Shown here in pieces: positions 1 to 34,393 of a stretch of 34,393 nucleotides of DNA. The notes beneath the pieces are model-generated. The model did no database searches, was not told the origin of the DNA, and was given only the letters and a program-made list of their open reading frames with translations. Numbering within the stretch: the stretch's first letter is position 1; the number at the start of each line of letters is the position of its first letter. Origin of the DNA: Bacteroidota bacterium (GTDB lineage: Bacteria > Bacteroidota > Bacteroidia > UKL13-3); the NCBI GenBank assembly GCA_947485745.1, contig CANKQY010000020.1, forward strand, positions 1 through 34,393. The letters are read 5' to 3'. Both the position numbers and the translations under genes were made by a program.

Positions 1-5
1 ATACA

Positions 6-2219
6 TTAACTTAAATCCACCCTGTTTACAGTTATTAATTCGCTCGCATTTTTAATGGAGCTCATAATTGTTTCCAATTGTCTGGTATCATACACTTCTA
101 AAATAATATTACCATCAAACATACCATTGTGGCTATTCATGCTAATAGATCTCATGTTTACTTGTAATTGCTTTGAAATGATATCTGTAATAATGCTTAC
201 AATACCAACACTATCAATACCAGAAACCTTGATAGATGAAAGGAATGCCTTTTGATTTGTTTTTTCTGAATTTGCCCACTTAGCCTTGATGATTCGGTAG
301 CCATAATTGCTCATTAAAGCTAGGGCATTGGTACAAGAAATGCGGTGTATTTTAACGCCTTCACCAACAGTTATGAACCCAAAAATTTCATCGCCAGGGA
401 TGGGACTGCAACATTTGGCAAATGAATATTCCATGTTTGCTTCATTCTCGGAGAGGATAATGGCATCATTTGGCACAGCAGGTTGTGGCTTGCTTTTGGC
501 AGCAGGAATAATTGGTTCAGACACCTTATTTTTATCAGCCAATAAAATAGCCTCAATATCCAATTTGGTTCTATCAATGGTTTCGTTGGCCAATTGGAAA
601 TACAAATCTGAAACCGACTTGAGTTTATAATGCTTCAGCAAAAGAAAGAGCGATTCTGAGTTAAAGGCTAATTTAGCCGTTTTAAATTTACGCTCCAAAA
701 TTTCTTTACCTAAAACAGAGGCCTTTAATTTAAGTTGTTTAAAGTACTCTCTTATTTTTGATTTGGCCTTGGCAGTAACCACAAATTCGAGCCATTCTTC
801 ATTTGGCTTTTGTTTACCACTAGAAATTATTTCAACTTGGTCGCCATTGTTTAGCACATGGTTAAGAGGAACTAACTTATTATTGAGTTTTGCACCAATA
901 CATTTGGCCCCAATATCTGTGTGAATTTCAAAAGCAAAATCGAGCACTGTTGAACCAGCAGGAAGCTTTTTTAAATCGCCTTTTGGGGTGAATACAAAAA
1001 TTTCATCTGAGTATAAAGCTAATTTAAAATCATCCAAAAATTCCATTGCATTGGAATCTGGACTCTCTAAAATTTCTCTGACTCTAGACAACCAACCTTC
1101 TAAACCATGATCTTGGGCTTGGTTGTTGTCTTTATATTTCCAATGAGCGGCAAATCCTTTTTCGGCAATTTCATCCATGCGTTTGGTTCTAATCTGAACC
1201 TCCACCCACCTGCCCTTTGGACCCATTACAGTTGTATGCAAACTTTCATAACCATTGGCCTTGGGCGTACTTATCCAATCGCGCAGCCTATCTGGGTTTG
1301 GCGTGTAATGATCTGTAATAATAGAATACATTTTCCAACAATCACTTTTTTCATTTACCTCTTGAGAATCAACTATCACTCTAATTGCAAATAAGTCATA
1401 TACCTCCTCAAAGTTTACATTCTGCATTTTCATTTTTTCCAAAATAGAATGAATGCTTTTTGGCCGACCTTTAATTTCAAAATCAAATCCTTCTTTGCGC
1501 ATATCTTCGGCAATGGGATCAATAAAATTTTTAATATAGCGGTTACGTTGAATTTTTGTTTCGTTGAGTTTAATTTTTACAAACAGGTAATTTTCCGCTT
1601 GCAGGTATTTTGTACTTAAATCCTCTAATTCTGATTTTAGGCCATACAAACCCAAACGATGAGCTAAAGGAGCATAAACATAGGCAGTTTCGGAGGCTAT
1701 TTTAAGTTGCGCCTTAGGGCTCATGCTATCAAGGGTTCGCATGTTATGCAGTCGATCAGCAAGCTTGATTAAAATTACTCTTACATCATCGCTCAGTGTA
1801 AGTAGCATTTTCTTGAAATTTTCGGCCTGAATGCTTCTATCTTGTTGGTCAAAAACACCAGAAATTTTTGTTAGGCCATCAATAATCAATGCTACTTTTG
1901 ACCCAAACTTTAGTTTTATTAAATCAAGGGTAATATCAGTATCTTCAACAGTATCGTGAAGAAGGGCACAAATAACGGATGTAACACCTAGGCCAATTTC
2001 TTCGGCACAGATTTGGGCAACGGCTAAAGGATGTATGATATAGGGCTCACCACTTTTACGGCGCATATTTTTATGAGCCTCCAATGAAAGTTCAAAGGCC
2101 TCTCTGATTAATTTTTTATCCTCCTTTGTTACCTCTCGTCGAATACTTTTTAATAAACTCCTATATGCCTTAACAATTGTTTTATTTTCTAATTCAATAT
2201 TTATTTCTTTTCCACTCAT
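6..2219 (-). CDS. rel: Bifunctional (p)ppGpp synthetase/hydrolase, Rel/SpoT family
   Basis: Makes and degrades the stringent-response alarmone (p)ppGpp in the cytoplasm. The 737-aa length fits full-length Rel. N-terminal HD hydrolase: H63, HD at 88-89 and the KLADRLHNMR stretch around 152-161 are intact, so hydrolysis should work. Synthetase domain: GRPKS at 251-255, a GYxSLH block at 323-328 and EVQIRT at 340-345 are intact. Just upstream of the GYxSLH block is RLRD, the basic form (RxKD-like) associated with bifunctional Rel rather than the acidic RelA form. A TGS domain begins near residue 405 and an ACT domain ends the protein. ATG start at 2219. A TTAATTTG sequence 22 nt upstream of the start resembles the Bacteroidota -7 box with one mismatch. 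Family and dual activity follow from known motifs; activity itself is inferred. Confidence 0.96.
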   Translation of the reverse strand: MSGKEINIELENKTIVKAYRSLLKSIRREVTKEDKKLIREAFELSLEAHKNMRRKSGEPYIIHPLAVAQICAEEIGLGVTSVICALLHDTVEDTDITLDLIKLKFGSKVALIIDGLTKISGVFDQQDRSIQAENFKKMLLTLSDDVRVILIKLADRLHNMRTLDSMSPKAQLKIASETAYVYAPLAHRLGLYGLKSELEDLSTKYLQAENYLFVKIKLNETKIQRNRYIKNFIDPIAEDMRKEGFDFEIKGRPKSIHSILEKMKMQNVNFEEVYDLFAIRVIVDSQEVNEKSDCWKMYSIITDHYTPNPDRLRDWISTPKANGYESLHTTVMGPKGRWVEVQIRTKRMDEIAEKGFAAHWKYKDNNQAQDHGLEGWLSRVREILESPDSNAMEFLDDFKLALYSDEIFVFTPKGDLKKLPAGSTVLDFAFEIHTDIGAKCIGAKLNNKLVPLNHVLNNGDQVEIISSGKQKPNEEWLEFVVTAKAKSKIREYFKQLKLKASVLGKEILERKFKTAKLAFNSESLFLLLKHYKLKSVSDLYFQLANETIDRTKLDIEAILLADKNKVSEPIIPAAKSKPQPAVPNDAIILSENEANMEYSFAKCCSPIPGDEIFGFITVGEGVKIHRISCTNALALMSNYGYRIIKAKWANSEKTNQKAFLSSIKVSGIDSVGIVSIITDIISKQLQVNMRSISMNSHNGMFDGNIILEVYDTRQLETIMSSIKNASELITVNRVDLS

Positions 2220-2381
2220 TATTCTCTCGTAATCTGGCTCAAATTAAGCTTTTTCCGTTATTGATTGGTATAAATTTTAAGAAGAAATCTTAAAAATTAT
2301 TGAGCCAAAAATTGCGATGAAATATATTTAAGATATTATTTATATGATTACCAAGTTATTACCCTCAAAATATAGCAGGTA

Positions 2382-2400
2382 GTTGAGTTTAGAACTCAAC
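2382..2400. promoter_or_regulatory. 8-bp perfect palindrome upstream of the tRNA-Leu promoter
   Basis: GTTGAGTT and AACTCAAC are separated by 3 nt, ending 15 nt before the -7 box of the tRNA-Leu promoter. There is no T-run, so it does not look like a terminator. It overlaps the zone where a -33 element is expected and could be an operator. No regulator is identified. Confidence 0.3.
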
Positions 2401-2415
2401 CTAAAAAATAATGCT

Positions 2416-2423
2416 TATATTTG
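2416..2423 (+). promoter_or_regulatory. tRNA-Leu promoter -7 box (TATATTTG)
   Basis: Exact match to the Bacteroidota primary sigma -7 consensus TAnnTTTG, 20 nt before the mature tRNA 5' end, which gives a short leader. No clear TTTG or TTG is seen 19-20 nt upstream. The following GCATCC also occurs after the desaturase and tRNA-Asn boxes. Confidence 0.7.
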
Positions 2424-2443
2424 CATCCCTTTTTAAGGAAAAG

Positions 2444-2525
2444 GCGCATGTGGCGTAATTGGTAGCCGTGCCAGACTTAGGATCTGGTGCCGAAAGGCGT
2501 GGGGGTTCGAGTCCCTCCATGCGCA
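2444..2525 (+). tRNA. tRNA-Leu (anticodon UAG)
   Basis: Class II tRNA of 82 nt. The acceptor stem pairs GCGCATG with CATGCGC. The anticodon stem CCAGA/TCTGG encloses loop CTTAGGA, placing TAG at 2478-2480. The long variable arm and the GGTTCGAGTCC T-arm are as expected for leucine. The 3' CCA is not encoded (ACA follows the acceptor stem), in contrast to the tRNA-Asn in this window. Confidence 0.97.
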
Positions 2526-2549
2526 CAAGAAGAATTGGGTAACTAATTC

Positions 2550-2584
2550 AACAAACAAGACTGACATTGTCAGTCTTGTTTGTT
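2550..2584 (+). terminator. Long hairpin between tRNA-Leu and trigger factor
   Basis: A perfect 17-bp inverted repeat around a single central T, starting 24 nt after the tRNA and ending 27 nt before the trigger factor ATG. The 3' arm and tail are T-rich but interrupted by G, so it is probably a tRNA terminator, though an attenuator or a tRNA-processing structure for a tRNA-tig transcript is possible. No TAnnTTTG box is seen between the hairpin and the ATG. Confidence 0.65.
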
Positions 2585-2611
2585 ATTTGGCATTATAGAA
2601 AAACAAAAGCA

Positions 2612-4018
2612 ATGAACGTAACCTACGAAAAAAAAGATGCACTAAACGGAACCGTTTCGGTGAACATTACAACTGAAGATTATCTTCCAAGTTATGACAA
2701 GAAATTAAAAGATTATGGCAAAAAGGCAAATATACCAGGCTTTAGAGCTGGTCATGCGCCAAAAAGTATGATTGAAAAAATGGTAGGTAACAGTCTTTTA
2801 TTGGAAGAAATAAACTCATTGGCAAGCAAAGGCCTTTTTGATTACATCGAAGGAAATAAGTTAAATGTTTTGGGTCAGCCCGTATTAAACGAAGACACTA
2901 AGATTGATGAGTTAACTAAAGAAGCCAATTACACTTTCAATTTTGATATCGGTCTTTCTCCAGAAATTGAATTGAATATTGGTAATGAAGATGTGTTCAC
3001 AAAGTACGCTGCAACCATAACCGATGAAATGATCAACGAAGAAATAGAGCGCATGAAAAAGCGTTTTGGCAAATTAACCGATGTGGAAGAGGTTGCTGAA
3101 AACGACATGATCTATGTTGGCTTAACCGAATTAAACGAAAATGGTGAAGTATTAGAAGGTGGCGTAAATGCAGATTCAGTGCCTGTTGCCATTAACACCA
3201 TTAAAAATGAAGATTTAAGCAAAGAGTTAGTTGGTAAAAACAAAGGGGCAGCATTAACTGTAAATATATACGCTTTGTTTAACAATGATGAATCGGAAAT
3301 GAGTCATGCTTTGTCTATTCAAAAACAAACTGTAGCCGATTTGAGTCATAACTTTAACCTAGTTATTAAAGAAGTTAAGAGAACAGAAACTACAGAAATT
3401 AACCAAGACTTTTTTGACCAATTGTATGGTAAAGATGTTGTGACTAGTGAAGTTGAAATGAGAGAAAAAATAAAAGCAGAATTGAGCGGTTATTTTGATC
3501 AACAAGCACAGCACTTAATGGATCACGAGTTATTTGACACCTTGGTAGCAAAGCATAACATTGAATTGCCAGATGCATTTTTGAAGCGTTGGTTATTGGA
3601 GAAATATGCAGATAAGTTTAACAACGATAATATTGATGAAGCTTATTTACCAGAATCAAATTATTTAAGAAACCACATTTTGGAAGAGAAGATTTTAACC
3701 ACTCATAACTTAAAGGTGGAAGAATCTGAAATTAAAGATGCGGCTATAAATTATACCAAGCAAATGTTTGGTGCTTATGGCAACCAAGGTTTGAGCGATG
3801 ATTTGTTGATGAGCATAGTTGAGCCTCAATTGCAAAAAGAAGAATTCAGAAGCCGCATGATCAACATGGCAGTAAGAGAAAAAGTAAACAACTGGTTGTT
3901 GAACACAATTTCTATTGAAACCAAAGAAGTAAGTGCAGAAGAATTCTACAAGATAATGGAAACACACAATAGCAAACACCACAAACATGAGCATGCTCAT
4001 GACGAGGTTGAAGCATAA
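2612..4018 (+). CDS. tig: Trigger factor, ribosome-associated chaperone
   Basis: Chaperone that binds nascent chains at the ribosome exit tunnel. The N-terminal domain carries GFRAGHAP at 43-50, the ribosome-docking signature (usually GFRxGKxP; the Lys is His here). A divergent central PPIase-like segment and a long helical C-terminal domain follow. At 468 aa it is slightly longer than usual because of a histidine-rich tail over the last 20 residues (HHKHEHAH). The ATG at 2612 is preferred over an in-frame codon at 2567, because 2567 is the centre of the hairpin at 2550-2584 and the residues it would add are not trigger-factor-like. It converges on the desaturase through a shared hairpin terminator. 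Confidence 0.93.
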   Translation: MNVTYEKKDALNGTVSVNITTEDYLPSYDKKLKDYGKKANIPGFRAGHAPKSMIEKMVGNSLLLEEINSLASKGLFDYIEGNKLNVLGQPVLNEDTKIDELTKEANYTFNFDIGLSPEIELNIGNEDVFTKYAATITDEMINEEIERMKKRFGKLTDVEEVAENDMIYVGLTELNENGEVLEGGVNADSVPVAINTIKNEDLSKELVGKNKGAALTVNIYALFNNDESEMSHALSIQKQTVADLSHNFNLVIKEVKRTETTEINQDFFDQLYGKDVVTSEVEMREKIKAELSGYFDQQAQHLMDHELFDTLVAKHNIELPDAFLKRWLLEKYADKFNNDNIDEAYLPESNYLRNHILEEKILTTHNLKVEESEIKDAAINYTKQMFGAYGNQGLSDDLLMSIVEPQLQKEEFRSRMINMAVREKVNNWLLNTISIETKEVSAEEFYKIMETHNSKHHKHEHAHDEVEA

Positions 4019-4030
4019 TTATTGAAGCAC

Positions 4031-4070
4031 AAAAAAGCCCCGTTCGCTAACAAGTGAATGGGGCTTTTTT
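4031..4070. terminator. Bidirectional terminator between tig and the desaturase
   Basis: AAAAAAGCCCC at 4031-4041 pairs with GGGGCTTTTTT at 4060-4070. The inner arms GTTCGCT/AGTGAAT extend the stem with two G-U pairs around an AACA loop. A-run and T-run on either side allow function on both strands of this convergent pair. Confidence 0.9.
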
Positions 4071-4081
4071 ATGTTTATTAT

Positions 4082-5065
4082 TTAAGCCAATATCCAACCA
4101 AAAGTATGTTCCACTTTTGGAACGGCGGCTCTTTCGGCAATGCGGGTTAACCTATCTGGAAGTGCCATGATATAATCCCTGGCTTTTTCGCCATTTTCTT
4201 TTAGGCCTTTAATGCTATCTATATTCCAATCTACAACTAAGTCTTTTAAAATATCAATATAATCCATAGAGGTATACACCTCCAATCTTGTTGCAGCATC
4301 GCTAAAGTTGGCAAAGGTATTTAACTTGCCTCCGAGTTCGCGCATGCATTGCGCAGGCATCAATATCTTTTGGCGCATCATGTGCTCAAAAGCCAACATC
4401 ATTTCGTTTGGATCTAATGCGAAAATTCTGTCTACAAAATTCATGTAGGCTCTTGCATGCCTAGCTTCATCTGCAGCAACCAAACCACATATTTTTGATA
4501 GCAAGTTATTGCCATCCTTTTTAGCCAAAGTAGCCACACGGCGGTGAGAAATATTGGTAGCTAATTCTTGAAAGCTAGTGTAAATAAAATTTTTGTATGG
4601 ATCTGTTCCGGCGCCATTGTTAAATCCATCTGCAATGAGGAATTGAGTGCTGGCCTCAAATTCTTTCATGTTAATTCTACCACACAAATAAAGGTATCTA
4701 TTTAATACATCGCCATGGCGATTTTCTTCAGAAGTCCATCCACGAAGCCATTTCATCCAACCATTATTATTTTGCTGGTCAACGCCAACCACACTAGACA
4801 ACCAGCTTTCGTAAGTTGGCAAAGCCTCTTCTGTAATGGTATCTGCAACTAGAACGGCCATTAAATCGTATGAATGACTAGAAGCTTGTTCTTGAATTGA
4901 TTTTAAATCGGCAACAAATGTTATATCAGAAGTTAGTGGCAAAAGCTCCGAAGCTTGCCAATTGGTTTCTATTGGTTTTAGGTATTCGCCAGTAATTGAT
5001 TCTATATCTTTACCAACAAAATCCATTACTTCCATTCTACCCGGACTAATTGTATTATTCGTCAT
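4082..5065 (-). CDS. Acyl-ACP desaturase, soluble di-iron
   Basis: Introduces a double bond into acyl-ACP (plant stearoyl-ACP desaturase type), so it sets membrane fatty-acid unsaturation. The 327-aa protein shows both di-iron ligand motifs: EENRHGD within a typical TSEENRHGD-x-LNRYLYL context, and DEARHARAY further on, where the first motif pair is conserved and the second varies slightly from the plant DEKRHE. Start is the ATG at 5065; a TTG nine bases upstream lies inside the promoter box and is unlikely. A TAACTTTG box ends only 6 nt before the ATG, so the mRNA is probably leaderless or nearly so. Family assignment is firm; the position of the double bond is unknown. Confidence 0.9.
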   Translation of the reverse strand: MTNNTISPGRMEVMDFVGKDIESITGEYLKPIETNWQASELLPLTSDITFVADLKSIQEQASSHSYDLMAVLVADTITEEALPTYESWLSSVVGVDQQNNNGWMKWLRGWTSEENRHGDVLNRYLYLCGRINMKEFEASTQFLIADGFNNGAGTDPYKNFIYTSFQELATNISHRRVATLAKKDGNNLLSKICGLVAADEARHARAYMNFVDRIFALDPNEMMLAFEHMMRQKILMPAQCMRELGGKLNTFANFSDAATRLEVYTSMDYIDILKDLVVDWNIDSIKGLKENGEKARDYIMALPDRLTRIAERAAVPKVEHTFGWILA

Positions 5066-5071
5066 AGGATG

Positions 5072-5079
5072 CAAAGTTA
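5072..5079 (-). promoter_or_regulatory. Desaturase promoter -7 box (TAACTTTG)
   Basis: Exact TAnnTTTG match on the minus strand, separated from the ATG at 5065 by 6 nt (CATCCT). Transcription would begin at or next to the start codon. Confidence 0.65.
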
Positions 5080-5125
5080 GATTTTTTATTTAAAATTTCT
5101 CTGTATTATTACATTTTTATAAGCT

Positions 5126-5788
5126 TTGAAACACAATTATTACAATATCCATACACACAAAAAGCCTCAAATTAATAACGAGGTATGTATTAGGAATGCA
5201 TATTTAACACCAATTGAACGGTTTGAACCAAGCTATTTTTTGAGCACAGGTATACATCCTTGGCATGTGATGCGCATATCAGCCAAAGAACTGATGAACC
5301 GATTAGAAAAAAACTGTAAAAACAAGCAAGTAAAAGCGATTGGAGAAATTGGGTTAGATAAGTTTGCAACAGATTATGAAAGGCAAAAATCCTATTTCGA
5401 CATGCAAATTAACTTTGCTGCACAAGGGCATTACCCTGTTATTTTGCATCAAGTAAAATCAGTTGAAGGCGTTGGTTCTGTTACAAAAGACTTTAATGAG
5501 CCTATTATTTTGCACGGTTTTAACGGCCATATTTCTGTTTGGGAACAATTGAATAGAAAAGGAAAAACCTATATTTCTATTGGATCAAATTGCTTAAATC
5601 CTTCTACTAAACTGTTACAAACTTTAAAAGAAATACCTATCAACAACCTTTTTCTCGAAACTGATAACGCAGCGGTTTTGGTTCAAACCGTTTATGAAAA
5701 AATTGCTAGCATAAGACAAATAGAAACAAGCATATTAATGGAGGAAATGGCAATTAATTTTAAAAGCGTATTTAAAACTGCAATTTAA
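5126..5788 (+). CDS. TatD-family metal-dependent hydrolase
   Basis: TIM-barrel amidohydrolase-fold enzyme of the TatD group (DNase/RNA-quality-control relatives). Metal-ligand motifs are visible: HTH at residues 9-11, STGIHPWH, AIGEIGLD, later histidines in VILHQVK and ILHGFNG, and LFLETDN near the C-terminus. At 220 aa it is shorter than E. coli TatD (about 260) but matches the short Bacteroidota version. The only possible start that keeps the HTH motif is TTG at 5126: a stop lies two codons upstream and there is no ATG. Its stop codon overlaps the stop of the convergent yqgE-like gene. Exact substrate is unknown. Confidence 0.85.
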   Translation: MKHNYYNIHTHKKPQINNEVCIRNAYLTPIERFEPSYFLSTGIHPWHVMRISAKELMNRLEKNCKNKQVKAIGEIGLDKFATDYERQKSYFDMQINFAAQGHYPVILHQVKSVEGVGSVTKDFNEPIILHGFNGHISVWEQLNRKGKTYISIGSNCLNPSTKLLQTLKEIPINNLFLETDNAAVLVQTVYEKIASIRQIETSILMEEMAINFKSVFKTAI

Positions 5789-6360
5789 TTCCAATTATAA
5801 TCTTCTGGAGCGTCTGCTAAATAGGCGAAATCATTGCCCATTGTGCGAACGGTATTTGGCCAAATGTCTTCAATATTTTCATTAAAAGCCTCTGCCTTTA
5901 TTAGGTTAGTGAGCCACCAAGCTTTGTGATCAATCTCTGCCTCTAATTGCCCTTCGCCCCAACCACTGTATCCAATAAAAAACTTAAAATCTTGCTCGGT
6001 GGCTTTTCCACTTTCTAGTAGTATATTTATTTGGTCCATATTACCACCCCAAAAAATATCATCGCCAATAGGAAAAGATTCATCAATTAATAAACCCGCT
6101 TTGTGTATAAAATGGAGGGTATTTTGCTCTACTGGTCCGCCATAATAGATAGGAAAATTAACATTCAATAAACCTGGAATAACCTCATCTGTATCTACGT
6201 CTAAAAGCCTGTTGATGATAAAGCCAACGCTTCCTTGAGCCTCGTGTTCACATAATAAAACAACTGTTTTTCTGAAATTTGGATCAGCCAAAAATGGCTC
6301 ACTCACTAACAATTGGCCGCTATTGGGAGTAAATTTATATTGCTTATGGCTTATCTTCAT
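5785..6360 (-). CDS. YqgE/AlgH family protein (UPF0301)
   Basis: Cytoplasmic protein of unknown biochemical role, named after Pseudomonas AlgH. The 191-aa protein shows the diagnostic N-terminal block GQLLVSEPFLADPNFRKTVV followed by HEAQGSVGFIINR, and the later YYGGPV and GYSGWGEGQLE segments. The ATG at 6360 is taken as start; an in-frame TTG three codons upstream is possible but adds only three residues. A TTAATTTG near-match to the -7 box lies just upstream. It converges on the TatD gene with a 4-nt stop-codon overlap, leaving no space for a terminator. Confidence 0.92.
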   Translation of the reverse strand: MKISHKQYKFTPNSGQLLVSEPFLADPNFRKTVVLLCEHEAQGSVGFIINRLLDVDTDEVIPGLLNVNFPIYYGGPVEQNTLHFIHKAGLLIDESFPIGDDIFWGGNMDQINILLESGKATEQDFKFFIGYSGWGEGQLEAEIDHKAWWLTNLIKAEAFNENIEDIWPNTVRTMGNDFAYLADAPEDYNWN

Positions 6361-6486
6361 ATTAGGCAAATTAATAAAAGCAAATTAAGCGTTTTATACA
6401 TTTTATTAACGTGTTGAACCGACGGATTATTTTAAGTTAAAAAATTTATAGTGATCAAAATCATTTTCAAAATACATTAATATAGT

Positions 6487-6494
6487 TAGTTTTG
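6487..6494 (+). promoter_or_regulatory. pdxH promoter -7 box (TAGTTTTG)
   Basis: Exact TAnnTTTG match, 17 nt before the pdxH ATG. The -33 region has only TTTT at the expected distance. Confidence 0.6.
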
Positions 6495-6511
6495 AGCTCA
6501 GATAAAAAATT

Positions 6512-7162
6512 ATGCTAAGCAACTCAGAAATTGCCAATATTAGGCAGGAATACACTTTGAAGCAATTTGATGAAGCGCATTTATTGAGCAATCCAATGGA
6601 GCAGTTTCAATCATGGTTCAAAGAAGCCATTGACTCAAATGTGAATGAACCAAATGCATTTACTTTGTCAACGGTTAAATACGATGGGAAGCCAACGGCA
6701 CGTATAGTTTTATTAAAAGGGATTGCGCCAAATGGCTTTGTTTTCTTTACTAATTATGACAGCAATAAAGGCAAGCAAATTTCTGCGAATCCATTTGCCT
6801 CTATGGTATTTTTTTGGCCAGAATTGCAGCGCCAGGTAAGGATTGAGGGAGCTGTAGCCAAAAACCCTGAAAAGGATTCTGACGCGTATTTTTTATCTCG
6901 CCCGTTTGAAAGTCAGCTTGGCGCACATGCATCTCCTCAGAGTCAGCCTTTAAAAAGTAGGCAAGAGCTAGAAGACAGATTTATTGAAATGGAAAAACTC
7001 TTTAAAACTGAGCCAATTTTACGACCAAGGCATTGGGGTGGATACATCATACAACCGCAAACAATTGAATTTTGGCAAGGCAGGGCAAGTAGGCTTCATG
7101 ACAGGTTTTTATTTTCAATTGATGTTGAGAATAACTGGAAATATTGCAGATTAGCCCCTTAA
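6512..7162 (+). CDS. pdxH: Pyridoxamine/pyridoxine 5'-phosphate oxidase
   Basis: FMN enzyme that oxidises pyridoxamine or pyridoxine 5'-phosphate to pyridoxal 5'-phosphate, the cofactor used by aminotransferases such as IlvE in this window. At 216 aa it is full-length. Family blocks are all present: the N-terminal RQEYTLKQFDE, NAFTLSTV, the FMN-binding ARIVLLKG and FFTNYDSNKGKQ, FFWPELQRQVRIEG, RPFESQLGAHASPQS, and the C-terminal WGGYIIQP, EFWQGRASRLHDR and the closing RLAP. Monocistronic, with its own promoter box upstream. ATG start. Confidence 0.97.
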   Translation: MLSNSEIANIRQEYTLKQFDEAHLLSNPMEQFQSWFKEAIDSNVNEPNAFTLSTVKYDGKPTARIVLLKGIAPNGFVFFTNYDSNKGKQISANPFASMVFFWPELQRQVRIEGAVAKNPEKDSDAYFLSRPFESQLGAHASPQSQPLKSRQELEDRFIEMEKLFKTEPILRPRHWGGYIIQPQTIEFWQGRASRLHDRFLFSIDVENNWKYCRLAP

Positions 7163-7257
7163 AAAGCACTTACAAATAATTGATTTGCAATAACATAAAA
7201 AAAAATATTTTTAAAGTTAACTAATTATTAATAGATTGCATTTAATAAATATTGGCA

Positions 7258-8376
7258 ATGATTACAGTTATTTTAGCAATAGTTACCTCATTTTTGATTT
7301 CAATTTATGCTATACCTTCAATTATTACGGTAGCCAAATTGAAGAATTTATATGATAAGCCAGAGGAGCGTAAAATTCATACTTCAAAAACTCCTCGATT
7401 AGGTGGAATGGCTATTTTTGTGGCTTTTTCCCTTTCAGCATTGCTTTTTGGAGACTTTACAGGAATTAGTGGTACAAAATATATTGGGTTCGCACTCATA
7501 ATTTTATTCTTTAGTGGTTTAAAAGACGATGTTATTATACTTTCCCCTTTAAAGAAGCTTTATACCCAGTTATTGGCAGCTGGTTTGGTTACAAGCATTG
7601 GAGCTGTGAGGCTAAACGACTTACATGGTGTTTTTGGAGTCAATGAAATACCGATGGAGATGGGCATTGCCTTGAGTATGTTTATGATTATTGTAATTAC
7701 CAACTCAGTTAATTTAATAGATGGTGTAGATGGTTTGGCAGGAAGTTTAACTTTTATTATTAGTGCAACCTATGGCTATTTTTTTTACTTAAATGGCGAT
7801 ACAGAGTGGATGCTTTTATCCTTAACATTATCAGGAGCCATTTTAGGATTCCTATTCTTTAATTTTAGTCCAGCCAAAATTTTTATGGGCGATGCAGGTT
7901 CGCTCACCATTGGCTTTTTGATATCCATATTTACCATTCATTTTATTGAATCGAACGCGCCAAGCATAGCTGGAATTGGCAGATTAACTTCAGCACCGGG
8001 CATAGCGCTGGCAATTTTAGTGGTGCCATTGTATGATACCTTGAGGGTGTTTATTTTGAGAAGTTTAAATAGAACTTCGCCATTTAAGGCAGACAAAAAT
8101 CACTTACACCATTGGTTAATAAAAAACGGTCAATCGCACAAGCAGGTAACTTTTATTTTATCCCTGGTAAATATCCTATTTATTTTAATTGCATTTTCTA
8201 TTAAAGATAACCATGCTTACCTTGTAATATTTGTGGTATCGGTGCTTGCGCTCATAGTTGGGCAATTGCCAATTTACTTTTACCGACATAAAATTTCGGA
8301 CATTGAAGCAGATGAAGACGTACAAGATGAAATTGCACAAAGCTTGTATTCTGGCGCTGAAAATCTTAAAAAGTAA
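7258..8376 (+). CDS. WecA/TagO-type undecaprenyl-phosphate sugar-1-phosphate transferase
   Basis: Polytopic membrane enzyme of the MraY/WecA family that loads a sugar-1-phosphate (typically GlcNAc-1-P) onto undecaprenyl phosphate, the first step of many surface-polysaccharide pathways. Visible signatures: the LGG loop at 48-50, the DD pair at 90-91, NSVNLIDGVDGLAG at 149-162, FNFSPAKIFMGDAGS at 201-214, and HLHH at 282-285, which is characteristic of WecA/TagO rather than MraY. Length 372 aa. The ATG at 7258 is chosen over a TTG two codons upstream. It is a plausible priming enzyme for the polysaccharide operon 3-9 kb downstream, but the two are not co-transcribed, so this is inference. Confidence 0.92.
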   Translation: MITVILAIVTSFLISIYAIPSIITVAKLKNLYDKPEERKIHTSKTPRLGGMAIFVAFSLSALLFGDFTGISGTKYIGFALIILFFSGLKDDVIILSPLKKLYTQLLAAGLVTSIGAVRLNDLHGVFGVNEIPMEMGIALSMFMIIVITNSVNLIDGVDGLAGSLTFIISATYGYFFYLNGDTEWMLLSLTLSGAILGFLFFNFSPAKIFMGDAGSLTIGFLISIFTIHFIESNAPSIAGIGRLTSAPGIALAILVVPLYDTLRVFILRSLNRTSPFKADKNHLHHWLIKNGQSHKQVTFILSLVNILFILIAFSIKDNHAYLVIFVVSVLALIVGQLPIYFYRHKISDIEADEDVQDEIAQSLYSGAENLKK

Positions 8377-8384
8377 AAGCCATT

Positions 8385-8969
8385 TTATTTTAGGTTCAAG
8401 AAAAAATCGGCCATCTTTTTAAAGGCTATTTTTCTATGGCTTATTTTATTTTTTTCATCTAAGCTCATTTGAGCTAAAGTTCGGTTTGAACCAATTGGCA
8501 TAAATAAAGGATCGTATCCAAAACCCTGCTCTCCTATCAATTGATGAGTGATGGTTCCATTTAAAATACCCTCAAAAAAATATTCTGTTCCTTGAAGGTA
8601 CAAACTAATTACGGTAACAAATTTGGCATTTCTATTTGCAACATTTGTTAGATTGGATAAGAGTTTTTGGTTGTTTTTTGAAGTGTCTTTTTCCTCTCCT
8701 GCGTATCTTGCGCTAAAAACACCTGGCTCCCCGCCCAGCGATTCAACCATTAAGCCAGTATCGTCTGCAAAGCAATTTAAACCAGTTAATTGATAGATGG
8801 TGCTTGATTTTATATGGGCATTTTCATGTAATGTTAGCCCATCTTCAATAATTTCTTTGGTGAAACCAATATCATTGAGCGACTGAACAAGCATGGTACC
8901 ATCCAATAAATTGGCTATTTCGCTGGTTTTATTGGGATTATGAGAGGCAAAAATGAGCTTTGGCAACAT
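8385..8969 (-). CDS. rdgB: RdgB/HAM1 non-canonical purine NTP pyrophosphatase
   Basis: Hydrolyses dITP/XTP to the monophosphate plus pyrophosphate and so keeps deaminated purines out of DNA and RNA. The 194-aa protein has the family motifs: the N-terminal ASHNPNK, ENAHIKSS, the FADDTGLMVESLGGEPGVFSAR block cut at its catalytic aspartates, GFGYDPLF, and the C-terminal KNKISHRKIA. ATG at 8969. It lies 2 nt downstream of the gene at 8972-9451 and is surely co-transcribed with it. Its stop is 8 nt from that of the convergent wecA-like gene. Confidence 0.96.
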   Translation of the reverse strand: MLPKLIFASHNPNKTSEIANLLDGTMLVQSLNDIGFTKEIIEDGLTLHENAHIKSSTIYQLTGLNCFADDTGLMVESLGGEPGVFSARYAGEEKDTSKNNQKLLSNLTNVANRNAKFVTVISLYLQGTEYFFEGILNGTITHQLIGEQGFGYDPLFMPIGSNRTLAQMSLDEKNKISHRKIAFKKMADFFLNLK

Positions 8970-8971
8970 GA

Positions 8972-9451
8972 TTAATTAAAAAACATTTTTTGTAGGGCCG
9001 CCCAAAGTTTTGCTTTAGCTTGATTATCTGTAAGGTACAACGACAAAGTTGCCGCTATTAAAATTTCAGCTCCTTCTACATAGCCCTGTTTATGTAAATC
9101 TGCAGGTATTGCTTGGGTTTGAATCCAATTAGTACAACCCCAAATAATCACCTGTTGAGGTTGAAAATGGGACCAAATACCAGAAAGTGTAGCATTTGGA
9201 AACCTATCAATATTGACAACCCAAACATCTTTCATTTGCTTTTTTAGGCCTTTAACAACTATGGTTTGTAACAGTTGTAATTCGGACGTTGCCAAAAAAT
9301 CTTCAGAAGTGCTGGAAACCAGCATCAAAAGTTTTTGTTCTCCGGAACCAAGAGGGTTGTATTCTATAGAAAAATCTCTTTCTTTGACCACGAAAATATC
9401 GTTGAATAAAGGAAGAATAAAATCATCTGATATTTGAAAATCATTATTCAT
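8972..9451 (-). CDS. Uncharacterised protein, possibly HolD (DNA polymerase III psi)-like
   Basis: 159-aa soluble protein that I cannot assign with certainty. It has a Rossmann-like pattern: a hydrophobic strand (KLLMLVS), a helix, WVVNID, QQVIIWG, then a final block EGAEILIAATLSLYLTDNQA followed by KAKLWAALQKMF. The order and spacing recall E. coli HolD, which has RLVMVAND, VLRALTV, and a C-terminal LEGAQVASPALTDLRANPTA then RAALWQQI. This is a resemblance from memory, not an alignment. It is co-transcribed with rdgB (2-nt gap). Its ATG at 9451 lies 3 nt from the divergent ilvE ATG, so its promoter must sit inside ilvE. Confidence 0.8.
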   Translation of the reverse strand: MNNDFQISDDFILPLFNDIFVVKERDFSIEYNPLGSGEQKLLMLVSSTSEDFLATSELQLLQTIVVKGLKKQMKDVWVVNIDRFPNATLSGIWSHFQPQQVIIWGCTNWIQTQAIPADLHKQGYVEGAEILIAATLSLYLTDNQAKAKLWAALQKMFFN

Positions 9452-9454
9452 ACA

Positions 9455-10519
9455 ATGGCAATTTCAATAAAAATTAGCAAAACAACACAATCCAGAATCC
9501 ATCTATGTGATTTTGAAAACATTGAATTTGGAAAAATCTTTTCTGACCATATGTTTCGGGTAGATTATTTCGACGGTTCATGGCAAAATCCGAGTATCAT
9601 TCCTTATGGTCCCATAGAAATTTCTCCTTCTTTATCTGCTTTACATTATGGGCAATCAATTTTTGAAGGGATGAAAGCTTTTAAAAATCAAGATGGCGCA
9701 CCACAATTATTCAGGCCAATAGATAATATAAAACGATTAAACATATCGGCTATTAGGATGGGCATGCCCCAAATACCTGAGGAGTTATTTCTAGATGGAT
9801 TAAATCAACTGGTTTCTTTAGATAGGGATTGGATACCAACAAAGGCAGGAAGTGCCCTGTATTTGCGTCCTTTTATGTTTGCCACCGATGATTTTGTTGG
9901 AGTGAGGCCAAGTATAAATTATTCTTTTATTATATTTTGTTGTCCAGTAAATAGTTACTACCCTCAGCCTATTAAGGTAAGAGTAGAGAAGAAATATGTG
10001 AGAGCTAGCACTGGCATGGCGGGATTTGCTAAAGCGGCAGGTAATTATGGTATTAGCATGCTTCCAACCTCTGAGGCAAAGAAAGATGGATATGATCAAA
10101 TTATCTGGACAGATGGTAAAAATCACAATTTTGTTGAAGAATCTGGTACTACCAATTTGTTTTTTGTAATGAACGACAAATTGGTTTTAACGCCGAAATT
10201 AGATGGGAATATTTTAGATGGAATAACAAGAGACAGTTGCATTAAATTGTTGAAGGCTGAAGGTTACGAGGTAGAAGAAAGAAATATAAGTATAGACGAG
10301 GTAATTGAGTCGGCTAAATCTGGATCGCTCACCGATGTTTTTGGAACAGGCACGGCAGCTATTATTGCTAAAATTGCAGCAATTGGTTTAGATGGTATTG
10401 ATTATGAATTACCAAATCCAGAAAAAAGAAAGGTTTCTAATTGGTTGTATAAAACCATTTATGATATTCAAACAGGTAAGGCTAAAGATACCTTTAATTG
10501 GGTCAAGGTTATCTCTTAA
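9455..10519 (+). CDS. ilvE: Branched-chain amino acid aminotransferase
   Basis: PLP enzyme for the last step of leucine, isoleucine and valine synthesis and the first step of their breakdown. The 354-aa length and motifs fit the class IV aminotransferase, BCAT group: HYGQSIFEGMKAF at 64-76, LYLRPFMFATD, the PLP-lysine region FAKAAGNYG (K193), EESGTTNLFFV, and GILDGITR-like DGITRDS. The ATG at 9455 fits the usual family N-terminus; a TTG seven codons upstream would overlap the divergent gene. No intergenic promoter is possible, and GATATTTG at 9428-9435, inside the neighbouring coding region, is a one-mismatch -7 candidate. A hairpin follows the stop. Confidence 0.95.
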   Translation: MAISIKISKTTQSRIHLCDFENIEFGKIFSDHMFRVDYFDGSWQNPSIIPYGPIEISPSLSALHYGQSIFEGMKAFKNQDGAPQLFRPIDNIKRLNISAIRMGMPQIPEELFLDGLNQLVSLDRDWIPTKAGSALYLRPFMFATDDFVGVRPSINYSFIIFCCPVNSYYPQPIKVRVEKKYVRASTGMAGFAKAAGNYGISMLPTSEAKKDGYDQIIWTDGKNHNFVEESGTTNLFFVMNDKLVLTPKLDGNILDGITRDSCIKLLKAEGYEVEERNISIDEVIESAKSGSLTDVFGTGTAAIIAKIAAIGLDGIDYELPNPEKRKVSNWLYKTIYDIQTGKAKDTFNWVKVIS

Positions 10520-10540
10520 TTCAATAAATTTATAAGGAAG

Positions 10541-10573
10541 CCTTCTCTGCAAAAAAGTAGGGGAGGTTTTTTT
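10541..10573 (+). terminator. Terminator after ilvE
   Basis: CCTTCTCTGC (10541-10550) pairs with GTAGGGGAGG (10557-10566), with three G-U pairs, an AAAAAA loop and seven Ts after it. The T-run overlaps the stop codon of the convergent glycosyltransferase. Confidence 0.75.
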
Positions 10574-11741
10574 ATGCCCTTTTGGCTCGTTCCCAATTGG
10601 CACTTTGCTTGCCTCTCAAAAACCTAAAAAAACCCAAGTACATGCAGAGATTCATGATAAAAAAGTAATAGGGCACAAATAATATTTTCACCTTAATTTG
10701 TTTGTTGGCCAAGTACCAACCTAGCAGAGCCATTGAATAAAAAAGTAGCTGACCAATCATTAGCAATTTGTATATTATATTTGGTTCAGACAGTAAAAAA
10801 ATATTAACTATAAACAACATTAATAAAGATAGGGGAGCTAATGTCCAACGCAAAACCCTGTGGGAAATAAATAAAAAGCTCACTTTAAAATTGGTGATTA
10901 AGTTAAAACCTTTTGGTAACCTGGTCATACTTTGAAAGGCGCCAGCAGCAATTCTAATTTTCCTTTTGAGCTCCTCTCCCACGTTTGCGCTAGCTGTTTC
11001 TGCGGCCCATGCATTTTTCTCATAAATTACCCTATAGCCATCATTAGCAATTTGCATGCTTTGCATTAAATCATCTAACAAAGTATCTTTAGGTAATTCT
11101 TTAAAAAGTTCAGTTCTATAACTCATTAATTCTCCTGCCGCACCAACAATCGTGTAGAAATCGGAATCAAGTTGTTTTAAGAAACTTTCGTATTTCCAAT
11201 AAATGCCTTCACCAGCACCACTGGCATTTTCTTTGTCCTTGGTAATAATTCTCTTTTCGCCGGTAACTGCGCCCACTCTTGGGTTGGAATAATGCTTTAC
11301 CATTTCATGAATGGCCTCAGGATTTAGGGCGGTATTGGCATCACAAAACACTACAATAGGCGCCTTAACAAAAGCCATGGCACGATTCATGGCAGATGCT
11401 TTACCGTTTCTAGTATCCTCATGCAAAGCTAGTATTTGAGGATATTTTTTGATCCTATCTGGTGTATCATCTGAAGAACCATCGCTAATAAAAATAAGTT
11501 GAAGCTTGTGTGCAGGATAATTTAAAGCAAGACTATTTTTGATTTTTTCTTCAATATAATCTGACTCATTGAAACAAGGAACTACCAGAGCTACACTTGG
11601 CAAAAAGTTTGGATCAAACGGTGCTTTTTTTTGAATAATTTTTTTTATTTTAACCAAAAAATACACTAGGCTACCATAGCCTAAATAACTATAAACTACA
11701 ATACCAATACCTACCCAGAACAAACAGGCTAATACACTCAT
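10572..11741 (-). CDS. Membrane GT2 family glycosyltransferase
   Basis: Processive-type family 2 glycosyltransferase anchored in the inner membrane, probably adding a sugar during exopolysaccharide synthesis. One N-terminal TM segment (about 5-30) precedes the GT-A domain: VALVVPCFNE at 50-59, DGSSDDT at 87-93 (nucleotide-sugar), DAN at 134-136 (metal), a LLDDLMQS acceptor/catalytic segment near 218, and KRKIRIAAG near 250 in place of the Q/RxxRW motif. Two to three C-terminal TM segments follow. 389 aa, ATG at 11741. It is the last gene of the minus-strand polysaccharide operon, 113 nt after the ligase gene. Sugar specificity cannot be read from the sequence. Confidence 0.88.
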   Translation of the reverse strand: MSVLACLFWVGIGIVVYSYLGYGSLVYFLVKIKKIIQKKAPFDPNFLPSVALVVPCFNESDYIEEKIKNSLALNYPAHKLQLIFISDGSSDDTPDRIKKYPQILALHEDTRNGKASAMNRAMAFVKAPIVVFCDANTALNPEAIHEMVKHYSNPRVGAVTGEKRIITKDKENASGAGEGIYWKYESFLKQLDSDFYTIVGAAGELMSYRTELFKELPKDTLLDDLMQSMQIANDGYRVIYEKNAWAAETASANVGEELKRKIRIAAGAFQSMTRLPKGFNLITNFKVSFLFISHRVLRWTLAPLSLLMLFIVNIFLLSEPNIIYKLLMIGQLLFYSMALLGWYLANKQIKVKILFVPYYFFIMNLCMYLGFFRFLRGKQSANWERAKRA

Positions 11742-11854
11742 TTATTGACTATTTTTTTTATAAGTAATCTTACTAAATGAAAGCAGGAATGACTCTGAAT
11801 AGCTGCTTACTTTATAGCTAATAGTAAAGGTACTTATTAAAGGAATTTGTATCA

Positions 11855-13306
11855 TTACTTATTTACTTTTCCTCTGGCATTAAATACTTTAGGCTGGTAA
11901 ATTTCTCCCACCGTTAGCATGGTCATAGTAACATACATTAAAGCACCTATAGGAGCCTGACCAAAAACAGGGGTTCCAAAACTAGCTATTAATACTCCTA
12001 AGAAACCTCCATACAAAGCAATTAGTTTTTGTTTGGTATCTCTATCTGTAATGGTTTTAATTTTTACCACACCCAATACAAGCGCAAAAGCCAATCCTAG
12101 GGCATAAATAATTAAACCTACTATCCCATTTTCCAACCAAATTTTCACAAACCAACTATCAGTTGGTAGATTTGTTAAGTAACTATTTGGATAAAAGCGA
12201 GTGGCCCCTGAGCCGGTAGTACCAATGCCTGAACCAAAAGGCCTGTTTACTAAATATTCGCGAATTTTTTCTTGATTTGCCAAACGAACTAACAGAGGAG
12301 CTTCTTTTGGATCAAGTGCAGTTCTAATCTTATAAATTTGGTGATTTGAATTTCCAATATTGGTAAATTTCAAGAATGAAAAGGCTATCAATAATAACAC
12401 TAAACCACTACCCAATAATCTAAAATTTCTAATCAATAATAGGTAAACAATAAATCCAAAGAAAATTACAAATATTGGTTCAAAACTACCCGAGGTACTC
12501 ATACCAATTAGGCATACAACAAAACCAATGGCATATAAAATTCTTGCCCATTTAGTGTAAGGGCCTAAAGCCAAGATAAGGCATATATAGGCCACGTAAG
12601 CCATGGTAACTCCAAACTGCCCAGCATCAGAAAAAAACGAGAATGCACGCAATTGTCCTAACAATACGTGGGTAATTCTCCCTCCATCCTCGAGCCATTT
12701 ATTTTCAAATGGATCGAGACCAATATTAATTTGTTTCCAACCCCAAAAAGCACCAAATATCCCCCAGATTATAATTGTTTTTATTAGGCCATCCAAGTGT
12801 TCTTTTTTATCAAATAAAAGTAAGGTGAGCAGTACAGTTTGTATTGCATAAAATGAGATACCTCTTACTGCATACAGCCATGCATTGATATTATCCGCTT
12901 CTGGGTTAAATGCCTCGCCAAGTGTATAAAATAGCCATAAAACAATGGTGAAAAAGAATCCATTATTTAGCTTAGCAGAATTTTCTTTGTTCAAGCGAAA
13001 TAACAAGGAAAGTGTAGTTAAAAACAATATCCCATCTACAAACAAATCCAATGGAATGTCACTAACGTACCTGTTAATACCAATAAAGAAAAATGAATAA
13101 TGAATATAGCACATTAAACCATAATAGGGGTTAGAAATAATGAGCGCGATAACACCAAAGAATACAGGTAAAAAGGCTACCAAGCTAACAATACCTATAT
13201 CCCCAACCGCCAATACACTTGCCATTGTAACTCCGGTCGCTAATATCAAAACCGCAATTATAAATGTTGTATTTCTACCACTAAAGGATTTTGAACCTGG
13301 TCTCAA
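11855..13306 (-). CDS. O-antigen ligase/polymerase (Wzy/WaaL-like) membrane protein
   Basis: 483-aa protein with about a dozen hydrophobic segments. The conserved loop of the O-antigen ligase family is seen late in the protein: RPFGSGIGTTGSG followed by LPTDSWFVKIWLENGIVGL. Such proteins polymerise lipid-linked repeat units (Wzy) or ligate them to an acceptor (WaaL) on the periplasmic face. The start is read as TTG at 13306, one base after the stop of the 78-aa gene; an in-frame stop lies five codons upstream and the next ATG would cut off the first membrane helix. The 1-nt spacing suggests translational coupling. Whether it polymerises or ligates is open. Confidence 0.85.
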   Translation of the reverse strand: MRPGSKSFSGRNTTFIIAVLILATGVTMASVLAVGDIGIVSLVAFLPVFFGVIALIISNPYYGLMCYIHYSFFFIGINRYVSDIPLDLFVDGILFLTTLSLLFRLNKENSAKLNNGFFFTIVLWLFYTLGEAFNPEADNINAWLYAVRGISFYAIQTVLLTLLLFDKKEHLDGLIKTIIIWGIFGAFWGWKQINIGLDPFENKWLEDGGRITHVLLGQLRAFSFFSDAGQFGVTMAYVAYICLILALGPYTKWARILYAIGFVVCLIGMSTSGSFEPIFVIFFGFIVYLLLIRNFRLLGSGLVLLLIAFSFLKFTNIGNSNHQIYKIRTALDPKEAPLLVRLANQEKIREYLVNRPFGSGIGTTGSGATRFYPNSYLTNLPTDSWFVKIWLENGIVGLIIYALGLAFALVLGVVKIKTITDRDTKQKLIALYGGFLGVLIASFGTPVFGQAPIGALMYVTMTMLTVGEIYQPKVFNARGKVNK

Positions 13307-13307
13307 T

Positions 13308-13544
13308 TTAGTTATTGTTTATAATTTGTATACTCGGTTGATGTATATAAAAATCAATGGAGTGAAGATTACCAATTCTTAGCGTTTCAAAAACACCATA
13401 AATAGCAAGTAAAATTAGGTAAGGGCAGGAAAAATCATCGGATAGAAAGCTGGCTAAAATTACAACTCCAAGTATAGCACCTAAACCATTCTCAATAAGA
13501 GAAGTAAAGCTTTTACTTTTTATTATTTGTGTGACGGCCAACAT
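13308..13544 (-). CDS. 78-aa small membrane protein of the polysaccharide operon
   Basis: Not recognised. It encodes 78 residues with two hydrophobic stretches (GLGAILGVVILASFL at about 21-35 and CPYLILLAIYGVF at about 40-52) and a polar C-terminal tail. It starts with ATG at 13544, 14 nt after the stop of the Wzc-like gene, and ends 1 nt before the TTG start of the ligase, so it fills the only gap between them and is very likely real. The helix-turn-helix membrane hairpin resembles small two-TM families such as DUF2892 only in size. A partner or chaperone role for the ligase or co-polymerase is inference from position. Confidence 0.72.
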   Translation of the reverse strand: MLAVTQIIKSKSFTSLIENGLGAILGVVILASFLSDDFSCPYLILLAIYGVFETLRIGNLHSIDFYIHQPSIQIINNN

Positions 13545-13558
13545 GCATTTCCTACAAA

Positions 13559-15766
13559 TTATGCGTTTTCTTCTTCAGAATCATCATCCTGTTGCGGCAG
13601 GGCAGGGCGTGCAACACGCTTTGATTTAGGAACTGTAACAACCATGTTTTCTAAGTCTAAAGATTCAACAAAGTTCAACCAAAGCATAATTTTATTTTCA
13701 TCGCCCGAGGCTTTCCTAAACAATTTCATGATATTATCATCGGCAGGCTGCCAGCTTCTTCTTGCATCTAAAACCAATAATGATAAACGAGAGTTCTTAA
13801 TCAATTGATTTGGCAATGCATTTATGCTGATAGCAGGGATTTCCACGATGATAAAATTATAAGCACTTCTATTTACTCTAGAAAACTCAGGTAATAAATT
13901 CTCCTCAGTTTTAGCAGAAAACAGCCTAGAAGTAATGTCGTAACGAAGGGTACGAAATCTTCTATCATCCGTTTCAGCATCCTCCATATTTTCGTCGTTA
14001 GAAATATAAAGTACTGAATAATCAAGGGTATATAATTTCTCGGCAAGTTTTTGACCAGCATACGATTTGCCCTCCTGTTCTCTAGAACTAATAACAGTAA
14101 TGAGGTAATTTGAGGTAACTTGAGGATTATTTTCCAATTCAATTTTTAAATTAGAAACAGCATAATCCAAGAGCGTATTTTCTATCCTACCTATATGAAT
14201 TGAATTGGAGGACGACATTCTATTAGGCAAGGCACTGAAAGTTTTTAGACCAGTTAACTCCTCAGCTCTTGATGTATTTTTGATTGACCCATCCAACAAT
14301 TCGCGGGCAATGAAGTAAACAAGCAGGAATAAGAAAGACGCAAGGAATGACAATACCACCAATAAAAACCTCTTTGGAGCTATCGGTTTTGTTGGGAAAA
14401 CAGGATTATCCGTTACCTGCAAATTGTTCGACATTTCGATATTTTGTTGTCTCAATTTAGCCAAATGGTAGCCATGTAAAACTTCTAAATATTGCCTTTC
14501 GGCAACATTAATCTCGCGCTCTAACATGCTTACTTGCATATTTAAAGGAGAGTATTCTCTGTACTTTCTATCAAATTCTTTTCTACGATCAATGTACACT
14601 TGCAGGCGTGCTTCTGAGCCATCCATTGCCAAAACTTCTTTTAACCAAGCCTCCAACACCGTATTCATTGGAACCGATTCCATGGTATTATTTAAACTGT
14701 AATATTGTAATACCCAGAGGCGAATTTCTTGCTTTATGGCATCCACTCTGGTGGCCATTTTCTCTATATCAACCTTTTCATTGTGGTAGATTTTTGCTCT
14801 TTCATATTCTTCGTGCGCAACCCCCAATTCCTTCCTCAATTTATTAAGTTCTGCATTGTTATGTAATAAAACCTCTCTTGATTCCAACTGGTCTTCTAAC
14901 CTTGCTACTCCGCGTTTGTGAGCTTCATAAGCCATTAACTCTTTGTAATAATCTGTTTCATTGGTTTCATTTTCAATTGCAACGGCTTTCGCTTGCTCAT
15001 AATAATTGATAATTTTATTTCGAATACCAAAGTCTTTTAACTTATTTTCAGAGTTATTTAATTCGGCAGCCGCATCTTTTAACCTTGCCTCAAACCATTT
15101 TGCTACATTTACAGTTTCTGAACCTTTTAAAAATTTATATTTTTCAATAAACTCTTCAGTTAAAAACTTTAAGGTATTTAAACACACACCAGGATCATCT
15201 GATTTATAAGTGATATCAATAAAATCTGAGGAAGATTTACGCGAAGCAGTTAAGTTTTTACTTATATTACCAATGCTATAATGACCATTAACATCTGAAA
15301 TTAAACGAACTACTTTATTATCAGTAGAAGAATTTTTATATTTAGTTATTTTATCAACGGTAGCAGAAAAATTACCTTGAACAACTATTAAAGCTCTTTC
15401 ATCTGTAATTGTATTTTTGAGCTCATTAAAACTCTTTTCACTAAGAATAAGCGGATCTGGCATTTCAAGTAACAGATGCTGCGCCAATACCTTAATGGCA
15501 ACATCTTCTAAAGTTTGACGAGCTGTAACGGTTACTAATAAGTTGTCAAAGGCATTGTTGATAGTAAAATAATCCGACTTAGGGGCATCTTCACTTGCGT
15601 TATTACCGTTTCCTGAAGCGATGCCTGTATAAACAGTTGTTGCAGATTGGTATTCTTTAGGCAATCTATCTGATAGCACATAAACCAGAATGGCCACTAG
15701 CACTGGGAAAAGTATTAGCCATTTAAGGTTTTTACTTAATATTCGTAAAAATTGAACAAAACTCAT
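13559..15766 (-). CDS. Wzc-like polysaccharide co-polymerase with degenerate kinase domain
   Basis: Inner-membrane protein that sets chain length and couples synthesis to export of polysaccharide. The 735 aa comprise a Wzz domain with TM1 (about 15-32), a long periplasmic coiled-coil/GNVR region, the PxxPxxP-type motif PTKPIAP at 458-464, TM2 (about 466-487), and a cytoplasmic ATPase-like domain. That domain keeps GKS at 566-568 (REQEGKS). The Walker A' segment reads LYISND instead of an IDxD pattern, Walker B reads IIVEIP with Glu642 in place of the usual Asp, and the C-terminal tail is acidic without any tyrosine cluster. Active tyrosine-kinase function is therefore doubtful. It lies 10 nt downstream of the TolC-like gene. 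Confidence 0.9.
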   Translation of the reverse strand: MSFVQFLRILSKNLKWLILFPVLVAILVYVLSDRLPKEYQSATTVYTGIASGNGNNASEDAPKSDYFTINNAFDNLLVTVTARQTLEDVAIKVLAQHLLLEMPDPLILSEKSFNELKNTITDERALIVVQGNFSATVDKITKYKNSSTDNKVVRLISDVNGHYSIGNISKNLTASRKSSSDFIDITYKSDDPGVCLNTLKFLTEEFIEKYKFLKGSETVNVAKWFEARLKDAAAELNNSENKLKDFGIRNKIINYYEQAKAVAIENETNETDYYKELMAYEAHKRGVARLEDQLESREVLLHNNAELNKLRKELGVAHEEYERAKIYHNEKVDIEKMATRVDAIKQEIRLWVLQYYSLNNTMESVPMNTVLEAWLKEVLAMDGSEARLQVYIDRRKEFDRKYREYSPLNMQVSMLEREINVAERQYLEVLHGYHLAKLRQQNIEMSNNLQVTDNPVFPTKPIAPKRFLLVVLSFLASFLFLLVYFIARELLDGSIKNTSRAEELTGLKTFSALPNRMSSSNSIHIGRIENTLLDYAVSNLKIELENNPQVTSNYLITVISSREQEGKSYAGQKLAEKLYTLDYSVLYISNDENMEDAETDDRRFRTLRYDITSRLFSAKTEENLLPEFSRVNRSAYNFIIVEIPAISINALPNQLIKNSRLSLLVLDARRSWQPADDNIMKLFRKASGDENKIMLWLNFVESLDLENMVVTVPKSKRVARPALPQQDDDSEEENA

Positions 15767-15776
15767 CTGCGTTGAT

Positions 15777-16544
15777 TTATTTTTTTGTTTGTTTTAATAT
15801 GACCTTGTGTAACGGCAAACCTAGTATAGCCTCAAACTGTTTCAATGCGCCATAATAAAACCTGAATGATTCGTGGTATGCAGCTTCGGCATTTGCTAGC
15901 ACATTCTTTTGTCTAGCATACTCCGAAAAGTGAATGGAACCTTCTCTGTATTCCTTTTCTGCAACCTGACAAGCCACCATTTGCATAGTATAATCTTCAT
16001 TTCTTCCTTTATACAATCTATTATATCCAACCATATCTGCATAAAAAGAATTTAACTTTATTCTTAGTTCCATTGCCTCCGCATCGCGCTTATACTTTTG
16101 CACGATTACTTTTTCTTTAGATTCGTTTACTCTGCCTTTATTCCCTAAAACATCATAAACTGAAAGTTGAATATTAACACCTGCACGGAAACCAGATTGT
16201 ACCTGAACCAAACCGGTTTGAGGTGCTAATGGATCTGTGTAAGCAAAAAATGGAAGACTACCGAATGAGTAATTATAAAAAACATTAACATTTTGAGCCC
16301 AAATCCACCTCGTATAACGTTCATTCCATTGATTGGCCCGCATTGCGGCAGCTTCTTGTTTTAAGGTAGGGTTTATTGATTTAGCAATTTCATACAAAGA
16401 ATCTAAGGAAGGCAATAGTAATTCAATGTCTATTTTTGGATTCAATAATAATTCTTCAGTTGGATCACCTGCTTGTGCATTGGCAGGAAGGGTAATGCAA
16501 ATTATCCCTATCAATAAAACAATCCAAGTTATATATTTCTTCAT
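15777..16544 (-). CDS. Half-length TolC-family outer-membrane protein
   Basis: 255-aa exported protein with a clear signal peptide (MKKYITWIVLLIGIICI, cleavage after ANAQA) and a TolC/OEP-like body: LYEIAKSINPTLKQEAA is the typical first helix, then a barrel-strand-like region, long helices, and AEAAYHESFRFYYGALKQFE before the end. Classical TolC subunits have two such repeats in more than 400 aa; only one is present here and the C-terminus is intact. The ATG at 16544 places the signal peptide at the N-terminus; an alternative start 14 codons upstream would bury it. It is the first gene of the polysaccharide operon, where a Wza-type channel would be expected, so it may form the outer-membrane exit. 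That role is inferred. Confidence 0.83.
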   Translation of the reverse strand: MKKYITWIVLLIGIICITLPANAQAGDPTEELLLNPKIDIELLLPSLDSLYEIAKSINPTLKQEAAAMRANQWNERYTRWIWAQNVNVFYNYSFGSLPFFAYTDPLAPQTGLVQVQSGFRAGVNIQLSVYDVLGNKGRVNESKEKVIVQKYKRDAEAMELRIKLNSFYADMVGYNRLYKGRNEDYTMQMVACQVAEKEYREGSIHFSEYARQKNVLANAEAAYHESFRFYYGALKQFEAILGLPLHKVILKQTKK

Positions 16545-16712
16545 ATCAAAAATCAAAATAGTTTTCGTGCATTTATATATCAACAAAGTAAGTTCAACTC
16601 ATCATAAATAATGAATTCACTTATTCACCCTAAGTATTAGTATGTCCATTTTTGTAACAAGTTGGATTTATCAATTAATTTCATGGTATTTATATTGAAA
16701 ATATAGCTATTC

Positions 16713-17167
16713 ATGAATGACAGAGATATCATTGTAATTGGATTGCAGCCTTATGATAATGCCATTGGAAGTAAACGAATAAATATTGCCGATGAATTTG
16801 CTCTTAACAATGTAGTTCCCTATATTAATTATGCTTTCGATGGCACATCAATTAGGAGAGAAAAGAATTTACTGAATATCAAAAAACGGATAGAAATGAG
16901 GTCAGAAAAAAAGGGAAATCTGAATGAAATTAATGCTAATTTATGGGTATTCTATGAAGATACCTTGCTAGAATCTGTCAATTGGGGTCATCATACCTTT
17001 TTGTTTAAAATTTTCAACTTTATCAACAATGCTAGGATTAAGAATGAGATTAAAAAATTCATTAACCGGTTGAAATTTAATGATTTTATCATTTCAACGA
17101 CAACGATAAGTTTATGCGTTTTCACCTTAATGAATTAATAAAAACAAGTTTTTCTATGCTGAAGTGA
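16713..17167 (+). pseudogene. Frameshifted glycosyltransferase remnant (TuaH/GT1-like N-terminus)
   Basis: The open frame 16713-17138 encodes 141 aa. The first part matches the N-terminus of TuaH-like glycosyltransferases from memory: DIIVIGLQPYDNAIGSKR, NVVPYINYAFD, NLWVFYEDTLLESVNW, and a KFINRLKFNDFII helix. The next family element, a conserved ND-x-D segment, appears out of frame: from 17096 the +1 frame reads NDNDKFMRFHLNELIKTSF and stops at 17165. Adding one T to the run at 17092-17094 would join the two. A second slip at the T-run near 17151-17155 would be needed to continue. The C-terminal catalytic half is absent. It diverges from the polysaccharide operon, so it is probably a lost transferase of that locus. 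The remaining 17168-17288 shows no recognisable gene. Confidence 0.7.
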
Positions 17168-17288
17168 AAATTGATTATTATCCAAGAAAAATTGATGAGT
17201 ACCTAGCCATAGAAAACAAACAATTACAGATGACACTAATGCAGTGATATTTATTTACATAAAAATACCAAATTTTAATAAAGGTAAA

Positions 17289-17319
17289 TTTGCCCTAACA
17301 ATTAGGTTTGCTATCTTTG
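17289..17319 (+). promoter_or_regulatory. Full Bacteroidota promoter of the MORN/VWA gene
   Basis: TTTG at 17289-17292 and TATCTTTG at 17312-17319, separated by exactly 19 nt, match the TTTG/TAnnTTTG consensus. The -7 box ends 6 nt before the ATG at 17326, which predicts a leaderless or almost leaderless mRNA. Confidence 0.8.
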
Positions 17320-17325
17320 ACCCGA

Positions 17326-18471
17326 ATGAAATTTTTTCGATTTATTCTATTTTTTTCAATTTTTTGCTGCCTCCAAGTCGCGGCCCAAACCTTTACCGTT
17401 GATGGAGGAGACACTATAAATGTGACCCAAATAAATGGGAAAAAACAAGGCTTTTGGCGTTATTTTTGGCCCAATGGCGACTTAAAATATGAGGTTTATT
17501 ATGAAAATGGGGAAAAAGAAGGATTAGAAATTTCTTATTTCGACAACCAAGATTGCCTTGAATATTCAAATACCTATCACAAAGGTGCATTAGAAGGACC
17601 AAGGATAATGTTTTACCCAAACTGTAGCACAAGAGTGGAGGAAGCGTATAAAGCAGGGTTAAAAAGCGGCTATGAGCGAGATTTCGACCAAACCGGTACT
17701 TTATTGACTGAGGCCGTATTTGAAAAAGGAGAGTTAGCGGGAAGTTATGCCCACTTTGATAAAAAGGGAAATGTAACCTTTGAAAGTCCTTCAAAAGAAA
17801 CCACTCATAAATTCGACAAATTTTTGAATGGTGAATACAAAATTAAAGACAGCACCATTTTTAAAGTTTTTAAAAGAAATAAAGAATGGAAAAGAATTAT
17901 GATGGTGGTGGATATGACCGGTAGTATGTTTCCATATATAGGACAAATGTTGGTTTGGTATAAGCAAACTTATGAAGATGGTAGGGTAAAATACTATATT
18001 TTATTTAACGACGGAGATAACCTATCAGATGACAAAAAGGTAATTGGAAGAACAGGTGGAGCTCATCCATATGAAGCCAAGGATTACCGTAAAATGAAAA
18101 AAGATATTGAAGATGTGCGCAAAATGGGTGAAGGCGGCGACGATCCTGAAAATGATTTAGAAGCAATAAATACCGCACTCATTACCTATAGAGATTATTC
18201 AGATATTGTGTTATTGGCAGATGATAGTCCGGTAAGAGACATGGCCTTGCTGAAACGAATTAAAAAACCAATTCATGTGGTTCTTTGCGGAACCAATAAA
18301 GGTATTAACGATCAATACTTAAAAATAGCCCTGCAAACCAAAGGTAGCATTCATACCGCTAATCATGATATTGACATGAAAAAAATAAAAGATGGCGATG
18401 AATTTACCATCGATAAGGATATTTTTAGATTTAGTGGAGGGCAGTTTATTTGGGTAGATGCCATTGAGTAA
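17326..18471 (+). CDS. Secreted MORN-repeat and von Willebrand factor A protein
   Basis: 381-aa exported protein of unknown role. A signal peptide (about 1-21, ending VAAQ) is followed by three to four MORN_2-type repeats (residues about 37-150: GKKQGFWRYFWPNGDLKYE and similar units with NGxxxG and YFDNQ turns), then a VWA-like domain with the MIDAS motif DMTGS at 196-200 and a later acidic segment LLADDSPVRD. In VWA proteins the DxS/TxS site binds a divalent ion and a protein ligand. The ATG at 17326 is preferred to a TTG six codons upstream that overlaps the promoter. maf follows after 7 nt and is probably co-transcribed. Pairing of these two domains is uncommon to my knowledge. Confidence 0.85.
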   Translation: MKFFRFILFFSIFCCLQVAAQTFTVDGGDTINVTQINGKKQGFWRYFWPNGDLKYEVYYENGEKEGLEISYFDNQDCLEYSNTYHKGALEGPRIMFYPNCSTRVEEAYKAGLKSGYERDFDQTGTLLTEAVFEKGELAGSYAHFDKKGNVTFESPSKETTHKFDKFLNGEYKIKDSTIFKVFKRNKEWKRIMMVVDMTGSMFPYIGQMLVWYKQTYEDGRVKYYILFNDGDNLSDDKKVIGRTGGAHPYEAKDYRKMKKDIEDVRKMGEGGDDPENDLEAINTALITYRDYSDIVLLADDSPVRDMALLKRIKKPIHVVLCGTNKGINDQYLKIALQTKGSIHTANHDIDMKKIKDGDEFTIDKDIFRFSGGQFIWVDAIE

Positions 18472-18478
18472 ATAAAAA

Positions 18479-19045
18479 ATGAAAATAGTATTAGCCTCCA
18501 AATCGCCTCGCAGGCAAGAGCTCATTAAAGGACTTGAACTAAACTTTAAAATAGTTTTATATGAAGTAGAAGAAAGTTTTGATCCTAATGATACGCCAGA
18601 TAATATAGCTAAAAAATTAGCCGTTAAAAAAGCGGCAGCATATCCACATATTATTGAGTGGGACGAAATTTTAATTACTGCAGATACAATCGTTTACATT
18701 AATGGGCAAGTACTCAACAAACCTAATAATGAGCAGGAAGCATATAATATGTTACGAACTATTTGCGGTAGCACACACCAAGTATTTACAGGCGTTTGTA
18801 TGCGCAGTGTCACAGAAGAAATAGCCTTTACCGAAATGAGTTTGGTGACCTGCAAAAACTTAAGCGATGATGAAATTTACCACTATATTAATAACTACCA
18901 ACCATTTGATAAAGCTGGGAGTTATGGCATTCAAGATTGGTTTGGCTATACGGCTGTAGAAAAAATTGAAGGCTGTTATTACAATATCATGGGCTTGCCC
19001 ATAAGCAGGGTAAATGAAGTATTAAAGAAATTAAGTATAAATTAA
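18479..19045 (+). CDS. maf: Maf-like nucleoside triphosphate pyrophosphatase
   Basis: Maf/HAM1-fold house-cleaning enzyme that hydrolyses modified or canonical pyrimidine nucleotides (dTTP/UTP type) and was originally named for septum inhibition. 188 aa, normal length. Motifs: ASKSPRR at 6-12, ITADTIVYI with the catalytic Asp, a CGSTHQVFTGVC block, and FDKAGSYGIQ near 140. ATG start 7 nt after the VWA gene, so the two probably form one transcript. The paralogous-fold RdgB is encoded 10 kb upstream. Confidence 0.95.
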   Translation: MKIVLASKSPRRQELIKGLELNFKIVLYEVEESFDPNDTPDNIAKKLAVKKAAAYPHIIEWDEILITADTIVYINGQVLNKPNNEQEAYNMLRTICGSTHQVFTGVCMRSVTEEIAFTEMSLVTCKNLSDDEIYHYINNYQPFDKAGSYGIQDWFGYTAVEKIEGCYYNIMGLPISRVNEVLKKLSIN

Positions 19046-19110
19046 TAGCTAAAGACATTACTTTTAACTACACAAATTCATCTAAAATATTAACTAATTA
19101 CGCCAAATCA

Positions 19111-20511
19111 ATGAAAAGAAAAATAGCCAGTATTTTCTGTTTGACCCTAATGCAGTTGGCTGTATTTGCGCAAAAATATAGCACCATCAGCGGAAGTGTT
19201 CTAAGCTTTGCAGACCAAACCATTTCCATTCAATTTTTTGCTACTCCATTTCAAAATAGCTTGGATCAAACCGAAATAAATGTAGATCCTAAAGGGTTTT
19301 TTAAAACAAAATTACCCATTCTTGAACACCAAATTATAAACTTGTTTTTAGGGTCAGAAATTATTAGGTTTCATACTGCACCGGGCGATAGTTTGCATAT
19401 TGTTGCCAATAAAACTGACGGTAAAACCAAGCAAAAAATAACTGGCAAAGGAGCCATGGAGGCCAATTGGTTTGAAAAGCAAAAGAATTATTTTGAGGCA
19501 AGCGTGGAGAATGAAAAATTTTCAAATTTAATACTCATTGAAATGGGAAATAGAAGTGCCAATGAGTTTAAGGATTTTTTAGACAGCATTTGGATAGTGA
19601 AAACTAACTACCTAAAGTTGCACAAAAAAGGACTAACTGAGTCGTTTTACCAATGGCAAACCGCCGAAATAAAATATGAACTTGAGAGCTTTAAAATTAA
19701 CTACCCAACTTGGTTTTATACCATGCGCGGTATCGATAATAAAGTTAAAGAAGTAGATAGCAACTACTTTAAATACCTCGATAAAATGAATAAAAACGAG
19801 GAAATCTATTTAAGTTCTACCCAATACAGAAATTGGTTGAAATACTATTTTATGTATGTTATTAAAACCAAAAATTTACAATACAATGCAATTGATTTGT
19901 ATTCATTTTGCAGCACTCTTTTCACAGGCAAAACACTTAATACATTCCGCTTGCATTTGTGGAGCGATATCATGCAATATGGACAAATGAATGATGCTAC
20001 CACGCTCTACCCAATGGTAAAAAAACAACTTGGTTCAATGGATGGCTTTGGCCAATTGGAACAAAAATATAAGGAGAAAATGCCATTCGTAAACGGCACA
20101 CCGGCCATACCTTTTACCTTAAAATCTATTGATGGCAAAAATGTTTCCTTGGCTGATTTTAAAGGCAAGGTAGTATATATCGATTTTTGGGCAAGTTGGT
20201 GCGGGCCCTGCAAAAGGGAGATACCCGCAGGTGAACAGTTGAAGAAATATTTTGAGGGCAAGGATGTTGTTTTCCTAAATATTTCTATAGATGAGGATGA
20301 AAATAAATGGAGAGATGCAGTTAAAAATTACCAGATAAGTGGCATCCATTTATTGGCAAATTCAAAAAACAATCCTGCCATGTTAGAAGCTTATAAAGTA
20401 GCCTCTATCCCCTCCTATTTTTTAGTTGATAAGGATGGAAATTTTATGGCAGCACCAGCTCCAAGACCTAGCAGCAATGGTACGCAGCAACTCATAGAAA
20501 GTGGATTATAG
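19111..20511 (+). CDS. TlpA/ResA-like thioredoxin-domain protein, exported
   Basis: 466-aa periplasmic thiol-disulfide protein. The signal peptide (about 1-20, ending AVFAQ) is followed by a beta-rich N-terminal domain and a helical middle region typical of Bacteroidota TlpA-like proteins, then a C-terminal thioredoxin fold: FTLKSIDGKNVSLADFKGK, FWASWCGPCK with redox Cys364 and Cys367, FLNISIDED, and a cis-proline segment ASIPSYFLVD. Such proteins reduce or isomerise disulfides in the periplasm; the partner is not known. ATG start. The protein looks complete, and the following gene starts 36 nt later without a visible terminator. Confidence 0.9.
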   Translation: MKRKIASIFCLTLMQLAVFAQKYSTISGSVLSFADQTISIQFFATPFQNSLDQTEINVDPKGFFKTKLPILEHQIINLFLGSEIIRFHTAPGDSLHIVANKTDGKTKQKITGKGAMEANWFEKQKNYFEASVENEKFSNLILIEMGNRSANEFKDFLDSIWIVKTNYLKLHKKGLTESFYQWQTAEIKYELESFKINYPTWFYTMRGIDNKVKEVDSNYFKYLDKMNKNEEIYLSSTQYRNWLKYYFMYVIKTKNLQYNAIDLYSFCSTLFTGKTLNTFRLHLWSDIMQYGQMNDATTLYPMVKKQLGSMDGFGQLEQKYKEKMPFVNGTPAIPFTLKSIDGKNVSLADFKGKVVYIDFWASWCGPCKREIPAGEQLKKYFEGKDVVFLNISIDEDENKWRDAVKNYQISGIHLLANSKNNPAMLEAYKVASIPSYFLVDKDGNFMAAPAPRPSSNGTQQLIESGL

Positions 20512-20547
20512 TAATTCATTCTAATTACATTTTTAAGTTCAATTTAC

Positions 20548-21510
20548 TTGAAAAAAAACTTCAATGCCCTATTAAAAGCATTACCAAATTATGGCGGTAT
20601 TATGCTTGTAAATGGTCAAGAATGCTCCTATAGTTATTTAGAATTAAGCAAACCAACAGGGAAATACATTGCACGAATAGTTATTAAATGTGTAAATATT
20701 TTTATGGCCAAGCATTACTTTAGATTCATTGGTAATTCCTGCTCGCCAGGCTTGGTTATGTCGGAGATCATTGAACAAAATGGCATTCAACAATTTCAAA
20801 CCTCTGGTAAAGGTTGCGGCTTAATTGTATGCAATGTTTTGGGAAACAACCCGGTGAAAGATGGCGTAGTAATACCTGCTGATCCATTTATGATCGTAAA
20901 TTTAGATCCAGCTTGGCAATCATTCAATGATTACAAAGCGGCCATGACTTCAAAATACAGGATAAGAACCAATAAGGTTTATGAATTATCAAACCAAATT
21001 ACCTTTAAGAAACTTAACGATGATGGTTTGGAAAAATGGATTCCTGCCTGCGCGGTATTGCTATTTGAAACATTGAAGCACAAAACCATTACAATAGGTA
21101 GTGATTTGGCCTTAGTATTGAGAACCTATCACCAACAATTGGGCGATAACTATCAAATAAATGGTTATTTTAAAGGAGATCAACTGATTGGCTTTATTTC
21201 ATTTATAAGAGATGGTGATCAAATGTATGCCATACATTTAGGTTATAACTTGAGCAAAGGAACAAAAATTCATCTATACCAAAGAATGATGTATGACCTC
21301 ATAGGAATATGCATAGAAAAAGAAGTAAAAAGTTTGAACCTAGGCAGAACGGCACCAGAAATTAAGAGCACCATGGGCGCTATACCCATTGAAAATAGTT
21401 TTATTTTTTTTAGCAGAAGTAAATCATTTAAATGGCTGATCCAGTATTACGCCAACAAAATTCACAAACCCTTACAATATACTTTGAGGCATCCATTTAA
21501 AACTAGTTAG
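20548..21510 (+). CDS. GNAT-fold acyltransferase-like protein (BioF2/FemAB-like)
   Basis: 320-aa cytoplasmic protein, not firmly identified. The C-terminal half has the GNAT pattern seen in Acetyltransf_6/BioF2-like proteins: GYFKGDQLIGFISFIRDG, a MYAIHLGYN strand, a helix, and SLNLGRTAPEIKSTMGA. The N-terminal half contains FRFIGNS and FMIVNLDPAW, consistent with a duplicated GNAT fold. The reading frame has no ATG before TTG at 20548 back to the stop at 20512; the first ATG is at residue 19 (20602), so TTG is the likeliest start, but the internal ATG cannot be excluded. Substrate unknown; related families transfer aminoacyl or acyl groups to peptidoglycan or lipids. Confidence 0.72.
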   Translation: MKKNFNALLKALPNYGGIMLVNGQECSYSYLELSKPTGKYIARIVIKCVNIFMAKHYFRFIGNSCSPGLVMSEIIEQNGIQQFQTSGKGCGLIVCNVLGNNPVKDGVVIPADPFMIVNLDPAWQSFNDYKAAMTSKYRIRTNKVYELSNQITFKKLNDDGLEKWIPACAVLLFETLKHKTITIGSDLALVLRTYHQQLGDNYQINGYFKGDQLIGFISFIRDGDQMYAIHLGYNLSKGTKIHLYQRMMYDLIGICIEKEVKSLNLGRTAPEIKSTMGAIPIENSFIFFSRSKSFKWLIQYYANKIHKPLQYTLRHPFKTS

Positions 21511-21592
21511 TAATAAATCAAAGTTCTGATTTAAAATATATACAGCAAACTAAGTTTAAATATTAAAAGGCAGTATATCCTTGCAAAGTCTG

Positions 21593-21600
21593 TACTTTCG
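21593..21600 (+). promoter_or_regulatory. PhnA-like gene promoter -7 box (TACTTTCG)
   Basis: Seven of eight-position match to TAnnTTTG (C for T at position 7), ending 7 nt before the ATG at 21608. It also marks the in-frame TTG at 21581 as an unlikely start. Confidence 0.45.
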
Positions 21601-21607
21601 CGGTAAG

Positions 21608-21967
21608 ATGACCGATAAAATAATACCTTGCCCAATTTGCAAATGCGAATTCACTTACCCAATGGACCATTTAATGGTTTGCCCAGAATGTGCGCATGAA
21701 TGGAATCCAGCAGATGCTGATGGCGAGGAGGCAGTAGGCAATGCCACTAGCGACTTAACTGTAAAGGATGCACATGGCAATTTGCTTCAAGATGGGGATT
21801 CGGTGAGTATTGTAAAAGATTTACCAGTAAAAGGATTTTCAAAAGCTATAAAAGTAGGCACCAAAGTAACCAATATAAGATTGGTAGCTGGCGATCACAA
21901 TATTGATTGCAAAGTACCCGGCTTTGGCGCCATGGCTTTGAAAAGTGAATTTGTGAAGAAGGTTTAG
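21608..21967 (+). CDS. PhnA/YjdM family zinc-ribbon protein
   Basis: 119-aa protein with an N-terminal zinc ribbon (CPICKCEF then CPECAHEW, two CxxC pairs) and the C-terminal PhnA domain with [23 protein letters not shown] and a closing [10 protein letters not shown]. The family was linked to alkylphosphonate use but its members are not phosphonoacetate hydrolases as a rule, and the true role is unknown. The ATG at 21608 follows a -7 box by 7 nt. The gene ends before the 675-nt region without a recognisable core gene. Confidence 0.93.
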
Positions 21968-22018
21968 GTAAGGTAGATTTTATTATACCCACATTCCAAA
22001 TAGGCATGTCAATAAAAA

Positions 22019-22050
22019 AATGGTTTGGATCAAGCAAGGTCTGAACCATT
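22019..22050 (-). terminator. Possible minus-strand terminator
   Basis: AATGGTT/AACCATT, 7-bp stem with an 18-nt loop, followed on the minus strand by seven Ts. It would stop minus-strand transcription entering from the 22.1 kb side. If the Fic segment is an insertion, this could be the original tRNA-Asn terminator now separated from its tRNA. The large loop keeps confidence low. Confidence 0.35.
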
Positions 22051-22059
22051 ACTATAATC

Positions 22060-22180
22060 AGACTCACTCACACCCTAACTCCCTCCTGTCTATGCTCCCT
22101 CTCCCGGGCTCTCCAAGCAGGTATTGCTGATACGCCGTTCCTCGCACATCAATATCGGCGAGATAAACTTCTCGCCCCAA
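22060..22180. repeat. GC-richer, repeat-like segment
   Basis: This part of the 675-nt gap (21968-22642) is visibly richer in G and C than its surroundings. It contains an 18-bp stretch similar to the 3' end of tRNA-Asn (22094-22111) and a 7-bp hairpin GGCGAGA/TCTCGCC (22157-22176). It has no convincing coding frame; a 61-aa minus-strand frame is not supported. It looks like a dispersed intergenic repeat or the edge of an inserted element, a judgement from appearance only. Confidence 0.35.
22094..22111 (-). repeat. Displaced copy of the tRNA-Asn 3' end (candidate att site)
   Basis: GCTCCCTCTCCCGGGCTC matches 17 of 18 bases of the tRNA-Asn 3' part at 23665-23682 in the same orientation. The shared piece runs from the first C of the CCA end through the acceptor arm into the T-stem. 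This is the usual core of tRNA-targeted integration sites. No integrase gene is present between the copies. Confidence 0.45.
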
Positions 22181-22194
22181 AATAAATGGCACAA

Positions 22195-22222
22195 AAAAAG
22201 CCGACAAACATATCGGCTTTTT
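22195..22222. terminator. Hairpin terminator in the 22.2 kb gap
   Basis: AAAAAGCCGA pairs with TCGGCTTTTT over 10 bp around an 8-nt loop. It works on both strands. There is no known gene ending right beside it, which suggests a lost gene or an unannotated small transcript. The rest of the gap up to 22541 shows nothing recognisable. Confidence 0.6.
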
Positions 22223-22541
22223 AGTTTGATTTTGGGCTTGAATCTTATGTTATAGAAACTCACACTCCAATTCAAATCTGCTTCCGCTCCCCAAGCTGGT
22301 CTATTCTCGAACCGATTCTGGAATGAATTGAGGGTTTATGCGACTTTGAACTATCTGTTTATTCAAGTGATGAATAATCGTGAAGTTCGCTTGATTCTGG
22401 TTGTTATAGCAATTTTGTGATGTTAACTCTAGTAGCGGGAGATCAGGCGATTTCTACCTTTTAGAAGGGTATGAATTGGTGGTTGATTTGTGGAAATATA
22501 TGAATAGGCGAGATGATTAATTTTCATTCGGAGTATAAGTT

Positions 22542-22640
22542 TTATTTAACCACATATCCAGCAACAGCTGATGTAGAAGGATAAATAATAACGTTTGTAA
22601 GACCTGGTAATGTTATCGCCAGTAATTGGGGCTTAGCGGT
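22542..22640 (-). pseudogene. Short remnant reading frame downstream of the Fic gene
   Basis: On the minus strand, just after the Fic stop and in another frame, about 33 codons read as a plausible secreted-protein tail with the segments LPGLTNVIIYPS and AVAGYVVK before TAA at 22544-22542. No start codon or family is seen. It may be the end of a gene truncated by the inserted Fic segment, or chance. Confidence 0.2.
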
Positions 22641-22645
22641 AATTA
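22633..22645. repeat. Left arm of the inverted repeat flanking the Fic gene
   Basis: TTAGCGGTAATTA is the reverse complement, with one mismatch, of TAACTACCGCTAA at 23463-23475. The arm overlaps the Fic stop codon (22643-22645). Read on the minus strand it gives CGCTAAG just after the gene, the place where an integron attC would begin. Confidence 0.5.
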
Positions 22646-23437
22646 TTTGATTGACTCTTTAAGTGCTTCAGGTAACATTAACAAAAAAGGAAGACATCTA
22701 TCCCAATATAGGGCATAGTAATTATATCCCAAAGCAATATTTTGGTAATAGTCAGGACGATTATCCCAATAATATTTTTCAGAACTAATTGACCAAGCAG
22801 ACATTCCTAATTTTGACACTAAAAACCATTTTTCAAGCAATCGTGCAGACCGACCATTACCATCCATAAACGGGTGAATTTTTGCAGTCCATAAATGAAT
22901 CATAGAAGCATAGTAAAAAACATCTTTGTAAGACAAATCCCGTTTCATTAATTCTGAAATATCAGCAAATAACTTGCTTAATTCTTCATTCAAAAATTGT
23001 GGCTCGACTGCTAAATAAACAGGTTTAAGTGATTTTGAATCGTGAACGCCAACTTGTTGCTTTCTAACTTTTCCTCGTAAATTAGCTGACAATAGTGTTT
23101 TAGCCGAAATTTCGTGTGTTTTCAAGAAATTAGTTTTGTTCAGGTTGTTTTCAGAGGCAAACTTGTATGCTTTTACTAAATCTTCAATCTCTTGCACTTC
23201 TTTTTTCTTCGGAAATGTTTTATTTCCTCTATTTCTAAAAAAGCTGTTTGCATCAAGAGTGTTACCCTCAATTTTAGACGAGTAAAGCGAAGAAGCTATC
23301 AGATAATATTCAAAATCATCAGTTGTAAATGTTGACTTTGACCTTAATTTATGGAATACTACTAACCAATCAATTTTACACTTTGACGAATAGCTATCGA
23401 GGTATTCGGACGATATAAATTTTAAGTGTTTTCCCAT
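22643..23437 (-). CDS. Fic-domain protein with N-terminal inhibitory motif
   Basis: Probable AMPylase (adenylyltransferase) that modifies a hydroxyl side chain of a target protein with AMP from ATP. 264 aa. The complete active-site motif HPFMDGNGRSAR lies at 188-199, with His188 as catalytic base and Asp192 for the metal. An N-terminal SSKIEGN at 53-59 fits the [S/T]xxxE[G/N] auto-inhibitory helix of class II Fic proteins. The body resembles Fic/DUF4172-less stand-alone forms; no antitoxin gene is adjacent. ATG at 23437; a TAAATTTG box ends 4 nt upstream, so the transcript is probably leaderless. It is flanked by an imperfect inverted repeat and, further out, by tRNA-Asn sequences, suggesting horizontal gain. 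Confidence 0.9.
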   Translation of the reverse strand: MGKHLKFISSEYLDSYSSKCKIDWLVVFHKLRSKSTFTTDDFEYYLIASSLYSSKIEGNTLDANSFFRNRGNKTFPKKKEVQEIEDLVKAYKFASENNLNKTNFLKTHEISAKTLLSANLRGKVRKQQVGVHDSKSLKPVYLAVEPQFLNEELSKLFADISELMKRDLSYKDVFYYASMIHLWTAKIHPFMDGNGRSARLLEKWFLVSKLGMSAWSISSEKYYWDNRPDYYQNIALGYNYYALYWDRCLPFLLMLPEALKESIK

Positions 23438-23441
23438 AGGA

Positions 23442-23449
23442 CAAATTTA
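23442..23449 (-). promoter_or_regulatory. Fic promoter -7 box (TAAATTTG)
   Basis: Exact TAnnTTTG match on the minus strand, separated from the ATG by TCCT only. No TTTG lies 19-20 nt upstream. The cassette therefore seems to carry its own promoter inside the inverted repeat. Confidence 0.6.
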
Positions 23450-23462
23450 CGATTTTAAATTA

Positions 23463-23475
23463 TAACTACCGCTAA
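23463..23475. repeat. Right arm of the inverted repeat flanking the Fic gene
   Basis: TAACTACCGCTAA, 12/13 complementary to 22633-22645. The arm continues into TAACATCGGTTTTGCAAAAG and a G-rich stretch up to about 23525, which looks like an intergenic repeat rather than unique sequence. Read on the minus strand the arm contains GTTAGCG, matching the R'-like end expected ahead of a cassette. The remaining 23526-23630 shows nothing recognisable. Confidence 0.45.
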
Positions 23476-23630
23476 CATCGGTTTTGCAAAAGCGGGGGTG
23501 CAGTGCTTAGTATGATTAATCGGTGCAACCTTTTTTGTGTAATTAGAATTTACCCTTATTTGAAAATACAACCATTCGTATTTGCTTAAATATCTATTAT
23601 TTACAACGATTTAATATGGCTTAAAAAGAA

Positions 23631-23658
23631 AAAATCCACTCGGAAATGAGTGGATTTT
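23631..23658 (-). terminator. tRNA-Asn terminator
   Basis: AAAATCCACTC/GAGTGGATTTT, an 11-bp stem with a 6-nt loop, 4 nt after the tRNA 3' CCA. On the minus strand it runs into TTTTTTCTTTTT. Confidence 0.85.
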
Positions 23659-23662
23659 CTTT

Positions 23663-23739
23663 TGGCTCCCTCTCCTGGGCTCGAACCAGGGACCCCATGA
23701 TTAACAGTCATGTGCTCTAACCAGCTGAGCTAAGAAGGA
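23663..23739 (-). tRNA. tRNA-Asn (anticodon GUU), CCA encoded
   Basis: The acceptor TCCTTCT pairs with AGAGGGA (one G-U), discriminator G, and CCA is encoded at 23665-23663. The anticodon stem CATGA/TCATG encloses loop CTGTTAA, giving GTT at 23705-23703. D-arm AGCTCAGCTGGTTAGAGC and T-loop GGTTCGAGCC are intact, so the gene should be functional despite the candidate integration event at its 3' end. Confidence 0.97.
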
Positions 23740-23758
23740 ATTTTTCCTTTCGGGGATG

Positions 23759-23789
23759 CAATGATAGGAATTCATTTTTAAAATCACAA
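23759..23789 (-). promoter_or_regulatory. tRNA-Asn promoter (TTG-N20-TATCATTG)
   Basis: TATCATTG (one mismatch to TAnnTTTG) lies 19 nt before the tRNA 5' end, nearly the same distance as in tRNA-Leu, with TTG at 23789-23787. It overlaps the divergent AATATTTG (23788-23795), a one-mismatch -7 candidate for the PfkB gene, 27 nt before its ATG. Confidence 0.55.
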
Positions 23790-23822
23790 TATTTGCAGAA
23801 TAAATTTTAAAAAAAAATATCT

Positions 23823-24761
23823 ATGAGTTTATTAGTAGTTGGTAGTGTGGCATTTGACGCCATTGAAACTCCCTTTGGAAAAACCGACAAAATTGTTGGT
23901 GGTGCCGCTTCTTACATTGCATTGGCTTCTTCTTACTTCACAAAAAGCTCGAATTTAGTGGCTGTTGTGGGTGAAGATTTTCCAAATGAGTTTATTCAAC
24001 ACCTTAATAAACATGGTGTTAATACAGAAGGTCTGCAAATTAAAATGGGCGAAAAATCGTTTTTTTGGAGCGGTAAATACCATACCGACATGAATACGCG
24101 TGATACATTGGTTACAGAACTGAATGTTTTGGGTGATTTTGACCCAATTGTTCCAGAAGCTTACCAAGATTGCGAGTTTTTAATGCTAGGTAATTTAGCT
24201 CCTAAAGTGCAACAAACTGTGATTGAACGCTTGACCAAACGTCCGCGCCTAATAGTAATGGATACCATGAACTTTTGGATGGAAATTGCTTTGGATGATT
24301 TGAAACAAACTTTAACCATGGTTGATGTATTAACCATCAACGATGAAGAGGCAAGATTACTTTCTGGCGAATATTCTTTGGTAAAAGCTGCTGCAAAAAT
24401 TCAAGCAATGGGTCCTAAATACCTTATTATTAAAAAAGGCGAGAATGGCGCTTTACTTTTCCATGGCAAAGAGGTGTTTTTCGCCCCTGCCTTGCCCTTA
24501 GAGGAAGTATTTGATCCAACTGGTGCCGGAGATACCTTCGCAGGTGGATTTATCGGCTATTTAGCTAAAACAGGTGATATCAGTTTCGATAACATGAAAA
24601 ATGCCATCATCTATGGTTCAGCTATGGCTTCATTTTGTGTGGAGCGTTTTGGAACAGAGCGCATCATTGATTTGAGCCAAACAGAATTAGACAGCAGAAT
24701 TCAGCAGTTTAAAAGCTTGGTAAGATTCAACATCGGGGCAAATTTGGCCGAGAGTAACTAA
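23823..24761 (+). CDS. PfkB-family carbohydrate kinase
   Basis: Cytoplasmic ribokinase-fold sugar kinase, 312 aa. The N-terminal strand VVGSVAFDAIETPFG with the sugar-binding GG at 26-27, a central VVGEDFPN segment, and the ATP/anion-hole motif DPTGAGDTFAGGF at 231-243 with catalytic Asp237 are intact. Several features (AFDAIET and FGTERI) are those of Bacteroidota proteins labelled sugar or adenosine kinase, but the substrate cannot be told from the sequence. ATG start; a strong hairpin terminator follows. Confidence 0.92.
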   Translation: MSLLVVGSVAFDAIETPFGKTDKIVGGAASYIALASSYFTKSSNLVAVVGEDFPNEFIQHLNKHGVNTEGLQIKMGEKSFFWSGKYHTDMNTRDTLVTELNVLGDFDPIVPEAYQDCEFLMLGNLAPKVQQTVIERLTKRPRLIVMDTMNFWMEIALDDLKQTLTMVDVLTINDEEARLLSGEYSLVKAAAKIQAMGPKYLIIKKGENGALLFHGKEVFFAPALPLEEVFDPTGAGDTFAGGFIGYLAKTGDISFDNMKNAIIYGSAMASFCVERFGTERIIDLSQTELDSRIQQFKSLVRFNIGANLAESN

Positions 24762-24775
24762 TTTATACTAACCAT

Positions 24776-24812
24776 AAAAAAGCCAGCTACAAAATATGTA
24801 GCTGGCTTTTTT
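24776..24812. terminator. Bidirectional terminator after the PfkB gene
   Basis: AAAAAAGCCAGCTAC and GTAGCTGGCTTTTTT form a perfect 15-bp stem with a 7-nt loop, between two convergent genes and usable on both strands. Confidence 0.93.
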
Positions 24813-24826
24813 ATGTAGTTAATTTC

Positions 24827-25273
24827 CTAAAACCTAAACATAGGCGAACTTCCCCAAGGAATTTTAGACAAAACCAATAACAAGCCAATGCCATAAAATA
24901 TCAAACTACGCTTGTGCTTATCTGCATCTGCATAAGCTTTTGCAGCCCTTATCTTGCCAATTTGAATTATAGCAATGGCTATAATCATAGTTAATGGATG
25001 TTCCAATAATGTTAGGCGCAACATTTTGTCTTTCATAGCCAAACCAACATCGGTAAGCGCTTGTTGCACAACTGGACTAATAAACCATAGGATCAAACCT
25101 AATAATAATTGAGAATGCGCGCTGGCAATTAAAAGGGTACCAGCGGTTTTATCCTGCTTGCCAAAAGGAGTACCTCCCATCATACCTCTGATGGCTCTAA
25201 AAATTGCATAAACGGCAGCCGCTAGAAAAAACCAGCGAACAAAATTGTGAATGGTTAATAAAGATTCGTACAT
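24827..25273 (-). CDS. Small four-helix membrane protein, cytochrome b-like
   Basis: 148-aa inner-membrane protein with four hydrophobic helices. It belongs to a Bacteroidota family usually labelled cytochrome B on weak grounds. Candidate haem-ligand histidines are H9 (TIHNF), the SAHSQL histidine in helix 2 and the EHPLTM histidine in helix 3. Haem binding is inference. The ATG at 25273 is preferred: an upstream in-frame start would add 20 residues that overlap the promoter. The promoter TTG-N19-TAGTTTTG lies 14 nt before the ATG. Divergent from comEC and convergent with the PfkB gene. Confidence 0.8.
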   Translation of the reverse strand: MYESLLTIHNFVRWFFLAAAVYAIFRAIRGMMGGTPFGKQDKTAGTLLIASAHSQLLLGLILWFISPVVQQALTDVGLAMKDKMLRLTLLEHPLTMIIAIAIIQIGKIRAAKAYADADKHKRSLIFYGIGLLLVLSKIPWGSSPMFRF

Positions 25274-25287
25274 GGTGTTTTTTGGTT

Positions 25288-25317
25288 CAAAACTAATTAA
25301 TCTGTAAATTATGTCAA
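25288..25317 (-). promoter_or_regulatory. Full promoter of the small membrane protein gene
   Basis: TTG at 25317-25315, 19-nt spacer, TAGTTTTG at 25295-25288; matches the Bacteroidota consensus with optimal spacing and leaves a 14-nt leader. Confidence 0.75.
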
Positions 25318-25344
25318 GTAATATTATAAACACCCCAACAGACT

Positions 25345-27402
25345 ATGGCCAGTTTTTGGCAACAAATGCCTTTTATCAGAATTATTATCCCGTTTATTCT
25401 AGGAATAATATATGCAGCAAAAACTGCTATATACACCTCTGAACACCTTATTATACTATTCGGTACAGGACTATCATTATTCGTATTTAAGAAAATTAGT
25501 CATGCTATTTTACCAAATTTTAAGGAAGGCATATTTTTAAATTATGGCTTCTTTATGCTAGGAATTATTTGCCAAAGCAATCAAAATTACCTGCTACACT
25601 ATAAACATTACTCTGAAAGTAATCAAGCGTATTTATGCGTGCAACTCACAGAAAATCCAAGAAAAAATAACTTTGGGTACAAAGCCGAAGCACTTGTGTT
25701 ATATGGCCTCAACGGCAATCAAACTAAGAATGAAGTATCAGGCAAATTACTGGTAAACTTTAAAGATACCCAAAATAATATTATTCCAGTTTATGGCGAT
25801 CAAATTATCATTAAATCCAGTTTTCAGGAATTTTCTTTACCCAAAAATCCAGGAGCATTTAATTATAAAAATTACCTGGCTCAAAAAGGAATTTTTTACC
25901 AAGTATTTGTTCCAACAAATGGTTTTGTTTTTAGCGGTTTGAACCAAGGAAATTATTTCATTAAAAAAGTAATTAGGCTACAAAACTACATAAAGGAAGT
26001 ATTGCAAAAAAACATACATAATCCGGGTGAAATTGCCATCGCTGAGGCTTTGTTATATGGCTACGATAAAGATATTTCAGATGAAGTAACTACTGCGTAC
26101 AGTAAAACAGGAACCTTGCACGTACTTGCTGTAAGCGGCATGCATGTAGGTATGATTTTTATGTTATTGAGTTTGCTATTGAAGCCTCTTGAAAAACGTC
26201 AAAAGGGTAAATTAGTAGTTGCCCTATTAAATCTATTCGGCATTTGGGCCTACTCCCTTATCTGTGGATTTTCGCCCTCCATTTTGCGTGCAACGGTTAT
26301 GTTTAGTTTTGTAATTATTGGCAAACAAATTCAAAGGGGTGGCAATCCTTTCAATAGCTTAGCGGCATCTGCTATGCTATTGTTAATGGTTAATCCGCTG
26401 CTCATTTACAATGTAGGATTTCAATTAAGCTATGCTGCTGTTTTGGGCATATTAGGGTTTTATCCAAAACTATATTTACTTGTTAGCTTTCGATATAATT
26501 GGGCAGATGAAATATGGAAAATAATAGCTGTATCAATTGCCGCACAGGTGCTTACTTTACCTTTGAGCATTTACTATTTTCATCAAATACCAAATTATTT
26601 TTTAATGGCTAATTTAGTCATTATACCTCTGAGCAGTATCATTATTTACTTAGGAATTGCGCTCTTGTTTATTTCACCTTTTCCAATTTTAGCAATTTGG
26701 CTAGGTAAACTCATTGGCGGTTTGATCCAACTCTTAAATGCTATAGCCATTTGGATAGCAGACCTTCCTGGTGCTTACATTGATCAATTAAATTGGAACG
26801 AAATAACCTTAGTTTTGGTTTATGCAATTATCTTATTCATCATCCTTTATTTTTCTTTAAGAGACCTTATATATTTTAGAATAGGATTACTTATTATTTT
26901 ACTGATACAATTAAACCAAATCAATAGAAACATGGTTTGGAACAAACAAAAACAGCTGACAATTTATTGCATTAAAAAAGGTTTTGTTATGGAATTTACT
27001 CAACAAAAAGAATCAATTATTTACTCCAATATTGGTCAATTAAATGGGTCGAAAATATTTCAACAAGTTGTAAATCCTAATCAACTCCTACAAGGCATAG
27101 CAAATACAAGTATTCATGAAATAGATACGGGCAATATCTATTTGGCCATTGCGCCTAATTACCATGTTTTTTTGGTTCAAACCAACCAAATACCTACTCA
27201 TCAGAATATAGATATTATGGTTTTATCAGGCAACAAATACCAAAATATTAAGCATTTAATTATGCACAATCACATAAAGCAATTCGTTTTGAACCAAGAT
27301 ATTTTGCCCAAAAAGCGGCAGGCAATAAAAAAAATACTCACAAAATGCCAAATCCCTTTTTATGATATTAAAGAAAATGGCGCCTTTGAACTATCATTGT
27401 AA
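25345..27402 (+). CDS. comEC: ComEC/Rec2 family DNA-uptake channel protein
   Basis: Inner-membrane channel for single-stranded DNA entry during natural transformation. 685 aa. An N-terminal DUF4131-like part with two or three TM helices and an OB-like region ends with the NPGAFNYKNYLAQKGIFYQ segment (169-187). The competence domain has the hallmark TLHVLAVSGMHVGM (257-270), SPSILRATVMF and NVGFQLSYAAVLGI. After the TM core, about 170 residues remain that lack the HxHxDH motif of the metallo-beta-lactamase domain found in many ComEC proteins. ATG at 25345. It ends 1 nt before the next gene, so it heads an operon with the hydratase and secreted-protein genes. Confidence 0.9.
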   Translation: MASFWQQMPFIRIIIPFILGIIYAAKTAIYTSEHLIILFGTGLSLFVFKKISHAILPNFKEGIFLNYGFFMLGIICQSNQNYLLHYKHYSESNQAYLCVQLTENPRKNNFGYKAEALVLYGLNGNQTKNEVSGKLLVNFKDTQNNIIPVYGDQIIIKSSFQEFSLPKNPGAFNYKNYLAQKGIFYQVFVPTNGFVFSGLNQGNYFIKKVIRLQNYIKEVLQKNIHNPGEIAIAEALLYGYDKDISDEVTTAYSKTGTLHVLAVSGMHVGMIFMLLSLLLKPLEKRQKGKLVVALLNLFGIWAYSLICGFSPSILRATVMFSFVIIGKQIQRGGNPFNSLAASAMLLLMVNPLLIYNVGFQLSYAAVLGILGFYPKLYLLVSFRYNWADEIWKIIAVSIAAQVLTLPLSIYYFHQIPNYFLMANLVIIPLSSIIIYLGIALLFISPFPILAIWLGKLIGGLIQLLNAIAIWIADLPGAYIDQLNWNEITLVLVYAIILFIILYFSLRDLIYFRIGLLIILLIQLNQINRNMVWNKQKQLTIYCIKKGFVMEFTQQKESIIYSNIGQLNGSKIFQQVVNPNQLLQGIANTSIHEIDTGNIYLAIAPNYHVFLVQTNQIPTHQNIDIMVLSGNKYQNIKHLIMHNHIKQFVLNQDILPKKRQAIKKILTKCQIPFYDIKENGAFELSL

Positions 27403-27403
27403 T

Positions 27404-28180
27404 ATGGATGAATTGGTTATATACGAGGTAATTGATAGGGTTGGTTATATTACTCTTAATAGGCCCGAAAAAAGAAATGCGTTGAGTTATGATTTTGTGA
27501 CTGCAATTAGCAAGCAATTGCATATTGCAGCGCACGACCAAAATTGCAAAGTAATTATTTTAAAAGCCAATGGCGAAGCTTTTTGCTCCGGTGCTGATTT
27601 AGGCTCATTGCAAAAATTACAAAATAATACTTTTGAAGAAAATTTGGCAGACAGCAAACACTTGGCAGCTCTCTATCTACAGATATACCAATCGCCAAAA
27701 ATCATCATCTCTAGAGTTGAAGGAGCTGCTTTTGCCGGGGGCTGCGGTTTAGCCACCATTTGTGATTTTTGTTTCGCAGATGTAAATGCCAAATTTGCTT
27801 ATACCGAAGTAAAAATTGGGTTTATTCCAGCTATAGTTATGGTATTTTTATTGAGGCAAGTTGGCGAAAAAATTGCGCGGAAAATATTATTAACCGGCGA
27901 TGTTTTTGATAGTGAAAAAGCCTTACATTATGGCTTAATAAGTGGTATTATAGATTCAAAAATAATAGAGGAAGAGGTTCACCAATTTGCTGTAAAGCTT
28001 TGTAAAAACACCTCTTCACAAAGTATTGCCGCTAGTAAAAAAATGTTGGCAAAGGTGCCAGAACTTACTTTAGAGAATGCAATTAATTACGCAGCAGAAA
28101 TGAATGCCCAAGCCCGCTCATCGGAAGATTGCAAGCGAGGTATTAGTGCTTTTTTAAATAAAGAGAAATTAAATTGGTAA
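27404..28180 (+). CDS. Enoyl-CoA hydratase/isomerase family protein (possibly methylglutaconyl-CoA hydratase)
   Basis: Crotonase-fold enzyme, 258 aa, acting on CoA thioesters in fatty-acid or amino-acid breakdown. Oxyanion-hole segments EAFCSGADL and EGAAFAGGCGLA are intact, then the acidic YTEVKIGFIPA and RKILLTGDVFDSEKALHYGLI. The EVKIGFxPA..V pattern recalls methylglutaconyl-CoA hydratases of leucine breakdown (LiuC), a weaker call than the family. The ATG at 27404 is one base after the comEC stop; an upstream in-frame codon at 27362 lies inside comEC and is rejected. Its stop overlaps the ATG of the next gene as TAATG. Confidence 0.9.
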   Translation: MDELVIYEVIDRVGYITLNRPEKRNALSYDFVTAISKQLHIAAHDQNCKVIILKANGEAFCSGADLGSLQKLQNNTFEENLADSKHLAALYLQIYQSPKIIISRVEGAAFAGGCGLATICDFCFADVNAKFAYTEVKIGFIPAIVMVFLLRQVGEKIARKILLTGDVFDSEKALHYGLISGIIDSKIIEEEVHQFAVKLCKNTSSQSIAASKKMLAKVPELTLENAINYAAEMNAQARSSEDCKRGISAFLNKEKLNW

Positions 28181-28884
28181 TGAGAATTAAGCTATTCACT
28201 GTGCTCGTTTTGGTTACCTTAAACGTATTTGCGCAAACCATTATCACAGAGGGTAAATTGTTTTATGAAATTACCTATCAAAACCTAAATGCAGCTATGT
28301 TGCGCAATGAACATTTGTTGCCCCATGATGCCAGTTTCTATTTTAAAAATGATAAAACACGCATGGAAATGGGTGTAGCAGGGGCAGGCAAAAACTCTAC
28401 CATATACGATGGCAGCAAAAAGCAAAGCACTATTTTGCTAAATATTTACGGAAGAAAATTTGCTTTGATTAAAAGCGATAGTGAAATGGTAGAGGTAAAA
28501 AAATCAATGATGATTGATACCACCCAGAAAGTGTTTAAAGTAGAAATACTGAATGAGTTTAAGAAAATTGCAGATAAAAATTGCCAAAAGGTATTGGTTC
28601 ATAGAATTGTTAAAGGCCTACTACAAATAAGCGAGTGTTGGTTTACCAAAGAATTGCCTCCATATAACACCCAAACAGATGAAAGCTTAAAGGGCATTGA
28701 TGGTTTTTTAATGCAATATCAAATGACTGAAAATGGCATGACAATGATTATGACAGTGAAAATGATTATGCAAATTCCTATTGAAGACAAAATGTTTAGC
28801 ATCCCAGATGGCTACTTGATGGTTACAGAAAAGGAATTGAATAAACTTTTAATGGTTATGCAAAACGACCCATCTGGGCACTAA
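28180..28884 (+). CDS. Secreted protein of unknown function (DUF4412-like)
   Basis: 234-aa exported protein. Signal peptide MRIKLFTVLVLVTLNVFAQ. The body is beta-rich, starting TEGKLFYEITYQN, with a middle segment CQKVLVHRIVKG and a C-terminal EDKMFSIPDGYLMV. This order (EGxIxYEI.., then a lipocalin-like sheet, then FxIPxGY) is typical of Bacteroidota DUF4412-type or GLPGLI-like secreted proteins, but the match is not certain. The ATG overlaps the stop of the hydratase gene by one base (TAATG), giving translational coupling. The stop is directly next to the stop of the convergent regulator gene. Confidence 0.75.
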   Translation: MRIKLFTVLVLVTLNVFAQTIITEGKLFYEITYQNLNAAMLRNEHLLPHDASFYFKNDKTRMEMGVAGAGKNSTIYDGSKKQSTILLNIYGRKFALIKSDSEMVEVKKSMMIDTTQKVFKVEILNEFKKIADKNCQKVLVHRIVKGLLQISECWFTKELPPYNTQTDESLKGIDGFLMQYQMTENGMTMIMTVKMIMQIPIEDKMFSIPDGYLMVTEKELNKLLMVMQNDPSGH

Positions 28885-29823
28885 TTATGCTTTTTCTTTT
28901 ACTGAGGAAAGTTCATTGATAAAATCTATGAAATCAGTCAGTGAGGTTATCTTGGCAACATTTTCTTTCAACGAAATTTCACAACTAAGAAACTGGGGAC
29001 CCGTTAATAAAATTTTGCTGTTTTGCCAATTTATAGCTAAAAAATCAACAAATGCTTGTTTGTCAATATCGAGCTGTGCGGCTGTCATCATGGTAAGGAT
29101 GTAATCTGGTTTTTCTTGACCAAATGCATCTCTTAAATCTAATAAAGGCACTTCTTGACCCAAATACAAAACTTGATGGCCCCTTGCTCTGATGATATAA
29201 TTTGCGAACAACAAGCCCAATGAGTGTTTTTCAGCTTCGGGTAAAAATAGCAAGAAGATTTTTCTATTTTCTGCAAATCTCCCAACTTGCCCATCAATGG
29301 CAACAAATACTTTTTGCTTGATGATATTGGATACAAAATGCTCATGAGAAGGAAATATAGTACCCACTTGCCATAAAAGGCCTACTTCTATTAAAAATGG
29401 AAAAACAATTTTTAAGAAAGTTTCCTCCAATCCCATTTGGAGTATATAGGTATTTAACAAATTGTGAAAGGCTGTTTCGTCAAAGGTAATCATGGCCGAA
29501 ATAAGCGAACTTATTTGGATTTTATACTCAGAGCAATCGGAATTGAGGTGCATTACTTTTTCTGAAATTACCTCTTGAGATAGTTTGGCAATTTCTGAAA
29601 TTTTGTAACCTTTCTGATTTAAAATACTAATATTGAGTAAAGATTTTAAATCATGGTCATCATAAAAACGAATATTGGTATCACTACGCTTGGGAATTAC
29701 TATTCCATAGCGTTGTTCCCAGATTCTAAGCGTATGGCTTTTGATTCCGGTAATAGCTTCTATATCCTTTATTGAAAAAGTACCCAATGTTTTATTTAAA
29801 AATGAACTATAGCTACGAAACAT
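28885..29823 (-). CDS. MerR-family regulator with cobalamin-binding domain (CarH/LitR-like)
   Basis: 312-aa transcription regulator. An N-terminal MerR helix-turn-helix (about 16-85, SIKDIEAITGIKSHTLRIWEQRYG) is followed by a helical cap with W151 and E161-H162, i.e. Wx9EH, the signature of B12-dependent CarH photoreceptors. The C-terminal cobalamin-binding domain has ExHxxG at 198-203 (H200 as cobalt ligand) where the usual first residue is Asp, then TGPQ near 274. Together this fits a light- or cobalamin-sensing repressor; the D-to-E change leaves cobalamin binding to be shown. Start: ATG at 29823 (a TTG two codons upstream is possible). Divergent from the epimerase gene with a 33-nt spacer. 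Confidence 0.88.
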   Translation of the reverse strand: MFRSYSSFLNKTLGTFSIKDIEAITGIKSHTLRIWEQRYGIVIPKRSDTNIRFYDDHDLKSLLNISILNQKGYKISEIAKLSQEVISEKVMHLNSDCSEYKIQISSLISAMITFDETAFHNLLNTYILQMGLEETFLKIVFPFLIEVGLLWQVGTIFPSHEHFVSNIIKQKVFVAIDGQVGRFAENRKIFLLFLPEAEKHSLGLLFANYIIRARGHQVLYLGQEVPLLDLRDAFGQEKPDYILTMMTAAQLDIDKQAFVDFLAINWQNSKILLTGPQFLSCEISLKENVAKITSLTDFIDFINELSSVKEKA

Positions 29824-29832
29824 ATTCAAGTC

Positions 29833-29855
29833 TGTAATGTTTTATATGATGTAAT
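29833..29855. promoter_or_regulatory. Direct repeat in the regulator-epimerase intergenic region
   Basis: TGTAAT occurs at 29833-29838 and 29850-29855, a 17-nt period; on the minus strand this is ATTACA twice. MerR-type CarH/LitR operators contain TACA-like repeats, so this may be the regulator's own site, but the short spacer could also make it chance. Confidence 0.3.
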
Positions 29856-29856
29856 T

Positions 29857-30756
29857 ATGACAAAAATACTTATTTCTGGCGGATCAGGGCTTATAGGTTC
29901 AAACTTTACCCATTTTCTGCAATTAGAAGGACATGAAATAGCCTGGTTGAGCAGGAATCCAAAGGGAATGAAGCAACAATCTTTTTATTGGAATCCAGAA
30001 AAAGGCGAAATTGATATTGCTTGTTTAAATGGCGTAAGCACCATTATTAATTTAGCTGGAGCTGGAGTTGCAGATAAAAGGTGGACAAGTGCGTATAAAT
30101 CTGAAATTTTGAATAGTAGGATTGCGGCAACCTCACTTTTATTTAAAACCCTTCAAAATAATGTGCACCAAGTTGGTCTGTTTATTGGCGCCTCTGCCGT
30201 TGGGATTTATGGCAATAACCCACCCAAAAACTGCAAAGAAAACTCCCCATTAGGAGATACATTTTTGGCAGAAGTTTGTAAAGCATGGGAGAATGAAAGT
30301 TTAAGAGTGGAAAGTCTTGGTATTCAAACTAGTATTATTAGAATTGGCATTGTATTGAGTGAAAAAGGTGGCTTTATAAAAGAAATTGCCAAACCTGCCT
30401 ATTGGGGATTTGGGGCCGCTTTAGGTAATGGCAAAATGACAACACCTTGGATTCATATTAATGATTTAAGTAAGATGTTTGCATTTTTAATAGAAAATCA
30501 AAAATACCATGGCATATTCAATGGTGTAGCACCGCAACCAGCTAGCAACCAAGAATTAACTACGCTAATTTGTAAGGCCATTCACCGCCCGCAATGGTTG
30601 CCCCCTATTCCTGGCTTTGTTTTAAGACCTATGTTAGGAGAAATTACGCCTATGTTATTAGCCAATCAAGACATTTCATGCACAAAAATACTCGAGGCTG
30701 GGTTTCAATTTCAATACCCAACAGCAGAGCAAGCAATTAATGATTTGTTAAAATAG
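29857..30756 (+). CDS. TIGR01777 family NAD(P)-dependent epimerase/SDR
   Basis: 299-aa extended short-chain dehydrogenase-fold protein of the YfcH/TIGR01777 group. Rossmann motif GGSGLIGS at 8-15, NLAGAGVADKRW in the middle, SAVGIYG, a GFGAALGNGKMTTPWIHINDL block, and a C-terminal DUF1731 with LANQDISCTKILEAGFQFQYP. Substrate unknown. ATG start at 29857, 33 nt from the divergent MerR regulator ATG. Genes for this family occur next to LitR/CarH regulators in other bacteria, to my recollection, supporting control by the neighbour. Confidence 0.9.
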   Translation: MTKILISGGSGLIGSNFTHFLQLEGHEIAWLSRNPKGMKQQSFYWNPEKGEIDIACLNGVSTIINLAGAGVADKRWTSAYKSEILNSRIAATSLLFKTLQNNVHQVGLFIGASAVGIYGNNPPKNCKENSPLGDTFLAEVCKAWENESLRVESLGIQTSIIRIGIVLSEKGGFIKEIAKPAYWGFGAALGNGKMTTPWIHINDLSKMFAFLIENQKYHGIFNGVAPQPASNQELTTLICKAIHRPQWLPPIPGFVLRPMLGEITPMLLANQDISCTKILEAGFQFQYPTAEQAINDLLK

Positions 30757-30802
30757 TGGCAAAATTATGGCTATTTGCTAATATTGAACAAAATTAATTT
30801 AG

Positions 30803-31573
30803 ATGAAAAAAGGCTTTTTATGCATTTTGCTGTTCATTTCTATGGTAATAACCACTCAAGCTCAAAATAGCAAAGCATTACCTGTAAAACAATACCAACC
30901 CGCAGTGCTCATAGAATTATTTTCTTCGGAAGGATGCAGCAGTTGTCCGTTTGCAAGTAAATTTTTAAAGGAGGTAATAGATATTAGTGATAGTAGCAAA
31001 ACCCCTGTTTTTGTGATTGATTATCATGTTGACATTTGGAATAGGTCAGGGTGGGTTGATCCATTTTCTGATTCTATCTTTACTATGCGCCAACAGGAGT
31101 ATGTTTATAGAAAAAAACTTACCGCAATGTATACACCAATGGTTTTTGTAAATGGCGGCGACAAAGACTTTGCTGGATCCGACAAAAGAGCCATAGGAAA
31201 CGCCATACAAGGTGTTTTAACACAGCCATCCAATTATTACCTGAGAACAGGAGTTACAGCGGTTGAAAATGAGGATAGCCTATTGGTAGCTTATCAAATT
31301 TGGGGAGAATTGGATTCATTTGACTTAAGGGTGGCTTTTATACAAAAAGAAATAAACAACCAAGTAAAAGGTGGAGAAAATGCTGGCATGATTTTACACC
31401 ACCACAATGTGGTGAAGCACCTAACTACCAAACATCTTACCAGCAATGAAGGTCTTATGAAAATTCCAGTAAACAGAGACCTTAACCTAGATAACTTTAG
31501 AATGGTTGTATTTGTTCAACACCAAAGAACATGGAAAGTAGTTGCCACAGATCAACTCACGTTTAAGCCTTAA
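30803..31573 (+). CDS. DUF1223 thioredoxin-like secreted protein
   Basis: 256 aa. Signal peptide about 1-20 (ending TTQAQ) and a thioredoxin-like DUF1223 domain: VLIELFSSEGCSSCPFA with Cys45 and Cys48 (CSSC), then FVIDYHVDIWNRSGWVDPF and FTMRQQEYV, a conserved TPMVFVNGG, and a late KGGENAGMILHHHNVVK. The family is predicted to be exported and redox-active; the CxxC pair is intact. The reaction is not known. ATG start. Its stop overlaps the stop of the convergent M1 aminopeptidase gene. Confidence 0.92.
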   Translation: MKKGFLCILLFISMVITTQAQNSKALPVKQYQPAVLIELFSSEGCSSCPFASKFLKEVIDISDSSKTPVFVIDYHVDIWNRSGWVDPFSDSIFTMRQQEYVYRKKLTAMYTPMVFVNGGDKDFAGSDKRAIGNAIQGVLTQPSNYYLRTGVTAVENEDSLLVAYQIWGELDSFDLRVAFIQKEINNQVKGGENAGMILHHHNVVKHLTTKHLTSNEGLMKIPVNRDLNLDNFRMVVFVQHQRTWKVVATDQLTFKP

Positions 31574-34134
31574 TTCTCCCCTAAATCTAAAGTCAACCTC
31601 TTTTGAAACTTAGTAAAACTTTCACCTTCTACAACAGCAGTTTCTTTACTTTTTGATTGAATATTTTTTAGGATTCCTAAGTATTTTTTGGCCTTATCTC
31701 TATCGCTAGATAAATTGTAATGCATTTCCAAAATGCCCAATCCTTCTGTTAAAATACTGGCATTTTGTTGCCTTAAATAATAGCTATAAGCAGTTAGTAT
31801 GCTACTCCTGGTAAACCCATATTTACCTAATACCCCCTCATAATACACATTTTTATTTTCTTTAGAATAATTGGCATATAACCAAGCAATGGAACGTTGA
31901 ATAACTGGTGTTTTGTATTGCTCCATTTCTTTGCACTTTTCTAAACAAAAAGCCTTATCGGTAATGGCTAAAGATTGCAACACAGTTGATATTACGCCAT
32001 ACGATGAATCTTGCAATCCTTTTAGCAATGTAGATTTTGCCAACTCAGAGTTTCCTTTAAACCCTATTAAATACATGGCATTGTCTCTTACCTCTACATT
32101 GCTTGAATGTGCTGCTAAGTTTGCTATCTTTTTTTCATAATCACCATAAAAAGTATCTAATTTTCCTATTAAATCTAAACCAGCTAATTGGTAATAATAT
32201 TCGGGCTGAACCAATAAATAATCGGCGGCCTGCCTTTGTTGGATATCCGCTTTTTCATTTGGCAAATTAGCTAGACCCTTCAAAGCTTCTATTTTTGATT
32301 GATAGCCATCTGCCATTTTCATTTGAATCAAAAGTTGATTGGCATCCTTGTTATCTGTCATTACTCCGGGAATATTTCCTTTTGGATCGAGCCAAAATGC
32401 AGCCATTGTTACAGAGTCTGCCTCCAGGTTTACGATTGGAATTTGGATAACAGAATTCTTGCCATTGATATAAACAGGCAGCTCTTGAACGCTGCCTAAT
32501 CTCCCCCTGGTTGCTAATACAAAAGCCAATTTAGAGTGAATAGTAAACAATCCAAAACTTGAATCTTGAACTTGCTTTACATTTACTAAAAAAGATTTTT
32601 TTGCTGCGTCGTACTTGCTCTCAAGTTTCAACTCAGGGTGACCAAAACCTTCAAACCATTGCAAAAAAAATGCTTGCAAATCTTTTCCACTTGCCCATTC
32701 CATGGCATGTCTCAAATGATGTATATCAGTTGTACTATAAGCATTTTGGGTAAGGTATCGGTTCAAACCTTTAAAAAAATTGGCATCACCAACTTCATTG
32801 CGCAATTGGTGTAAAATCCAACTACCTTTTTGGTAACTTACTACATCAAAAACATCATCAGCCTCTGCATAATATTTGCGAATAGGGCTGGTAGTATATT
32901 TACCTTTACTTCTTAAATAGGATGATAAATTGTTTGAAAAAATCATGTCTGCATAATTTTTACCATAGGTGGCTTCATTATACAAATACTCACCATAGGT
33001 GGCAAAACTTTCGTTTAATGGCAGGTTGCTCCAGCTTCTACATGTAACCAAATCGCCAAACCAATGGTGAAATAATTCGTGTACAATGATGTCTTCATGT
33101 GTATTGTCTAAATGCTCCCTATCTGTGTGCTGAACCATTTCATAATGCAAAACAGCAGAGGTATTTTCCATGGCACCACTTACAAAATCTCGGCAAACAA
33201 TTTGGGAGAATTTATCCCACGGATAATCTACTCCAGTTATCTTGGAAAATGTTTCTATCATTTGAGGCGTTTTACCAAAAATAGTTCTGGCATAAGGCGC
33301 ATAGGCTGGTTCTAAATAATAACTAACCTCTTTGTTGCGCCATTTGTCTTTGGTAATAATAAAATTTCCAATGGCAATCATGGTTAGGTAAGGAGCATGT
33401 GGTTTCAGTTGCTGCCAATGATCGGTACGCTTCCCTCCTTTTTGCACTTTGGAATCAAGCAATAATCCATTACTTAAGGTTTCATCTGCAGTGTCAACAG
33501 TAAGGTAAATATCTTGGGTATGTTTTTCATTTGGCGCATCAACAGTTGGGAACCAGCAAGAATTATATTCGGTTTCTCCCTGACTCCAAATTTGTCGAGG
33601 CTTGTTTGGATCAGACCCCAAAGGATTGATAAAATATAAACCCCTAGAATCGCTGATAGCCTTGCCCCCATTGCTCCTTATTTCATTTGGTTTTGCAATG
33701 TATTGTATAAATAAATTAATGGTATCGGTTTCGGAATATGCCTTTCTTAAGAACAATTCAATTTTGGTAGTATCGTAATTGTAGCGTAAATTTTGGGTGT
33801 CTTTGCCAATTATAGCTGCTACTTTTAACAAGGTAAATCCTTGTGCATCTAATTCAAAGCTACTTAAGGTGCCAGTATAAGGTTTTAATTTTAACACTGC
33901 TTGACCCAAAACCCATTGACGCTGGTAATCAAATTCGAGTGATAATTTGGTGTGCAATAGATCAACCAACCTAGGCTCCATGGGCTGATATTTGGCTATT
34001 TCCTTAACAGGACTAGGTTTTACCACAATATCCTCCAAAATAACTTTTTCTATGGAGGTATTGGGCTTTTTATTTATTTTGCAGGCCAACATCCCGGCAA
34101 CAAGGAATGAAAGGCCAATTAAGTAGTTTCTCAT
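31570..34134 (-). CDS. M1-family aminopeptidase lipoprotein
   Basis: 854-aa zinc metalloaminopeptidase, probably acting outside the inner membrane. The N-terminal signal resembles a lipoprotein signal with C18 in GMLAC, although the -3 position is Met. The catalytic domain is intact: GAMEN at 320-324 and HELFH at 352-356 followed by 18 residues and Glu375 (HExxHx18E). The later part resembles HEAT-like helical repeats (VLQSLAITDK, NLAAHSSNVEVRDNAM). Such enzymes trim N-terminal residues of peptides for amino-acid uptake. ATG at 34134. The stop overlaps that of the DUF1223 gene. The divergent biotin-carrier-like gene starts 34 nt away. Confidence 0.92.
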   Translation of the reverse strand: MRNYLIGLSFLVAGMLACKINKKPNTSIEKVILEDIVVKPSPVKEIAKYQPMEPRLVDLLHTKLSLEFDYQRQWVLGQAVLKLKPYTGTLSSFELDAQGFTLLKVAAIIGKDTQNLRYNYDTTKIELFLRKAYSETDTINLFIQYIAKPNEIRSNGGKAISDSRGLYFINPLGSDPNKPRQIWSQGETEYNSCWFPTVDAPNEKHTQDIYLTVDTADETLSNGLLLDSKVQKGGKRTDHWQQLKPHAPYLTMIAIGNFIITKDKWRNKEVSYYLEPAYAPYARTIFGKTPQMIETFSKITGVDYPWDKFSQIVCRDFVSGAMENTSAVLHYEMVQHTDREHLDNTHEDIIVHELFHHWFGDLVTCRSWSNLPLNESFATYGEYLYNEATYGKNYADMIFSNNLSSYLRSKGKYTTSPIRKYYAEADDVFDVVSYQKGSWILHQLRNEVGDANFFKGLNRYLTQNAYSTTDIHHLRHAMEWASGKDLQAFFLQWFEGFGHPELKLESKYDAAKKSFLVNVKQVQDSSFGLFTIHSKLAFVLATRGRLGSVQELPVYINGKNSVIQIPIVNLEADSVTMAAFWLDPKGNIPGVMTDNKDANQLLIQMKMADGYQSKIEALKGLANLPNEKADIQQRQAADYLLVQPEYYYQLAGLDLIGKLDTFYGDYEKKIANLAAHSSNVEVRDNAMYLIGFKGNSELAKSTLLKGLQDSSYGVISTVLQSLAITDKAFCLEKCKEMEQYKTPVIQRSIAWLYANYSKENKNVYYEGVLGKYGFTRSSILTAYSYYLRQQNASILTEGLGILEMHYNLSSDRDKAKKYLGILKNIQSKSKETAVVEGESFTKFQKRLTLDLGEN

Positions 34135-34141
34135 AATTTTG
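34134..34141 (+). promoter_or_regulatory. Biotin-carrier-like gene promoter -7 box (TAATTTTG)
   Basis: Exact TAnnTTTG match, 27 nt before the ATG at 34169. It overlaps the start codon of the divergent aminopeptidase gene. Confidence 0.5.
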
Positions 34142-34168
34142 AATCGGGCTGCAATAAAACGAATTTAT

Positions 34169-34393
34169 ATGTTAAATATAAAAGTAAACGAACAGGAATT
34201 TATTTTCGACCTAATTTCTGGCAATGCAATTTTGGATGGAATACCTGTAAATGCTGATACAGTTAAGCTTGCGACCAATAAATACCATGTGATTATTAAT
34301 CACCAAAGCTACAACATTGAGCTTTTAGAAAAATCGGAAAATGGCAAATCCATGCGCATTTTGGTAAATGGGATCAAGCAAGAAGTTGCCATC
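34169..34393 (+). CDS. Biotin/lipoyl-carrier-type protein, N-terminal part (cut by window end)
   Basis: 75 codons run off the end of the window in frame. MLNIKVNEQEFIFDL, DGIPVNADTVKL, KYHVIINHQSYNIELLE and ILVNGIKQEVAI look like the leading region of Bacteroidota biotin-carboxyl-carrier-type proteins (acetyl-CoA or propionyl-CoA carboxylase BCC subunits), in which a C-terminal MKM biotinylation site follows. That part lies outside the window, so biotinylation is not shown. ATG at 34169. Confidence 0.7.
   Translation, partial: MLNIKVNEQEFIFDLISGNAILDGIPVNADTVKLATNKYHVIINHQSYNIELLEKSENGKSMRILVNGIKQEVAI

Follow-up and report, generated by a model that had tools for sequence, protein, structure and literature searches.

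Genes of the window and their predicted products

The window, by which we mean the whole stretch of 34,393 nucleotides analysed here, contains five minus-strand genes that an earlier note on this DNA had described as a compact polysaccharide operon; their places and sizes, together with the Pfam matches, agree with that description. The first gene (15777-16544, minus strand) encodes a protein of 255 aa with a signal-peptide-like start and one OEP repeat, matched in a single stretch over the entire Pfam profile (E 2.7e-14, profile positions 1-187 of 187). We call this half-length TolC-family protein TolC½ and propose it as the subunit of an outer-membrane exit. It is followed by a Wzc/PslE-like polysaccharide co-polymerase (13559-15766, minus strand, 735 aa), in which GNVR scores above the Pfam cut-off (1.6e-7) and Wzz below it, and by a 78-aa ORF (13308-13544, minus strand) with no Pfam match over cut-off. 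The unit is completed by a Wzy-type polymerase/ligase (11855-13306, minus strand), whose 483-aa frame starts with TTG and is intact, and by GT2(389) (10572-11741, minus strand), a protein of 389 aa matching Glycos_transf_2 at 2.2e-23. A 37-aa ORF (11742-11855, minus strand) lies between these last two genes, and a divergent ORF of 141 aa (16713-17138, plus strand) lies beyond TolC½. The earlier note was also right that the unit lacks an OPX gene, a phosphatase and an intact flippase, as none of these was found among the five operon proteins and Poly_export (PF02563) matched none of the five. The best NCBIfam match of GT2(389) was PgaC_IcaA (118 bits, far below its cut-off), and the QxxRW motif, which was looked for by eye, is absent from it.

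An AlphaFold2 model of TolC½, built with 61 sequences, reached a pLDDT of 90.7 and contains two strands (residues 87-102 and 113-126), in which polar and apolar residues largely alternate, and two long helices (129-200 and 206-241). Outer-membrane channels of the OprM/TolC type ranked first when this model was searched with Foldseek (best E 1.3e-6), and a profile of TolC½ homologues searched against the PDB matched E. coli TolC, in two stretches. TolC½ thus has the OEP domain (PF02321) with, in the predicted model, the two strands and long periplasmic helices of the TolC/OMF family, and has one repeat rather than the two tandem OEP repeats per chain of that family. The model is a confident prediction of a TolC-type half-subunit, which supports the assignment of the first gene to a half-length TolC family. 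A search of TolC½ with VIA-align returned TolC channels mixed with unrelated helical proteins and adds little.

The co-polymerase model was of lower quality (pLDDT 81.6, pTM 0.45); its best Foldseek matches were Wza-Wzc and Wzc entries, and the best PDB match of its profile was PslE (1.8e-19). The protein combines the Wzz/GNVR region and the ATPase-like domain of PCP-2a/Wzc proteins, and among 43 homologues GNVR was matched in 27 and Wzz in 9. The Walker A lysine is retained in 41 of the 43, the Walker B position holds E in 39 and D in one, and all 43 have 0-2 tyrosines in the last 25 residues and therefore no Tyr-rich tail, in contrast to a separate 812-aa Wzc of the window genome, with 16 tyrosines in its last 70 residues. 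The full set of Walker A, A' and B motifs and a Tyr-rich tail, expected of a catalytic tyrosine autokinase, was not found in this Wzc. Judged by its sequence, the kinase domain of the window Wzc, with Walker A retained and Glu in place of the Walker B Asp, is degenerate, and this and the missing Tyr tail fit the lack of a phosphatase gene among the five. A segment resembling N-x-[IV]-x-N-[LY]-x-E-[QH] near residue 250 occurs in most loci with an adjacent TolC½, and neither in canonical Wzc nor in the loci L208 and L052; it was considered as a motif for docking TolC½, for which we make no claim, as it lies at a helix break and was also among the search patterns.

A fuller locus in relatives and the decay of the window copy

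Searching 60 genomes of relatives, the window's own included, with the window Wzc gave matches in 27, and the surroundings were examined in 18 members of the window's family. In 16 of these 18, Wzc and Wzy flank a Wzx gene that encodes about 430-446 aa, the exceptions being genomes G004 and G023; the identity of this gene was checked in one full-length relative (PF01943, 8e-19). Residues 1-58 of the 78-aa ORF align to the first 61 residues of the approximately 442-aa Wzx with up to 66% identity, and all 12 intact Wzx proteins compared were matched (blastp, E 2e-19 to 2e-10; this and the other E-values for stubs come from a small local database). Beyond these 58 recognisable residues the frame enters unrelated sequence and then stops. 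What had been taken for a separate small membrane protein is consequently the N-terminal stub of a Wzx flippase.

Two further stubs were identified. The 37-aa ORF matches the N-terminus of an intact 304-aa GT2, GT2(304), which comes after Wzy in relatives (local E 4e-6), and a similar sequence occupies the same junction in G011 and G004. The divergent 141-aa ORF corresponds to the N-terminal part of a 397-aa GT4 (127 aa aligned, 63% identity, local E 2e-51). In G013, HexAT and GT4 are divergent from an operon with the order TolC½-Wzc-Wzx-Wzy-GT2(304)-GT2(397)-GT2-like(395)-GT4(375)-methyltransferase(256)-GT2(389); some genomes lack GT2(304), GT2(397), the methyltransferase or the divergent GT4. 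The window retains TolC½, Wzc, Wzy and GT2(389), the last gene of this fuller locus, plus the stubs of Wzx, GT2(304) and the divergent GT4. Because of these stubs and of an altered Wzy, described below, we interpret the five-gene unit as the remains of a longer, roughly ten-gene Wzx/Wzy locus. The idea of an operon that is compact by design was therefore rejected, since the operons of relatives include Wzx and another three to five genes, and the window has stubs. Nor did we find support for taking the absent flippase as a sign of a non-canonical pathway, as the relatives have intact Wzx and Wzy and the window has a flippase stub.

The changes in Wzy are not confined to one motif. The SGSRGP of intact relatives is replaced by SGSFEP in the window and by AGSWGP in G004, and the Pfam match to Wzy_C fell to 3.8e-6 in the window, below the curated cut-off, compared with 1.9e-12 in G013. 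Among 235 Wzy positions invariant in six intact relatives, 24 are changed in the window and 37 in G004; leaving out one relative at a time gave 1-16 changes at 236-251 positions in five ingroup members, and 34 at 269 in the outgroup, G024. The corresponding numbers of changed invariant positions in the window were 6 of 98 for TolC½, 30 of 457 for Wzc and 6 of 244 for GT2(389). Of eight Wzc proteins compared with the outgroup, moreover, that of the window had the lowest similarity (70% versus 71-75%).

The nearest relative found, G011, shares 93% identity with the window genome (G000) in GT2(389) and has the same junction of Wzy, stub and GT2, in a contig that ends inside Wzy; neither TolC½ nor Wzc was found in this genome, which is 81% complete. 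Between G000 and G011, dN/dS was 0.30 for Wzy, over the 269 codons available, as compared with 0.066-0.131 for six neighbouring genes. GT2(389) is one of these six, with a value of 0.095, and at the level of its sequence this protein is strongly constrained. Matches to GT2(389) at E <= 1e-60 occur in 37 of the 60 genomes, the window's own included, and some of these genomes have no Wzc match. Its candidacy as the dedicated synthase of a reduced system is weakened by this conservation outside genomes with Wzc.

Reduction of the locus was not limited to the window. G004 has separate stubs of Wzx and of GT2(304), and on a tree of Wzc and GT2 it grouped with the intact G014 and G006 (support 100), while G023 grouped with the intact G034 and G022 (support 100) and G000 fell elsewhere, with G003, G010 and G012 (support 67). 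Since G004, G023 and G000 are placed separately on this tree, Wzx was lost independently at least three times. In the window, TolC½, Wzc and GT2 each keep an unbroken frame. We conclude that the window copy is, as far as its genes indicate, a decayed Wzx/Wzy locus, from which Wzx and most GTs were deleted and whose Wzy lost a conserved Arg; for these same reasons it probably no longer makes or exports the original polymer. The copy in the window illustrates how such loci disappear in small genomes.

TolC½ and Wzc across Bacteroidota

The earlier note had suggested looking for the same gene order in other Bacteroidota. Of the 99 loci that a wider scan with the Wzc alignment yielded, the best 80 were retained; their record titles are of Bacteroidota, including Mucilaginibacter, Flectobacillus, Rhodocytophaga, Plebeiobacterium, Saprospiraceae and Bacteroidales. 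Cultured organisms in which the locus is intact include Flectobacillus longus LYT7W, Mucilaginibacter sp. FT3.2 and Plebeiobacterium sediminum AAT. TolC½ lies immediately upstream of Wzc in 79 of these best 80 loci, and in the 80th (L157) the contig begins inside Wzc. The two genes are separated by -4 to +39 bp in 73 of the 79, and TolC½ measures 219-320 aa in 77; the other two (L130 and L139) have one OEP repeat that continues an acyltransferase frame. All 61 proteins of the TolC½ alignment A3 matched OEP. This Wzc was matched at E <= 1e-40 in 28 of the 296 genomes of a phylum sample, counting the window's own, and TolC½ adjoins it in 19 of the 20 loci examined there.

OPX was found in none of these 100 loci (the best 80 and the 20 of the phylum sample) among ORFs of at least 80 aa; the OPX model used for them was built from three sequences and passes leave-one-out. 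The proposal of a non-canonical export route is thus supported in two respects, the half-length TolC adjoining Wzc and the loci without OPX, whereas no support was found for a link to the missing flippase.

A search of the 296 genomes with the TolC½ profile listed matches down to about 3e-15, 26 of them with an open frame no longer than 330 aa. One of these short matches, in G310, was dropped as a half-length OEP protein, because its gene, next to efflux genes, is truncated by the end of the contig. All 25 that could be assessed among the matches listed, those of the window and of G049 included, are in loci with Wzc, Wzx or Wzy, as placed by coordinates or by sequence context. The other listed frames are of at least 436 aa, except one of 406 aa in G287, which has high GC; this frame holds a TolC½ next to Wzc.

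Exceptions to the arrangement also occurred. L208 is a Wzc-like locus without TolC½ beside it; a subtype represented by L052 and L217-L221 has TolC½ after Wzy, at the opposite end of the operon; and in the cluster of G140 some 13 kb separate TolC½ from Wzc. We count these three cases against a role of TolC½ as exit, together with the gene content of the loci. Of the best 80 loci, only 49 gave a detectable Wzx and 71 a Wzy, in part owing to cut flanks, and a phosphoglycosyltransferase-like gene is present in only 4 of the 38 that belong to the two operon types of the window. Over the entire sets, such genes occur in 38 of the best 80 loci and in 12 of the 20 phylum-sample loci, and four of them match PF02397 at about 1e-57 to 1e-61. 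Receiver-like genes are present in 32 of the best 80, and two match PF00072.

TolC½ and Wzc make up a system that is widespread in Bacteroidota and apparently undescribed, as we found nothing on a half-length TolC in polysaccharide export in the open-access literature; where other papers there name TolC, they do so for secretion or efflux or in their references.

A candidate outer-membrane exit and its alternatives

In Wzx/Wzy- and ABC-dependent export the outer-membrane component is an OPX protein, as described in the available text of PMC9601211. We think it somewhat probable that in the loci examined here TolC½ takes the place of OPX as the outer-membrane exit of a Wzx/Wzy pathway, beside a Wzc with a degenerate kinase, and that the window holds a decayed copy of such a locus. 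In this pathway, a phosphoglycosyltransferase encoded in or outside the locus would start a lipid-linked unit, GTs would extend it, Wzx would flip it and Wzy would polymerise it, all under the control of the Wzc/PslE-like co-polymerase, which would reach into the periplasm. TolC½ holds the gene position beside Wzc that OPX/Wza has elsewhere, and its single-repeat subunits would form an alpha/beta barrel like that of TolC, which would dock on the co-polymerase. We infer the oligomerisation, the docking and the passage of polymer through TolC½.

If TolC½ were an accessory, the polymer could instead leave through an OPX that is encoded elsewhere and borrows this Wzc, an alternative that we consider rather unlikely and on which the distribution of OPX bears directly. 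OPX genes are common: they occur in 59 of the 60 relatives and in 264 of the 296 phylum-sample genomes, and OPX is encoded elsewhere both in the window genome, with two Poly_export genes, and in every one of the 28 phylum-sample genomes positive for this Wzc, which supports this alternative and counts against an exit through TolC½. However, all seven OPX genes that were inspected lie beside a co-polymerase of their own. In the window genome, one has as neighbours a Wzt-type ABC transporter and the 812-aa Wzc with the Tyr tail, and the other (826 aa) neighbours a 354-aa protein of a Wzz-like family. The latter matches Pfam Wzz at only 0.011 and has no PDB match; four of four relatives match Wzz (best 2.5e-5), and a profile comparison matched the family to the C-terminal region of Wzc (E 7e-7). 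Members of the same 354-aa family lie beside the sole OPX of G014, the sole OPX of G010 and one OPX of G023, and Wzc/Wzz proteins lie beside the sole OPX of G294 and the other OPX of G023.

Furthermore, the 42 genomes bearing loci L122-L164 include 35 with OPX, and Poly_export was not found in the other seven, all of them drafts (G357, G368, G376, G379, G386, G387 and G391). Six of these seven have TolC½ itself on the contig, and in G386 the contig is cut before TolC½. Two tRNA-synthetase families gave 3-7 and 2-5 matches in the seven, where matches can be pieces of one gene, and 5-6 and 4-5 in four genomes of one or two contigs; G357 (5 and 4) and G379 (6 and 5) had as many as these four, G386 also had a good score, and G357 and G379 carry TolC½-Wzc-Wzx-Wzy loci (L127 and L150). 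These genomes, drafts of untold completeness, favour an export independent of OPX. The earlier note had held that a Wza gene elsewhere, consistently co-occurring with the operon, would speak against its export route. Such co-occurrence is literally found, yet it does not discriminate, because OPX is nearly ubiquitous, the inspected OPX genes have their own co-polymerases and seven of the 42 locus-bearing genomes lack a detectable OPX.

Two other explanations concern TolC½ itself and the reduced gene set. Instead of forming a homo-oligomeric pore, TolC½ might pair, as a half-subunit, with a full-length TolC, or might serve another outer-membrane channel as its periplasmic adaptor, and full-length TolC-family genes do occur in some of the same genomes, that of the window included; we regard this as quite improbable, given the protein's own signal-peptide-like start, its two strands with alternating polar and apolar residues, and the location in polysaccharide loci of every half-length relative assessed among the matches listed. 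It is likewise improbable that the reduced set of TolC½, Wzc, sometimes Wzy, and GT2 is, in the window's lineage, more than a decaying remnant and was re-purposed as a minimal system in which GT2 supplies the polymer. The three independent reductions (G000, G004 and G023) kept TolC½, Wzc and the same GT2, with low dN/dS in the latter and intact frames in the former two, as re-purposing would have it. But conservation of this GT2 in relatives without a Wzc match gives its retention a reason of its own, the protein lacks QxxRW by eye, Wzy and, to a lesser degree, Wzc have drifted in G000, and the closest relative found, the incomplete G011, yields neither TolC½ nor Wzc.

Returning to TolC½ as the exit, Wza-Wzc is an octameric complex of both proteins, according to the available text of PMC12881504. 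As a conjecture, a one-repeat TolC could follow the symmetry of its co-polymerase, being unbound to a trimer of two-repeat chains. We put forward only tentatively, and with some doubt, the more specific model of an OPX-free Wzx/Wzy exporter in which a TolC½ homo-oligomer, free of the 3x2 symmetry of TolC and maybe an octamer matching a C8 co-polymerase, would form a 16-strand barrel wide enough for polysaccharide, with the degenerate kinase replacing phosphorylation-driven cycling. If TolC½ does replace OPX, it would represent another outer-membrane route for large polysaccharides, would link the channels of efflux and type I secretion with capsule export, and would mean that single-repeat TolC proteins are in use today, a state presumed to precede the internal duplication of TolC. 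Surveys based on OPX would miss these loci.

The proposed system resembles several known ones in part. It shares Wzx, Wzy and a PCP-2a-type co-polymerase with an adjoining TolC/OPX-type outer-membrane component with the Wza-Wzc systems of E. coli capsule and colanic acid, and differs from them in having a half-length TolC instead of OPX/Wza and a degenerate Wzc kinase without a Tyr tail. Among PDB entries, the co-polymerase is matched best in sequence by PslE of the Pseudomonas Psl system; PslE has the OPX protein PslD as its partner, whereas a half-length TolC occupies that place here. TolC/OprM of efflux pumps and type I secretion have the same OEP repeat, two strands and long helices, but two repeats per chain instead of one, and the conserved neighbour of TolC½ is Wzc. 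The composite OPX/beta-barrel translocon of the Myxococcus type is another departure from Wza, with a beta-barrel protein in the outer-membrane passage (available texts of PMC9601211 and PMC9603273); it keeps a short OPX, unlike the TolC½ loci, where the partner belongs to the TolC family, and the word TolC is absent from the main texts of these two papers as available. Finally, the tyrosine pseudokinases of the EcpK/HfsB type that accompany PCP-2 proteins (available text of PMC12004946) are alike in that the co-polymerase probably works without Tyr phosphorylation, and differ in that the degenerate domain of the TolC½ loci is fused to the co-polymerase and keeps its Walker A (K in 41 of 43).

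A conserved segment of the Wzc-like co-polymerase

The Wzc-like protein contains, at residues ~250-258 (window 14993-15019, minus strand), a conserved segment resembling N-x-[IV]-x-N-[LY]-x-E-[QH], modelled at a helix break in the predicted periplasmic region. The segment is present in most loci in which the half-length TolC-family protein (TolC½) adjoins Wzc, and was not seen in L208 (a Wzc-like locus without adjoining TolC½), in L052 (a subtype with TolC½ placed after the polymerase, Wzy) or in the canonical Wzc.

Fusions and receiver genes near TolC½

In two different genomes, acyltransferase-3 (PF01757) and half-TolC (OEP) are fused in one reading frame (L130:3993-5852 and L139:4070-5992), and both fusion genes (2/2) are immediate upstream neighbours of Wzc. 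Each fusion also includes, in-frame, a signal-peptide-like segment.

Two further loci contain, near TolC½, a response-regulator receiver gene with an adjoining phosphoglycosyltransferase (L122:3637-5187 and L136:3258-4855), and loci similar to these also carry the pair. The phosphoglycosyltransferase has a receiver-like N-terminal region (weak Response_reg match, L135); polymer initiation could possibly be under direct control.

Additional Wzc and Wzy variants

The window genome encodes an 812-aa Wzc with a long, Tyr-rich (GY)n C-terminal tail (C81, L034:4522-6960), adjoining a short Wza-type OPX protein and a Wzt-type ABC exporter.

Within the same family, larger genomes host a paralogous second TolC½-Wzc-Wzy operon (L049-L051, L111-L121), whose Wzc is about 40% identical; a Wzc search of the window genome found no second match. 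Genome G014 presents Wzy as two overlapping ORFs (L038:2221-3676), probably reflecting a frameshift, in a locus that is otherwise intact.

Follow-up and report, generated by a model that had tools for sequence, protein, structure and literature searches.

A Fic gene in a Bacteroidota genome is very probably the cargo of a single cassette of an integron-like system

The window analysed here is a stretch of 34,393 nucleotides of Bacteroidota DNA (GenBank assembly GCA_947485745.1, contig CANKQY010000020.1, positions 1 to 34,393), and it contains, beside a tRNA-Asn gene, a gene for a Fic-domain protein enclosed by two short inverted sequences (Table 1). The arms of this repeat are located as the original prediction had claimed and are complementary at 12 of 13 positions, or at 13 of 14 when extended. 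The left arm, TTAGCGGTAATTA, does overlap the Fic stop codon (22643-22645), and the right arm, TAACTACCGCTAA (23463-23475), is 25 nt upstream of the Fic start at 23437. The active-site motif of Fic proteins, HPFx(D/E)GN(G/K)R, is intact (HPFMDGNGRSAR). The protein also has an (S/T)xxxE(G/N)-like stretch, SSKIEGN, and is matched to SoFic by PADLOC with 76 bits. From the established knowledge of the family we take it to be probably an AMP-transferase, the target of which is unknown.

Table 1. Positions of the features of the Fic cassette and the adjoining half-site in the window
Feature	Position	Strand	Basis
Left cassette end, TTAGCGGTAATTA; R' side after crossover	22633..22645	+	Sequence; matches left ends of array cassettes, GTTAGCGGTAAT
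Fic-domain protein, 264 aa, reversed relative to the cassette	22643..23437	-	PF02661, E 5.8e-12
Putative Bacteroidota -7 element of TAnnTTTG type, TAAATTTG, just upstream of the Fic start and within the cassette	23442..23449	-	Consensus match only
R'' arm of the cassette's attC-like site, TAACTACCGCTAAC	23463..23476	+	Sequence; R'' arms of the family
attC-like site, 5' half: L'' arm TCGGTTTTGC (23478-23487), spacer, second arm; L' and R' missing	23477..23515	+	Alignment to G012, L133, L122, L149

By itself the repeat is real but weak, since a 13-nt pair with one mismatch is not rare in an AT-rich window. Four TTA...TAA pairs of this kind are present, and 6.9 are expected from shuffled sequence. 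The inverted repeat alone is thus no better than chance, and its meaning comes from its context.

A second place in the same genome matches the right flank of the Fic gene. This is contig C48 (19.7 kb), the start of which is an array of four single genes and five hairpins. Of these genes, one encodes a GH53 hydrolase (PF07745), another a lipoprotein-like protein, and the remaining two proteins of no known family. Between the genes are imperfect palindromes with CTACYGCTAACA at the start and AACGTTAGCRGTAA at the end, the best of which fold as DNA into a two-armed hairpin with a variable tip; gene stops fall just before these sites and gene starts just after them. A strict pattern for the window type of site matched the genome only at the window itself. 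A looser pattern gave five matches in this genome, of which the one on contig C65 was rejected as a chance match inside a coding gene.

The structure of the sites was drawn by hand on an alignment of 24 of them. In this alignment 94.8% of cells are paired and 16 of 20 pairs have changes on both sides, i.e. compensatory changes, while sliding the structure by 1-3 columns as a control reduces the pairing to 32-38%. Site length is nearly constant at about 140 nt, mostly with 117-121 nt from R'' to R'. Their core reads GTTA or GTTG, after which the sequence varies. The two L stems are perfect, and the spacer between the arms is asymmetric in a constant way (A versus AAAAC, 1 versus 5 nt). No known RNA family in Rfam covers them. 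A covariance model, R1, identified eight sites in the genome at E<1e-4, of which five are on C48 and the remaining three are single sites on C51, C100, and C2, and between 8 and 52 sites per genome in five well-assembled relatives. The intergenic repeats of Bacteroidota that the original prediction mentioned are attC-like sites of an integron-like system with arrays in this genome and its relatives, and the copies beside unrelated genes that it called for have been found: the eight in this genome and hundreds in relatives. In UKL13-3 (G062:C1) there are 52 sites in 3.2 Mb, in several clusters besides three integrase loci and as lone sites, and their orientation looks blockwise.

The ends of the cassettes follow a rule. 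In the complete genome of UKL13-3 (CP012155.1; L057), an integrase gene and an attI-like site are followed by five cassettes with sites of about 140 nt, and every cassette begins with a stretch complementary to the R'' arm at the opposite end of the same cassette rather than to that of the attC before it. Across 31 cassettes in the fetched loci, the left and right ends of the same cassette agree at 177 of 248 positions, versus 83 expected (0 of 20,000 permutations). Matched ends of this sort are the signature of circular cassettes that recombine at a core divided between their two ends. The inverted repeat that encloses Fic would be an instance of it, the cassette beginning with TTAGCGGTAATTA and having TAACTACCGCTAA as its R'' arm. 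The one mismatch between them, A on the left and G on the right, is also that of the intact GTTAGCGGTAAT / GTTAGCGGTAGT cassettes of UKL13-3. Before the left arm there is a C in place of the G of the family (G^TT), the left junction being GGGGC^TTA in the window versus AACG^TTA in the arrays.

On the other side of the gene, positions 23466-23515 are about 87% identical over 47 nt to the 5' half of an intact attC in a relative, G012. The half-site tile scores 62, and the runner-up in the 34 kb, on both strands, scores 39. R1 found no complete site in the window, only marginal matches, and no fold or L' arm was found when 22500-22633 was considered as a second attC to the left of the unit. An attC fold at the cassette ends, by which the original prediction could be checked, is thus absent from the window, where the right-hand site has lost its 3' half; intact folds are present in the arrays elsewhere. 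The idea of a cassette between attC-type core halves is supported by comparison with the cassettes of relatives, with the correction that neither the sites nor the integrase are of the classical IntI kind. The closest Fic homologue in the order, from another genus (G020; 76% identity), is likewise reversed in a cassette. The left end of this cassette, GTTATGGGCAAG, matches its own R'' arm, GTTATGGGCTGG, and it is followed by an intact attC of 92 bits (L180:2559-2699).

The cassette had also been predicted to include its own promoter, which comparison supports, with nothing beyond a consensus match in the window. The motif concerned, TAnnTTTG, is what we take to be the -7 promoter element of Bacteroidota. 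As TAAATTTG is within the cassette, Fic may be expressed without an attI. In the cassettes of relatives (L180, L182) the Fic gene is preceded by a small ORF (...QFKGGLSGSEIIGKF...), perhaps a partner or antitoxin, which is absent from the window. Directly to the left of the Fic cassette, a stretch of about 98 nt (22432-22529) is repeated almost exactly at L095:275-376 on contig C100, where it likewise precedes a cassette that has an attC.

We consider it very probable that Fic is the cargo of a single cassette of this integron-like system. The copy in the window appears to be a lone and damaged cassette beside tRNA-Asn, with neither integrase nor array nearby. Being solitary, with its hairpin reduced to the 5' half, it is probably immobile. 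Lone cassettes are present at ordinary chromosomal places in the window and on C51, C100, and C2. How the one in the window arrived can only be inferred, either by insertion outside an array, as at attG sites, or as the remnant of a lost array. The empty site was sought in relatives through the synteny of tRNA-Asn and pfkB and the insertion point could not be pinned. The relatives could not decide the route because the 3' side of the tRNA is variable in the genus.

Is the Fic gene instead part of a genomic island inserted at the 3' end of tRNA-Asn, with the cassette ends merely incidental? The end of the tRNA gene (23665-23682) has a near copy, identical at 17 of 18 positions, at 22094-22111, 1.57 kb from the tRNA, which might be a relic of the tRNA or the distal boundary of an old island; the variability of the 3' side would also suit an island bounded by this copy. 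However, the copy is short, there is no island integrase in the window, and the attC half-site would be left unexplained. We regard an island as improbable in place of the cassette, although the two are compatible. Or is the repeat a coincidence, beside an intergenic repeat unrelated to it? Its chance frequency in the window would allow this. Yet no other stretch of the 34 kb matches attC as well as the right flank, the left end obeys the cassette rule down to the typical mismatch, and the Fic homologue of another genus also lies in an intact cassette, so that coincidence is likewise improbable. The cassette reading is retained.

The genome encodes one tyrosine recombinase that is unlike XerC and XerD, a protein of 363 aa on contig C35 (26368-27456), about 97 nt from the contig end. 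Linkage of integrase and array is not demonstrated within this genome because C35 and C48 are separate contigs; in relatives the array adjoins the integrase. Relatives of the integrase at E<1e-60 are present in 37 of 64 genomes of the order. Twenty fetched loci share the same plan, in which the integrase stop is followed by about 100 nt rich in stems, with TATAAnnnAGTTA at the end, and then by unrelated genes. The AGTTA of the attI-like stretch is the exact end of two draft contigs (G049:C14 and G030:C41), as expected of an assembly in which the following sequence is repeated or varies between cells.

Linkage was assessed at 80 named loci with relatives of the integrase. These include Flavobacterium frigidarium, F. 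limicola, F. xanthum, and F. fryxellicola, Chryseobacterium, Kaistella, Pedobacter arcticus, Cyclobacterium, Belliella, Schleiferia, Brumimicrobium, Saprospiraceae, and others. R1 found 161 sites at these loci, all of them on the integrase strand and 160 of them downstream of the integrase. About 10 of the 161 are not independent, as L110, L114, and L152 are from the genomes of some of the training sites. Contigs end within 700 nt downstream at 22 of the 80 loci and within the same distance upstream at 2. A Flavo-1 RNA (RF01705) is present just upstream of the integrase in F. limicola (L102:9845-9919). A plasmid of Chryseobacterium sp. SNU WT5 (NZ_CP041688.1; L195) has the integrase and an array of at least four sites, with a group II intron reverse transcriptase inside the array. 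From this plasmid copy it follows that the system can be mobile, and it may attract introns as classical attC sites do.

A putative attI was recognised at most of these loci. The crossover motif is present in 69 of the 80, most often 104 nt after the integrase stop, with a conserved stem that ends in TATAnnnnRGTT and is far more stable than shuffled sequences (mean z -5.2). Across L099-L178 the palindrome of this stem, about 100 nt after the integrase stop, is conserved and its letters vary between species; it may serve as an arm for protein binding, as a folded site, or as a hairpin with a regulatory role. TAnnTTTG occurs within 55 nt of the integrase stop in 30 of the 69 loci, compared to 1.7 in shuffles, and its start is mostly 86-92 nt before the crossover. 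This would make it a promoter upstream of the first cassette, a suggestion for which there is no evidence other than the sequence test.

The integrase belongs to a family with the Pfam domains Phage_int_SAM_4 and Phage_integrase. With TIGR02249 it scores 209.9 bits, below the IntI cut-off of 265, and no protein in the genome is above this cut-off. The catalytic residues are kept in the family (GLR, KGxKDR, HxLRH, GH, and Y). The 43-column insertion in the catalytic domain of IntI1, in the patch III region, is absent from all 22 relatives aligned to IntI1 (L196). Conversely, all of these have in common a domain of about 75 aa at the N-terminus that is not present in IntI1. Alignment with the structure of VchIntIA (PDB 2a3v) likewise leaves 20 residues in the integrase P0001 versus about 62 in VchIntIA at the same gap. 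In a survey of tyrosine recombinases the insertion was described as 'not fully conserved' in the integron-like subgroup, yet 'essential for integron function' (PMC8138268).

In the phylogenetic tree the family is a clade of its own (96/97), apart from that of IntI (100/100), and the XerC and XerD of this genome fall outside the family. Long-branch phage and plasmid integrases were excluded from this tree; a phage sequence placed inside the family in a first tree had been flagged as a long-branch artefact. The predicted fold (pLDDT 84) resembles those of XerA and VchIntIA, and the best match by both sequence and fold is XerA (5hxy), followed by VchIntIA (2a3v). The N-terminal domain has no Pfam name, and the Foldseek matches span the Xer-like part, with none naming this domain. 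At NCBI the plasmid copy is automatically called a 'site-specific tyrosine recombinase/integron integrase', a product name that comes from the generic Xer-type model NF040815 and makes no claim about the integrase family.

In the phylum as a whole, the integrase was found in 39 of 392 Bacteroidota genomes (about 10% of the sample) and sites in 154. The two co-occur, with sites in 37 of the 39 genomes that have the integrase versus 117 of the 353 that do not (Fisher p 1.7e-14). Some of the 117 genomes with sites and no integrase at E<1e-75 have large arrays, e.g. G421:C2:157558-182557. Either their integrases are divergent or their arrays have lost them. IntI above the cut-off is present in 107 of the 392 genomes, just one of which is listed as the window's own class, and some genomes hold integrases of both kinds.

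Might the Fic unit, then, be a classical cassette with GTTRRRY and RYYYAAC cores, moved by IntI? Integrons are defined by an integrase, attI, attC, and a promoter, and the general layout seen here is alike. We give this very little credence, as few of 150 sites match the classical cores (GTTRRRY in 7, RYYYAAC in 9), sites are rarer in genomes with IntI alone (20/100) than in those with neither integrase (97/253), and, as described above, this genome has no IntI above the cut-off and the integrase linked to the arrays has neither the IntI insertion nor a place in its clade. Terminal inverted repeats, either of a MITE or of a transposon-derived element, the latter offered as an alternative in the original prediction, would also put short inverted ends on either side of one gene. 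They are the least credible explanation of all, given that there is no transposase, that the ends agree within and differ between cassettes, and that the sites have a direction and are found linked to a gene for a tyrosine recombinase.

For the Fic gene as cassette cargo, the following mechanism is proposed. A tyrosine recombinase of a distinct family, that encoded on C35 in this genome, would recombine circular cassettes at hairpin attC-like sites, cutting at G^TTA or G^TTG. Cassettes would be inserted at the attI-like site, about 104 nt beyond the stop codon of the integrase, and a promoter of the TAnnTTTG type there would read into the first of them. The two halves of one attC core would come to sit at opposite ends of the integrated cassette, and this split would account for the inverted repeat around Fic. 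The cassette in the window would have been inserted outside an array, in the manner of attG insertion, or left by array loss, and would then have lost the 3' half of its attC. Sequence comparison establishes the arrays, the fold of the sites, their direction and linkage, the matched cassette ends, attI, the promoter motif, the co-occurrence, and the integrase family. That this integrase is the recombinase, and that the attC-like sites are used as single strands, is inferred. Counting against the reading are the absence of any observed recombination, the missing 3' half-site, the C for G at the left junction, and the lack of an integrase or array close to the Fic unit. The chance level of the inverted repeat alone, the separate contigs of integrase and array in this genome, and the 117 genomes that have sites without a close integrase also count against it.

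Have such arrays been described before? Integrons of Bacteroidetes have been rare in surveys, with In0s only in 2016 and later one complete integron in Salinibacter (PMC9024848), and according to IntegronFinder 2.0 they are very rare in this group. An earlier survey of intI required the IntI-specific domain (PMC2426708), and the archaeal integron survey recognised integrases by the same domain (PMC9668308). Surveys that recognise integrases in this way would miss the Bacteroidota family. No account of the system was found in the open-access papers searched. Since preprints and most subscription papers were outside this search, its novelty is provisional. A widespread and undescribed integron-like system of gene capture is apparently present in the Bacteroidota. 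We also think it likely, though with less assurance than the reading of the Fic unit, that the phylum has an integron system of its own, of separate origin or early split, in which a recombinase without the IntI domain captures hairpin cassettes and supplies Fic proteins, hydrolases, and toxin-antitoxin pairs phylum-wide. The system would be a large channel, so far unrecorded, through which genes are exchanged in Flavobacterium, Chryseobacterium, Pedobacter, Cyclobacterium, and others. It makes testable the question of how a tyrosine recombinase handles folded sites without the IntI domain that has been held essential.

Compared with IntI and the sedentary chromosomal integrons, the Bacteroidota system is alike in having a tyrosine recombinase, an adjacent attI-type site, and a promoter directed into the first cassette. 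It also has single-gene cassettes that end in a hairpin attC, a GTT core with matched R' and R'' halves, site families that are similar within a genome, and solitary cassettes outside arrays. It differs in that its integrases form a separate clade, without the patch III insertion and with the extra N-terminal domain of about 75 aa, and in that attI and the array are downstream of the integrase stop on the same strand. Its sites have GTTA or GTTG and a variable stretch rather than GTTRRRY, with the constant length of about 140 nt, the two perfect L stems, and the 1-versus-5-nt spacer. With XerC, XerD, and the archaeal XerA it shares the catalytic fold; the Xer proteins differ in that their role is dimer resolution at dif, with no arrays of cassettes. 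The insertion of IntI cassettes outside integrons, at attG sites, is described by Loot et al. 2024 (cited in PMC12901181). The lone cassettes at ordinary chromosomal places resemble the products of such insertion, which has been described for IntI and is only inferred for the Bacteroidota system.
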